Source of the DNA: Pseudomonadota bacterium
GTDB taxonomy: Bacteria; Pseudomonadota; Alphaproteobacteria; Puniceispirillales; Marisalimonadaceae
Reading direction: 5' to 3'
Length of the DNA stretch: 56,481 bases
NCBI GenBank assembly: GCA_028382005.1
Contig: JAOESH010000011.1
Coordinates: 1-56,481, forward strand
Shown here: positions 1 to 56,481 of the stretch, piece after piece
Layout of the letters: each line of letters begins with the position of its first letter
Numbering within the stretch: the stretch's first letter is position 1
The notes under the pieces: model-generated
Seen by the model: only the letters and a program-made list of their open reading frames with translations
Told to the model about the DNA's origin: nothing
Database searches by the model: none
Made by a program: the position numbers and the translations under genes

Positions 1-2
1 GA

Positions 3-1436
3 AAAAATACTTTCAATAAAGGTTTAGTAAATGAAGACAAACTTGTTGATACAACAGATATAGATTTCAACATAGCTAGTGAAAAAAATAACTGGTACCA
101 GACTAAGTTACAAATTTCAAAGAATATAAAAGAAATTGTGTGGAAAGCATGGATAGAACCACTAGAATTTTTAGAATATAAAAATCAAATACTATATATT
201 TCCGCCAGTTCGTCTTTAATAATAAGTCGAGCAGAAACACAATATTATGATAATATTTTTTGTGAGGCCAGTAAGAATTTTGAAAATTTAAAAGATTTTA
301 AAATATTAAAGATTAACACTCTACAAGACAAAAAAATATTATCAAAAAATAATAGTATTGATTTGAAGGTTAGCCCGAGAACTAATACTGACATGTCATT
401 TATTGAAAGTGTTTCAATTAAATTAAACTCTAGGTTTACTTTTGATAATTTTGTTGTAGGCAATTCAAATCGAATGCCCTTTGCTGCTTCAAAAAGAGTA
501 TCTGAAAATAAATCAATTTCATATAACCCTTTATATATACACGGTAATGTTGGTATGGGTAAGACACATCTATTAAATGCTATTGCCATAGACTTGAAAC
601 AAAAATATTCTAATCTCAAAATTGTATTTATGTCTGCAGAGCGCTTTATGTATCAATTTATAAAAGCTATTAGATCAAAGGATACTATTAAGTTCAAAGA
701 CCAATTTAGATCACTCGATGTTTTGATAATTGACGATATACAATTTATTGGGGGAAAAGAATCCACACAAGAAGAATTTTTTTATACTTTTAATGAACTT
801 ATAAATGAAGGAAAACAAATAATACTCTCATCTAACAAATCACCAGTAGAATTAATGGATTTGGATGAAAAATTAAGATCAAGATTAGGTGGTGGTCTTG
901 TTGTTGATTTTCTTCCAACTAATTTTGATTTAAGAATGGGTATTCTTAACAAAAAAGTTGATTTTCTTAAATTAAAGATACCACATGATACTTTAGAGTT
1001 TTTAGCAACAAAAATTCATACTAATATTAGAGAATTAGAAGGTGCTCTCAATAGAATATGTGCTAATTATGAATTAACTGGAAAACAAATTAATTTAGAA
1101 AACTCAAAAGAACTTTTATCAGACCTTCTATGTGTTTATGAAAAAAAAATTTCTATAAATTCTATCCAACAAGAAGTTGCATCATATTTCAACCTAAATT
1201 TATCGGACATGACTTCTTCTAGAAGATCAATTAATATTGCTAGACCTAGACAAATTGCAATGTTTCTATGCAAAGAGGTAACTAGTTTTTCTTATCCAGA
1301 GATAGGTAAGGCATTTGGAGGTAAAGATCATACTACAGTTATGCATGCAGTTAAAAAAATTGTATCCTTATCAAGTGAAGATTTTCAATTACAAAATCAA
1401 CTTAAATCTCTAAAAAAATTAATCATCTCTTCTTGA
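3..1436 (+). CDS. dnaA: Chromosomal replication initiator DnaA (5' partial)
   Basis: DnaA binds DnaA boxes at the origin, unwinds it and loads the replicative helicase. Counting from the GTG at 138, an AAA+ domain has Walker A GNVGMGKTH at about residues 136-144 and Walker B VLIIDD at about 195-200. The C-terminal DNA-binding signature is GGKDHTTVMHA. The frame stays open upstream of 138 to the window edge and encodes NWYQTKLQISKNIKEI, which looks like the start of DnaA domain I (helicase/DiaA-binding). No ATG, GTG or TTG lies in frame between 3 and 138, so the true start is probably outside the window and the GTG at 138 would cut domain I. dnaN, recF and gyrB follow on the same strand. Confidence 0.97.
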   Translation, partial: KNTFNKGLVNEDKLVDTTDIDFNIASEKNNWYQTKLQISKNIKEIVWKAWIEPLEFLEYKNQILYISASSSLIISRAETQYYDNIFCEASKNFENLKDFKILKINTLQDKKILSKNNSIDLKVSPRTNTDMSFIESVSIKLNSRFTFDNFVVGNSNRMPFAASKRVSENKSISYNPLYIHGNVGMGKTHLLNAIAIDLKQKYSNLKIVFMSAERFMYQFIKAIRSKDTIKFKDQFRSLDVLIIDDIQFIGGKESTQEEFFYTFNELINEGKQIILSSNKSPVELMDLDEKLRSRLGGGLVVDFLPTNFDLRMGILNKKVDFLKLKIPHDTLEFLATKIHTNIRELEGALNRICANYELTGKQINLENSKELLSDLLCVYEKKISINSIQQEVASYFNLNLSDMTSSRRSINIARPRQIAMFLCKEVTSFSYPEIGKAFGGKDHTTVMHAVKKIVSLSSEDFQLQNQLKSLKKLIISS

Positions 1437-1465
1437 ATTTGATCTATGTAATTACTTGCTGAAAC

Positions 1466-1496
1466 AATCTTAAATATGCTATGTTTATTTAAGATT
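1466..1496. repeat. 11-bp perfect inverted repeat between dnaA and dnaN
   Basis: AATCTTAAATA at 1466-1476 is matched by TATTTAAGATT at 1486-1496, with a 9-base loop. It lies in the 98-base gap between the dnaA stop and the dnaN start. No T-run follows on either strand, so it is not an ordinary intrinsic terminator. It could be an RNA stem that tunes dnaN expression or a protein-binding site. Confidence 0.5.
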
Positions 1497-1534
1497 CTGC
1501 GATAGATTTGATTGAATATAGTTGAGGTTAAAAT

Positions 1535-2644
1535 ATGGATTTTACAATAGATAGAAGTACTCTACTTAAACCACTCGGGCATATATACTCAGTTGTAGAA
1601 AGAAGAAATACAATACCAATTTTATCTAATGTATTAATAGAAACTAATTCCTCAAAAGTGTCTCTTACTGCAACAGATATGGACATGGATATTGTTGAAA
1701 CTGTAAGATGTATAGTTTCAAGACAAGGTAAGGTTACTGTATCTGCACATACTTTATACGATATTGTTAGAAAGTTGACTGATGGATCTGAAATAAGTGT
1801 GAAATTAATGGATACAAATTTAGAAGTTTCGGCTGGTAAATCCAAATTTATTCTACCTACTTTGTCAGCTGATGATTATCCAATTATGACTGAGATAGAA
1901 AATGATAATAAATTTTCTATACAATCAGTTGATCTTGCAAGTTTAATTGATAATACTAAATTTGCTATTTCTCTAGAAGAAACAAGATATTATTTAAACG
2001 GTATATTTTTACATGTGCCTGCTTCAAACAAAGATAAGCTAAGAGCTGTTGCTACGGATGGGCACCGTTTAGCTCAAGCTGAAATTCCACTTCCAAACGG
2101 GGCTGAAAACATACCAAGTATAATATTACCTAGAAAAGCTGTTGGTGAAATAAGGAAGTTAACAGATGTTACAGATGGTTCAATAGAAATAATTATTTCC
2201 GACACTAAAGCAAAATTTATTTTTCCAAATACAATATTAACAACTAAGTTAATTGATGGTGCATTTCCAGATTATCAAAGAGTTATCCCTAAAGAAAACT
2301 TAAATAAACTGATAGTTTCTAATTCTGATTTTTCAAAAGCTATTGATAGAGTTTCTACGGTATCTATAGAAAAATCAAGAGCTGTTAAACTATCATTAAA
2401 TAATAATTTACTATCTCTAAATGTAAGTAGTCATGATTTGGGAAACGCCTCAGAAGAATTAGAAATAGAATATAAGTATGATAATTTAGAAATTGGGTTT
2501 AATGCAAAATACCTCTTAGATATTGCTGCTCAGATTAAGGGCACAGAAATAGAAATTTTACTATCAGACTCTGCGTCGCCAGCTTTGATAACAGACCCAG
2601 ATCAAGAAGGTGTTATTTTTGTTTTGATGCCTATGAGAGTCTAA
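1535..2644 (+). CDS. dnaN: DNA polymerase III beta sliding clamp
   Basis: The beta clamp is a ring-shaped dimer that tethers DNA polymerase III to DNA. The 369-residue product matches the family length of about 370 and reads as three clamp folds. Recognisable stretches are the N-terminal LLKPLGHIYSVVERRNTIPI, the central VATDGHRLAQAE and the C-terminal end VIFVLMPMRV, which is typical of the clamp's last strand. The ATG is preceded by GAGG at a suitable distance. It sits 98 bases after dnaA and 36 bases before recF, the ancestral dnaA-dnaN-recF-gyrB order. Confidence 0.98.
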   Translation: MDFTIDRSTLLKPLGHIYSVVERRNTIPILSNVLIETNSSKVSLTATDMDMDIVETVRCIVSRQGKVTVSAHTLYDIVRKLTDGSEISVKLMDTNLEVSAGKSKFILPTLSADDYPIMTEIENDNKFSIQSVDLASLIDNTKFAISLEETRYYLNGIFLHVPASNKDKLRAVATDGHRLAQAEIPLPNGAENIPSIILPRKAVGEIRKLTDVTDGSIEIIISDTKAKFIFPNTILTTKLIDGAFPDYQRVIPKENLNKLIVSNSDFSKAIDRVSTVSIEKSRAVKLSLNNNLLSLNVSSHDLGNASEELEIEYKYDNLEIGFNAKYLLDIAAQIKGTEIEILLSDSASPALITDPDQEGVIFVLMPMRV

Positions 2645-2680
2645 TCTTTAGCTAAGATTGAACAAAATTCTAGGATAAAA

Positions 2681-7574
<4,894 letters not shown>

Positions 7575-7584
7575 AATTCTCTCC

Positions 7585-7614
7585 GTAACAAATTAGTTGC
7601 AAAATGCAAGTTAC
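7585..7614 (-). promoter_or_regulatory. Hairpin between glycine riboswitch and dadA ribosome binding site
   Basis: Read on the minus strand, GTAAC directly following the aptamer's GGG run pairs with GTTAC just before the ribosome binding site. It encloses a second stem, TTGCA with TGCAA around a three-base loop. The two stems stack on the 5' side with a seven-base bulge on the 3' side. The element links the end of aptamer II to the GGAGAG site, so it is a candidate expression platform controlling translation. No T-run follows, so it does not look like a terminator. Confidence 0.5.
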
Positions 7615-7774
7615 CCCATCTGTCACGGAACCTGAAAGATTGACCAATTATGGCTTACCCCTTCGGTGGTCGTTAAAAAACGACACTCTCCAGATTATCA
7701 ACTTTTTATGTTCCATTTGCCTGAGAGTTTCCGGGGTGGTTGCTCCTTCGGCGGTATAAAAAAACGCTCTCACA
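7613..7774 (-). promoter_or_regulatory. Tandem glycine riboswitch upstream of dadA
   Basis: On the minus strand the two-aptamer glycine riboswitch pattern is clear. Aptamer I, about 7774-7705, has the core GCCGAAGGAGCAACC and then CTCTCAGGCAAATGGAAC. Aptamer II, about 7695-7613, opens with CTGGAGAGTGTCG and has ACCGAAGGGGTAAGCC and then TTTCAGGTTCCGTGACAGA. A short linker joins them. Such riboswitches are usually on-switches for glycine cleavage genes. Here the only downstream gene in range is dadA, about 40 bases away. Confidence 0.93.
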
Positions 7775-7836
7775 TAAAAAGACACTGATAATATATATTA
7801 TCAATTAGAAAAAAAAATACAACATAATTAAGTATA

Positions 7837-8703
7837 CTAAGTTTTTCTTTGGTACTTTGTAGCCATAAAAACACCAATAGATGAGACAAATAAACCAAAA
7901 AAATCTAAATAAGAAAATCGTTCATCTAGAACGTAATAGGCCATTAATGCTGAAACAGGAGTAATTAAAAAAAATAAAGTAGAAGTTTCATTTGCTTTGT
8001 TGTGCTCTAACAGCCACATCAAAATTAAAAAAGCACCAAGTGAAACAGCAAATATCTGCCAGGACATAGCCATAAACAAACTATAAGTAAAATTAATATA
8101 GTAATTTTCAAAGCAAAGAGTGATTATAATATAAAAAATGGAAGCGCTAAATGCTTGTATAAAATTATTTGCAGATAAAGGGAGTTCGTCAACGATTTTT
8201 TTTTGCCAAATAATTCCAAGTGAAGAAGAAATTAATCCAACTAACCCAGATATAAATGCAAGCAAAGTTAAACCTTCTTTTAAATCAGATAAAATAATTA
8301 TAAATGCCCCACAAAACCCAAGTGACATTCCTAACCATTGATTTCTAGTTAGTTTTTCATTTAAATAAATTCTTGCTAATATAGAAGTTAAGATAGGTTG
8401 AAGTGATACAATTAATGCTATTAGACTAGCGGAAATACCTTTAGATAAGGCATAAAATACACCACCTAAATAAAATCCATGAAATAACAAACCACTAATG
8501 GATGCATTGCGAAAAGCTTTAATAGAAATTGTTTTATCTTTTGAAAAACATAAATAAAAAATAAAAAATATAAACGCAACAATGGCAAACCTAAAAGAGA
8601 GGGAAAGAAATGGGCTTGCATTATCAACTATTATTTTACTTGTAATAAAAGCGGATGACCATAATGTAACAAACGTTAAGGGTATTAAATTAAAAATGTA
8701 AAT
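7837..8703 (-). CDS. EamA/DMT-family permease without a canonical start codon
   Basis: This is a drug/metabolite-transporter (EamA) permease, probably an inner-membrane exporter of unknown substrate. The frame from the first usual start, a TTG at 8490, gives only 217 residues and lacks the first membrane segments. The same frame remains open upstream to a TGA at 8707-8709 and encodes LTFVTLWSSAFITSKIIVDN then PFLSLSFRFAIVAF, the typical EamA N-terminus. With it the protein is about 288 residues and ten membrane segments, as expected. No ATG, GTG or TTG exists in that extension, so initiation must use ATT or ATA, or the start has been lost. The rhodanese gene ends 19 bases upstream. Confidence 0.8.
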   Translation of the reverse strand: MYIFNLIPLTFVTLWSSAFITSKIIVDNASPFLSLSFRFAIVAFIFFIFYLCFSKDKTISIKAFRNASISGLLFHGFYLGGVFYALSKGISASLIALIVSLQPILTSILARIYLNEKLTRNQWLGMSLGFCGAFIIILSDLKEGLTLLAFISGLVGLISSSLGIIWQKKIVDELPLSANNFIQAFSASIFYIIITLCFENYYINFTYSLFMAMSWQIFAVSLGAFLILMWLLEHNKANETSTLFFLITPVSALMAYYVLDERFSYLDFFGLFVSSIGVFMATKYQRKT

Positions 8704-8722
8704 ATCTCACTTTTTTGCAATT

Positions 8723-9118
8723 TTATTTTGGGTCTTCTATGGGACCTTTTAATTCTAACCATTTATTAAAACCACCTAAAAGATGAGCAGTGTTTAAGAG
8801 ACCAATATTATTAGCAGTTTGAGTAGCGAGAGCTGATCGCCAGTCAGAAGCACAATAAAAAATAAATCTTACATCATCATGAAAAAAAGATTTATGATAT
8901 GGACTTTTAGGATCTATCCAAAATTCCAACATACACCTTGGAACGTGTTTGGCTCCCAAAATACGGCCAGATTTTTGTATTTCTCTAATATCTCTTATAT
9001 CAATAAACAAATTACTTTTGTCATTATGAAATTTTAATGCATCACTAATATCTATGTTGTTAATTTCTTTTTTGGCACTTTCAACTAGATCTAAAACTGA
9101 ATTTTTAAGGTTTATCAT
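8723..9118 (-). CDS. Rhodanese-like domain protein
   Basis: This is a single-domain rhodanese-fold protein of 131 residues. Such proteins carry persulfide sulfur on a catalytic cysteine or act as sulfur carriers or phosphatase-like proteins. An N-terminal helix precedes FIDIRDIREIQKSGRI, the CH2A-like motif. The active-site loop is FYCASDWRSA, with the cysteine starting a six-residue loop ended by arginine. The C-terminal GGFNKWLELKGPIE is the usual family end. It lies 44 bases downstream of the flavoprotein gene and just upstream of the EamA permease on the same strand, so co-transcription is likely. The sulfur acceptor is unknown. Confidence 0.88.
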   Translation of the reverse strand: MINLKNSVLDLVESAKKEINNIDISDALKFHNDKSNLFIDIRDIREIQKSGRILGAKHVPRCMLEFWIDPKSPYHKSFFHDDVRFIFYCASDWRSALATQTANNIGLLNTAHLLGGFNKWLELKGPIEDPK

Positions 9119-9162
9119 GTTATTACTCTATAACAATTATTAAATTACAACAATTTAGCTAA

Positions 9163-10107
9163 TTAACTAAGTCTATCAAATATTAAATCAGCAGCTTTTT
9201 CACCTGAAATGAAAGCTGATTCAACGTTGGGCCCTTCCATGAAATCACCAGCAATTGCTATTGGGAATTCAGGGTCTATTTGTTTGCCAACAACAATGTT
9301 TTTTGTTTTAGCGTATTTCCAAACATGTAAACTAGAAAAATTAATGTTTGAAATATTTTGGTAAGTAAAAAAAAAGTCCTTAATTGAAGATAAAATCTCA
9401 TTTTTAATTAATGATTTATTTGTGTCTAAGTTTAAATTTGAATATAAACTTTTGGTATGTGCAGTCCAAAACTTTATATTACTTCCTGCTGCCATCCAGC
9501 CCAAAATATCATCTTTATTATAGAAGTCAAAATAAGTTGGTATGTTTAAAGGTTTCTTATCAAAATAAAACATAAGAGCTATACACGCATCATAAGATGC
9601 AGTTTCTAAAGATTGCTTCAAAATAGGAAAATCATCCATTAATTCTAAATTTTGAGGAGCTGGGATAGTTGATATTACAGCATCAAAAACATTCCAAGTC
9701 TTTCTTGTATCCTCTAATACATTTATTTTATCATGAATTTTTTTTAAACAAGTTATCTTGTAGTTTTGTAATATATTAATATCTTTGGATAAATTTGATA
9801 AAAAATTTCTCATAGTAGGATATCCTCTAAATCTTGAGGGAGTAAATTCACCAAATTCTTTAATATAATTTTTTTTGACACCAGCATTAATAATTTTTTG
9901 AAAATTATTTTTTTTTGCTGAAAAAAACTGTGCTCCATGAAAAAAATAATATGTGCTTTTTCTTAATTTTTGCTCTCTTGTTCCTATTCTGCCCCCTATA
10001 AAATTTCCTTTATCAACTATAGTTGATTCTAAACCATAAGATTTTAGCTTTAATGATGCTGCAATTCCTGCTATTCCTGATCCAATGATAAGAATTTTTT
10101 TGGACAT
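9163..10107 (-). CDS. Renalase-like FAD/NAD(P)-dependent oxidoreductase
   Basis: A flavoprotein of 314 residues with N-terminal dinucleotide-binding motif IIGSGIAGIAASLKLKSYG, an acidic strand end (TIVDKG) and GGRIGTRE, as in amine oxidase and renalase-like families. Near the end AGDFMEGPNVESAFISGEKAADLI is the usual FAD-contacting GD motif and following helix. Bacterial renalase-like proteins oxidise aberrant dihydro-NAD isomers or small amines, but no substrate can be read here. It heads the minus-strand run ending in dadA and diverges from the HAD gene across a 45-base gap. Confidence 0.8.
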   Translation of the reverse strand: MSKKILIIGSGIAGIAASLKLKSYGLESTIVDKGNFIGGRIGTREQKLRKSTYYFFHGAQFFSAKKNNFQKIINAGVKKNYIKEFGEFTPSRFRGYPTMRNFLSNLSKDINILQNYKITCLKKIHDKINVLEDTRKTWNVFDAVISTIPAPQNLELMDDFPILKQSLETASYDACIALMFYFDKKPLNIPTYFDFYNKDDILGWMAAGSNIKFWTAHTKSLYSNLNLDTNKSLIKNEILSSIKDFFFTYQNISNINFSSLHVWKYAKTKNIVVGKQIDPEFPIAIAGDFMEGPNVESAFISGEKAADLIFDRLS

Positions 10108-10152
10108 ATAATACCTTTCATAAAATTAACTTTTTTAGGATTAATCATTAGT

Positions 10153-11148
10153 ATGGATAATTATTTTGTAAAGCCAGAATTTATATTAGAAAAATTTGAA
10201 TTTAAAGAAAATTTTGTAATTCCATCCATTAAAGATATAAATGCAGGCAAAGTTGTAGATCTTTATGAGAGTATGCGCAATTTTTTTCCCTCTTTCCAGG
10301 GTAATAAACAAACAACAATTGTTGCGCCTAAGTTAGAAAACATTTTAGATAATTTTGATGCATTGTTGCTAGACGCCTTTGGTGTTTTAAATTCAGGCTC
10401 TTCGTTAGTGCCTGGAATAATCTCAACATTAGACAAAGCTAGAGAAAAAGGCATTACACTCTTAGTGGTAACAAATGGTGCAAGTAATAACAGTTCTATA
10501 AAAAGAGATCAGTTGTCTACTTTAGGTCTAGAATTTTCGCTAGATGAAATAATATCAAGTAGAGAAGCAGCAGAGATTTTTTTAACTTTTAATAAACCGA
10601 ACGGTCCTTTAGGGGTTATGGGTAATATGGGTAATGATTTTATTATACCTGATTTAAATTGTATTGAATTAGAACAAGACTATTCTATGTTTGAAGAAGT
10701 AAATTCATTCATTTTGTTAGGCACACTTCAGTGGGATACTATCTGGCAAGATATGTTATGTGATTCTTTAAAAAACAATCCTAGACCTTTGTTTGTAGCA
10801 AATCCAGATATAGTGGCTCCACACGAAGCTAATTTTAGTATTGAGCCTGCTTATTTTGTATCACACTTAATTGCTAATGGAGTGGATCTTCCATTTTGGC
10901 TAGGTAAACCTTTTCCAACTATATTTGAACTTGGAATAAATAGAATAACAGAGTTATCTGGAAGACACATTCCTCTATCAAGAATTGGAATGGTTGGTGA
11001 TACACTTCATACTGATATATTGGGAGCTAACAGCATTGGTATAAAATCCGTATTAATGACTAAATATGGTTTATTTAGAAATGAAAATGTTGCTAAAATG
11101 ATTAAAAGTACTGGAATAGTGCCTGATTTTATTATTGAAGGCCCTTGA
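10153..11148 (+). CDS. HAD-superfamily class IIA protein, NagD-like
   Basis: A HAD hydrolase-fold protein of 331 residues. Motif I is LLLDAFGVLNSG at about residues 71-82, motif II VVTNGASNN, and the motif III/IV region has the class IIA ending GKPFPTIFELGINRI and MVGDTLHTDILGANSIGIKS. In motif I the second aspartate is replaced by phenylalanine (DAF rather than DxD), which argues against ordinary phosphate-ester chemistry; some alphaproteobacterial HAD-IIA proteins also lack it. About 50 residues precede the HAD core, longer than usual. Its 3' end abuts the ABC ATPase gene. Substrate unknown. Confidence 0.85.
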   Translation: MDNYFVKPEFILEKFEFKENFVIPSIKDINAGKVVDLYESMRNFFPSFQGNKQTTIVAPKLENILDNFDALLLDAFGVLNSGSSLVPGIISTLDKAREKGITLLVVTNGASNNSSIKRDQLSTLGLEFSLDEIISSREAAEIFLTFNKPNGPLGVMGNMGNDFIIPDLNCIELEQDYSMFEEVNSFILLGTLQWDTIWQDMLCDSLKNNPRPLFVANPDIVAPHEANFSIEPAYFVSHLIANGVDLPFWLGKPFPTIFELGINRITELSGRHIPLSRIGMVGDTLHTDILGANSIGIKSVLMTKYGLFRNENVAKMIKSTGIVPDFIIEGP

Positions 11149-11152
11149 ATAT

Positions 11153-11950
11153 ATGACAATGGATTGTAAATATAATTTATGTTTTGAAAAAGTTTATTTT
11201 TCATACAACAATAATAAAAATAAAACAGAAATTTGTAACAATTTAAATTTAACGATTAAAAAGGGTAATTTTACAAGTATAATTGGTCCTTCTGGATCAG
11301 GCAAAACATCTTTATTAAAAATGCTATCTGGTCTAATCAACTATAATGAAGGTCAAATAACATTTGAAAAAAGAAAAATAAATGAAATTTTTCACGAAAT
11401 CACTTTAGTTCAACAAAATATTGCTCTTATGCCTTGGTTAAATGTTTATCAAAATATTGCACTGGGAAAAAACAACAGTAATAAAAACTTCCATATTGAA
11501 ATGACTAGAGTTATTAAGGATGTTGGTCTAGAAGGCTTTGCAAATTTATTTCCTTATCAACTATCTGGAGGGATGTTGCAGAGAGTTGCAATAGCTAGGG
11601 CACTATTATTTAAACCTCGATTATTATTATTAGACGAACCGTTTGCTGCTTTAGATAGCTTGAGTAGAGAAATTTTAGCTACAGAGCTCACTTCAATTAT
11701 AAAAAAGGAATTAGCCACAGTCATTATGGTTACTCACTCTATTGAAGAGGCAGCTTTACTGAGTGATGAAGTTTTGGTTACTGGAAGAGCGCCAATAAAT
11801 GTTGTAAAAAGATATGTTCAACCAAAATGCACAAGAGCAGATTCATGGCAAAAATTAGGATTTAGAAAATCACTAGAAGATAAAAAATTTCTAAATTATT
11901 TAAAGTTAATTAGAGATACTTCATATAAGGTTATGGAAAAGGAAAATTAG
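11153..11950 (+). CDS. Orphan ABC transporter ATPase, NitT/TauT (TauB/SsuB) type
   Basis: The nucleotide-binding subunit of an importer. It has Walker A GPSGSGKTS, the stretch MPWLNVYQNIALG typical of nitrate/taurine/sulfonate and HMP-type importers, signature LSGGMLQR (M in place of Q, common in this subfamily), Walker B LLLLDEPFAALD and switch histidine VTHS. An in-frame TTG at 11135 lies inside the HAD gene; the ATG at 11153, giving 265 residues, is more likely. No permease or binding protein is adjacent. The nearest transporter parts are the ynjB/ynjC-like genes about 13 kb away, which lack an ATPase. The next gene starts three bases after the stop. Confidence 0.88.
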   Translation: MTMDCKYNLCFEKVYFSYNNNKNKTEICNNLNLTIKKGNFTSIIGPSGSGKTSLLKMLSGLINYNEGQITFEKRKINEIFHEITLVQQNIALMPWLNVYQNIALGKNNSNKNFHIEMTRVIKDVGLEGFANLFPYQLSGGMLQRVAIARALLFKPRLLLLDEPFAALDSLSREILATELTSIIKKELATVIMVTHSIEEAALLSDEVLVTGRAPINVVKRYVQPKCTRADSWQKLGFRKSLEDKKFLNYLKLIRDTSYKVMEKEN

Positions 11951-11953
11951 ATT

Positions 11954-12727
11954 GTGATAAATAAAGATAAAACAATTTTAGTTACCGCTTCTGCCAAAAG
12001 GTTAGGTAAATTTATAATAACAGACTTAGTTGAATCTGGTTGGTCAATTGCCCTTCATTATAATAAATCTAAAAAGTTAGCCGAAGAAACAGCAGAAAAA
12101 TTAATTAAAGTAGGAGGCAAAGTAAATTTATATCAAGCTGATTTATCTAAAAATTCAGATATTGAAAATTTAATTAATAATCTTGAAGCACATGAGTCAA
12201 CATGGACAGGCTTAATAAATAATGCTGGTTATTTCAACTATGACAATTGCAATGACTTTAGTTTTGACGATCTTTATAATCATATGTCTATTAATTTTAC
12301 TGCTCCAGCAATGCTTACTAAGGCTCTTGCAAATTACACAATAAAAATTCAAAAAAAGAAAAAAAGTCAGCAAGGTTTTGTTATAAATATACTAGATGCT
12401 AAAATTTTTGGGCTTAATCCAGATTATTATACTTATACTTTATCTAAGCAAGCAATGTATGGTCTTACAAAAATGTCTGCACTTTCCTACTCATCCTGTT
12501 TAAGAGTTAACGGTATTGCTCCTGGCATTACATTACTTGCACCTGGACAAGATGAAAAGGCTTTCGAAAAATCTCATAAAGAAAATCCACTTAAATCATC
12601 TTCTACTGTTGAAGAAATTACAAGCACAATTCAACTTATAATAAAATCCAAATCAATGACAGGTCATGTAACACTTCTTGACGGAGGAGCACATCTTGCC
12701 CCACCTAGAAGAGATGTTGGTTTATAA
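11954..12727 (+). CDS. FolM/PTR1-like pteridine reductase (SDR family)
   Basis: A short-chain dehydrogenase of 257 residues that most resembles pteridine reductases (PTR1, FolM), which reduce dihydropterins or dihydrofolate with NADPH. The cofactor site is VTASAKRLGKFI, followed by the PTR1-like ALHYNKS. The catalytic triad appears as D148, Y161 and K165; aspartate in place of the usual SDR serine, with 13-residue spacing to tyrosine, is a PTR1/FolM feature. The loop PGITLLAPG matches the PTR1 substrate loop PGLSxL. It starts with GTG, three bases after the ABC ATPase stop. FolB follows 13 bases downstream, suggesting a pterin pathway pair. Confidence 0.8.
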   Translation: MINKDKTILVTASAKRLGKFIITDLVESGWSIALHYNKSKKLAEETAEKLIKVGGKVNLYQADLSKNSDIENLINNLEAHESTWTGLINNAGYFNYDNCNDFSFDDLYNHMSINFTAPAMLTKALANYTIKIQKKKKSQQGFVINILDAKIFGLNPDYYTYTLSKQAMYGLTKMSALSYSSCLRVNGIAPGITLLAPGQDEKAFEKSHKENPLKSSSTVEEITSTIQLIIKSKSMTGHVTLLDGGAHLAPPRRDVGL

Positions 12728-12740
12728 TAGGATATATAAT

Positions 12741-13097
12741 ATGAAGACTAGAAATAGAAAAATTTTTATTAATCACTTAGAATTAATGGCATCTATTGGT
12801 GTCTATGAACCAGAAAAAAAAAATAAGCAAAAAATTACTATTAATATAGAAATACTTTTGACTAATGACTCAGAGCCAAAAGGTGATAACTTACAAGAAA
12901 CACAAGATTATAGTCAGTTTAGAAAACTTACAAAGGATATTGTTGATAGCCAACATTTTGAATTACTTGAGATATTAACTAATAAAGTTCATTCAAGTAT
13001 TAACAATAATAAATTTGTCTTTGGTTCAAAGGTTAATATTTGTAAACCAAATATTTTTGATGATTGCGAAGTAGCTTACGAGCTGTCAAATATTTAA
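12741..13097 (+). CDS. folB: Dihydroneopterin aldolase / epimerase family (FolB/FolX)
   Basis: A 118-residue tunnelling-fold enzyme. FolB cleaves dihydroneopterin to hydroxymethyl-dihydropterin and FolX epimerises the triphosphate; both share this fold and cannot be separated by eye here. Recognisable parts are FINHLELMASIGVYEPEK with the usual IGVYxxE, then KQKITINIEI, and near the end KVNICKP with the conserved lysine-proline. The frame opens earlier, at 12678, inside the SDR gene. The ATG at 12741 fits the family start and follows AGGAT, so it is chosen. It forms a pair with the pteridine reductase upstream. Its stop overlaps the stop of gloB by four bases. Confidence 0.85.
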   Translation: MKTRNRKIFINHLELMASIGVYEPEKKNKQKITINIEILLTNDSEPKGDNLQETQDYSQFRKLTKDIVDSQHFELLEILTNKVHSSINNNKFVFGSKVNICKPNIFDDCEVAYELSNI

Positions 13098-13858
13098 AAG
13101 TTGTCCTTCTGCAATCGAATTTCTTTGAATGATTCAGAAACACTAGTTGTATTTAATCCAATTGAGTTAGTAAAGACTTTGTCGTCAACTCTCAAAAATG
13201 GGTTAATTTTTTTCTCTTTTCCTAAGTTAAAAGGAATAGTGGGCTCTAAATTAGCTCTCTTTGTTTTTATTTCAGAAAAAGCTATTTTTAATAATTCATT
13301 ATTAGGATCAAGGTGATTTGAAAATTTAGCATTAGATGCTGTGTATTCATGCCCGCAATAAGTAAGTGTATTATCAGGTAAAGTTTTAAGTTTTGATAAA
13401 CTAGACCACATTTGTTCCATTGTTCCTTCAAAGACACGTCCACATCCTAAGTAGAAAAGAGTATCTCCTGAAAAAAGCTTATTTTCTTCTGGCATGTAAA
13501 AACACACATGACCTATTGTATGCCCAGGAGTATGAATTACCCTTGTTTCTATTCCTGAGATGGAAATTATATCATTATCTGAAACAAAAATGTCTACATT
13601 AGAAATTCGTTCCTTTTCGTATATAGGAGCAATTAGTTTTGATCCATAAATATCTCTAAGTTTTGCATTCCCACCAGTATGATCATAGTGGTGGTGTGTG
13701 TTGACTATTTCATCTAAATGCCAACCTTTTTGATTTAAAATTTTTTCTACAGGTTCTGCTTCTCCTGGATCAATTACAGATGTAATATTTTTTTCTGTGT
13801 TTCTTAGTAAATATATATAATTATCAGACAAAGCACTTATAATATTTATTTCAATCAT
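13094..13858 (-). CDS. gloB: Hydroxyacylglutathione hydrolase (glyoxalase II)
   Basis: Glyoxalase II hydrolyses S-lactoylglutathione to lactate and glutathione, ending methylglyoxal detoxification. The 254-residue metallo-beta-lactamase-fold protein has the dinuclear metal motif THHHYDH at about residues 55-61, a further metal histidine in HTPGHTIGHV, the bridging aspartate in LFSGDTLFYLGCGR and the last histidine in YCGHEYT. Length matches the family. Its stop overlaps that of folB, with no terminator between them. Confidence 0.96.
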   Translation of the reverse strand: MIEINIISALSDNYIYLLRNTEKNITSVIDPGEAEPVEKILNQKGWHLDEIVNTHHHYDHTGGNAKLRDIYGSKLIAPIYEKERISNVDIFVSDNDIISISGIETRVIHTPGHTIGHVCFYMPEENKLFSGDTLFYLGCGRVFEGTMEQMWSSLSKLKTLPDNTLTYCGHEYTASNAKFSNHLDPNNELLKIAFSEIKTKRANLEPTIPFNLGKEKKINPFLRVDDKVFTNSIGLNTTSVSESFKEIRLQKDNF

Positions 13859-13989
13859 GTTTATTCCTTTAAACTGTAAAAATTGCTAAATAATAAATAT
13901 TAAAATAAAACATTTATTGAAGAAATTTAATCAAAAAGTTTATTTTATTAAATTTAAGTATATATATTATTATATTGTAAAGGTTTGGC

Positions 13990-14520
13990 ATGGATAATAC
14001 AGATTTAGAAATACTACGTAGTAAAATTGATGAAATTGATACTAACTTATGTCAATTGATAAAAGAAAGGCAATCTCTAGCATCAAAAATCATGAACGCA
14101 AAGAAAGGTAATTTCCCTTTTGATCCTAACAGAGAAGAAAAATTAATTAAAAAATTAGTTACTTCTGGGCTAGATAAATTTTTAGTTGAAAAGGTCTGGC
14201 GTCAAATTATTTCAGCAAACTTGTCTTTACAAAAAGTATTAAAAATTGGCGTTGCAGGAAATGACGATGAAATTAAGTCAGTCTATTCAGCACATTTTGG
14301 AAACTATTTTAACACCACTTATTTTTTAAGTGTTGTAAGTTTGTTAGCCTCTTTAGAAAAAAAAGATATAGAGATAGGTTTTGTAGATAGTGAAAGTTTA
14401 ATTAAACTAAAAAATCACACTGATATTAAAGTTAACTTTCAAATTATAGCTGATGTTCCCCTTTATAAAACTTCAAATCAAAAAAATTATAATATAATTA
14501 AGCTAAAAAACGATAAATAA
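13990..14520 (+). CDS. Chorismate mutase (AroQ type) with short C-terminal region
   Basis: Converts chorismate to prephenate for tyrosine and phenylalanine synthesis. The N-terminal 80 or so residues are an AroQ helical domain: LRSKIDEIDTNLCQLIKERQ, then SKIMNAKKGNFPFDPNREE and VWRQIISANLSLQ. Residues 83-176 form a second region beginning KIGVAGNDDEIKSVYSAHFG. From memory it resembles the C-terminal part of longer alphaproteobacterial chorismate mutases of about 280 residues, here shortened. It is not a recognisable prephenate dehydratase domain. hisC and tyrA follow closely, forming an operon. Confidence 0.85.
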   Translation: MDNTDLEILRSKIDEIDTNLCQLIKERQSLASKIMNAKKGNFPFDPNREEKLIKKLVTSGLDKFLVEKVWRQIISANLSLQKVLKIGVAGNDDEIKSVYSAHFGNYFNTTYFLSVVSLLASLEKKDIEIGFVDSESLIKLKNHTDIKVNFQIIADVPLYKTSNQKNYNIIKLKNDK

Positions 14521-14531
14521 TAGGATATTTA

Positions 14532-15623
14532 ATGATGGGTATTTCAGTTAAAGGTAGTATTGAAAAACTAGAAACTTATAAACCAAATTTTGGTAAAAGT
14601 AATCTTGATAATTTAATAAGATTATCTGCAAATGAAGGAGCCTTAGGAACATCTTTAAATGCTATTAAAGCTCTAAAATCTTTTTCTACAAATTTACATA
14701 GATACCCACCACAAGTTAGCGAAGATTTAATTAATGCTATCGCAAAAAGGTATTTACTTAAGAAGGCTAGAATTATCTTAGGCAATGGTTCAGATGAATT
14801 AATATCTATTATTGCACAGGCTTTTTTGGATACTAAAGATGAAGCCATATATACTGAATATGGTTTTTTACAATTTCCCCAAGCAATATCAATAGCAGGT
14901 GCAAAAGGAATAATTGCAAAAGATAATGATTTAACAGCAAACGTAGATAATATCTTATCAAAAGTTAATGAAAGAACCAAAGTTATATTCTTGGCTAATG
15001 CAAATAATCCTACAGGCACATTTATATCTAAAGATGAAGTAATAAGATTACATAGTTCTATTTCATCAAATATATTGTTAGTATATGATGCAGCCTATTC
15101 TGAGTTTATTAATCATGATGAATACATAGATGGTAGCAGTTTAGTCGAAAAATATGATAATGTAATTATGTTGAGAACTTTTTCTAAATTACACGGATTA
15201 GCATCTTTACGTTTAGGTTGGGGGTATTGCTCTCAATATATTTTAGATAACCTTATGAAAGTAAGAGGTCCATTTAGCGTAAATACTGCTGCAATGGTAG
15301 CCGGTATAGCTGCAGTAGAAGACATTGATTTTCAAAAAAAATCTGTGGCACATAACTCTAAGTGGATGGGCTGGTTAGAAAGACAATTAAAACTATTAAA
15401 TTTAAGTTTTCAAAAATCTTTAACAAACTTTTTATTAATAAAGTTTCCTAATCAAAAAAAATATAATGCTCAAAATGCTGAAAAATTTTTAGCAAACAAA
15501 GGTATTTTAGTTCGAGGAATGTCTGTTTATAAATTACAAAACTATTTACGGGTATCAATTGGAACTGCGAAAGAAAATACTACATTAATAAATGAATTGA
15601 AAATATTTTTAGAAAATAAATAA
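14532..15623 (+). CDS. hisC: Histidinol-phosphate / aromatic aminotransferase HisC
   Basis: A PLP aminotransferase of the HisC family (363 residues). HisC transaminates imidazole-acetol phosphate, and many alphaproteobacterial copies next to tyrA also act on aromatic keto acids. Seen are LSANEGALG, RYPPQ, GNGSDELI, NANNPTGTF, the tyrosine in VYDAAYSEF, the PLP lysine in TFSKLHGLASLRLGW, and the C-terminal YLRVSIGT with the substrate arginine. The ATG follows AGGAT. Its stop overlaps the tyrA start by one base (TAATG). Position between chorismate mutase and tyrA favours a role in aromatic amino acid synthesis as well as, or instead of, histidine. Confidence 0.93.
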   Translation: MMGISVKGSIEKLETYKPNFGKSNLDNLIRLSANEGALGTSLNAIKALKSFSTNLHRYPPQVSEDLINAIAKRYLLKKARIILGNGSDELISIIAQAFLDTKDEAIYTEYGFLQFPQAISIAGAKGIIAKDNDLTANVDNILSKVNERTKVIFLANANNPTGTFISKDEVIRLHSSISSNILLVYDAAYSEFINHDEYIDGSSLVEKYDNVIMLRTFSKLHGLASLRLGWGYCSQYILDNLMKVRGPFSVNTAAMVAGIAAVEDIDFQKKSVAHNSKWMGWLERQLKLLNLSFQKSLTNFLLIKFPNQKKYNAQNAEKFLANKGILVRGMSVYKLQNYLRVSIGTAKENTTLINELKIFLENK

Positions 15624-16504
15624 TGACCATAATTTTTAATAAAATTTCTGTAATTGGTCTAGGTTTAATAGGTACTTCTATTTTACATGCAATAAAGGCT
15701 AAAGAAGATAAAAAGATAATAACTTATGCATATGACATTAATCCTGAACATAGGTCAATAGTTTCTGAAATGAAGATAGCAACTTATGTTTGTGAAGATA
15801 TTAAAGAAGCAATTAAAGCCTCTGATTTAATAATTCTCGCTATCCCTGTTGGTGCCATGAAATCTGTTGCAGATTTAATTTCGCCTCATTTAAAACCAGA
15901 AGCTTTAGTTACAGATACTGGCTCAACAAAGTTATCAGTAATTAGAGATGTGAAGTCCTCTATTCCAAATAATAACTACTTTATCCCTTCGCATCCATTA
16001 GCGGGCACCGAATATTCTGGACCAAAATCTGGTTTTAGTACATTGTTTGAAAACCGTTATTGGTTGATCATTTGTGATATAGAAACCAAACAGACCAAAG
16101 AATTATCAAAATTTTTTAATAGATTAGGATCAATTGTAGAAATAGTTAACGTAGATTATCATGATAGAATTCTTGCTATTACATCTCATCTGCCACACTT
16201 GATCGCGTATACTATTGTTGGTACAGCTTCAGATTTAGAGGCTGATTTAAAAAATGATGTAATAAAATATTCTGCCTCAGGTTTTAGAGATTTTACTCGT
16301 ATTGCTTCTTCAGACCCAATAATGTGGAGAGATATTTTTCTTAGTAATTCAGAAGCTGTTTTAGAGATGCTTCAAAGGTTTAATGAAGACCTTTCAGATT
16401 TACAAAGAGCTATTAGGAAAAAAGATGGTAAAAAATTATATTCTTTTTTTTCAAGAACTAAGTCTATCAGAGAAAAAATAATTGATGCTGGACAAAGTGA
16501 ATAA
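15623..16504 (+). CDS. tyrA: Prephenate/arogenate dehydrogenase
   Basis: Oxidatively decarboxylates prephenate or arogenate towards tyrosine. The 293-residue protein has the NAD site VIGLGLIGTSILHAI, the IPVGAMKSVADLISPHLK region, SHPLAGTEYSGPKSG with the catalytic-site histidine, and TSHLPHLIAYTIV, another family hallmark. It overlaps the hisC stop by one base and ends the chorismate mutase-hisC-tyrA operon. No ACT domain is present at the C-terminus, so feedback by tyrosine is not evident in this protein. Confidence 0.95.
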   Translation: MTIIFNKISVIGLGLIGTSILHAIKAKEDKKIITYAYDINPEHRSIVSEMKIATYVCEDIKEAIKASDLIILAIPVGAMKSVADLISPHLKPEALVTDTGSTKLSVIRDVKSSIPNNNYFIPSHPLAGTEYSGPKSGFSTLFENRYWLIICDIETKQTKELSKFFNRLGSIVEIVNVDYHDRILAITSHLPHLIAYTIVGTASDLEADLKNDVIKYSASGFRDFTRIASSDPIMWRDIFLSNSEAVLEMLQRFNEDLSDLQRAIRKKDGKKLYSFFSRTKSIREKIIDAGQSE

Positions 16505-16509
16505 AAGTA

Positions 16510-17124
16510 TCAAATATTAAAGATTTTAATTCTTAAGCTTGCAATAAGAAATTTTGAATACTCAATAAAAACTAATAAAAAAGTTTCTGAAGAGCTTAAC
16601 CATTTAGAAATATTATGATTCTTAGGCATTATAGGGTAAGTGAAAATTTGAAGATTTGGCATTTTATTTTTAAATTCTAAAATAGCTCTTGGCATATGAT
16701 AATTGCTAGTGATAAGAATAATTTTATTAATATTATTTAATTTAACCCATTTATAGGTTTCAGAAGCATTTGAATAAGTATCCGTTGATATACTTTCGAG
16801 CTCAATGCAGCATTCAAGTAATTTTAAATTAAAGTTTGAAGTAAGCATCTTTTTTAAACTTATTTTTGTAAAGCCTTTACCTGTTCCACTAATAAGAATT
16901 TTCGAATTAGCTTTAGTATATCTTTCAATATTATTAATAATTTTTAGCCCGTCTTTAATTCTATTAGAGCCTCCTGTCAAAATTACAATATTTGAATTTA
17001 AAGTATTAGAATATTTTTTTAAGGATAATATTTTTTCTTTAAAATGAAACAAACCTAAAAAAAAATAACTTAATATTAAAATAAAAATTATAAAAAAAAA
17101 TATTTTATATATGAATTTTGTCAT
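16510..17124 (-). CDS. YdcF/ElyC-like DUF218 membrane protein
   Basis: A DUF218-family protein, 204 residues from the ATG at 17124. The frame opens earlier, at 17223, but the extra residues are not family-like and would run into the divergent gene. A single membrane helix occupies about residues 5-30 (KIFFFIIFILILSYFFL). The DUF218 core follows with VILTGGSNRIKDG, KILISGTGKG, ISTDTYSNASE and LITSNYHMPRAI. Relatives such as ElyC and SanA act in envelope or peptidoglycan precursor homeostasis. The active core should face the periplasm. Function here is not known. It converges with tyrA across a five-base gap. Confidence 0.85.
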   Translation of the reverse strand: MTKFIYKIFFFIIFILILSYFFLGLFHFKEKILSLKKYSNTLNSNIVILTGGSNRIKDGLKIINNIERYTKANSKILISGTGKGFTKISLKKMLTSNFNLKLLECCIELESISTDTYSNASETYKWVKLNNINKIILITSNYHMPRAILEFKNKMPNLQIFTYPIMPKNHNISKWLSSSETFLLVFIEYSKFLIASLRIKIFNI

Positions 17125-17224
17125 ATTAACTTTCACAGTTCTTTTACTTAAACATGTTGGCAAAAAAATGTATGTTAGTATACAATAATTGATAATTTCT
17201 ATGAATGTTAAGGAATTTTGCATT

Positions 17225-18103
17225 ATGTATAAAACATGTAAATCATGTGGAACAAAATTTGATTTGGATGAGAGTATTCTTACTAATAATATACTTTGGT
17301 TAAAATGTAGTGTTTGTAACGAAAAATGGAGTTTATCTAATAATCAGACTAAATATAAAGATAAAAAAAACTCAACCGAAGATGATAAACTTGCACTTTT
17401 AGAAAATAATTTTATAAATGAAACAGAAAAAGTTAAAAGTGAATTAGCTTCAATAAAATCTGTTGTTGAACATCAAACCAAAAGATTGTCAAAAAAAAAT
17501 AACCCAATATTAGATATAAAAAATAAATCTGTTGCAGAAATTTCTTCAGAATTATCTGAGTCTAAGTTTAAATCTCAAAATATAATCCAAGAAAAAAAAA
17601 CAGATAAGATTAATAAAAAAAATAAAAACGGTCAGAAAAAAATCAACTTTCTTCCTATTATGCTATTTTGTTTTATTTTATTTTCTTCTTCATTATTGTT
17701 TTTTCGTTCTGCTTTATTTGCATACAGTTATTTATATTTTCCCAAACAAACAGAAAAGTATGCAGTAAAAGTCAATGATATTTTAAATATTGTTCAACTA
17801 CCTATTTTAGCAGAATTAGGGTATATTAAAATGATAGATTTTGTTGCCACAGTTAAGCAAAATAATATTAAATTTGCTGGTACAATTAAAAACGATTCTT
17901 CAAGACCTATTTTAACACCAAGAATAAAAATCTTGGCCATAAGAGAAGATAGAAAGATCTTAATGGAGCAAATTATAGTTATCAATAATAAGATAATAAT
18001 GCCCTTATCAGTTATTGAATTTAAACAATTTACTAAAATTAAATTTAAAGAAGACAATATAAGTGTAAAAGCAACAATATTAAAGAAAATGTTTTCAAAT
18101 TAA
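17225..18103 (+). CDS. MJ0042-type zinc-ribbon, single-pass membrane protein (DUF3426-like)
   Basis: A 292-residue protein with an N-terminal zinc ribbon, CKSCGTKF and LKCSVCNEKW, in the MJ0042 pattern. A charged, lysine-rich linker with likely coiled-coil stretch follows, then one membrane helix at about residues 141-170 (FLPIMLFCFILFSSSLLFF) and a C-terminal domain resembling the extracytoplasmic DUF3426 region (NIKFAGTIKNDSSRPI). The frame could open at 17189, but MYKTCKSCG at 17225 is the family start. Similar proteins are common near lysA and argH in alphaproteobacteria; their role is not established. Its stop overlaps the lysA stop by four bases. Confidence 0.85.
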   Translation: MYKTCKSCGTKFDLDESILTNNILWLKCSVCNEKWSLSNNQTKYKDKKNSTEDDKLALLENNFINETEKVKSELASIKSVVEHQTKRLSKKNNPILDIKNKSVAEISSELSESKFKSQNIIQEKKTDKINKKNKNGQKKINFLPIMLFCFILFSSSLLFFRSALFAYSYLYFPKQTEKYAVKVNDILNIVQLPILAELGYIKMIDFVATVKQNNIKFAGTIKNDSSRPILTPRIKILAIREDRKILMEQIIVINNKIIMPLSVIEFKQFTKIKFKEDNISVKATILKKMFSN

Positions 18104-19362
18104 TCATATTTTATGACTTTTTCTTTTAAAATTAAATCTCTTATGGTTTCAGGTTCTCTAATTAAGTAATCTTTGTTTTCATATATAATAATTTCTTTAG
18201 CATCCGGTCTTGTGTTGTAATTAGATCTCATTACAGATGAATATGCTCCTGTAGTTCTAATTGCTAAAAGCTCATCGTTTTCTACTTTGTTAATTTTTCT
18301 ATCTAAGGCGATGTAATCACCAGTTTCACAAATTGGCCCCACAACATCTGTGAGAATTTTAGATCTATTCGTTTTATTAATAGGTTCAATATTATGAAAT
18401 GCTTCATATAAAGTTGGTCTGATTAAATTATTCATAGCGGCATCAACAATTATGAAGTTTTTATCTTTAGTCTTCTTATTTCTTATTACTTTAGTAATTA
18501 ATATACCGGCTTCAGCAATGAGACTTCTTCCTGGCTCAAAATTTAGTTTATAGTCAGTATTTGTAAATAAATCTGAAATAATACTTTTATATTTAGAAAA
18601 ATTAGGAGCTTTATTATTATCATAATGTATTCCAATCCCTCCACCAAGATCTAAAGTTGGAACATTATAACCACTATTTACTAATTCATCTGCCAAATTT
18701 TTAAGATTTAAATATGCTTGATAAAAAAAATTAAAATCAAATATTTGTGAACCAATATGAACAGCCAGACCTACAGGATTTATATAATCTAATTCATGTA
18801 ATTTTTTATAAATCGAATTCACGTTTTTAAAATCGATCCCAAACTTTGTCTCTTTTTCACCAGTAGATATTTTTTTATGTGTATTTGGGGCAATATTAGG
18901 ATTTACACGTAAACATACATTTGCAGTCATTTTTAGTTTAGAAGAAACTTTATATATGTCTTCTAACTCTTCTTGTGATTCAATATTAAATTGAAGAATT
19001 TTGTTTTTTAAAGCTACTTCAATTTCGGAGTTTTTTTTACCAACTCCAGAAAATATAATTTTTTGTGGAGACATTCCAGCAGCAATACATTTTTCAAATT
19101 CACCAATTGATACAATATCTGCCCCGCACCCTAATTTTGTAAAATAACTTACTATAGCAAGAGAATCATTTGCTTTGACTGCATAATGAATATTTCCCTT
19201 AACGTTAGCCACAGTGTCTAAAAAGACATTGTAACGTTCTTTCATTAATCCACTGTCATAAACAAATAGAGGGGTACCATATTTTTTAGCTAAATCACTA
19301 ACCAGTATACCTTGGACGCAAAGTTCTTCATTATTATTTCTATAAAAACCTGATGAGTGCAT
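18100..19362 (-). CDS. lysA: Diaminopimelate decarboxylase
   Basis: Catalyses the last step of lysine synthesis, meso-diaminopimelate to L-lysine. The 420-residue PLP enzyme has the PLP lysine in HYAVKAND at about residue 63, the phosphate-binding LDLGGGIGIHYD, NFEPGRSLIAEAG, and the active-site cysteine in DVVGPICETGDY. The C-terminal tyrosine region is TTGAYSSVMRSNYNTRP. It lies downstream of argH and the small lipoprotein gene on the same strand. Confidence 0.97.
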   Translation of the reverse strand: MHSSGFYRNNNEELCVQGILVSDLAKKYGTPLFVYDSGLMKERYNVFLDTVANVKGNIHYAVKANDSLAIVSYFTKLGCGADIVSIGEFEKCIAAGMSPQKIIFSGVGKKNSEIEVALKNKILQFNIESQEELEDIYKVSSKLKMTANVCLRVNPNIAPNTHKKISTGEKETKFGIDFKNVNSIYKKLHELDYINPVGLAVHIGSQIFDFNFFYQAYLNLKNLADELVNSGYNVPTLDLGGGIGIHYDNNKAPNFSKYKSIISDLFTNTDYKLNFEPGRSLIAEAGILITKVIRNKKTKDKNFIIVDAAMNNLIRPTLYEAFHNIEPINKTNRSKILTDVVGPICETGDYIALDRKINKVENDELLAIRTTGAYSSVMRSNYNTRPDAKEIIIYENKDYLIREPETIRDLILKEKVIKYD

Positions 19363-19370
19363 AACTATAT

Positions 19371-19484
19371 CTAATTCTTAATAATAATTTCAGAAGGTTT
19401 TACGGGATCGTCTTTTCTTCCACAAGCATATAAAAACATTGAAGAAAATAAGAAGGTAATCAAAATTATTATTTTGTAGTTCAT
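19371..19484 (-). CDS. lptM: LptM (YifL)-like small outer-membrane lipoprotein
   Basis: A 37-residue reading frame between argH and lysA. The sequence begins MNYKIIIL, has a hydrophobic signal segment and a lipobox LYACG with the cysteine at residue 21, followed by RKDDPVKP. This short signal plus lipidated cysteine plus proline-rich tail is the pattern of LptM/YifL, a partner of the LptD/E lipopolysaccharide translocon. LptM-like genes between argH and lysA are usual in alphaproteobacteria. A second ATG at 19490 overlaps the argH stop and would add two residues. AAGGA from the end of argH provides the ribosome site. Confidence 0.85.
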   Translation of the reverse strand: MNYKIIILITFLFSSMFLYACGRKDDPVKPSEIIIKN

Positions 19485-19489
19485 ATGCA

Positions 19490-20902
19490 TTAATCCTTTA
19501 AAAACCTTTGTTTAGCTTCTTTGGCAGCTTTTAGCACGTTTTTTGGTGCTGTGCCACCGTATGAATTTCTACTAGAAACGGAGTTTTGTATTTTTAAAAT
19601 CTCTAAAATTTTATAATCCGCTGCAGGAATAATTTTTTGTATATCTTTTAGTGATAAACTTTCTAAAGTGCAATTTTCCTCCTCAGCTAACAAAATTATT
19701 TTACCAGTTAGATGATGTGCATCCCTAAACGGTATTTCTAAATTTATTACTAAATAGTCTGCTAAATCAGTCGCGGTTGGAAAACCTTTTTGAAGAGCAT
19801 CAATCATATTATTAGAAATAGGTTCTAAGCCTTTAATCATGCCTTCCATATTCATAATACACATTTCTATAGTATCAGCTGTATCAAAAATTGGTTCTTT
19901 ATCCTCTTGCATATCTTTTCCATATGTCATTGGAAGACTTTTAAGTACTGTCATTAAGCTTAGTAAATTCCCAAATATTCTTCCTGGTTTAGCTCTGATT
20001 AACTCAGCTGCATCAGGATTTCTTTTTTGAGGCATAATACTTGAACCTGTTGTATAACTCTCTGGTAATTTAACAAAGTTAAATCTATCAGATGACCATA
20101 TAACTAGTTCTTCAGCTAATCTAGATAAATGAATTGCAATTAGAGAAGAAACTGACATAAATTCAACTGCAAAATCTCGGTCAGAAACCGCGTCCATAGA
20201 ATTTTTAGTGGGTTTATCAAATCCAAGTTTATGTGAAACAAAATCGCGATCGATTGGATAACTTGTACCCGCTAAAGCTGCAGAACCAAGAGGTGATTCA
20301 TTCAGTCTCTTTCTACAATCAATCAATCTACTTCTATCCCTACCAATCATTTCAACGTATGCAAGTAAATGATGGCCAAAGGTAACTGGTTGTGCAACTT
20401 GAAGATGGGTATAACCAGGCATTAACATATCATAATAAAGTTCTGATTTTTCGATCAATGTTTTTTGTAGTAATTTTAGATCAAGTTCTATTTGGTCAAT
20501 CCTATTCCTAAGCCATAATTTTATATCTGTAGCCACTTGGTCATTTCTAGACCTTGCAGTATGTAATTTTTTGCCTGCATCTCCAATTAAATCAACTAAT
20601 CTATTTTCTATATTCATATGAATATCTTCTAATTTAATCGAAAAATTAAAGTTATTATTATAAATTTCTGTTTTAATTTTTTTTAAACCTGATTTTATTA
20701 ATTTAAAATCTGTTTCAGAGATAATTTTTTGTTTACAAAGCATTTCTGCATGGACGATTGAACCTTCAATATCTTGATTGTATAGTCTTTTATCAAACTG
20801 AATAGATGAGTTAAACTCTTCCATTAATTCATTGGGAGAGGTTAAAAATCTACCACCCCATATTTTACTATTATTTTGTTTTTCAGAACTGTTTTTTTTC
20901 AT
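19490..20902 (-). CDS. argH: Argininosuccinate lyase
   Basis: Cleaves argininosuccinate to arginine and fumarate. The 470-residue protein belongs to the fumarase/aspartase superfamily: WGGRF at the start, HTARSRNDQVATD, PGYTHLQVAQPVTFGHH, and the flexible catalytic-serine loop GSSIMPQKRNPD. Length is typical. It diverges from the TlpA-like gene across a 55-base gap and heads an argH-lptM-lysA run, linking arginine and lysine synthesis. Confidence 0.98.
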   Translation of the reverse strand: MKKNSSEKQNNSKIWGGRFLTSPNELMEEFNSSIQFDKRLYNQDIEGSIVHAEMLCKQKIISETDFKLIKSGLKKIKTEIYNNNFNFSIKLEDIHMNIENRLVDLIGDAGKKLHTARSRNDQVATDIKLWLRNRIDQIELDLKLLQKTLIEKSELYYDMLMPGYTHLQVAQPVTFGHHLLAYVEMIGRDRSRLIDCRKRLNESPLGSAALAGTSYPIDRDFVSHKLGFDKPTKNSMDAVSDRDFAVEFMSVSSLIAIHLSRLAEELVIWSSDRFNFVKLPESYTTGSSIMPQKRNPDAAELIRAKPGRIFGNLLSLMTVLKSLPMTYGKDMQEDKEPIFDTADTIEMCIMNMEGMIKGLEPISNNMIDALQKGFPTATDLADYLVINLEIPFRDAHHLTGKIILLAEEENCTLESLSLKDIQKIIPAADYKILEILKIQNSVSSRNSYGGTAPKNVLKAAKEAKQRFLKD

Positions 20903-20957
20903 TTTTTAATCTATATTAATTAATTAGCAATTATTGAGGTTTATAGTAGTTTAGAAC

Positions 20958-21491
20958 ATGAATACATTAAAAATTAATAAAAAAATATTATTTTTCTTCT
21001 TCTTAATACTTTTTAGTAACAATACTCTGGCTGCTGATAACTTAAAAAAGCTCAATTTTAGCATACCATTTCCAAATTTAGCAATTTTAAACAGTAAAGA
21101 AAAATCGTTTATTTTGGAGTTTCCAAAAAATACAATGAAGAACGGATATGTTATTAACTTTTGGGCTACTTGGTGTGTTCCATGCAAAAAAGAAATGCCT
21201 GACTTAAGTTTACTTAATTTAAAACTTCAAAAGTACAACATTGAAGTCTTAACTATTTCAATAGATAAAAAAAATATTAGGGACCAGTTAAGTTTTTTGT
21301 TTAACAATGGTGCCTCTGATTTAAATCATTTTTTTGATAAAGATATGAAAATTTTTAAAGCATTAAAATTGAGAGGTATACCCACAACTGTTCTAGTGAA
21401 CAAACAAGGATTGGTTGTATCAAAACATGAAGGTATTTTAAAATGGGGAGAAGCTAAAGTTGTGGATAAGGTTATAAAGTTACTTAATTAA
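20958..21491 (+). CDS. TlpA-like periplasmic thiol:disulfide thioredoxin
   Basis: A 177-residue TlpA/ResA-type thioredoxin. An N-terminal signal segment (KILFFFFLILFSNNTLA) implies export. The thioredoxin active site is WATWCVPCKKEMPDL with cysteines at about 73 and 76, and the cis-proline is in LRGIPTTVLVNKQG. Such proteins reduce periplasmic disulfides, often in cytochrome maturation. Divergent position next to argH is common in alphaproteobacteria. Its 3' end overlaps the converging etfA by 12 bases. Confidence 0.9.
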   Translation: MNTLKINKKILFFFFLILFSNNTLAADNLKKLNFSIPFPNLAILNSKEKSFILEFPKNTMKNGYVINFWATWCVPCKKEMPDLSLLNLKLQKYNIEVLTISIDKKNIRDQLSFLFNNGASDLNHFFDKDMKIFKALKLRGIPTTVLVNKQGLVVSKHEGILKWGEAKVVDKVIKLLN

Positions 21492-22409
21492 CTTTTCCAT
21501 CTCAGGCACTGCTTTAAATAAATCTTCTGAGAGCCCATAATCAGAGACAGTGAAAATAGGTGCCTCTTCATCCTTATTAATTGCAACTATAACTTTGCTG
21601 TCTTTCATACCTGCTAAATGTTGTATTGCTCCAGAAATTCCTGCTGCGATATACAAGTTTGGTGCAACTACTTTTCCAGTTTGTCCGACTTGCCAGTCAT
21701 TAGGAACATATCCTGCATCAACTGCAGCTCTACTTGCTCCCATAGCGGCACCTAACTTATCTGCAAGTTTCTCAAGAACTTGGAAGTTTTCACCAGAACC
21801 TAGCCCTCTTCCACCTGATACTACAATATCAGCGGCAGTTAATTCAGGTCTTTCGTTTTTTGAAAGCTCAGAATTTATGTACTTAGATAATTTTGTTTTT
21901 TCACCAGATTTAATAGAGGATGTCTTTGCTTCATGGTCACTAATCAAAACTTTTTCAAAAGCCGTAGTCCTCACCGTTAATACTTTTATAGCATCATTGC
22001 TCTTGCAAGTTGCAATTGCATTACCTGCATATATTGGTCTTTTAAAAGTATCAATATCAATGATTTCAATTATATCTGGAATTATCATCACGTCTAACAG
22101 TGCAGCTAAGCGTGGAGCAGTATTTTTACCATTTGCTGTATTAGAAAATAATATGTGCGAATAATTTTTTGCAATAGAAGAAATTAGAATGGAAGTGTCT
22201 TCAGCTAGAGGATTTTTATAAACTTCTTCATCACAAAATAAAACTTCGTTAATTCCTTCAATTTTACTAGCTGATTTAACCACTGTCTGGCAATCATTTC
22301 CAATAACTAACAAATCTGAATTTCCAATTTGTTTAGCCGCATTTACGGTATGTAAAGTTGCTGGTAATACTTCATTATTATTATGTTCTACTATAACTAA
22401 AACGCTCAT
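21480..22409 (-). CDS. etfA: Electron transfer flavoprotein alpha subunit
   Basis: EtfA binds FAD and, with EtfB, carries electrons from acyl-CoA and other dehydrogenases to ETF-quinone oxidoreductase. The 309-residue protein has N-terminal VLVIVEHNN and the C-terminal FAD domain GGRGLGSGENF, DAGYVPNDWQVGQTGKVVAP and YIAAGISGAIQHLAGM. Two in-frame ATGs exist; the AGGA site lies too close to the one at 22415, so 22409 (MSVLVIVEH) is preferred. It follows etfB directly. Confidence 0.97.
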   Translation of the reverse strand: MSVLVIVEHNNNEVLPATLHTVNAAKQIGNSDLLVIGNDCQTVVKSASKIEGINEVLFCDEEVYKNPLAEDTSILISSIAKNYSHILFSNTANGKNTAPRLAALLDVMIIPDIIEIIDIDTFKRPIYAGNAIATCKSNDAIKVLTVRTTAFEKVLISDHEAKTSSIKSGEKTKLSKYINSELSKNERPELTAADIVVSGGRGLGSGENFQVLEKLADKLGAAMGASRAAVDAGYVPNDWQVGQTGKVVAPNLYIAAGISGAIQHLAGMKDSKVIVAINKDEEAPIFTVSDYGLSEDLFKAVPEMEKLIK

Positions 22410-22427
22410 TTTCATATCCTTATAAAT

Positions 22428-23177
22428 TTATATTACTTTGGCTTCATTTTTTAATTTATCAACTAATTCTTCTATAGTTTTTACCATTATTCCTGATTGA
22501 CGTTTAGACGGTTCTTCAACTTTTAATATATCTAATCGTTGCTTAATATCTATTTTAAGGTCGTCAACTTTTATCTCTTTAATAGGTTTCTTTTTTGCTT
22601 TCATAATATTAGGTAAGCTAGCATATCTAGGCTCATTTAATCTTAAATCTGTACTAATTACAGCTGGTAAGATAATTTCTATATTTTCAATTCCACCGTC
22701 AACTTCTCTACTGACTTTTGCTACTTTATCAATAATTTCTATTTTGCTTGCAAATGTAGCTTGTGGCCAATTTAATAAAGCAGCAACCATTTGGCTAGTA
22801 GCATTCATATCGTCATCAATAGCTTGTTTTCCTAATATCATTAAATCAATATTTTCCTTTTCGGCTATAGACGAAATTATTTTTGCAATATTAAGTGGTT
22901 CTAAAGTCTCATTAACTTCAACAAAGATTCCTGAATCTGCACCCATAGCAAGTGCATTTCTAATTGTCTCTTGAACTTGAGATACTCCAATTGAAATAGC
23001 TATTACTTCTGTTGCTATCCCTTTTTCTTTTAATCTTAAAGCTTCTTCAACTGCTATTTCATCAAATGGGTTCATAGACATTTTAACATTATCTAATTCA
23101 ACACCAGAATTATCGCTTTTAACTCTTACTTTTACGTTATAGTCTACAACTCTTTTAACTGGTACTAAGATTTTCAA
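22428..23177 (-). CDS. etfB: Electron transfer flavoprotein beta subunit
   Basis: EtfB pairs with EtfA and holds AMP. The 249-residue protein begins [19 protein letters not shown], has [17 protein letters not shown], the recognition-loop region [13 protein letters not shown] and [20 protein letters not shown]. Start is a TTG at 23177, fixed by a strong AAGGAG site and by the family N-terminus. The gene order HIG1, adenosyltransferase, etfB, etfA on one strand matches other alphaproteobacteria. Confidence 0.97.
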
Positions 23178-23212
23178 ATCGATCTCCTTTTTTTATCTTT
23201 ATAAATTATTAC

Positions 23213-23806
23213 TTAATCTTGATTTAAACCTGGTATCCATAAAATATCATTTAATCCATTTTCATTCAAAACTCTACATAAAACAAATAACAAGTCAGAC
23301 AATCTATTTAGATAAATCAGAGACTGCGTGTTAATAGTTTCTTCACTACATAAAAGAGAGGTATCTCTTTCTGCTCTTCTTGCAATTGTTCTAGACATAT
23401 GAAGCAATGAAGATACTTCGGAGCCTCCTGGCAGAATAAAAGAATTTAAGGGGGTTAAATTACTATTATACTTGTCAATTTTTTTTTCAATTTTATCAAC
23501 TTGAGCTTTTTGTATTCTGAGCGCAGGATACTTTTCTTTAGTTTTAGCGATAGGTGTGGACAAATCTGCGCCTAAATCAAATAAGTCATTTTGAATTTCT
23601 TTAATTAAATTTTTAATTTCAATATATTGATTATCAGCATCATTTTTATTTAAACAAAAATATACTAATCCTAATGAAGAATTTAATTCATCAACTGATC
23701 CATACGCCTGTGGCCTTGGAGAGTGTTTTGCAACTCTGCTTCCATCTGTAAGACCTGTAGAGCCATTGTCTCCTGTACGAGTATAAATTTTGTTTAATTT
23801 AACCAT
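23213..23806 (-). CDS. Cob(I)alamin adenosyltransferase, PduO type
   Basis: Transfers adenosyl from ATP to cob(I)alamin, making coenzyme B12. The 197-residue protein has the PduO ATP-binding N-terminus IYTRTGDNGSTGLTDGSR, DELNSSLG, and the C-terminal FILPGGSEVSSLLHMSRTIARRAERD. An in-frame start exists at 23839, but the ATG at 23806 has a GAGGT site and the family N-terminus MVKLNKIYTR. It overlaps the HIG1 gene end by eight bases, suggesting coupling. It implies use of adenosylcobalamin, whether made or salvaged. Confidence 0.94.
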   Translation of the reverse strand: MVKLNKIYTRTGDNGSTGLTDGSRVAKHSPRPQAYGSVDELNSSLGLVYFCLNKNDADNQYIEIKNLIKEIQNDLFDLGADLSTPIAKTKEKYPALRIQKAQVDKIEKKIDKYNSNLTPLNSFILPGGSEVSSLLHMSRTIARRAERDTSLLCSEETINTQSLIYLNRLSDLLFVLCRVLNENGLNDILWIPGLNQD

Positions 23807-24002
23807 TAAAATACCTCTTAAATAATAAGAGGGAAACAAATATTAAAATCGCCAAGGCTTGAAATACAATTCTATATCTCATTATAAGGTTGCTCTTGGA
23901 TTTATTGTATTCACCTCCTCTTGCCATAGTTATCAAACCCCAGGCAAGGATCAAAACCACTAAAGACATACAAATAAACAGTATTGCATTATACCAATCC
24001 AT
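23799..24002 (-). CDS. HIG1-domain twin-transmembrane protein
   Basis: A 67-residue protein with two membrane helices, at about residues 5-27 (AILFICMSLVVLILAWGLI) and 45-62. They are joined by a short basic loop with SNLIMRYRIVFQALAI, the HIG1 signature (basic RxR followed by QA). In mitochondria HIG1 proteins associate with cytochrome oxidase; bacterial relatives are presumed respiratory accessory proteins. The start overlaps the folD stop by one base (TAATG). Confidence 0.88.
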   Translation of the reverse strand: MDWYNAILFICMSLVVLILAWGLITMARGGEYNKSKSNLIMRYRIVFQALAILIFVSLLLFKRYFNG

Positions 24003-24922
24003 TATGAAAATCCTTCAATAATATTAACAAAATCCTCGTTCTTGTTCATATAAGCTGCCTTAACGGTATTGTGCATTAAGCATGCTATTGTCATTGGACC
24101 AACACCACCTGGAACAGGTGTAATTTTTTGAGCAATGTTAATGACTTTTTCAAATCTTACATCTCCTACAAGCTTATATTTTTTCTCATTAGTTTTTATA
24201 TTGTTTAAATCTAATCTATTAATACCAACGTCTATTACAATTGCATTAGGCTTAATATATGTTTCATCAATTATTTCAGGTCGTCCAATCGCTGATATCA
24301 AAATATCAGCATTTCTACAATGCTCTCTGAGATTTTTTGTTTTAGAGTGAGTTATAGTAACAGTGCAGTTTGATGAGAGTAATAAAGAAGCCATAGGCTT
24401 TCCAACAATATTTGATCGACCAATAATTACAGCATTTTTCCCATCTAAGTTTTTTAATTCTTTTTTTAACATATAGAAGCATCCCAATGGCGTACATGGA
24501 ATAAAATTTGGATCCCCCATGAATAACGCTCCAAAGTTAGTTGGGTGAAAACCATCTACATCTTTTAATGGATCAATAGATTGGATTACTAGTTTTTCAG
24601 AAATATGAACTGGAAGTGGAAGTTGAACAAGAATTCCATCTACATTTGTATCTTTGTTTAATTTAGAAATCTCATTTAATAAATGTTCTTCAGTAGTTTC
24701 CTTAAGAAGTTTAATTTCTATCGACTTTATATTATTCCTCTCAGCAGTAAGTAACTTATTTTTTACGTATATTTTACTAGCAGGATCTTCACCAACTAAA
24801 ATCACAGCTAAACAAGGATTACGAAGAAATTTATCTGAGTAGTTAGAACTTAAGGGAAGAATTTCTCTAAGAAGACTATCAGCATACATTTTACCATTAA
24901 TAATTTTATTAATATTTTGCAT
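24002..24922 (-). CDS. folD: Methylenetetrahydrofolate dehydrogenase/cyclohydrolase
   Basis: A bifunctional folate one-carbon enzyme interconverting methylene-, methenyl- and formyl-tetrahydrofolate. The 306-residue protein has ILVGEDPASKIYVKNK with the catalytic lysine, DGILVQLPLP, PCTPLGC, the NADP site VIGRSNIVGKPMASLL and VTPVPGGVGPMT. The order yggT-folD-HIG1 is compact: 9 bases to yggT upstream and a one-base overlap with HIG1 downstream. Confidence 0.98.
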   Translation of the reverse strand: MQNINKIINGKMYADSLLREILPLSSNYSDKFLRNPCLAVILVGEDPASKIYVKNKLLTAERNNIKSIEIKLLKETTEEHLLNEISKLNKDTNVDGILVQLPLPVHISEKLVIQSIDPLKDVDGFHPTNFGALFMGDPNFIPCTPLGCFYMLKKELKNLDGKNAVIIGRSNIVGKPMASLLLSSNCTVTITHSKTKNLREHCRNADILISAIGRPEIIDETYIKPNAIVIDVGINRLDLNNIKTNEKKYKLVGDVRFEKVINIAQKITPVPGGVGPMTIACLMHNTVKAAYMNKNEDFVNIIEGFS

Positions 24923-24931
24923 GAAAATTAA

Positions 24932-25216
24932 CTATAATCCTAGTCTATAATCATAAATTAAATTTTTTAGAAAACTTAGCAAAAGTATAACAATTACTGG
25001 AGATAAATCGATGCCTGAAAGCAACGGGATGTATCTTCTTATTTTACCTAATAATGGTTCATGGATTGAAATAAGTGATTTGAAGATAATATTTATAATT
25101 TTATTATAATTATTAATCATTTGAAATTGGATTAGCAAACCCATTACTACATATACAAATAAAGTGTACAAGTAGAGAGTGATTATTTCATTAATTAATA
25201 TAAGTAATGCGTTCAT
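24932..25216 (-). CDS. YggT family membrane protein
   Basis: A 94-residue integral membrane protein of the YggT/YlmG family. Two hydrophobic segments (LYLYTLFVYVVMGLLIQF and LSPVIVILLLSFLKNLIY) flank a conserved HEPLLGKIRRYIP loop, in which E-P-L is the family hallmark. Relatives are linked with membrane and division-associated functions, but the role is not settled. It heads the yggT-folD-HIG1-cobalamin adenosyltransferase-etfBA run and diverges from the ynjB-like gene. Confidence 0.9.
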   Translation of the reverse strand: MNALLILINEIITLYLYTLFVYVVMGLLIQFQMINNYNKIINIIFKSLISIHEPLLGKIRRYIPLLSGIDLSPVIVILLLSFLKNLIYDYRLGL

Positions 25217-25260
25217 TTTAGATAACTATTTAGATATTTATTATATTATTATAGATAATA

Positions 25261-25272
25261 CTTATTAATAAG
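25261..25272. repeat. 12-bp perfect palindrome in yggT/ynjB divergent gap
   Basis: CTTATTAATAAG reads the same on both strands and lies in the 128-base divergent gap, about 70 bases before the ynjB-like start. It could be a dimeric regulator site. AT-rich sequence makes chance palindromes common, so confidence is low. Confidence 0.25.
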
Positions 25273-25344
25273 AATACTATAGTTATAAAGAAATTTTGTC
25301 TAATTTAGAAAATATTATTTGTAACTAAGAAAAGGAAAATTTAA

Positions 25345-26574
25345 ATGATTATGATAAAACCAAATAAATATGTTTGTTTATTTATTGCAATTTCATTTAT
25401 TTTTATTTTTCCTTCCTACTCCAAAGCAAACAAAGAGAATTGGAATAATATCTTAAAAGAAGCTTCAGGACAGACTGTTTATTTTCATGCATGGGGTGGA
25501 GCCAAGAATATCAATTCTTATATAAACTGGGCAGCAGAAACAGTTAAAAAGACATATAATATTACTGTTAAGCATGTTAAAGTGTCTGATACTTCAAATG
25601 TTGTAAGTAGGATATTGTCTGAAAAAAATGCTAAAAAAAATAATAATGGGGCGGTAGATTTAGTATGGATTAATGGTGAAAATTTTTCTTCAATGAAAAA
25701 AAATAATTTGCTATTGAATGAAAACTGGATCATCCAGTTACCAAATTCTAAATTTCTAGATTTTAAAAATAATCCAAGTCTGCTTAATGACTTTGGCGTT
25801 TCAACAGGCGGTATGGAAATGCCCTGGGGCGTATCTCAGTTAAACTTTTATTATGATAGTAAATATATAAAAGCTCCTCCAAAATCTGCCTTAAAATTAA
25901 AAAAATATATTTTAACTAATAAAGGAAGGTTTACCTTTCCACAGCCACCAGATTTTGTTGGCACAAGTTTTTTGAAACAAATTCTAATTGAGTTAATAGC
26001 TGACAAAAATGTTCTAAAATTAAAATATGATCAGTCTCACCACGAAAAAATGCTTAAACCTCTATTTGATTGGTTGGATGAAGTTACTCCTCATCTATGG
26101 AGAAACGGAAAGAATTATCCATCCAACTATTTAGCGCTTACTGAACTTGTTGCTGATAGAGAAATAGATATTGGAATGGCATTTAATATTGCTCATGCAT
26201 CTAATGCAATATCTGAAGGTAAATTAAGTAACACTGTAAAGAGTTACATTCATAAAGGTGGAACTCTAGCCAATGTTCATTTTTTGTCTATTCCGTATAA
26301 TTCTTCAAATATAACATCAGCTAAAGTTTTTATTAATTTTTTAATATCTCCTGAGGCACAAATAAAAAAACAAAATAAAAATTTTTGGGGTGATCCAAGC
26401 GTTTTATCATCAAGAAAATTGACACCTGAATGGAAAGAAAAATTTTTAAACTTACCAAGAGGTTCCGCAACTTTAAGTAATGAAGAGTTAGACCTAAAAC
26501 TTGAAGAGCCGCACCCTTCATGGGTAAAGGTTATTGAAGATAAATGGATTAAAAAATATGGCTCAAACAATTAA
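25345..26574 (+). CDS. ynjB: YnjB-like ABC transporter substrate-binding protein
   Basis: A 409-residue periplasmic binding protein. A signal peptide covers about residues 1-29 (FIAISFIFIFPSYSKA). The mature start GQTVYFHAWGGAKNINSYI, then VKHVKVSDTSNVVSRIL and VDLVWINGENF, match the YnjB family. The ligand of YnjB-type systems is not established. The gene follows an AAGGA site and is seven bases upstream of the ynjC-like permease. The usual third gene, a YnjD-type ATPase, is missing. Confidence 0.88.
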   Translation: MIMIKPNKYVCLFIAISFIFIFPSYSKANKENWNNILKEASGQTVYFHAWGGAKNINSYINWAAETVKKTYNITVKHVKVSDTSNVVSRILSEKNAKKNNNGAVDLVWINGENFSSMKKNNLLLNENWIIQLPNSKFLDFKNNPSLLNDFGVSTGGMEMPWGVSQLNFYYDSKYIKAPPKSALKLKKYILTNKGRFTFPQPPDFVGTSFLKQILIELIADKNVLKLKYDQSHHEKMLKPLFDWLDEVTPHLWRNGKNYPSNYLALTELVADREIDIGMAFNIAHASNAISEGKLSNTVKSYIHKGGTLANVHFLSIPYNSSNITSAKVFINFLISPEAQIKKQNKNFWGDPSVLSSRKLTPEWKEKFLNLPRGSATLSNEELDLKLEEPHPSWVKVIEDKWIKKYGSNN

Positions 26575-26581
26575 TTCGTAG

Positions 26582-28267
26582 ATGGAAGTAAATTTGTGTC
26601 GTCAATTTACAAAGGCTTTACTAATACTTTTAGCTTTAGTAATAATCATACCAATTTTTTTTGGTTTCTTAGGTTTTTTCTTACCATCATTTGGTTACTT
26701 CCCTGCTATAGGGAGGTATGATTTTGACTTAAGTTATTTCAATTCCTCATTTGATCTACCAGGAATATCAAAATCTTTTAAACTTTCTGTTTTCACAGGA
26801 CTTTTCTCAACTATATTAGCTTTATTTTTCTCACAAGTTATTCTTTTAAAACTTTTTCAAACAAACATTTATAATTATATTAGACTAATTATAGCACCTC
26901 TTTTAGCTTTGCCACATATAACAATGGCAGTAGGGTTAATTTTTTTATTTTCTCCAAGTGGTTTAATATTTAGATTAATTTCTCCATGGCTAACAGGTTT
27001 TGATAGACCACCTAATTTATTTATTATTCCAGATGAATATGGTATATTTTTAATTTTAGGACTTCTTTTAAAAGAAACTCCTTTTTTTTTATTACTTTCA
27101 ATGTCTGCGCTTGAGCAATTGCCTGCTAGAAAAGTTTTTAATGTTGGTAGAACTCTTCAACATTCAAGCTTTTCAAATTGGTTTTTATTGATATTTCCGT
27201 TAATTTATAAAAAAATAAGACTAGTAATATTTATTGTTATTGCTTTTGCAGCCTCCGTTATTGACATGTCACTATTGCTGGCTCCATCAACGCCTTCAAC
27301 TTTAGCTATTAGAATTTTTCAAATTTTTCAAACTTCAGAAGTGAATTCAATATTTATTGCTTCTAACTTAGCCTTAGTACAATTTTGTATAATAATAGCG
27401 CTTATTTTATTGTGGATTTTTTTAGAAAAAATTATAAAGCAGAATTTTTTTTATATATTTTTAATTAAAATATTAACACGAAAAAAATCTTTGTTCGTAG
27501 ACAGTTTGTTTATAATTGCGATGGTTTTATTTTTACTATCTATGATGGGTGTAGCATCTTCATTCCTTTGGAGTATTAGCGAAAATTGGCATTTCCCCAA
27601 TTTTTTCCCTAGCTCATTCAGTCTCAATAATATTCTAATCTTTCTCTATCAACATCAGTCGACAGTTTTGACTTCTGTTTGTATATCCATTTTAGTCTCT
27701 TTTTTATCAATAATTTTAATTTTAATATGGGTTGAACTAACAGAAACAATAAATTTTAAGATTCTTTATTTTGAATGGGTACTTTTTGTTCCACTTTTTA
27801 TTCCTCAAATATCATTTTTGATAGGTCTTCAAAGTTTTCTTGTAACACTCAACTTTCAGAGTTTTCTATTAGCTCTTATTGTTGTGGAACTATTATATGT
27901 ATTGCCCTACTGTTTTATAATTTTAGCTCCAGCCTTAAGAGAAATTAAAAAAGAATTTATTAAGGTTGGTTCTAGCTTAGGGAAAAACAGGTTTGAAAGG
28001 TTAGTATTTATAAAAATTCCATTAGTCTCTTCTTCATTATTGACATCGTTTGGTATTGGAATGATTGTTTCTTTATCATTGTATGCTCCCGTTTATTTCA
28101 TTGGTGCTGGAAGAATAAACACTCTTACAGTAGAAGCTGTAAATTTAGCTTTAAGTGGTTCAAGACAAGACTTAGGGTTGGCGACAGTTTTTCAGGTTAT
28201 TATTCCAATCTTAATCTTATTAATTATTGCGTATTTAAATAAAAAACTGACTAAATGGAGGTTTTAA
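26582..28267 (+). CDS. ynjC: YnjC-like ABC transporter permease (two fused permease domains)
   Basis: A 561-residue inner-membrane protein with about twelve hydrophobic segments in two halves, each resembling an ABC permease unit. EAA-like loops appear as FNVGRTLQHSSFSNWFLLIFP around residue 198 and FIKVGSSLGKNRFERLVFIK around residue 465, where ATPase subunits dock. This doubled arrangement, next to a YnjB-like binding protein, identifies YnjC. The next gene is unrelated, so the ATPase must come from elsewhere; the TauB/SsuB-type ATPase at 11153-11950 is a candidate. Confidence 0.86.
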   Translation: MEVNLCRQFTKALLILLALVIIIPIFFGFLGFFLPSFGYFPAIGRYDFDLSYFNSSFDLPGISKSFKLSVFTGLFSTILALFFSQVILLKLFQTNIYNYIRLIIAPLLALPHITMAVGLIFLFSPSGLIFRLISPWLTGFDRPPNLFIIPDEYGIFLILGLLLKETPFFLLLSMSALEQLPARKVFNVGRTLQHSSFSNWFLLIFPLIYKKIRLVIFIVIAFAASVIDMSLLLAPSTPSTLAIRIFQIFQTSEVNSIFIASNLALVQFCIIIALILLWIFLEKIIKQNFFYIFLIKILTRKKSLFVDSLFIIAMVLFLLSMMGVASSFLWSISENWHFPNFFPSSFSLNNILIFLYQHQSTVLTSVCISILVSFLSIILILIWVELTETINFKILYFEWVLFVPLFIPQISFLIGLQSFLVTLNFQSFLLALIVVELLYVLPYCFIILAPALREIKKEFIKVGSSLGKNRFERLVFIKIPLVSSSLLTSFGIGMIVSLSLYAPVYFIGAGRINTLTVEAVNLALSGSRQDLGLATVFQVIIPILILLIIAYLNKKLTKWRF

Positions 28268-28340
28268 ATATATTTAGATTACTTGATATGCTTAGTTAAA
28301 TCACTTATAGAACGAGTATATAATTTTTCAGGAGAATATT

Positions 28341-28901
28341 TTGTCGAATTTATCTGCATTTAAAGGTAAGAAAATAGCTGTTATGGTAGCCAGTGGTTTT
28401 AACGAAGAACAGTTTTTAATAATTCAAAAAACACTTTTAGCAGCTCAAGGATCTTATACAATAATCTCAAGAGATATTGGAACAACAAATGGATGGGCTT
28501 CAAATCAATGGGGACTTTCATATCCTGTAGACCAAGCCGTATCTGAAACTTTAGCCATTGATTTTGATGCTCTAATAGTTCCAGGTGGATCTAATCAAAT
28601 TGAAACTCTGAGTAATGACCTTCATGTTAGAAGAATTTTAAGAGCCTTTTTAAGAGAAGACGAGCCCGTTGCATTAGCAGGAGTTTCAACAATGTTGCTA
28701 ACTACTATAGACGCTGCACAGGGTCGACAAGTTGCGGCTTCAGACGCTGACAGCGCTCTATTAATAGCTGCAGGAGCTGAAATAATTGACAAACCTACAG
28801 TAAGAGACACTAACTTGATAAGTGCAACTAGTGGCGAAGCGGGAATTTCAGATCTCCTAGAAATGTTGGCTCAAGCTATAAATGATAATGCGCAAAATTA
28901 G
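28341..28901 (+). CDS. DJ-1/PfpI-like protein lacking the nucleophile cysteine
   Basis: A 186-residue DJ-1/PfpI-fold protein (KIAVMVASGFNEEQF, DALIVPGGSNQIETL). The turn that normally carries the reactive cysteine (as AxxCHG or AxxCAG) reads ALAGVSTML, so the nucleophile is gone. This resembles the non-catalytic DJ-1-like C-terminal domain of large catalases. It starts with TTG, preceded by CAGGAG. A TATAAT at 28319-28324 could be a promoter -10 element very close to the start, but no matching -35 was found. Alanine content is higher than in neighbouring proteins. Function unknown. Confidence 0.8.
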   Translation: MSNLSAFKGKKIAVMVASGFNEEQFLIIQKTLLAAQGSYTIISRDIGTTNGWASNQWGLSYPVDQAVSETLAIDFDALIVPGGSNQIETLSNDLHVRRILRAFLREDEPVALAGVSTMLLTTIDAAQGRQVAASDADSALLIAAGAEIIDKPTVRDTNLISATSGEAGISDLLEMLAQAINDNAQN

Positions 28902-28910
28902 GTTGTCTCA

Positions 28911-29108
28911 GTGAGTAAAAAAAAATTAGCTAAAAAAATTAGCCCTTGTATTGGTGTTTGTAAATTAGATATAAAAAGCAATTTGTGTGTTGGTTGTTTA
29001 AGGTCTGCTGATGAAATAGCAAAATGGCCTCAACTAGATAATGAAAAAGCGCTAAAAATTATGGAAGAAATAAAATATAGATATCTGACTGAAAAAGTAT
29101 CAAACTAA
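28911..29108 (+). CDS. DUF1289 small cysteine-rich protein
   Basis: A 65-residue protein with SPCIGVCKLDIKSNLCVGCL, the four-cysteine pattern of DUF1289, followed by a WPQL segment and a helix. The cysteines probably bind a metal. Start is GTG at 28911, nine bases after the DJ-1-like stop. aspS follows 20 bases downstream, so it likely shares a transcript. The family has no settled function. Confidence 0.88.
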   Translation: MSKKKLAKKISPCIGVCKLDIKSNLCVGCLRSADEIAKWPQLDNEKALKIMEEIKYRYLTEKVSN

Positions 29109-29128
29109 ATTTTTAGGAATTAATAAAA

Positions 29129-30898
29129 ATGCATAAATATAGAACACATAAATGTGATGAATTGAGATCTGATAACGTAAAAGATATTGTAAAGTTGTCT
29201 GGTTGGGTTCACAGAAAAAGAGATCACGGACAATTAATATTTATCGATTTAAGAGATCATTATGGTTTGACGCAAGTGGTTGTAGATTCATCAAACAATA
29301 AATTTTCGATTATTGAAGGTTTGTCTCTTGAAAGTGTTATAACCATTTCTGGAATTGTAGTTGAGAGATCAGCAGATACAATTAATAAAAACCTTCCAAC
29401 CGGTGACATAGAAGTTAACTTGTCTGAATTAGAAATTATATCAAAATCAAATGCATTGCCTCTTCAAGTTAATTCTGATGAAGACTATGGCGAAGAAACT
29501 AGATTGAAATTTAGGTATTTAGATCTTAGGAGAAGCAGGCCTCATTCAAATATAATACTAAGGTCAAATGTTATTCAAACTATTAGAAATAAAATGCTGG
29601 AATTAGGTTTTATGGAGTTCCAAACACCTATTTTAACAGCTTCTAGTCCAGAGGGTGCAAGAGATTTTTTAGTCCCATCTAGGCTAAACAGAGGAAAATT
29701 TTATGCTTTACCTCAAGCTCCTCAGCAGTTCAAGCAATTAATAATGGTTTCAGGGTTTGATAAATATTTTCAAATTGCCCCTTGTTTCAGAGATGAAGAT
29801 AGTAGGGCAGACAGATCGCCAGGAGAGTTTTATCAACTCGACTTAGAAATGTCCTATGTAGAACAAGAAGATGTTTTTGATGCAGTTGAACCAGTTATTA
29901 GAGAAGTTTTTACAAAGTTTTCTAAAAGAAAAATTGATAAAATTGTTCCCAAAATTACCTATAAAGAGTCAATATTAAAATATGGAAATGATAAGCCAGA
30001 CTTAAGATTTAATCTTGAAATCAAGGACGTTACTGATGTGTTCACAAATTCTAACTTTAGTATTTTTGCTAAATCTATTGACAATGGTGCTGTCGTTAGA
30101 GCAATTCCTGGTCCAGGATGTGGATCAAGGTCATTTGCTGACAGGATGAACAGTTGGGCACAAGGAGAGGGAGCCCCGGGAATGGGGTATATAATTTACA
30201 ACGAAAACACAGCGAAAGGACCAGTTGCAAACGCTTTAGGTGTTGAAAAAGCATTAATTATGAAAGATTTATTTAATTTAAAAGATGGTGATGCTTTGTT
30301 TTTTTCTTGTTCTAAAGAATATGATGCAGCCAGCCTAGCAGGGAAAGCAAGAGTAAAAATTGCTACTGATAAAAAACTTATTGAAGAGAATGTATTCAAA
30401 TTTTGCTGGATAGTTGATTACCCAATGTTTGAAAAAGATGAAAGCACAGGTAAAATAGAATTTTCTCACAATCCTTTTTCTATGCCACAAGGAGGAATGG
30501 ATGCACTTTTAAATAAAGACCCATTGGATATATTAGCTTATCAATATGATTTAGTATGTAATGGCATAGAATTATCTTCAGGAGCCATTAGAAACCATGT
30601 TCCTGATATTATGTACAAAGCTTTCGAAATTGCAGGTCATAATCCTGATGTTGTAGATAATAAGTTTCCTGGTTTGATTAATGCTTTTAAATTTGGTGCT
30701 CCACCTCATGGAGGAATAGCACCTGGAATTGATAGAATTGTTATGTTGTTAGCAGATGAACCTAACATTAGAGAAGTTATTTTATTTCCAATGACAGGAA
30801 AGGCAGAAGATTTAATGATGAACGCACCGAATGATATAAGTGAAGTTCAACTTAAAGAACTTGGCATAAAATTAGATAAAAAAGTTAAAATTAATTAA
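29129..30898 (+). CDS. aspS: Aspartyl-tRNA synthetase
   Basis: A class II synthetase of 589 residues, the bacterial-type length including the GAD insertion. The N-terminal OB-fold is [20 protein letters not shown]. Motif 2 is [15 protein letters not shown]. Motif 3 is [14 protein letters not shown] near the end. Alphaproteobacterial AspRS of this type is often non-discriminating and also charges tRNA-Asn where asparaginyl-tRNA synthetase is absent; that cannot be decided here. Its 3' end overlaps the converging ctaA by eight bases. Confidence 0.98.
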
Positions 30899-31898
30899 TC
30901 TTTTTGTCTATATTATTTCTATGCATTAAAGCGGCTAATCCTAAAAATAGGATGACAGCGCCAGTCTGATGTAAGACGCCAAGATGAACTGGAACCATAT
31001 TTATCAAAGTTATAATACCTAACAAAAACTGAAAAAAAACAACACAAGATAAAAATATAGCAATTTTTTTAGACTTTAAATCATTATTGTTCTTATAAGA
31101 TTTAAAACAATAAATTAAAACACTGACCATTGTTAATAAAGCTAGGTGCCTATGATGAAATTGTGCAGATGCAGGATTTTCAAATGGGTCTAAAATTTTG
31201 TATTCACCATAATTTTCTGGAACTAAACCATTTCCCATAAAGGGGTACTCGTTGTACATTAAACCAGCATCCATACCAGCAACAAAAGCTCCAGCAATAA
31301 TAGTAGTAGATAAAATTAAAAATACAAAAAGGCTAAAGTTAAATTTAATAGAAGAGTAGCCTTCTTTAGTATCTAGAAAAGTCCAGACTAAAAGAAACAA
31401 TATTAACAATGCATTTGATAAGTGAATTGCAAGTCTATATTGAGATACAGAAGGATCATTAACTAATCCTGATTTGACCATCCACCAACCAATCACGCCT
31501 TGTAAACTTCCGAGTGCTAATATTATAAATATTTTATTAGATATCTGTTTTGGAAGTTGTTTATAAAATAAAAAAATAAAAAATGGTATAATAAAGACAA
31601 TCCCTATTAATCTACCCCATAATCTATGAAAATATTCCCAAAAGAATATTTTTTTAAATTCAGATAATTCTATTCCATTATTTTTAAGAATATATTCTGG
31701 AGAAAGTTTGTATAACTCAAAAACTCTGGTCCATTCTAAGTCTGACATTGGAGGAAGAAATCCAAATAAAGGACGCCACTCGACCATTGACAACCCTGAG
31801 CCTGTTAGTCTTGTTATGCCACCAATGATTATCATTAGAAAAACCATAAAAGCTGATACTAATAACCAAGATGGAATATATTTTGAAGAAGCTAACAT
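30891..31898 (-). CDS. ctaA: Heme A synthase (COX15/CtaA)
   Basis: Oxidises heme O to heme A for aa3-type cytochrome oxidase. The 335-residue membrane protein has about eight helices and the conserved histidine motifs [32 protein letters not shown] and [28 protein letters not shown] near the N-terminus is diagnostic. The frame could open at 31961, but [11 protein letters not shown] at 31898 gives the family length. Its presence implies an aerobic respiratory chain with heme A oxidase. Confidence 0.96.
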
Positions 31899-31987
31899 TA
31901 TATTTACATTATTGAGTATAAAAACATATGTATTAAATGATATTAAATTAAAAAAATTCAATATTTTTAATAATTTTTTTATTTGAT

Positions 31988-32017
31988 CTTGAAAGTTAAT
32001 ATTATGTTTACTATTTA
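31988..32017 (+). promoter_or_regulatory. Possible heat-shock (RpoH-type) promoter of groESL
   Basis: CTTGAAA at 31988-31994 followed after a 16-base spacer by CTATTTA at 32011-32017 resembles alphaproteobacterial RpoH promoters, CTTG with CYTATNT. The spacing is a base or two longer than usual. No CIRCE inverted repeat (TTAGCACTC type) is present, which fits RpoH rather than HrcA control. Confidence 0.4.
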
Positions 32018-32023
32018 AAGATC

Positions 32024-32044
32024 AACAATAACACGATTATTGTT
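32024..32044 (+). repeat. 8-bp inverted repeat in the groES leader
   Basis: AACAATAA at 32024-32031 and TTATTGTT at 32037-32044 form a perfect stem with a five-base loop, just downstream of the suggested promoter and 33 bases before the groES start. In RNA it would be a leader hairpin; in DNA an operator-like site. It differs from CIRCE in sequence. Confidence 0.4.
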
Positions 32045-32077
32045 TAAATTTAACTTTTTAAAATAGGGAGAAAAGGC

Positions 32078-32365
32078 ATGAAGTTTAGGCCACTTCACGA
32101 TAGAGTTGTAGTTGAGCGTCTCGAAGCAGAGGAAAAAACTGCAAGTGGAATCATAATTCCAGATTCAGCACAAGAAAAACCAATGCAAGGTAAAATTGTT
32201 GCAGCAGGTTCAGGAGCTCGTGATGAAACAGGTAAAGTTCAACCTTTAGATGTTAAAGAAGGTGATGTTGTTCTGTTTGGAAAATGGTCCGGTACAGAGG
32301 TTAAGCTTGATGGACAGGATCTATTGATCATGAAAGAAAGCGATATTATGGGAATAATGGGTTGA
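32078..32365 (+). CDS. groES: Co-chaperonin GroES
   Basis: Forms the heptameric lid of the GroEL folding chamber. The 95-residue protein matches family length, starting [16 protein letters not shown], with the mobile loop [19 protein letters not shown], and [17 protein letters not shown]. The ATG follows GGGAG. groEL follows 49 bases downstream. Confidence 0.99.
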
Positions 32366-32402
32366 ACATAACTCATTTATTTAATAAAAATTAATAATTT
32401 GA

Positions 32403-34094
<1,692 letters not shown>

Positions 34095-34115
34095 ACAACC
34101 GCGTTTAAAAAATTT

Positions 34116-34154
34116 TAAAAACACCTCTCGATTAACTTTGTTGGGTGTTTTTTT
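34116..34154 (+). terminator. Intrinsic terminator after groEL
   Basis: AAAAACACC pairs with GGTGTTTTT around a loop, and the right arm runs into a T-rich stretch ending near 34154. It lies about 20 bases after the groEL stop. It is the only clear intrinsic terminator I found in the window. Confidence 0.8.
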
Positions 34155-34231
34155 ATGTTTAAAAAAAGATAAATTCTTGCATACAATTAATATCTAATAT
34201 AGCTATAGTTTAATTTTAAAAGAAAAAATTC

Positions 34232-35833
34232 ATGGATAATTCAGAAATATATAAACTAGCCGAGAAATCAAATTCGTGGGCATTTGTTGAAGCAAGAAAT
34301 TTAAGAGATAGATTAAATGAAATAGGCTCGTCAGCAGGTTTAGATGGAGAAGTCCCAGTTTTATTTGAGACTGGATACGGTCCTTCGGGTTTACCGCACA
34401 TAGGTACTTTTGGTGAAGTAGCTAGAACCAATGTAGTACGTCATGCATTCTATAGTTTAACTGGTAGAAGCACAAAATTAATATGTTTTTCAGACGATAT
34501 GGACGGTTTTCGTAAAGTTCCTGAAAATGTACCAAATCAAGATTTACTTCAAAAGTATTTAGATCTACCCTTGACTAAGGTGCTAGATCCTTTTGAAGAG
34601 TATGATAGCTTTGGTGCACATAACAACGCAAAATTAAGAGCATTTTTAAATCAATTTGATTTTGATTACGAGTTTATCTCTGCAACTGATTGTTATAAAA
34701 GTGGAAGATTTGATAATGCTTTAAAAGAGATTTTATTTCATTATGAAGATATCAAAAATATAATTTTACCAACTTTAGGTGAAGAAAGAAAAAAAACTTA
34801 TAGTCCTTTTTTGCCAATCTGCCCTAATTCTGGAAAAGTTTTACAAGTCAACATCGAATCTATTAATCAAGAAAACAATACTATTAGTTATTTAGACGGC
34901 AATTCTAAAGAATTAGTAACTGTCTCTATTTTAGGAGGGTCATGCAAATTACAATGGAAGTGTGATTGGGCTATGCGTTGGTTTTCGTTGGGAGTAGATT
35001 ATGAAATGGCAGGTAAGGATTTATCAGAAAGTGTAATTCTTTCTAGTAGAATTTTAAAAGTACTAGGTAAAGTTGCTCCATCCGGTTTTTCATACGAGTT
35101 ATTTTTAGATAGTAATGGTGAAAAAATTTCAAAGTCTAAAGGTAACGGACTTTCTATTGAAGAATGGTTAAGGTATGGATCTCCTGAATCTTTAAGTTTA
35201 TTTATGTACACAAATCCCAAAAGAGCCAAAAAACTCTACTTTGATATTATTCCTAAAACAACAGATGAGTATTTTTCTCACTTAAAAAAATATGAAGAAC
35301 AAACTTTGGAACAGAAAATTGAAAATCCTGTCTGGCATCTTCATAATGGTCAACCAGGAAATATTAATTTCCCAGTTACTTATACATTATTATTAAATTT
35401 AGCATCAGTTTGTCACGCAGATGATATTGATGTTGTTTGGGCCTATGTTTCAAGTTATGCTCCGAATTTAAAAAGATCCGTAGAATTAGATACTTTAATT
35501 CAGTTAGCTGTAAATTATTATAAAGAAAAAATTGAACCCTTTAAGAAATATAGATTGCCGGATGAAAAAGAAAGGGAAGGTATTTTTGAATTAGTTCAAA
35601 TTCTCAAAACTTTGGATCAAAACACCTCATCTGACGAAATCCAATCAATCATATTTGCAATAGGAAAAAAACTTGAATATAAAAATTTGCGCGATTGGTT
35701 TAAGGGTTTATATGAAACAGTTTTAGGTCAATCTGAGGGTCCTAGAATGGGAAGTTTTGTTAAGCTTTATGGAATTCAAGCAACTCAATTATTATTAGAA
35801 AAAGTTCTTGAAGGTGATTTAACAAATAAATAG
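34232..35833 (+). CDS. lysK: Class I lysyl-tRNA synthetase
   Basis: A class I LysRS of 533 residues, the archaeal-type enzyme that replaces the class II form in many alphaproteobacteria. The HIGH-like motif appears in GPSGLPHIGTFGEVAR, then ICFSDDMDGFRKVPENVP, a family hallmark. The KMSKS-like loop is EKISKSKGNGLSIEEW. pyrD follows seven bases later, probably in one transcript. The groESL terminator lies upstream, so this gene should have its own promoter, which I could not identify. Confidence 0.97.
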   Translation: MDNSEIYKLAEKSNSWAFVEARNLRDRLNEIGSSAGLDGEVPVLFETGYGPSGLPHIGTFGEVARTNVVRHAFYSLTGRSTKLICFSDDMDGFRKVPENVPNQDLLQKYLDLPLTKVLDPFEEYDSFGAHNNAKLRAFLNQFDFDYEFISATDCYKSGRFDNALKEILFHYEDIKNIILPTLGEERKKTYSPFLPICPNSGKVLQVNIESINQENNTISYLDGNSKELVTVSILGGSCKLQWKCDWAMRWFSLGVDYEMAGKDLSESVILSSRILKVLGKVAPSGFSYELFLDSNGEKISKSKGNGLSIEEWLRYGSPESLSLFMYTNPKRAKKLYFDIIPKTTDEYFSHLKKYEEQTLEQKIENPVWHLHNGQPGNINFPVTYTLLLNLASVCHADDIDVVWAYVSSYAPNLKRSVELDTLIQLAVNYYKEKIEPFKKYRLPDEKEREGIFELVQILKTLDQNTSSDEIQSIIFAIGKKLEYKNLRDWFKGLYETVLGQSEGPRMGSFVKLYGIQATQLLLEKVLEGDLTNK

Positions 35834-35840
35834 GTCAAAG

Positions 35841-36953
35841 ATGATTTGGAAATTTATTACGTTTTTTGTTCGCAAATTAGATCCTGAGAATGCCCATAAA
35901 ATAACTCTGTTGGCTTTAAAGTTCGGTTTGCATCCAAGGCTACAACAAGTGGAAATCAAAACTAAAATTAAAAATTTAGAATTTTCAAATCCACTTGGGA
36001 TTGCTGCTGGCTTTGACAAGAATGCTGAAGTAATTAAAAAAATACATTCCTTGAATTTCGGTTTTTCTGAAGTTGGAACAATTACTCCTTTTTCACAATA
36101 TGGAAATCTAAAACCGAGAGTATTTAGGTTGGAAGAAGATAAAGCTATAATCAATAGAAATGGTTTTAATAACTTAGGTATGATAAAAGCTAAAAAAAAA
36201 TTGGAAAAATATAGAATAAAATTTCCTGTTGGAAGTGAATTTCTTGTTGGCATTAATATTGGGCCTAATAAAGACAGCCTAGATAGATTCAATGATTATG
36301 AAATACTCTCAGAAAATTTATCAGAATTTGCAGATTATATTGCAATTAATATTTCTTCTCCAAACACTCCAAATCTGAGAGATTTTCATGAAACTAAACA
36401 CTTAAAAAAAGTTATTATGTCTGTAAAAAATGGTATCTTAAAATCAAAGAATTCTAATTTAAAAGTTCCAGTTTTTTTAAAAATTGCTCCTGATATCACT
36501 TCAAACGATTTAGAATCAATTATTAAAATTTCAAGTCAGAAGAACATAACTGGATTAATAATATCAAATACAACAATAAAAAGAAAAAAAAAGCTTAAGT
36601 CGCCCAACATGAAGGAATTAGGAGGATTATCTGGGGCACCTTTATTTTTAAAATCAACTAGATTGCTATCTTTGGCTAATCAAATTATAAAAAAAAATAA
36701 TTATAAATTATACTTAATTGCTGTGGGCGGAGTTTCTGACTGCCAATCTGCATATGCAAAAATATTGTGTGGAGCGCATTTGATACAATTATATACATCA
36801 ATGACATATGAAGGACCTTTGATTGCAAATAAAATAACAAAAGGTTTATTGTCGTTAATGAAAAGGGATAATGTTATTAATATTAATGATATAAGAGGAA
36901 GTGTTAAAAATCCGGAAATAGCAATGAAAATTGCAATTAATGGCTTTAAGTAA
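35841..36953 (+). CDS. pyrD: Dihydroorotate dehydrogenase (quinone), class 2
   Basis: Oxidises dihydroorotate to orotate in pyrimidine synthesis, passing electrons to quinone. The 370-residue protein has an N-terminal membrane-associated stretch (AHKITLLALKFG), NPLGIAAGFDKNAEVI, INRNGFNNLGM, AINISSPNTPNLRDF and the FMN-binding C-terminal IAVGGVSDCQSAYAKILCGA. The class 2 N-terminal helices and length distinguish it from cytosolic PyrD. It follows lysK closely. Confidence 0.97.
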   Translation: MIWKFITFFVRKLDPENAHKITLLALKFGLHPRLQQVEIKTKIKNLEFSNPLGIAAGFDKNAEVIKKIHSLNFGFSEVGTITPFSQYGNLKPRVFRLEEDKAIINRNGFNNLGMIKAKKKLEKYRIKFPVGSEFLVGINIGPNKDSLDRFNDYEILSENLSEFADYIAINISSPNTPNLRDFHETKHLKKVIMSVKNGILKSKNSNLKVPVFLKIAPDITSNDLESIIKISSQKNITGLIISNTTIKRKKKLKSPNMKELGGLSGAPLFLKSTRLLSLANQIIKKNNYKLYLIAVGGVSDCQSAYAKILCGAHLIQLYTSMTYEGPLIANKITKGLLSLMKRDNVININDIRGSVKNPEIAMKIAINGFK

Positions 36954-36965
36954 TATAAAGAGTTA

Positions 36966-37001
36966 ATGACTTTTCATTTTACTTGACCTTTTTAAAGTCA
37001 T
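36966..37001. repeat. 8-bp inverted repeat across the rpmB promoter -35 region
   Basis: ATGACTTT at 36966-36973 is matched by AAAGTCAT at 36994-37001. The left arm lies before the -35 element and the right arm between -35 and -10 of the rpmB promoter. It could be an operator or a weak hairpin after pyrD. The 20-base loop and lack of an adjoining T-run argue against a terminator. Confidence 0.35.
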
Positions 37002-37011
37002 AATTTATATA
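36983..37011 (+). promoter_or_regulatory. Housekeeping-type promoter of rpmB
   Basis: TTGACC at 36983-36988 and TATATA at 37006-37011 are separated by 17 bases, close to the consensus. Transcription would begin about 20 bases before the rpmB start at 37039, which has AGGGG as ribosome site. Confidence 0.55.
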
Positions 37012-37038
37012 GATACCTTATCAATTTAGGGGTTAAAG

Positions 37039-37338
37039 ATGTCTAGAGTATGTGAAATTTCTGGTAAGAATGTTATGAGTGGCAATAATGTTAGTAAGGC
37101 TAAAAATAGAACTAGAAGAAAATTTCTACCTAACCTCCAAAATGTTAAATTATTTAGCAAATCGCTAGATAGATTTATTAATATGAAGATATGTGTACGT
37201 TCTCTTAAGACTGTTGAAAAGAATGGTGGTATAGATGACTACTTGACGAAGACAAGTAACAGGGTCTTAGCACCAGAAGCAATTGTGATTAAAAATACAA
37301 TTTTAAAGCATGAAAAAAAAGAAAAAAACGGTTCTTAA
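37039..37338 (+). CDS. rpmB: Ribosomal protein bL28
   Basis: A 99-residue 50S protein. It starts MSRVCEISGKNVMSGNNVSKAKNRTRRKFLPNLQ (positions 37039-37140), the bL28 pattern, with RSLKTVEKNGGIDDYLTKT in the middle and a lysine-rich tail. A promoter and ribosome site lie upstream. Convergent with cobT, with four bases between the stops. Confidence 0.98.
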   Translation: MSRVCEISGKNVMSGNNVSKAKNRTRRKFLPNLQNVKLFSKSLDRFINMKICVRSLKTVEKNGGIDDYLTKTSNRVLAPEAIVIKNTILKHEKKEKNGS

Positions 37339-37342
37339 TCTA

Positions 37343-39169
37343 TTATTCATTAAATAAGTCAGCCAGCTGTTCTGTTAATGCCCCACCAAGTTGTTCTGCG
37401 TCTGTTAAAGTTACAGCTTTATCATAGTATCTTGTGACGTCATGACCTATTCCAATGGCAACGAGTTCGACAGGTGATCTGTTTTCTATAAAGGAAATAA
37501 CCTGTTTCAAATGTAACTCAAGATAGTTCCCACTATTTGATGATAGGGTGGTGTCATCAACTGGTGCTCCATCACTTATAACCATCAAAATTTTTCGATC
37601 TTCTAGTCTTCCTAACAATCTTTCATGTGCCCAAATTAATGCTTCTCCGTCAATATTCTCTTTTAAAATACCTTCTCGAAGCATTAAACCTAAAGAGTTT
37701 TTTGCTCTTCTCCATGGAGTGTCTGCTGGTTTATAAATAATATGTCTTAGATCATTTAACCTACCTGGGTATGTGGGCTTGCCATCATTAATCCATTGTT
37801 CTCTTGATTGACCCCCTTTCCACGCTTTAGTTGTAAAACCTAAAATTTCAACTTTTACTCCACATCGCTCAAGCGTTCGGGCCATTATATCAGCGCAAAT
37901 AGCCGCTATAGTTATAGGTCGACCTCTCATAGATCCAGAGTTATCAATTAATAAAGTAACAATAGTATCCCGAAACTTCATATCTTTTTCTTGTTTATAA
38001 GATAGCGGAAATAAAGGTTGGGTGATTATCCTGGAAAGTTTTGAAGCATCTAGCATCCCTTCTTCAAGATCAAAATTCCAAGTTCTATTTTGTTTTGCTT
38101 GTAATTTTCTTTGAAGTTTATTTGCTAGTCTGGCTATAGCACCTTGTAAGGTTTCGAGTTGTTTATCCAAGGTTGCTCTTAATCTGCTTAATTCTTCTTC
38201 CTCGCATAGGTCTGTGGCATTGACAATTTCATCATATTTAGTAGAAAAGACTTGATAATTAGAGCCGTCTGAATTTTTACCTTGATTATGTCCTGTAAGA
38301 GGATTGGACGCAATTTCTCCTTCTCCTTCACCATCCTGATCTTCTAACTCTCCATCTTGAGCTTCTCCATCTAATTCTCCTTGATCTTCTTGGGCGTCAC
38401 TGCCTCCATCTAATCCTGCTTCTTGGTCATCGTCTGATTCACCTTGAGAAGCATTGTTATCATCTTCGTTATCATTTTGATCAGAGTTATTGTCTTCATT
38501 ATCGTCTTCATTATTACTATTATTATTATCTGTTTCTCCAATATCTGCTTGAAGAGCAGTCAATAACTCTTTTGTTTTTTGAGCAAAAATTTCTTGGTCT
38601 TGAGTGTTTTCTGATAATTGACTTAAAAGATTACCAATTTTACTATTTATCCAAGGACGCCATTTCTCTAAAGATATTGCAGTATTTGCTGGAGACTCAG
38701 AACCAGTTATTTTTTCTCTTATAACCAAATGCAGGGCATTAACTAGAGCTTCTTTGTCATCGTTGCCAGGAACAGATAAAACTGTTTCTTTAAATTTGTT
38801 AATAACTAATTCTTGTAAATTACTTTTTACTCCAAGAAGATTTTTAGTGCCCTCTGCTTCAATACGAGAATCTTCTGCCAATTGAAATATTTGAGAAGAA
38901 AGCTCAGATTTAGGGGTTAATTTATTGTGTAAAATTGGATCATGATATTTTACTTTCAAAGCAATTTTATCGGCTTCGCCTCTTAAAATTGTTAATTGTT
39001 CTTTATCTAATTCTTTTAATATTTGAGGCAATCTTATTTCTTTTGAAGATAGATAACTTGAAGTACCCGAAAAATTGATTTCACGATCATTATCAAAATC
39101 TCCTGATATTGCTCTTAAGGTTGAAGCAGTTGCTATTTGAAATTGAGAATTTGCAGATTTATTAGTCAT
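37343..39169 (-). CDS. cobT: Cobaltochelatase CobT subunit (VWA protein)
   Basis: CobT pairs with CobS and, with CobN, inserts cobalt in the aerobic B12 pathway. The 608-residue protein has an N-terminal helical region, an acidic low-complexity segment at about residues 212-285 rich in D, E, N and Q, and a C-terminal von Willebrand A domain. Its metal-binding MIDAS motif is [13 protein letters not shown], followed by [12 protein letters not shown] and [13 protein letters not shown]. CobS lies eight bases upstream. CobN is not in the window, so a role in cobalt chelation is not proved. Confidence 0.95.
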
Positions 39170-39177
39170 TTCAGGAG

Positions 39178-40188
39178 TTAATCATCATTAAATTTTTTAA
39201 TTTCAATTAGATCTCTGCCAAAACATCTTTGATAGTATTCTGATACTATTGGCCTTTCCATTTCATCACATTTGTTAAAAAAAGTTAACTTGAAAGCTAA
39301 ATCTATATCTTCAATTATGTTTGTATTTTCAGCCCATGTTATAACAGTTCTAGGCGACATTACCGTTGATAGGTCGCCTGAAATAAATCCATTTCTCGTC
39401 AATTCTGCAATTGCAACCATAGATTTAATAGTTTCTTTACCTTCCTTAGTACTAAAATTTGGTACTTTAGACATAACAATTTTTTCTTCAGCATCTGTCG
39501 GTAGATAGTTTAATGTTGAAACTATAGACCATCTATCCATTTGACCTTGATTTATTTGTTGTGTTCCGTGATATAAACCAGTGGTATCTCCTAAACCTAC
39601 TGTATTTGCTGTAGCAAATAATCTAAAATTTTGATGGGGGTTAATTACTCTATTATTATCTAATAGTGTTAATTTTCCTGCTACTTCAAGTACCCTTTGA
39701 ATAACAAACATGACATCTGCTCTACCTGCGTCATATTCATCAAAAACAATTGCAACTGGGTTTTGGAGCGCCCATGGTAAAACACCTTCTCTAAACTCTG
39801 TTATTTGTTTGCCGTCTTTGAGGACTATTGCATCTTTCCCAACCAGATCTAAACGGCTAATATGACTATCCAAGTTCACTCGAACACATGGCCAATTTAA
39901 TCTTGCTGCAACTTGCTCTATGTGTGTAGATTTTCCAGTTCCGTGATAGCCTTGGATCATAACTCTTCTATTATAACAAAATCCTGCAAGAATTGCTTTA
40001 GTAGTAACTTCATCAAATAAGTATGAGTTGTCAATTTCTGGAACAAATTTAGTTTTTTCTTTAAAACCTAAAATCTTCATATTAGTTTTAAATCCAAAAG
40101 TTTTTTCAGAATCTATAACTAGTGATAAAGAATTAGGGAAGGAATCCTCGTTAAAGTCCATATTGTTAGTTAAACTAACTTCATTCAT
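39178..40188 (-). CDS. cobS: Cobaltochelatase CobS subunit (AAA+ ATPase)
   Basis: The AAA+ partner of CobT. The 336-residue protein has Walker [14 protein letters not shown] at about residues 79-91, Walker [17 protein letters not shown] at about 137-152, and sensor [10 protein letters not shown]. MoxR-like AAA+ subunits work with VWA partners as chelatases or chaperones. It lies 24 bases downstream of the J-domain gene and eight bases upstream of cobT, the usual alphaproteobacterial order. Confidence 0.96.
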
Positions 40189-40212
40189 TATAATTTCTCC
40201 AGATATAGATAT

Positions 40213-40752
40213 TTATTTTTTAGTTTCAAGTTCTGTAAATGTTTTCAAAATTGTTTTGTAGGCATTAGATATACTAATAAATTTATCCTTATTATTTTGA
40301 GATGCAACTGAATTCTGTGCATCTGGATGCCATTTCTTAGCAAGAATCTTATATTTAGATTTAATTTCTTTCAGGGTGCTGTCAGAATTAAGTTCTAAAA
40401 CTTTGAAACAATTTTCTAGCTTTTTATCAATTACTTTATTTTTTCTTACTTTTTTTTGTTCATCAAAAAATTTGAAGGCTTTTTCAAAATCATGATTTAT
40501 TGTTTTAGTACCAAATTTCCAACTAGGTCTATCCCAAGTAACAGATTTTCTTATTTCAACTTCTAATTCATCTTCATTTAAACCAGCAAAATAATTCCAA
40601 GATTTATTAAAATCTCTAATACAATCAATACAAAAATAATAATACTCTCTGAGATTGTTTCTTGATTTAGGTGCAGGATAAATGCCTAACTCATTACAAT
40701 CAGGGTTATTACAAATTCTGTCATTGTTTTGTTGGTTTTTTGTATTTAGCAT
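40213..40752 (-). CDS. C-terminal J-domain protein with N-terminal cysteine motifs
   Basis: A 179-residue DnaK co-chaperone-like protein. The N-terminal part has CNNPDCNELGIYPAPKSRNN and a following FCIDCIRDFNKSWNYF, a conserved pair of cysteine motifs likely to bind zinc. The C-terminal J domain (about residues 108-175) has LKEIKSKYKILAKKWHPDAQN with the HPD tripeptide intact. It heads the J-protein-cobS-cobT operon and diverges from bolA across about 100 bases. Client unknown; assembly of CobST is a reasonable guess. Confidence 0.88.
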   Translation of the reverse strand: MLNTKNQQNNDRICNNPDCNELGIYPAPKSRNNLREYYYFCIDCIRDFNKSWNYFAGLNEDELEVEIRKSVTWDRPSWKFGTKTINHDFEKAFKFFDEQKKVRKNKVIDKKLENCFKVLELNSDSTLKEIKSKYKILAKKWHPDAQNSVASQNNKDKFISISNAYKTILKTFTELETKK

Positions 40753-40856
40753 TTCACTTCAATTTTTATTTTATTAATTATAGAATTATGAAGCCATACG
40801 TGCAACATTGGAATTAATTTTTTTGAATAAAGTATAGTATTTAGTAGAAAAACTTA

Positions 40857-41132
40857 ATGAATCGAAAAATAAAAATTGAAAAGATGATTAATGATCGGTT
40901 TCAGCCTTATTTTTTTTCTGTTAACGATGTTTCAGAGCAACACCGAGGTCATCAAAGTTTTAAAGAAAATGTTGAAAGCCATTTTGAAGTAATAATAGTT
41001 TCACAAAAATTTTATAATAAAAATAAAATTCAAAGGCATAGAATGGTTAATGAAGGTCTACAAAAAGAATTCCTATCCGATCTACATTCTGTTTCCATTA
41101 AAACCTATACGATAGAGGAATACAAAAATTAG
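40857..41132 (+). CDS. BolA-family protein
   Basis: A 91-residue BolA-like protein. It has NDVSEQHRGH with the conserved histidine region, HFEVIIVSQKF, and the class hallmark IQRHRMVNEGLQKEF. BolA proteins bind iron-sulfur clusters together with monothiol glutaredoxins. Its stop overlaps the stop of the CorC/HlyC-family gene by four bases (TTAG). Confidence 0.9.
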   Translation: MNRKIKIEKMINDRFQPYFFSVNDVSEQHRGHQSFKENVESHFEVIIVSQKFYNKNKIQRHRMVNEGLQKEFLSDLHSVSIKTYTIEEYKN

Positions 41133-42406
41133 TTAATACTTTTTTTTTTTTGAATGTCAGCCTCATTCCATAAACGTAATTGAGCAATAAAATTACCCTT
41201 TTTTTGTAGAATTCTAATGCGTATGTCAAAAAATCTAAACTCTTGTCCAGGTTCAGGAATAGTTTTAGACTCATGTAATACTAAACCAGCAATTGTATTT
41301 GCGTTCTGATCAGGCAGATTCCAACTAAGTGACCTGTTTAAGTCTCTAATTGTTACTGATCCGTCAATAATAAGAGATCCATCAGGTTGAGGTTTAACAC
41401 CTTTAACTAAAATATCAGTTTCATCGTCAATTTCGCCAACTATTTCTTCTAAAATATCTTCTAAAGTAACAATTCCCCTGAAATCACCATATTCATCGAC
41501 TACAACAGCAAAATGCTCTCTTCTAGTTTTAAAAATTTCTAATTGATCAAATAATAAGGTAGTTTCGGGAGCAAAATATGGTTGAATCATTAATTCAGAC
41601 AAATTAACTGAGTTAATATTTTTAAAGTTTCTTCTTCTTAAATTTCTAAATAGTTCTTTAGCATGAAGTATACCTATTATATTATCTGGATTACCAGAGT
41701 AAATTGGAATTCGTGTGAAAGGGCTTTCTCCAACAACTTTAAAAATAAGTTCTGGTTCAGATTTAGAGTCAATCATGGTAACAACACCACGGTGTGTCAT
41801 AACTGCTTCAATTGTTACATCATCCATATCAAGCATACTTGACATCATTTTACCACGTTCTTTGCTTCGACTTTCAGTGCCTGCATGTAAACTTATCATA
41901 CCTCTGAGTTCTTCTGTTTTTGCTTCATCATCGTCAATAGCTGGTCCCGACACAATTTTTGCAAAACGTTCTGTTATAAATGTTGCTGGTGTTAAAATTA
42001 AAATTATAAAACTTATAATTGGAGCTACTGATAAAGCAGTTTGATCTGAATGGTTGTAAGCATATGTTTTTGGGATTACTTCTGCAAAAATAACAAGTAT
42101 TATTGTTAATAAAATAGTTATAATAACTAAACCATATTCACCAAAAAAACTAATGGCAAAACTTGTTGCATATACTGAAGCGACTATATTTACTAAGTTG
42201 TTACAGATTAGTATTGTACTTATCATTTTTTCTTTTTTTGCTAATATTTTTTCAATAGTTATAGCTCTTTTATTTCCTTGAAGAGCTAATTGATGGATGC
42301 GCGCTTCAGAAACAGCAGTCAATGCTGTTTCTGAGCTTGAAAAGAAAGCTGATAAAATAATTAATAATAATATATTTAAAGCAAAAATAATTAGTTCAGG
42401 CATCAT
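41129..42406 (-). CDS. CNNM/CorC (HlyC) family membrane protein with CBS domains
   Basis: A 425-residue protein. The N-terminal DUF21/CNNM domain has four hydrophobic segments and the FFSSSETALTAVSEARI motif. A CBS pair follows (MTHRGVVTMI, GILHAKELF, VVVDEYGDFRGIVTLEDILEEIVGEI) and then a C-terminal CorC_HlyC domain. Relatives transport or regulate magnesium or other cations. The start overlaps the aroB stop by four bases (ATGA), suggesting translational coupling to aromatic biosynthesis genes. Confidence 0.93.
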   Translation of the reverse strand: MMPELIIFALNILLLIILSAFFSSSETALTAVSEARIHQLALQGNKRAITIEKILAKKEKMISTILICNNLVNIVASVYATSFAISFFGEYGLVIITILLTIILVIFAEVIPKTYAYNHSDQTALSVAPIISFIILILTPATFITERFAKIVSGPAIDDDEAKTEELRGMISLHAGTESRSKERGKMMSSMLDMDDVTIEAVMTHRGVVTMIDSKSEPELIFKVVGESPFTRIPIYSGNPDNIIGILHAKELFRNLRRRNFKNINSVNLSELMIQPYFAPETTLLFDQLEIFKTRREHFAVVVDEYGDFRGIVTLEDILEEIVGEIDDETDILVKGVKPQPDGSLIIDGSVTIRDLNRSLSWNLPDQNANTIAGLVLHESKTIPEPGQEFRFFDIRIRILQKKGNFIAQLRLWNEADIQKKKSIN

Positions 42407-43536
42407 ATTTCTTCGTTAATAAACTCAATTAATTCATTAACATTTACATCGTGTTTAATAAAGGCTTCTCCAATTTGGTGATTTAATATAAAGGTGAGTT
42501 TATTATTACGAGTTTTTTTATCATATTTAAATTTTTCGACCATTGTTAATGTTGTGATTGACAAATCTGGTATGTCTTTCAAAGAGGTAGGAAGTTTTGA
42601 TTTTTTGAATATATTTATAACTCTTTCAGTATCAGATCTCGAGCAAAAACTATATTTGCTTGAAAATTTAAATGCCATGCATATTCCAATTGCAACAGCT
42701 TCACCATGTATAATTTTCCCATCATAGTTCCCAAATGATTCTATTGCATGAGCAAAAGTATGACCAAGATTTAAAAGTGCTCTATTCCCATATTCTTTTT
42801 CATCTTCTTGTATTATATCAGCTTTGATTTGGCAACATTTAGTAATTACTTTTTGAAGCTTTAAATCGTCATACTTAAAAATATTTTCAAATTCCAATTC
42901 TAGCCAGTTAAAAAAACTTTTATCTTTTATAAGGCCGTATTTTATAACTTCGGCAAATCCAGCTCGAAATTCTCTATCTGGAAGAGATTTTAATATATTT
43001 ATATCTGCAATCACTGCTACAGGTTGATGGAAAGAACCTATCAAATTTTTACCTAGTTTAGAATTCACCCCAGTCTTTCCACCCACAGAACTATCAACTT
43101 GTGATAACAAGGTAGTTGGAACATTAATAAATTTAATACCTCTTAATAATATAGATGCTGCAAATCCAGCTATGTCTCCAATTACACCTCCCCCAAAAGC
43201 AATTATTAGACATTCTCGGTCAATTTCATATGACAGAGTCTTTTCAATAATATTTGTCAGCTCAATCATGTTCTTAGTTTGATCACCACCAGAAATAGCT
43301 ATTAAATTAACAGAAATTGTTATCTCTTTTATTGATTTCACAAATTCTTTAAAAGTTTCATCTAAAACAGGTTTAGATGAGAAAAAGCAATCATGAATTA
43401 TTATAATTTTTTTATTTTTGATATATTTATTTAGTAAATTGTCAGCTCTTGTTAAGAGATTGTTCCCAACAAAAATAGGATAAGAAAATAGTTCTAAATC
43501 TTTTTTTAGAGATACATTTATTGTTTCTATTTTCAT
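42403..43536 (-). CDS. aroB: 3-Dehydroquinate synthase
   Basis: Second step of the shikimate pathway, DAHP to 3-dehydroquinate. The 377-residue protein has the NAD-binding IIAFGGGVIGDIAGFAASI, the region PTTLLSQVDSSVGGKTGVN, the zinc ligand context NLGHTFAHAIE and ligands near HGEAVAIG. aroK lies 11 bases upstream, so aroK-aroB is an operon, as usual in proteobacteria. Confidence 0.98.
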   Translation of the reverse strand: MKIETINVSLKKDLELFSYPIFVGNNLLTRADNLLNKYIKNKKIIIIHDCFFSSKPVLDETFKEFVKSIKEITISVNLIAISGGDQTKNMIELTNIIEKTLSYEIDRECLIIAFGGGVIGDIAGFAASILLRGIKFINVPTTLLSQVDSSVGGKTGVNSKLGKNLIGSFHQPVAVIADINILKSLPDREFRAGFAEVIKYGLIKDKSFFNWLELEFENIFKYDDLKLQKVITKCCQIKADIIQEDEKEYGNRALLNLGHTFAHAIESFGNYDGKIIHGEAVAIGICMAFKFSSKYSFCSRSDTERVINIFKKSKLPTSLKDIPDLSITTLTMVEKFKYDKKTRNNKLTFILNHQIGEAFIKHDVNVNELIEFINEEI

Positions 43537-43547
43537 TTATAAACTTT

Positions 43548-44117
43548 TTAATTTTTTGAAGCTATGATTTCTATAATTCTTTTTGTTATTAATTCTTGCG
43601 AAAGATTATAAGTATTTATGTGATGATGCGAAAGAGAATAATACTTTACTCTTTTATTTAAAATTTCACTAATGGATTTTTTAATATTTCCTCTTATCAG
43701 GGGTCTTTTTGTACCTTCTCCAACACGTTTTACAAGAATTTCTATCGGAACGTTTAGCCATATAACTCTGGTTTTTTTTAACAATAAGTCTCTTGTATAT
43801 TGATTATCAAAGGCACCACCACCTAAACTAATAATTGCTTTTTCATCTGATTCTATTGCACTATTAACTATTGTTTTAATTTTTTCTTTTTCAATTTTTC
43901 TAAAATAGGATTCACCATGTGATTGAAAAAGTTCTCTTATAGAAGTATTAAGCTGTTTTTCAATTAAGTTATCTGAATCATAAAATCTAAAATTGAGAAT
44001 TTTAGCTACCGTATATCCAAACTTTGATTTTCCTGCACCCATCATCCCAACTAATGTTATTAATTCAACTTTATTCGAAGTTTTACGAAAATAATCTGTT
44101 TGTTGATTAGTTAGCAT
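43548..44117 (-). CDS. aroK: Shikimate kinase
   Basis: Phosphorylates shikimate. The 189-residue P-loop kinase has Walker A GMMGAGKSKFG, the shikimate-binding DSDNLIE, ESYFRKIE, the GGGA turn and lid region GEGTKRPLIRG. Length is typical for alphaproteobacteria, with about 16 residues before the core. It is first in the aroK-aroB run; the 145-base gap before the 46-residue membrane protein should hold divergent promoters, though none is clear. Confidence 0.97.
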   Translation of the reverse strand: MLTNQQTDYFRKTSNKVELITLVGMMGAGKSKFGYTVAKILNFRFYDSDNLIEKQLNTSIRELFQSHGESYFRKIEKEKIKTIVNSAIESDEKAIISLGGGAFDNQYTRDLLLKKTRVIWLNVPIEILVKRVGEGTKRPLIRGNIKKSISEILNKRVKYYSLSHHHINTYNLSQELITKRIIEIIASKN

Positions 44118-44262
44118 TGAGACAAAATATCATATTAATATCTTAAAGACATTATATTTTTGGAAAAATAATTAAAATTAACGTCATATAAGAAAAATTA
44201 GGTATTTTAGACAAAAACTCGCCATAATTTGTAAATATTATAGAATTTTGGTAGGAAATATT

Positions 44263-44403
44263 ATGAAAAGTTATAAATTTGTTTTTTTTGTTTTGATTGT
44301 ACTTGTTTTAGGAGGCTTTGTTGTTTTAAAATATATAGAAATGCCAGCACCACACAAAGTCCAAATTAAAATATTAGACGTAAACGACGATGCAGTTAAA
44401 TAA
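44263..44403 (+). CDS. 46-residue single-pass membrane protein, conserved neighbour of xerD
   Basis: A short frame starting ATG at 44263 with TAGGA as ribosome site. It encodes one membrane helix (FVFFVLIVLVLGGFVVL) followed by EMPAPHKVQIKILDVNDD. From memory, small proteins with a helix and a following MPAP-type motif occur at this locus in other alphaproteobacteria. The short tail after the helix is probably periplasmic. The stop codon lies inside the start of the next gene (overlap 14 bases), suggesting coupled expression. Function unknown. Confidence 0.75.
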   Translation: MKSYKFVFFVLIVLVLGGFVVLKYIEMPAPHKVQIKILDVNDDAVK

Positions 44404-46057
44404 ATCTATGGTTAATTTAATTAAATATAGTTTATGTATTTTAGCAACTATTTATATAAACTTTGCTTTTGCTGAAATTGTTTCTTCAGATAAAACAGAA
44501 GTGCATTCTAATGTTGAAAAACTTAATATTGAAGTAAGTAACCTTGAAAGACCTTCTTTAGGATCGATAGGTGTTAAGACAAAATTAAACAAAACTATGG
44601 GCTTAGATATTTGGAAAGGTATGAATGCAGCAAATGTAGTGGAGCACTTTAACTATATTCCTGATGTGGTAACCAGTAAAAATTTACAAGCATTTTTAAC
44701 AGATTTGTATTTAAGTACGTCTAATCCGCCGAATGGAAATTCTGAAGATATAATTAATTTTTTAGAAACTCGTTTGATTAAAATTAAAAGTAGTGGCCAA
44801 AGTGAAAAATTGTATCAATTAATCAAGCAATTACCTGAAGGTAATAGATGGAATATTTGGAAACGCTGGCTTATTGAATATGAATTAATTGGACGTCAGG
44901 ATCAAAAGGCATGTAGTCACGTTTATGAGGTATCAAAAAATAACTTCGATCATTTTTGGCAAACAGCCAGAATTTTTTGTTTATCAATTAATGACAAATT
45001 GAGTCAAGCTGAATTTATACTTGACTTAATAAAAGTAAAAGGTTTTACAGACCCAATTTTTGAAGATTTATTTCAAATTATGAATAATGAAAAAGGGAAT
45101 TTTGACTTAAAAAATAATCTAAATCAAATATTACCTATTCACTTAATTATGATGGATACGATTAAGACACCAATCAAGGTGAGCTATATCGCCCATATGA
45201 GCATCGAATATACTGAATCTTTATTGAAACTTACTTATTTAACCCCAGAAGCACGTTCTTTCTTATTAGATAAGAAAATAAATTATTCATTTGTATCTAC
45301 CGAACAGATTATTGAAGATTATAAATCTGTTAGTGATGGGGAAATAGGTATTGAAAATTCTTTATCAAATTATATAAAAAAACCAAATGGACAAAGTAGA
45401 GCAAATGTGTGGTTTTCTATTCTAAATATAAAAGATGACATAAAAAAAGTTGAAACAATTTTAAATTTTTTGATGTTAGAAATTAAAGTTGGTAGGTTTT
45501 ACGATAGCATAAATTTATATTTGCCAACTCTCAATAAAATTAACAACTCTTCTCTAACAAAAGAACTAATTAATGCAATCAATAAAATAAACATAGTATC
45601 TAATCCAAGTTTATATGAAGGAAATAGTTTAGCAAATATTCTTATGTTGAAAAAAGATAAAGAATGGGATTGGGATTTAATTTTAAGTCAAAGAGCTTGG
45701 CCTATTATACCAATTATAGAGAGAGCTGGTATGAGAGAACCTGAAACTATAAAATGGTTAGACCTTATCAATAAGTTTAGTGAAAAAAGCTTTGATGAAG
45801 TTGAATATAATAAATGGAATAGAAGCTTTGACTTAAATACATATATTTTATCAAAGTCTATAGAACAAGCGGCTAAAAAAGATAAAAAATCTCTAACAAT
45901 TTTATTAGTAGCAAGGTTAGTAGGTAATAATCCGTTTGAAGATTTTGATTTAAATTATTTGTTAACTATTAGACAAGCACTTTTGGACATAGGTTTTAAT
46001 GATTTAGCTAATAACTTAACTTATGAAATAATGACTTCTAAAATTCTTAATTTTTAA
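44390..46057 (+). CDS. Exported helical protein of unknown function
   Basis: A 555-residue protein. From the ATG at 44390 or an alternative at 44408 (MVNLIKYSLCILATIYINFA), an N-terminal signal segment ending near AFAE implies export. The rest is rich in helices with leucine and asparagine, with no catalytic motif I recognise; repeated helical pairs suggest a TPR-like scaffold but are not clean repeats. It sits between a tiny membrane protein and xerD, five bases from xerD. The adjacency looks conserved in alphaproteobacteria from memory. No function can be assigned. Confidence 0.75.
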   Translation: MQLNKSMVNLIKYSLCILATIYINFAFAEIVSSDKTEVHSNVEKLNIEVSNLERPSLGSIGVKTKLNKTMGLDIWKGMNAANVVEHFNYIPDVVTSKNLQAFLTDLYLSTSNPPNGNSEDIINFLETRLIKIKSSGQSEKLYQLIKQLPEGNRWNIWKRWLIEYELIGRQDQKACSHVYEVSKNNFDHFWQTARIFCLSINDKLSQAEFILDLIKVKGFTDPIFEDLFQIMNNEKGNFDLKNNLNQILPIHLIMMDTIKTPIKVSYIAHMSIEYTESLLKLTYLTPEARSFLLDKKINYSFVSTEQIIEDYKSVSDGEIGIENSLSNYIKKPNGQSRANVWFSILNIKDDIKKVETILNFLMLEIKVGRFYDSINLYLPTLNKINNSSLTKELINAINKINIVSNPSLYEGNSLANILMLKKDKEWDWDLILSQRAWPIIPIIERAGMREPETIKWLDLINKFSEKSFDEVEYNKWNRSFDLNTYILSKSIEQAAKKDKKSLTILLVARLVGNNPFEDFDLNYLLTIRQALLDIGFNDLANNLTYEIMTSKILNF

Positions 46058-46062
46058 TGTGA

Positions 46063-47040
46063 ATGATCATGATGAACAACAAAACCACTGATAATCATTT
46101 AATTGATAAAATAATTAATATTATCGAAGTTGAAAAGGGTTTGTCACAGAATACTAAAAGTGCTTATACATCAGATATTAATTTGATGAATGATTGGTTT
46201 AAGAAGCAAAATATTGATTTTTTAAATGCTAAGGAAAAAGACTTTAGAAATTTATTTTATTTTTTCAAAACCCAAAACTTTAAACAAAATTCATTGACTA
46301 GAAAATTATCTTCAATGAGACAATTTTATAAGATTTTAAAAGAAGAAGAATATATTAAAAAAAATCCATTAAATAATATTAATAGTTTTAATAAGGAAAA
46401 AAAATTACCTAATGCGTTATCTGAAAATTTAATAAGTTTAATATTAGAGACAGCAAAAGAAAACTTTGTTAACTTAGATAATGAGTTATTAGAGAAAAAA
46501 ACTAAAAGTTTAAGAACCTTAGTGGTCCTAGAAATTCTTTATTCTACAGGTATGAGAATTTCTGAGCTTGTTTGTCTACCTCTGTCTGATTTTATAAACA
46601 TTACAGACAAACTACAAATTAAAGGGAAGGGTGGAGTATATAGAGTAGTTGTTTTTAATAAAGAATCTCTAGATACAATAAGCTTGTGGTTAAGGTATAG
46701 ATCCTTTTCAAAAGTATTTATTAATAATAAATACATGTTTCCAGAAAAAAATGGTAACACACATATATCACGTCAAACAATTTATAAAAATATAAATAGT
46801 TTGTCAAAAAGTATAGGATTTGAGGATAAAGATATCACTCCACATAAAATAAGGCATAGTTTTGCAACTCATTTATTAAATCGTGGGGCAGACCTTAGGT
46901 CTTTGCAAAAATTATTAGGCCACGCAGATATTAGTACTACCGAAATATACACTTATGTAAGACCTGACCGTTTACAAGGTCTTGTTAAGGACACACATCC
47001 ACTTAACAAAATTAATTTTACAAATAAAGAGAGTTATTAA
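46063..47040 (+). CDS. xerD: Tyrosine recombinase XerD
   Basis: With XerC, resolves chromosome dimers at dif. The 325-residue protein has the N-terminal SAM-like domain (IEVEKGLSQNTKSAYTSDI) and the catalytic domain. Catalytic residues are R in TGMRISELV, K in GKGGVYRVV, H-x-x-R in HKIRHSFATHLL, H in LLGHADISTTEIYTYV and the tyrosine nucleophile in the last motif. XerC and XerD are hard to separate by eye; the neighbour accA favours XerD. Three bases separate it from accA. Confidence 0.92.
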   Translation: MIMMNNKTTDNHLIDKIINIIEVEKGLSQNTKSAYTSDINLMNDWFKKQNIDFLNAKEKDFRNLFYFFKTQNFKQNSLTRKLSSMRQFYKILKEEEYIKKNPLNNINSFNKEKKLPNALSENLISLILETAKENFVNLDNELLEKKTKSLRTLVVLEILYSTGMRISELVCLPLSDFINITDKLQIKGKGGVYRVVVFNKESLDTISLWLRYRSFSKVFINNKYMFPEKNGNTHISRQTIYKNINSLSKSIGFEDKDITPHKIRHSFATHLLNRGADLRSLQKLLGHADISTTEIYTYVRPDRLQGLVKDTHPLNKINFTNKESY

Positions 47041-47042
47041 GT

Positions 47043-47987
47043 ATGATTAAACATTTTTTATCATTTGAAAAACAAATTTCAGACCTTGAAGGTAAAATAG
47101 AAGAATTGCGTCATTTATCCTCAGGAAGTGATATTAATATTGCAGAAGAAATCGGTAAGTTACAAGGAGCAGTTTCTGAAGAGTTAAAATCTACCTATTC
47201 TCAACTTAGCGCATGGCAAAAAGTCCAAGTTGCCAGACACCCTGAAAGACCACACTTTGAAGATATTATTAATTATTTAATGGAAGACTACACGCCTCTT
47301 TCAGGAGACAGAAACTTTGCAGACGATAATGCTTTGACTGGAGGCACAGCATTCTTTAGAGGAAAAAGTGTTGTTGTAATAGGTATAGATAAAGGAAAAA
47401 ACACAAATGATAGAATTCTCAAAAATTTCGGTATGGCTAGACCTGAAGGTTATCGGAAAGCCATTCGTTTGATGCAATTAGCTAATCAATTTTCGTTGCC
47501 AATACTAATGTTTGTAGATACAGCTGGAGCTTATCCTGGAAAGGGTGCGGAAGAGAGGGGGCAGGCAGAAGCAATTGCAAGGTGTATTCAAAAAAGTTTA
47601 GAAGTCAGTGTGCCAACAATTTCTGTTATTACAGGTGAAGGAGGTTCTGGAGGAGCAGTGGCATTAGCTGTAGCAAATAATACTTTGATGTTGGAACATG
47701 CAATTTATTCCGTTATATCGCCTGAGGGTTGTTCTTCTATCTTGTGGAGAAGTTCTGAAAATGCAAATCAAGCGGCAGAAGCATTAAAGTTAACAGCTCA
47801 GGATATGGAAAAATTTAATATTATTGACGAAATTATACCAGAACCAACTGGTGGTGCCCATAGAGATCCGCAATTAGCTATAAAGAAAATAGGTGACGCT
47901 ATAGAAAATAGATTAGTTAATTTGTTGTCTTTAGAAAAAGACGAGTTAATTAAATTAAAAGAAGATAAATACTTAAAAATTAGTTGA
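47043..47987 (+). CDS. accA: Acetyl-CoA carboxylase carboxyltransferase alpha subunit
   Basis: Transfers carboxyl from biotin to acetyl-CoA to make malonyl-CoA for fatty acid synthesis. The 314-residue protein has FLSFEKQISDLEGKIEELR, the core ALTGGTAFFRGKSVVVIG, FVDTAGAYPGKGAEERGQAE, VITGEGGSGGAVALAVAN and SPEGCSSILWR. Length matches the family. Its 3' end overlaps the converging amidase gene by 15 bases. Confidence 0.98.
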   Translation: MIKHFLSFEKQISDLEGKIEELRHLSSGSDINIAEEIGKLQGAVSEELKSTYSQLSAWQKVQVARHPERPHFEDIINYLMEDYTPLSGDRNFADDNALTGGTAFFRGKSVVVIGIDKGKNTNDRILKNFGMARPEGYRKAIRLMQLANQFSLPILMFVDTAGAYPGKGAEERGQAEAIARCIQKSLEVSVPTISVITGEGGSGGAVALAVANNTLMLEHAIYSVISPEGCSSILWRSSENANQAAEALKLTAQDMEKFNIIDEIIPEPTGGAHRDPQLAIKKIGDAIENRLVNLLSLEKDELIKLKEDKYLKIS

Positions 47988-48806
47988 ATAATTTTTTTTA
48001 GATTTCAACGAAGGTATTGCAAGTCTTGCTTTTTTAACTTCCTCTAAATTAATTTTTGCATTAATTAGGCCTACATCTCTGCCAGCATCTGCTAATATTT
48101 CTCCCCAAGGTGAAATAATTAAAGAATGGCCAAAACTTTTTCTTCCACAAGGATGAAGCCCGGTTTGAGCGGGAGCTATAATAAAGCATCCTGTTTCTAT
48201 AGCTCTAGCTTTTAGTAAAGTATGCCAATGGAAAGGACCAGTTAAATTTGAGAATGCTGATGGAACAGTAATAATATCAGCCCCATTTCTAGCCAAATCA
48301 TGATACAATTGAGGAAATCGTATGTCGTAACATATAGTCATGCCAATCTTGATTGCCTTATTAAGTTTTATTGTTGCTATTATTGCTTTAGATCCATGTG
48401 AGTATGTTTTAGATTCTTTAAATATATCACCATTAGGTAATTCGACATCAAACAAATGAATCTTGTCATATTTATACAAAACTTTACCACTTGGCCCTAT
48501 TAAAAAAGATCTGTTAGCTATTTTATGTTCAGTTTTTACTGGTAATGAACCAATTAAAATATATACATTGTTATCTTTTGCTATTTTCTTAAAAGTTTGT
48601 AGACTAATATTTTCAGACTCACTGGTTGCAAGCTTTTTTGTGATTTCTGGGTTGTTTTGAAGAGCAGTTGCACATTCTGGTAAAGCTATAAAATTACTAC
48701 CAAGGTCGACAGCTTTATTTATTAAAGGTTTTACAGTTTTCAGGGTAATACTATCTTCTTTTGTTGCAGTATACTGAAGACACGATATAGATAAATTATT
48801 GGACAT
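47973..48806 (-). CDS. Nitrilase-superfamily (Nit2-like) carbon-nitrogen hydrolase
   Basis: A 277-residue amidase. The catalytic triad is visible: E in IALPECATALQ, K in YKYDKIHLFDVELP and C in MTICYDIRFPQLYHDLAR. These match Nit1/Nit2-type omega-amidases, which act on alpha-ketoglutaramate or deaminated glutathione. It lies one base downstream of the grxC gene, which supports a link to thiol metabolism. Substrate not certain. Confidence 0.9.
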   Translation of the reverse strand: MSNNLSISCLQYTATKEDSITLKTVKPLINKAVDLGSNFIALPECATALQNNPEITKKLATSESENISLQTFKKIAKDNNVYILIGSLPVKTEHKIANRSFLIGPSGKVLYKYDKIHLFDVELPNGDIFKESKTYSHGSKAIIATIKLNKAIKIGMTICYDIRFPQLYHDLARNGADIITVPSAFSNLTGPFHWHTLLKARAIETGCFIIAPAQTGLHPCGRKSFGHSLIISPWGEILADAGRDVGLINAKINLEEVKKARLAIPSLKSKKNYSTNF

Positions 48807-48807
48807 A

Positions 48808-49071
48808 TTAATTATTAAAAATTTCTAATTTAGAGTTTTTTTCAAGTTCATATAAATCGTCACATCCGCCAATATGTTTAGAACCTATAAAAATCTGTGG
48901 TACTGATGTTTTACCGCTAGCTTTTAAAACCATTTCCTCTCTTTTGTTATAATCAATATCAATTTTAACTTCATTAAAATCAATATTATACTGTTTTAAT
49001 AAGGCCTTTGCTTTATAGCAAAAGCCACATAAAGAACTGGTGTATATGACAACTTGATTATTTTTTTTCAT
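48808..49071 (-). CDS. grxC: Glutaredoxin 3
   Basis: An 87-residue glutaredoxin that reduces disulfides using glutathione. The active site is SLCGFCYKAKALL: a CGFC motif rather than the common CPYC of dithiol glutaredoxins, and one residue from the CGFS of monothiol types. The glutathione-binding TSVPQIFIGSKHIGGCDD is intact. It lies between mutT (30 bases) and the amidase (one base). Length is normal. Confidence 0.93.
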   Translation of the reverse strand: MKKNNQVVIYTSSLCGFCYKAKALLKQYNIDFNEVKIDIDYNKREEMVLKASGKTSVPQIFIGSKHIGGCDDLYELEKNSKLEIFNN

Positions 49072-49100
49072 AATGTAATCCTAAATTATTTAATTTTATA

Positions 49101-49517
49101 TTAAAATAAGTCTTGTAGACTATATATAAACGAGTCGTCAGCTGGAGGCATTTTGAATTGTCTTAACATATTTGCCTTTACCCATTTAATCTTATTTTTT
49201 TCCATAGACATAGGTTCCCCTTCCCATCTCCTACAGACGTATAAAAGTAATAACAATTGAAATTTTCCATAATCAAACTCTGAAAAAGTCAGAGGCGCAA
49301 TACATTTATTATTAATGTTAACATTCAATTCTTCCTTGACCTCTCTAATAATAGCATTTTTAGGGGTCTCATTTTTTTCAACTTTGCCACCAGGAAATTC
49401 CCAGTAACCTGATAAATGTTTTTTTTCAGGACGTTTTGAAATTAAAATTTGATCGTCATTGTCTATAAGAGCAATTGATACAACTAATTGTAATTTCTTA
49501 TGATCTGTAGTCAGCAT
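49101..49517 (-). CDS. mutT: MutT-type NUDIX hydrolase (8-oxo-dGTP diphosphatase)
   Basis: A 138-residue NUDIX protein. The nudix box reads GKVEKNETPKNAIIREVKEE, with the REVKEE metal-binding helix intact; before it lies SGYWEFPGGK. MutT removes oxidised dGTP from the pool. Its start lies 20 bases inside the end of argJ, so translation is probably coupled. The order parvulin-argJ-mutT is usual in alphaproteobacteria. Confidence 0.92.
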   Translation of the reverse strand: MLTTDHKKLQLVVSIALIDNDDQILISKRPEKKHLSGYWEFPGGKVEKNETPKNAIIREVKEELNVNINNKCIAPLTFSEFDYGKFQLLLLLYVCRRWEGEPMSMEKNKIKWVKANMLRQFKMPPADDSFIYSLQDLF

Positions 49518-50721
49518 TTATTTCTATATATTTATGAGTTAAGTCACATGTATAAACAGTTGCTAATCCTTTGCCGATTCCAATGTCTACAGTAATTTTA
49601 ATCTTTTCTTGCTTTAGATACTTGGTAGCATTTGTTTCAGAATATTTTTTATAAACCATACCATTATTAGTAACCTGTTCGTCACCAATAAAAATCTTAA
49701 TTTTATCTCTATCAGCATATTCACCAGATTTACCAACAGCCATAATAATTCTTCCCCAATTAGCATCTTCTCCAGCAATTGCAGTCTTTACTAAAGGAGA
49801 GTTAGCTATTGAAAAAGCTATTTTCTTAGCTGATTTTTTAGACATAGCGCCAATAACATCAATAGTTATAAATTTAGAAGCTCCTTCTCCATCTTTTACT
49901 ATTAATTTTGCTAATTCTAACATCACATTATTTAAATTATTCTTAAAACTTTCTAGACGTTTATCGTAATAATTAGAAACCGGTTTATGCTTTGCCTTTT
50001 TGGTTGCGCTAAATAAAACAGTATCACTTGTTGATGTATCGCTGTCTACAGTGATAGAATTGAAACTTTTTTCATTTGCAGATTTTAACAGTTTTTGGAG
50101 AATAATTGAAGGTAAATTGGCGTTAGTAAATACAAAACCTAACATAGTCGCCATGTCGGGAGCTATCATACCTGAACCCTTTGCAATACCTACAATATCA
50201 ATTTCAACATCGTCAATCTGACATTTTCTTGATATTAATTTTGAAAATGTATCAGTAGTTCTAATAGCATTTGCAGCTTTAAACCAATTTGGTTCTTCTG
50301 ATGGTTTCATTTTATTAATACCATTAATAATTATTTTAGAATTCAATTGCTCACCGATCACACCTGTAGAAGCTGTATAAATCTGGTTGATATTACAACT
50401 TAATTTTTTTGATAAATGGTTTGAAATGTTGAATACGGTTTCGTCGCCAGCTTTGCCTGTAAAAGCATTTGCGTTTCCTGAATTAACTATTATTGCTCTC
50501 ACAGTGGGTGGTTTAGAATACTTTATATTTTGCTTACATTGATTTACAGGAGCGCTAGAAGTCAAAGATTTTGTAAATACTCCAGCAATATTTGCATCTT
50601 TAGCAAACTCAATTAGAAGTAAATCATCTTCTTTATTGGATTTGTTTTTAATGCCACAGTAAACAGTTGATATCTTTATATCGTTTAAACTATTTGTATT
50701 TTTTAAATTTTGTTTCAACAT
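49498..50721 (-). CDS. argJ: Bifunctional ornithine acetyltransferase / N-acetylglutamate synthase
   Basis: Moves acetyl from acetylornithine to glutamate in the cyclic arginine pathway. The 407-residue proprotein self-cleaves at the threonine in SGMIAPDMATMLGF, giving alpha and beta chains. Other features are RAIIVNSGNANAFTG, TASTGVIGE, TVDSDTSTSDT, KDGEGASKFI and AGEDANWGRI. argH lies elsewhere in the window (19490-20902). The gene follows the parvulin by three bases. Confidence 0.97.
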   Translation of the reverse strand: MLKQNLKNTNSLNDIKISTVYCGIKNKSNKEDDLLLIEFAKDANIAGVFTKSLTSSAPVNQCKQNIKYSKPPTVRAIIVNSGNANAFTGKAGDETVFNISNHLSKKLSCNINQIYTASTGVIGEQLNSKIIINGINKMKPSEEPNWFKAANAIRTTDTFSKLISRKCQIDDVEIDIVGIAKGSGMIAPDMATMLGFVFTNANLPSIILQKLLKSANEKSFNSITVDSDTSTSDTVLFSATKKAKHKPVSNYYDKRLESFKNNLNNVMLELAKLIVKDGEGASKFITIDVIGAMSKKSAKKIAFSIANSPLVKTAIAGEDANWGRIIMAVGKSGEYADRDKIKIFIGDEQVTNNGMVYKKYSETNATKYLKQEKIKITVDIGIGKGLATVYTCDLTHKYIEINADYRS

Positions 50722-50724
50722 AAA

Positions 50725-51564
50725 TTAATTATTAACTTTTTTTGCAACATCCTTAAAATCATTTATCACTATTTTTTTATTTTTTCTAATTTCTTTTTCA
50801 AGATTTGAAAGGGAATTTTTCTTAATTCTATCAATAATATTTTGTTGAATGTCAGATAATTTTTTAGGTTTAGAATCTCTCACATCATTCAACAATATAA
50901 TATGAAAACCAAATTTTGTTTTTACGGGAGCTTTTGTAATAGCCCCTTTTTTTAATGCAAAAGTAGCCTTCTCAAATTCTTTGACCATTTGCCCCGAACT
51001 AAACCATCCAAGTTGACCTTCATTTTTAGCAGAAGGTCCAATAGATTTTGTTTTAGCTAACTCAGAAAACTTAGCTTTATTTTTCAATTGTTTAATTATC
51101 TCTAACGCTTCTTTTTCTTTTTTAACTAGAATATGACTAGCATTAAACTCTTTTGATTTTTTGAAACTTTTGAGATAATTATTATAAAATATTTCAATAT
51201 TTTCTCTTTTAGTTTGATTGATTAGAAAATTTTTGATCCAATATCTTGCTATAATTTGATCTTTATTTTTTTTAACTTGATCAATAATTATTTTGTTCTG
51301 ATCTATCTTTTCTTTATATGCTTGTTTAGTGATCAAATGCTGATTTATAAGTTCATTAACAATGCTTGGATATAATTCAGGAAGTGGTCTTTCTTTTATT
51401 TTTGAAGGCAATCTTTCAAACGCATCCAACACATCTTGAGCAGTAATAATATATTCATTAACCTTTGCTGCAATAATTTTATTGGGATCTTCAGCAATAG
51501 CTATGCTAGTTGATAACATAACAATTAATTTGAAAGGTATTAAAAAAGTTTTAAAACAAGACAT
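50725..51564 (-). CDS. Periplasmic parvulin-type peptidyl-prolyl isomerase
   Basis: A SurA/PpiD-like prolyl isomerase, 279 residues from the ATG at 51564. A signal segment (FKLIVMLSTSIAIA) precedes the mature protein. A helical N-terminal region is followed by the parvulin domain at about residues 135-235: ASHILVKKEKEALEIIKQL, SIGPSAKNEGQLGWFSSGQM and FGFHIILLND. In-frame starts lie at 51579 (TTG) and 51570 (ATG); the GGA ribosome site is best spaced for 51564. It likely aids outer membrane protein folding. Divergent from secA. Confidence 0.92.
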   Translation of the reverse strand: MSCFKTFLIPFKLIVMLSTSIAIAEDPNKIIAAKVNEYIITAQDVLDAFERLPSKIKERPLPELYPSIVNELINQHLITKQAYKEKIDQNKIIIDQVKKNKDQIIARYWIKNFLINQTKRENIEIFYNNYLKSFKKSKEFNASHILVKKEKEALEIIKQLKNKAKFSELAKTKSIGPSAKNEGQLGWFSSGQMVKEFEKATFALKKGAITKAPVKTKFGFHIILLNDVRDSKPKKLSDIQQNIIDRIKKNSLSNLEKEIRKNKKIVINDFKDVAKKVNN

Positions 51565-51700
51565 TTTCATATATTCCAATTATAAGATTTATAGTTTTTT
51601 ACAAGTTTTTTTAATTCTACACAAGAAATGATGTTTTTTTTATTTATACGCATTATATATTATATAAGATCAAAATTCCTAAGTAATTGGAGTGCACTTA

Positions 51701-54295
51701 ATGTTTAACAACTTAACTTCTAAATTTTTTGGTTCGTCAAATGACAGGCAAATAAAGAAATATAGGCCTATAGTTGATAAAATCAACGAATTAGAAGAAA
51801 TCTTTATTAATTTCTCTGAAGAGGAATTAAAGTTAAAAACTAATGATTTTAGAGAACAATTGTCTAATGGTGAAACTTTAGAAAAAATTCTACCAGAAGT
51901 CTTTGCAACAGTTCGTGAGGCAGCCAAAAGAACCTTAAATCAAAGACATTTTGATGTCCAGTTGATAGGGGGGATTGTTCTCCACGAAGGTAAAATTGCC
52001 GAAATGAAAACAGGAGAGGGCAAAACATTAGTATCAACTCTAGCATGTTATTTAAATGCCTTGGGAGGTAAAGGAGTTCATGTTGTAACGGTTAATGATT
52101 ATTTAGCGAAAAGAGACTCCGAGTGGATGGGGCAAATATATAATTTTTTAGGAATGTCGGTTGGTTGTATTCTATCAGACAAGAATGACGATCAAAGAAG
52201 AGCTGCTTACAAAGCAGATATAACATACGGAACTAATAATGAATTTGGTTTTGACTATCTCAGAGATAATATGAAATATAGTTTAGATGAAATGGTACAG
52301 CGTCCATTTAACTTTGCTATTATTGATGAAGTTGATTCTATATTAATTGATGAAGCCAGGACGCCTCTTGTAATATCAGGTCAATCAGAAGATTCTTCAA
52401 TTTTATATCAGTCAGTTGATAAATTTGTACCTTTGTTGAAAAGTGATGATTTTGAGTTGGATGAAAAGCAAAGAACTTGCAATTTAACTGATAAGGGAAT
52501 TAATACTATTGAAGAAGCCTTAAGAGCTGAAAATATGATTGAGGATGGTAGTTTGTTTGATGTCAAAAACGTATCATTATTGCATCACATAAACCAAGCC
52601 TTAAGAGCTCATAAACTTTTTAAAAAAAACACACATTATATGGTTAAAAACGATAGTGTTATTATTATTGATGAATTTACTGGACGAGCTATGGAAGGTA
52701 GGAGATTTGGAGAAGGTCAACATCAGGCAATAGAGGCTAAAGAAAAAATAACTGTTCAGCCAGAAAACCAAACTTTAGCAAGTGTAACATTTCAAAATTA
52801 TTTTAGGATGTATCCAAAATTATCAGGAATGACAGGAACTGCTTTAACAGAAGAAGGGGAATTTTCTGAAATTTATAGTTTGCAGGTTTTAGAGGTTCCT
52901 ACAAATTTGAAGGTTGCTAGAATAGATAGTAATGATGAAATATACAAAACCAACGAGGAAAGAGATGAAGCTGTAGTAGAGTTGATTGATGATTGTCAAA
53001 AAAATAATCAACCAGTTTTAGTTGGTACGGTTTCAATTGAAAAATCTGAAATTTTATCAAAGCTTTTAAAAGAAAAAAAAATAAATCATGAAGTATTAAA
53101 TGCAAAATTTCATGAAAAAGAGGCTCAAATAATTGGTTATGCAGGAACACCTGGTGCAGTCACGATTGCAACGAATATGGCAGGTAGAGGTACTGATATT
53201 CAGTTAGGTGGTAATTTAGAAATAAGGCAAGCCAATGAACTTAAATCATTGTCTCCAAACGAAACAAAGTTAAATGATTTAAAAACTGATATTGAAAAAA
53301 AGAAAAAAACAGCCTTAGAAGCGGGAGGGTTATATGTTATAGGTACTGAGCGTCACGAAAGTAGAAGGATAGATAATCAGCTCAGGGGTAGAACTGGAAG
53401 ACAAGGAGATCCTGGGAGTTCAAAATTTTTACTTTCTCTTCAAGATGATTTAATGAGAATTTTTGGATCAGATAGATTAGAAAATATGCTCGGTAAACTT
53501 GGATTAGAAAAAGGTGAGGCTATTGTTCACCCTTGGATAAATAAGGCTGTAGAAAAAGCACAAGGTAAAGTTGAGGCGCATAACTTTGAAATAAGAAAAC
53601 AACTTTTAAAATTTGATGATGTTATGAACGATCAGAGAAAAGTAATTTTTGATCAAAGAAAAGAAATCATGAGATCAGATGATATTAGCGAAATGGTTTT
53701 AGATATGCGTCATGAAGTTATAGAGACTATAGTTTTTAAATCTATACCAAATCAAAGTTATCATGATCAATGGGATGGAGACACATTGCATGAGGATATA
53801 AAAAATTATTTAGGATTAGATACTCCAATAAAAGAATGGATTAAAGAAGATGGTATAATAGAAAAAGAGATCATTTCACGTTTGATTGAATTATCAAATA
53901 ACTATATGGCTGAACGTGCTGTTAAAATTGGAATTGAAATTTTTAGACAAGCTGAGAAAACATTAATGCTACAAGTTCTAGATCAGGGTTGGAAGGATCA
54001 TTTGCTATTGTTAGACCAGATGAGACAATCTATAGGACTAAGAGCTTATGCCCAAAAAGACCCTTTAAATGAGTATAAAAGAGAAGCGTTCGAATTATTT
54101 GAAGATATGCTGGATAAATTAAGAAAAACCATAACCTCTGTTCTATCTAATATAGAGATAAGACAAGAACCTAATGTTAAAAATGAAGTATCAAAATTAC
54201 CATTGAAGATAGATAGTAACAAAATTTCTAGAAATGCAATATGTCCTTTATGTGATTCTGGAAAAAAATATAAGCATTGTTGCGGCAAACTTTAA
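51701..54295 (+). CDS. secA: Preprotein translocase ATPase SecA
   Basis: The motor of Sec-dependent protein export. From the ATG at 51701 (864 residues), Walker A is [13 protein letters not shown], Walker [18 protein letters not shown], with [14 protein letters not shown] and GTDIQLGGN. The C-terminus has the zinc-binding SEC-C motif [15 protein letters not shown], used for SecB binding. An upstream GTG at 51692 overlaps the GGAG ribosome site, so it is not used. DUF1178 and ubiG lie next. Confidence 0.99.
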
Positions 54296-54310
54296 ATAAT
54301 TTGATTTGAT

Positions 54311-54772
54311 ATGATTAAATATAAACTTAAATGTAAATCATCATACTGTAATGAACAAAGCGATTTTGACGGTTGGTTTCAAAATATAGAAGCCTTTGAA
54401 AAACAAATGGATTCAGGGTTAATTAATTGTCCAATTTGTGGTGGTGAAAATATTTTAAAATCATTGACAACACCTAGTTTAAAAAAAATTCAACATAGCA
54501 ATAAAAATATTAGTGAAGAAAAAATTGGTAAGGATGTTTTTAAAGACGAAAAGTTAAAAAATATTACTACAATTTTAAGATCTATTTCAAAAGAAATAAA
54601 AAAAAATTCTACTTTCGTTGGTGATGATTTTGTTAATCAAGCTCGTTCTATGAATAAAGGTACTATTAAAGAAAAGTCTATATATGGCCACGGTACTAAA
54701 CAAGAGATAGATGAACTTAAAGACGAAGGAATAGACGTAATCAATATCCCATGGACGCCGGATGATCATTAG
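54311..54772 (+). CDS. DUF1178 family protein
   Basis: A 153-residue protein with N-terminal MIKYKLKCKSSYCNEQSDFD and a zinc-ribbon-like INCPICGGENILKSLTTP, the DUF1178 pattern. Its function is not established. In other alphaproteobacteria the family commonly neighbours a nitrilase and grxC gene; here it is separated from them by secA, argJ and mutT. Its 3' end overlaps the converging ubiG by 32 bases, the longest overlap in the window. Confidence 0.9.
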   Translation: MIKYKLKCKSSYCNEQSDFDGWFQNIEAFEKQMDSGLINCPICGGENILKSLTTPSLKKIQHSNKNISEEKIGKDVFKDEKLKNITTILRSISKEIKKNSTFVGDDFVNQARSMNKGTIKEKSIYGHGTKQEIDELKDEGIDVINIPWTPDDH

Positions 54773-55544
54773 ATTTTAGATTTATACCTGCTGCACCATA
54801 ATTAACTTGTAGGTTAGGTGACAACCTAAAATTTCCAAATTCTTTATTAACAATATTCTTAAGGTTAAATGTTGGGATAAAACCAGTAAAATCATCTAAA
54901 ATTATATTGTGTTTTTCAGCTTCGTAAGCAAGGAAGTTTGGTGAAATAAATTTTTTATGATCATGTGTGTTTTTGGGGACTACTTTAATAATATGTTCTG
55001 CAAAATATTTTCCCAAAGCTATACCTAAAAACGATTTATTAATCGTTGTAAAGATGATCAATCCACCAGGACGAGATAATTTAGATATATCTGATAAAAA
55101 TTTTCCTCTGTTATTTACGTGCTCTATTACTTCTGAGGCTATTACAACGTCAAATTTGCTAATTAAATTTTCTTTTTTTAATTCAATTAATTCACTTGTA
55201 GTTGTGCATTTGTAGTTTATGTCTAAACGACTTTTTAATGAATGTTGTGTTGCTATTTCAATAGCTTTATCTGACGCATCAATTCCTGTTACTATTGCCC
55301 CTAATCTTTTTAAAGGTTCAGACAAAATTCCGCCACCGCATCCAACATCTAAGCAATTCAAATTTTGAAGTAATTTTGTTTCTGGTTGTCTTTTGTCGAC
55401 AATTCTTCTAACGTTTCTCTTAATAAATTCAATTCTGGCATTTGACATTTTATGTAGAGCTGCAAATGGCCCTGTTTTATTCCACCATTTATTGCTTATT
55501 GAAGAAAATTGTTCTATTTCTTTTTGGTCTATTGTATTAGTCAT
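54741..55544 (-). CDS. ubiG: Ubiquinone biosynthesis O-methyltransferase UbiG
   Basis: Performs both O-methylations in ubiquinone synthesis. The 267-residue protein has FSSISNKWWNKTGPFAALHKM, a family opening, the SAM-binding CLDVGCGGGILSEPLKRLGA, and VIASEVIEHVNNRGKFL. THDHKKFISPN is a further UbiG mark. It diverges from lysC across about 70 bases. Confidence 0.96.
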   Translation of the reverse strand: MTNTIDQKEIEQFSSISNKWWNKTGPFAALHKMSNARIEFIKRNVRRIVDKRQPETKLLQNLNCLDVGCGGGILSEPLKRLGAIVTGIDASDKAIEIATQHSLKSRLDINYKCTTTSELIELKKENLISKFDVVIASEVIEHVNNRGKFLSDISKLSRPGGLIIFTTINKSFLGIALGKYFAEHIIKVVPKNTHDHKKFISPNFLAYEAEKHNIILDDFTGFIPTFNLKNIVNKEFGNFRLSPNLQVNYGAAGINLKSNDHPASMGY

Positions 55545-55614
55545 AGGCTATATTACAAAATTAAATAAGGTTAAGTAAAATAATACTTTACATCGAAAAT
55601 AGGATAACAGAATT

Positions 55615-56481
55615 TTGAAGCTAGTGGTATTGAAATTTGGAGGCACCTCTGTTGCAGACATTCCCCAGATTAAAAAAATTGCATTAAAAGTAAAAAAAGA
55701 GGTTGACCTAGGTAACAAAGTTATTGTTGTTGTGTCTGCCATGTCAGGCGTTACTAACAATTTAGTAGACCTTGTAAAAGAAGTATCAAAAAATTTTCCT
55801 TATTCTGAATATGATACTATTTTATCCACTGGTGAACAGATAACTTCCGCAATTTTGTCAATTGCTTTAGAAGATTTGTCTTTGAAAGCTCGTTCATGGA
55901 TGGGCTGGCAAGTCCCAATTATTACAGACAATGCTCACGGTAAAGCAACAATTAAAGAAATTAAAACCGTCAATATAAAAAATTGTATTAAAGAAGGTTT
56001 TGTGGCAATAGTTTCAGGGTTTCAGGGTATTTCTGAAAATAATAGAATTACAACTCTAGGTAGAGGTGGATCAGATACGACAGCAGTAGCTTTGGCTGCT
56101 GCTTTTTCAGCTAATAGATGTGATATTTACACTGATGTAGACGGCGTATATACAACAGATCCTAGAATAGTAAAAAACGCAAAAAAACTTGACTTTATAA
56201 CTTATGAAGAAATGCTGGAATTAGCTTCACAAGGTGCTAAGGTATTGCAAACAAGATCAGTCGCACTGGCAATGAAATATAAAGTCTTTTTGAGAGTTTT
56301 AAGTAGTTTTAATGATTTACCCGGAACTTTGATAACTCAAGAAGGAAGCAACATGGAAAAATCTGAAATTAGTGGCATTGCTCATAGCTTAAATGAGGCA
56401 AAAATAACTTTGTCTGGGGTTCCTGACAAACCGGGTCAAGCGGCAGAAATTTTTGGAGCTTTAGCAGAAAATTCTATTAAT
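55615..56481 (+). CDS. lysC: Aspartate kinase (3' partial)
   Basis: First step of lysine, threonine and methionine synthesis. The visible 289 residues hold the kinase domain: LKFGGTSVADIPQIKKIA, VVVSAMSGVTNNLVDL, the aspartate-binding TLGRGGSDTTAVALAAA and YTDVDGVYTTDPRIV, with the beginning of the ACT region (ITLSGVPDKPGQAAEIFGAL). The start is TTG at 55615 with AGGA upstream; a GTG at 55624 is an alternative. The gene runs off the window end. ACT domains imply feedback control by amino acids. Confidence 0.96.
   Translation, partial: MKLVVLKFGGTSVADIPQIKKIALKVKKEVDLGNKVIVVVSAMSGVTNNLVDLVKEVSKNFPYSEYDTILSTGEQITSAILSIALEDLSLKARSWMGWQVPIITDNAHGKATIKEIKTVNIKNCIKEGFVAIVSGFQGISENNRITTLGRGGSDTTAVALAAAFSANRCDIYTDVDGVYTTDPRIVKNAKKLDFITYEEMLELASQGAKVLQTRSVALAMKYKVFLRVLSSFNDLPGTLITQEGSNMEKSEISGIAHSLNEAKITLSGVPDKPGQAAEIFGALAENSIN

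Follow-up and report, generated by a model that had tools for sequence, protein, structure and literature searches.

A conserved tandem glycine riboswitch marks a DadA-like flavoenzyme subfamily and may control a glycine-to-malate route in SAR116 bacteria

The window, by which we mean the whole 56,481-nucleotide stretch of DNA that was analysed, comes from a SAR116 alphaproteobacterium, SAR116 being a marine group of the Alphaproteobacteria, and carries on its minus strand a tandem glycine riboswitch in the 5' leader of a gene for a DadA-type FAD oxidoreductase. The two aptamers lie head to tail and together span 7610–7784: aptamer 1 (7699–7784) reaches 60.0 bits against RF00504 (E 5.9e-10 in a scan of the whole window on both strands) and aptamer 2 (7610–7703) 56.9 bits, both over the full model (1–94 of 94) and both above the gathering score of 32 bits. 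A sequence-only reading had placed a tandem glycine riboswitch on this strand in front of the DadA-type gene and had named the Rfam covariance model as a way to check it, and on both counts the search confirmed it; the location that it gave, 7613–7774, was right, but the extent was slightly short. The scan of the whole window returned aptamer 1 only, aptamer 2 coming from the genome search and from a scan of 7590–7704 alone, and such scans can thus overlook a good second aptamer. We rejected RF03166 (glycine-GGAnGA, a member of the same clan) as the class of the tandem, the score of 69.8 bits being under its cut-off of 110. Besides these two aptamers, the host genome (1.81 Mb, 80.7% complete) contained no match to RF00504. 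The ligand is presumably glycine.

The gene itself (6342–7574, minus strand) encodes 410 amino acids and starts 35 nt past aptamer 2; because its reading frame extends to a convergent one reading as gyrB, it forms a single-gene unit. The reading frames of the other strand we take, from reading their translations and with no family search, to be dnaA, dnaN, recF and gyrB. On the upstream side, an EamA-type transporter gene on the same strand as the riboswitch (7837–8490) ends 52 nt before it and, given this position, should escape its control. Among curated protein models, the DadA-type enzyme scores 629.5 bits for NF009074 (PRK12409, "D-amino acid dehydrogenase"), above the cut-off of 494, and the Pfam DAO family is matched at 216 bits. 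Classical DadA (NF001933, PRK00711) was rejected at 313.5 bits under a curated cut-off of 383, as was ThiO glycine oxidase (TIGR02352) at 133.6 bits under 250.8, although the window enzyme shares the DAO family with ThiO and its top sequence matches among solved structures, at low similarity, are glycine oxidases (E 1e-20). More broadly, it matches models of the fold family that contains the glycine and sarcosine oxidases. Judged by family models and phylogeny, the window enzyme is a member of a separate subfamily, NF009074, sister to classical DadA, and the earlier suggestion that oxidation of glycine would extend the substrate range of DadA falls away, the enzyme not being a classical DadA.

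Within the window's family, the RNA was found in 53 of 58 genomes and the gene likewise in 53; these are the same 53, with the two adjacent, and in all of them the gene starts 19–36 nt after the RNA, as read by eye from the tables. Two aptamers are present in 52 of the 53, the contig of the remaining one beginning inside the tandem. Neither RNA nor gene was found, at the limits used, in the other five genomes, which are 57–78% complete; SAR116 genomes are for the most part incomplete. Among the best 80 of 454 relatives of the gene, the closest come mostly from SAR116. Outside that group, RF00504 lies above the cut-off just upstream of the gene in all 33 genome loci (19 + 14), taken from the same best 80 of 454 relatives and therefore not a sample of all relatives. 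These loci (L079 and L081–L112) belong to Tateyamaria and other rhodobacters, Ancylobacter, Bosea, Pelagibacterium, Comamonas, Granulosicoccus and others, and every one of the 16 plasmid loci examined (10/10 and 6/6) has the riboswitch upstream as well, again above the cut-off. In these scans, which can miss a good second aptamer, 7 of 19 and 9 of 14 genome loci showed a second one above the cut-off, and the 16 plasmid loci showed none; most of the loci covered by core-motif scans have the core motif twice. The pairing of riboswitch and enzyme, whose conservation in relatives the sequence-only reading had wished to see checked, is accordingly not special to the window's genome but is present in alpha-, beta- and gammaproteobacteria. 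At two Comamonas loci (L096, L099), nhaA-I motif RNA matches were seen at 5559–5622, about 1.3 kb past the enzyme gene.

A class-level control of 289 genomes gave 73 homologue places besides the window, and 20 of them were examined (the first 19 and G064, omitting second G100, G214 and G263 in between): the riboswitch is present in all three regions of 53–54% identity, and RF00504 gave no match at two regions of 43–50% identity or at any of 15 distant paralogues of 32–37%. Two small alphaproteobacterial genomes, G248 (locus L133) and G093 (L134), carry NF009074-like homologues of 50% and 43% identity, and in both we found no glycine riboswitch and no GcvP match. In a tree of 60 rows, consisting of the window, 28 of the 80 loci, ten plasmid loci, 20 class-level loci and Escherichia coli DadA, the riboswitch label is explained by one change on a branch with support of 97/88, with Rfam as the basis of the label in the window and in 37 of 41 other labelled rows, and the motif scan only in L036, L041, L061 and L070. 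The exact point of the gain is unsure because two long-branched rows adjoin that branch (L133 and L134 sit on long branches, and their placement is unsure). Under the family models, five riboswitch-bearing homologues score 646–746 bits for NF009074, L133 and L134 have it as their best model yet stay under the cut-off (493.3 and 459.7 bits), and for three homologues of 34–37% identity the best model is NF001933. In the alignment, Val55, Tyr379 and His385 are invariant in the 42 rows of the riboswitch clade and occur in 0, 0 and 1 of the 16 more distant rows. E. coli DadA, which serves D-alanine catabolism, is 30% identical to the window enzyme over the tblastn match; unlike it, the E. coli protein falls among the classical rows of the tree, has Thr for His at 385 and Pro for Val at 55, and has a gene that is followed by dadX, and E. 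coli is absent from the control genomes having RF00504.

The RNA between the aptamers and the gene suggests how glycine could be read out. A Shine–Dalgarno-like GGAGAG, read from the sequence at 7579–7584 on the minus strand, has its first base 10 nt from the start codon, and in the free fold, according to both the minimum-energy structure and the partition function, bases 7629–7618 pair with 7593–7582 in a 12-bp helix whose 3' arm covers the first three bases of the motif. The last five nucleotides of the 5' arm (7622–7618, CAGAU) are also the 3' strand of the P1 helix of aptamer 2, and the two helices, having CAGAU in common, are mutually exclusive. When P1 and P2 of aptamer 2 were imposed, the unpaired probability of the first three bases of GGAGAG rose from 0.00–0.07 to 0.44–0.59; the best fold with these helices imposed still has GGA paired, with another stretch, and falls short of the free fold by 10.7 kcal/mol with the energy of the ligand excluded, the energy model leaving out tertiary structure and ligand altogether. 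The stretch from aptamer 2 to the gene has no terminator-like site, and a terminator as the platform was rejected, the sole such site in 7500–7950 falling within the upstream EamA gene. Promoter-like sites in the same interval were not above chance.

Comparison across loci adds to the folding. Our alignment A1 was drawn from the window and 77 loci; with duplicates, N-containing and shortened rows removed, 46 distinct sequences were left, and in these 89.1% of the helix cells are paired, against 34–47% when the partner is slid by 1–3 bases. At one pair of the helix, 11 sequences show a change from GC to AU; six other pairs vary on one side only, between standard pairs. Pairs changed on both sides are no more numerous than in shuffles, whereas the number of cells so changed and the covariation score lie above all 500 shuffles; the covariation of the helix is, in sum, modest. 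The outermost pair of the helix does not form in most of the 46 sequences, and in one locus (L008) only 5 of the 12 positions pair. A predicted helix that covers the ribosome-binding site and excludes an aptamer helix suggests a translational ON switch.

What the enzyme may do with its substrate is indicated by its neighbours. Malate synthase consumes glyoxylate, and glyoxylate is what the oxidation of glycine would yield, that of D-alanine giving pyruvate. On plasmids of Aminobacter, Mesorhizobium and Sinorhizobium fredii, the enzyme gene is directly followed on its own strand by a gene annotated as malate synthase G, which begins 13–36 nt past the stop codon. In 15 of 60 listed enzyme-bearing plasmid records, the enzyme match and the malate synthase G match are neighbours on one strand (60 records being listed per query, out of 65 for the enzyme and 137 for malate synthase G, with adjacency judged by eye from the coordinates). 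Ten of the 15 records are from Aminobacter, two from Mesorhizobium and one each from S. fredii, Phyllobacterium and Microvirga; two belong to the same strain (Aminobacter sp. MSH1), and one plasmid pair spans the start of its record. The riboswitch is present in all eight of these records that were scanned. At none of the 33 genome loci outside SAR116 was malate synthase found adjoining the enzyme gene, and the next gene varies. A DadX-like alanine racemase, searched for with the first 207 residues of E. coli DadX, was not found near the enzyme gene; this is undiscriminating since the 15 distant paralogues lack one as well. Two loci show the enzyme and malate synthase in other states. In the pSymA plasmid of Sinorhizobium meliloti (L118, 3258–4130), the enzyme gene is followed by separate malate synthase-like pieces, as if the two-gene unit had decayed there, and in Phyllobacterium zundukense (L173) the stretches for the enzyme and for malate synthase that follow the riboswitch have no annotated genes, possibly because they are broken.

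The gene content of the window's family fits a route through glyoxylate. Malate synthase G was found in 42 of the 58 family genomes, above the cut-off in 40, and in all six good genomes; in the host it scores 1114.9 bits and lies on another contig than the enzyme gene. GcvH was above the cut-off in none of the 58. The search for GcvP gave a match in 19 at E 0.001, with nine above the low Pfam cut-off, and the matches are partial only, of at most 28.7 bits over at most 122 of 429 positions, so that we rejected them as true GcvP; in four other genomes tested, the true protein scores 391–592 bits, and the searches for GcvP and for GcvH each gave matches in 10 of 14 control genomes. Isocitrate lyase, similarly, exceeded the low Pfam cut-off in 37 of the 58 genomes and was rejected on matches of at most 55.9 bits over at most 115 of 526 positions. 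The look-alikes of the host, the only ones identified, are a homocysteine-synthase-type enzyme in the case of GcvP and a methylisocitrate-lyase-like protein in that of isocitrate lyase, and we read the other weak matches in the family as look-alikes too. With malate synthase kept and isocitrate lyase not found, the family apparently has a consumer of glyoxylate without the usual isocitrate source. The sister family offers a contrast: genome G270 has GcvP, a riboswitch before a reading frame that reads as GcvT and, at the limit used, no homologue of the enzyme, and G166 has GcvP, yet its sole riboswitch stands at the enzyme. Separate riboswitches are found near the gcv genes and at the enzyme in G232 and G309. 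Given this pattern and the searches for GcvP and GcvH, it is reasonable to think that the window's SAR116 family has lost the cleavage system. G232 (L157) has, in addition, a third tandem glycine riboswitch (C1:361285–361489), which is near neither the gcv genes nor the dadA-type gene.

Known glycine riboswitches offer partial parallels. The available text of PMC6944388 gives genes of the cleavage system and of transporters as the main targets, malate synthase is described as a target in SAR11 in the accessible parts of PMC2211319 and PMC2704228, enzymes of serine are also mentioned (in literature including PMC6944388, PMC3766115 and PMC2211319, as far as their consulted sections go), and PMC3766115 refers to twelve gene families of glycine metabolism given in a supplement. 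The gene is not named in the portions of main text available from PMC6944388, PMC12452182, PMC3766115 and PMC2211319, whose supplementary lists may hold it, and in the accessible literature that joins glycine riboswitches with the enzyme name or gene symbol the pairing was not found, although supplementary tables may list it. The tandem riboswitch of the gcvT operon (RF00504) is of the same RNA class, has tandem aptamers and is proposed to be activated by excess glycine for its degradation; unlike it, the window RNA controls a single flavoenzyme, in a family without detected GcvP and GcvH. The glcB riboswitch of SAR11, as described in parts of PMC2704228 and PMC2211319, ties the sensing of glycine to the step from glyoxylate to malate in marine alphaproteobacteria, whereas the window's sensor sits on the enzyme presumed to produce glyoxylate; the malate synthase of the host lies on another contig, and in the Aminobacter, Mesorhizobium and S. 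fredii plasmids malate synthase follows the enzyme directly. Oxidation of glycine by a DadA-named protein, which the sequence-only reading had put forward as an extension of the usual substrate range of DadA, has precedent in DadA6 of Cupriavidus necator, termed a glycine oxidase in sections of PMC12421819 and PMC11879842, the former also calling it an ortholog of ThiO and the latter reporting no growth gain from deletion of dadA6. The likeness to the window enzyme is one of name and of the reported conversion of glycine to glyoxylate; three other Cupriavidus plasmid homologues (L116, L117 and L123) do have the riboswitch. Glyphosate oxidoreductase is treated in the part of PMC12452685 available to us.

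We propose that, when glycine is scarce, the 3' strand of the P1 helix of aptamer 2 pairs with the ribosome-binding site and that, once glycine is bound, P1 would form, leaving the ribosome site more open and translation most likely ON. The NF009074 flavoprotein would then most likely convert glycine, and perhaps small relatives of it like sarcosine, into glyoxylate and ammonia by oxidation, its electrons going to what we suppose to be the respiratory chain. From glyoxylate and acetyl-CoA, malate synthase G would form malate, and in the SAR116 family of the window the pathway would replace the glycine cleavage system. We infer the ligand, the substrate, the ON direction and the electron acceptor alike, the riboswitch, the malate synthase neighbours and the precedent of DadA6 pointing to glycine as the substrate. 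Taken as a whole, a glycine-activated translation switch for a glycine-oxidising NF009074 flavoprotein, with glyoxylate passed on to malate and the cleavage system replaced, is an account that we hold with good confidence. The sequence-only reading had spoken of a glycine-sensing route to central carbon, and its guess about the pathway is probably right: the conserved pairing, the rhizobial malate synthase neighbours and the retention of malate synthase in a SAR116 family with no detectable cleavage system or isocitrate lyase support it well.

Other explanations have to be set against this account. The enzyme could be an ordinary D-amino acid (D-alanine) dehydrogenase, induced because high glycine disturbs the metabolism of D-alanine and the synthesis of the cell wall; the database name of NF009074 says as much, and the toxicity of glycine is discussed in the available text of PMC6944388. 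We think this highly unlikely, for the protein stays under the cut-off of classical DadA, its malate synthase neighbours indicate glyoxylate and not pyruvate, and the removal of D-alanine should, as we reason, worsen the damage done to the wall by glycine. A substituted glycine is a somewhat better candidate. Glycine betaine is used by marine bacteria, and with a protein that matches the fold family of glycine and sarcosine oxidases, the true substrate might be sarcosine, dimethylglycine or iminodiacetate, with glycine as the signal of osmolyte breakdown. The sensor, however, is of a class for glycine itself, and a search of three upstream neighbours showed no osmolyte gene among them. Moreover, since oxidation of the methyl group of sarcosine makes more glycine, activation by glycine would be sensible only with glyoxylate as the product, and we consider an N-substituted substrate unlikely.

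A third rival concerns the switch. Its direction derives from folding with neither ligand nor tertiary contacts, and the imposed aptamer fold frees the ribosome site only in part, so that the riboswitch could turn the gene OFF or be a relic with no function. Against both stand the retention of two aptamers in nearly all family genomes that have the RNA and the gain in accessibility at the start of GGAGAG when P1 and P2 are imposed, and an OFF switch or a relic seems to us improbable. The glycine-activated switch on a glycine-oxidising enzyme is the explanation that we prefer.

Beyond the sequence-only reading, the comparisons indicate that the riboswitch marks a distinct subfamily in which its pairing with the enzyme is widespread. 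That the proteobacterial "D-amino acid dehydrogenases" of NF009074 are misnamed glycine dehydrogenases with a riboswitch gained once, and that sensor, flavoenzyme and malate synthase have replaced the cleavage system in the SAR116 family studied, is a wider claim that we find fairly probable. If true, a widespread enzyme family that is apparently misnamed would have a function assigned to it through its regulatory RNA, and glycine riboswitches would have a further type of target besides those given in the consulted literature (the cleavage system, transporters, serine enzymes and malate synthase). In the SAR116 family, the pairing may stand in for the missing cleavage system, and a marine lineage may thus manage glycine without one, burning the excess through glyoxylate to malate rather than supplying one-carbon units; models of the flow of carbon, nitrogen and one-carbon units from glycine in SAR116 would then change.
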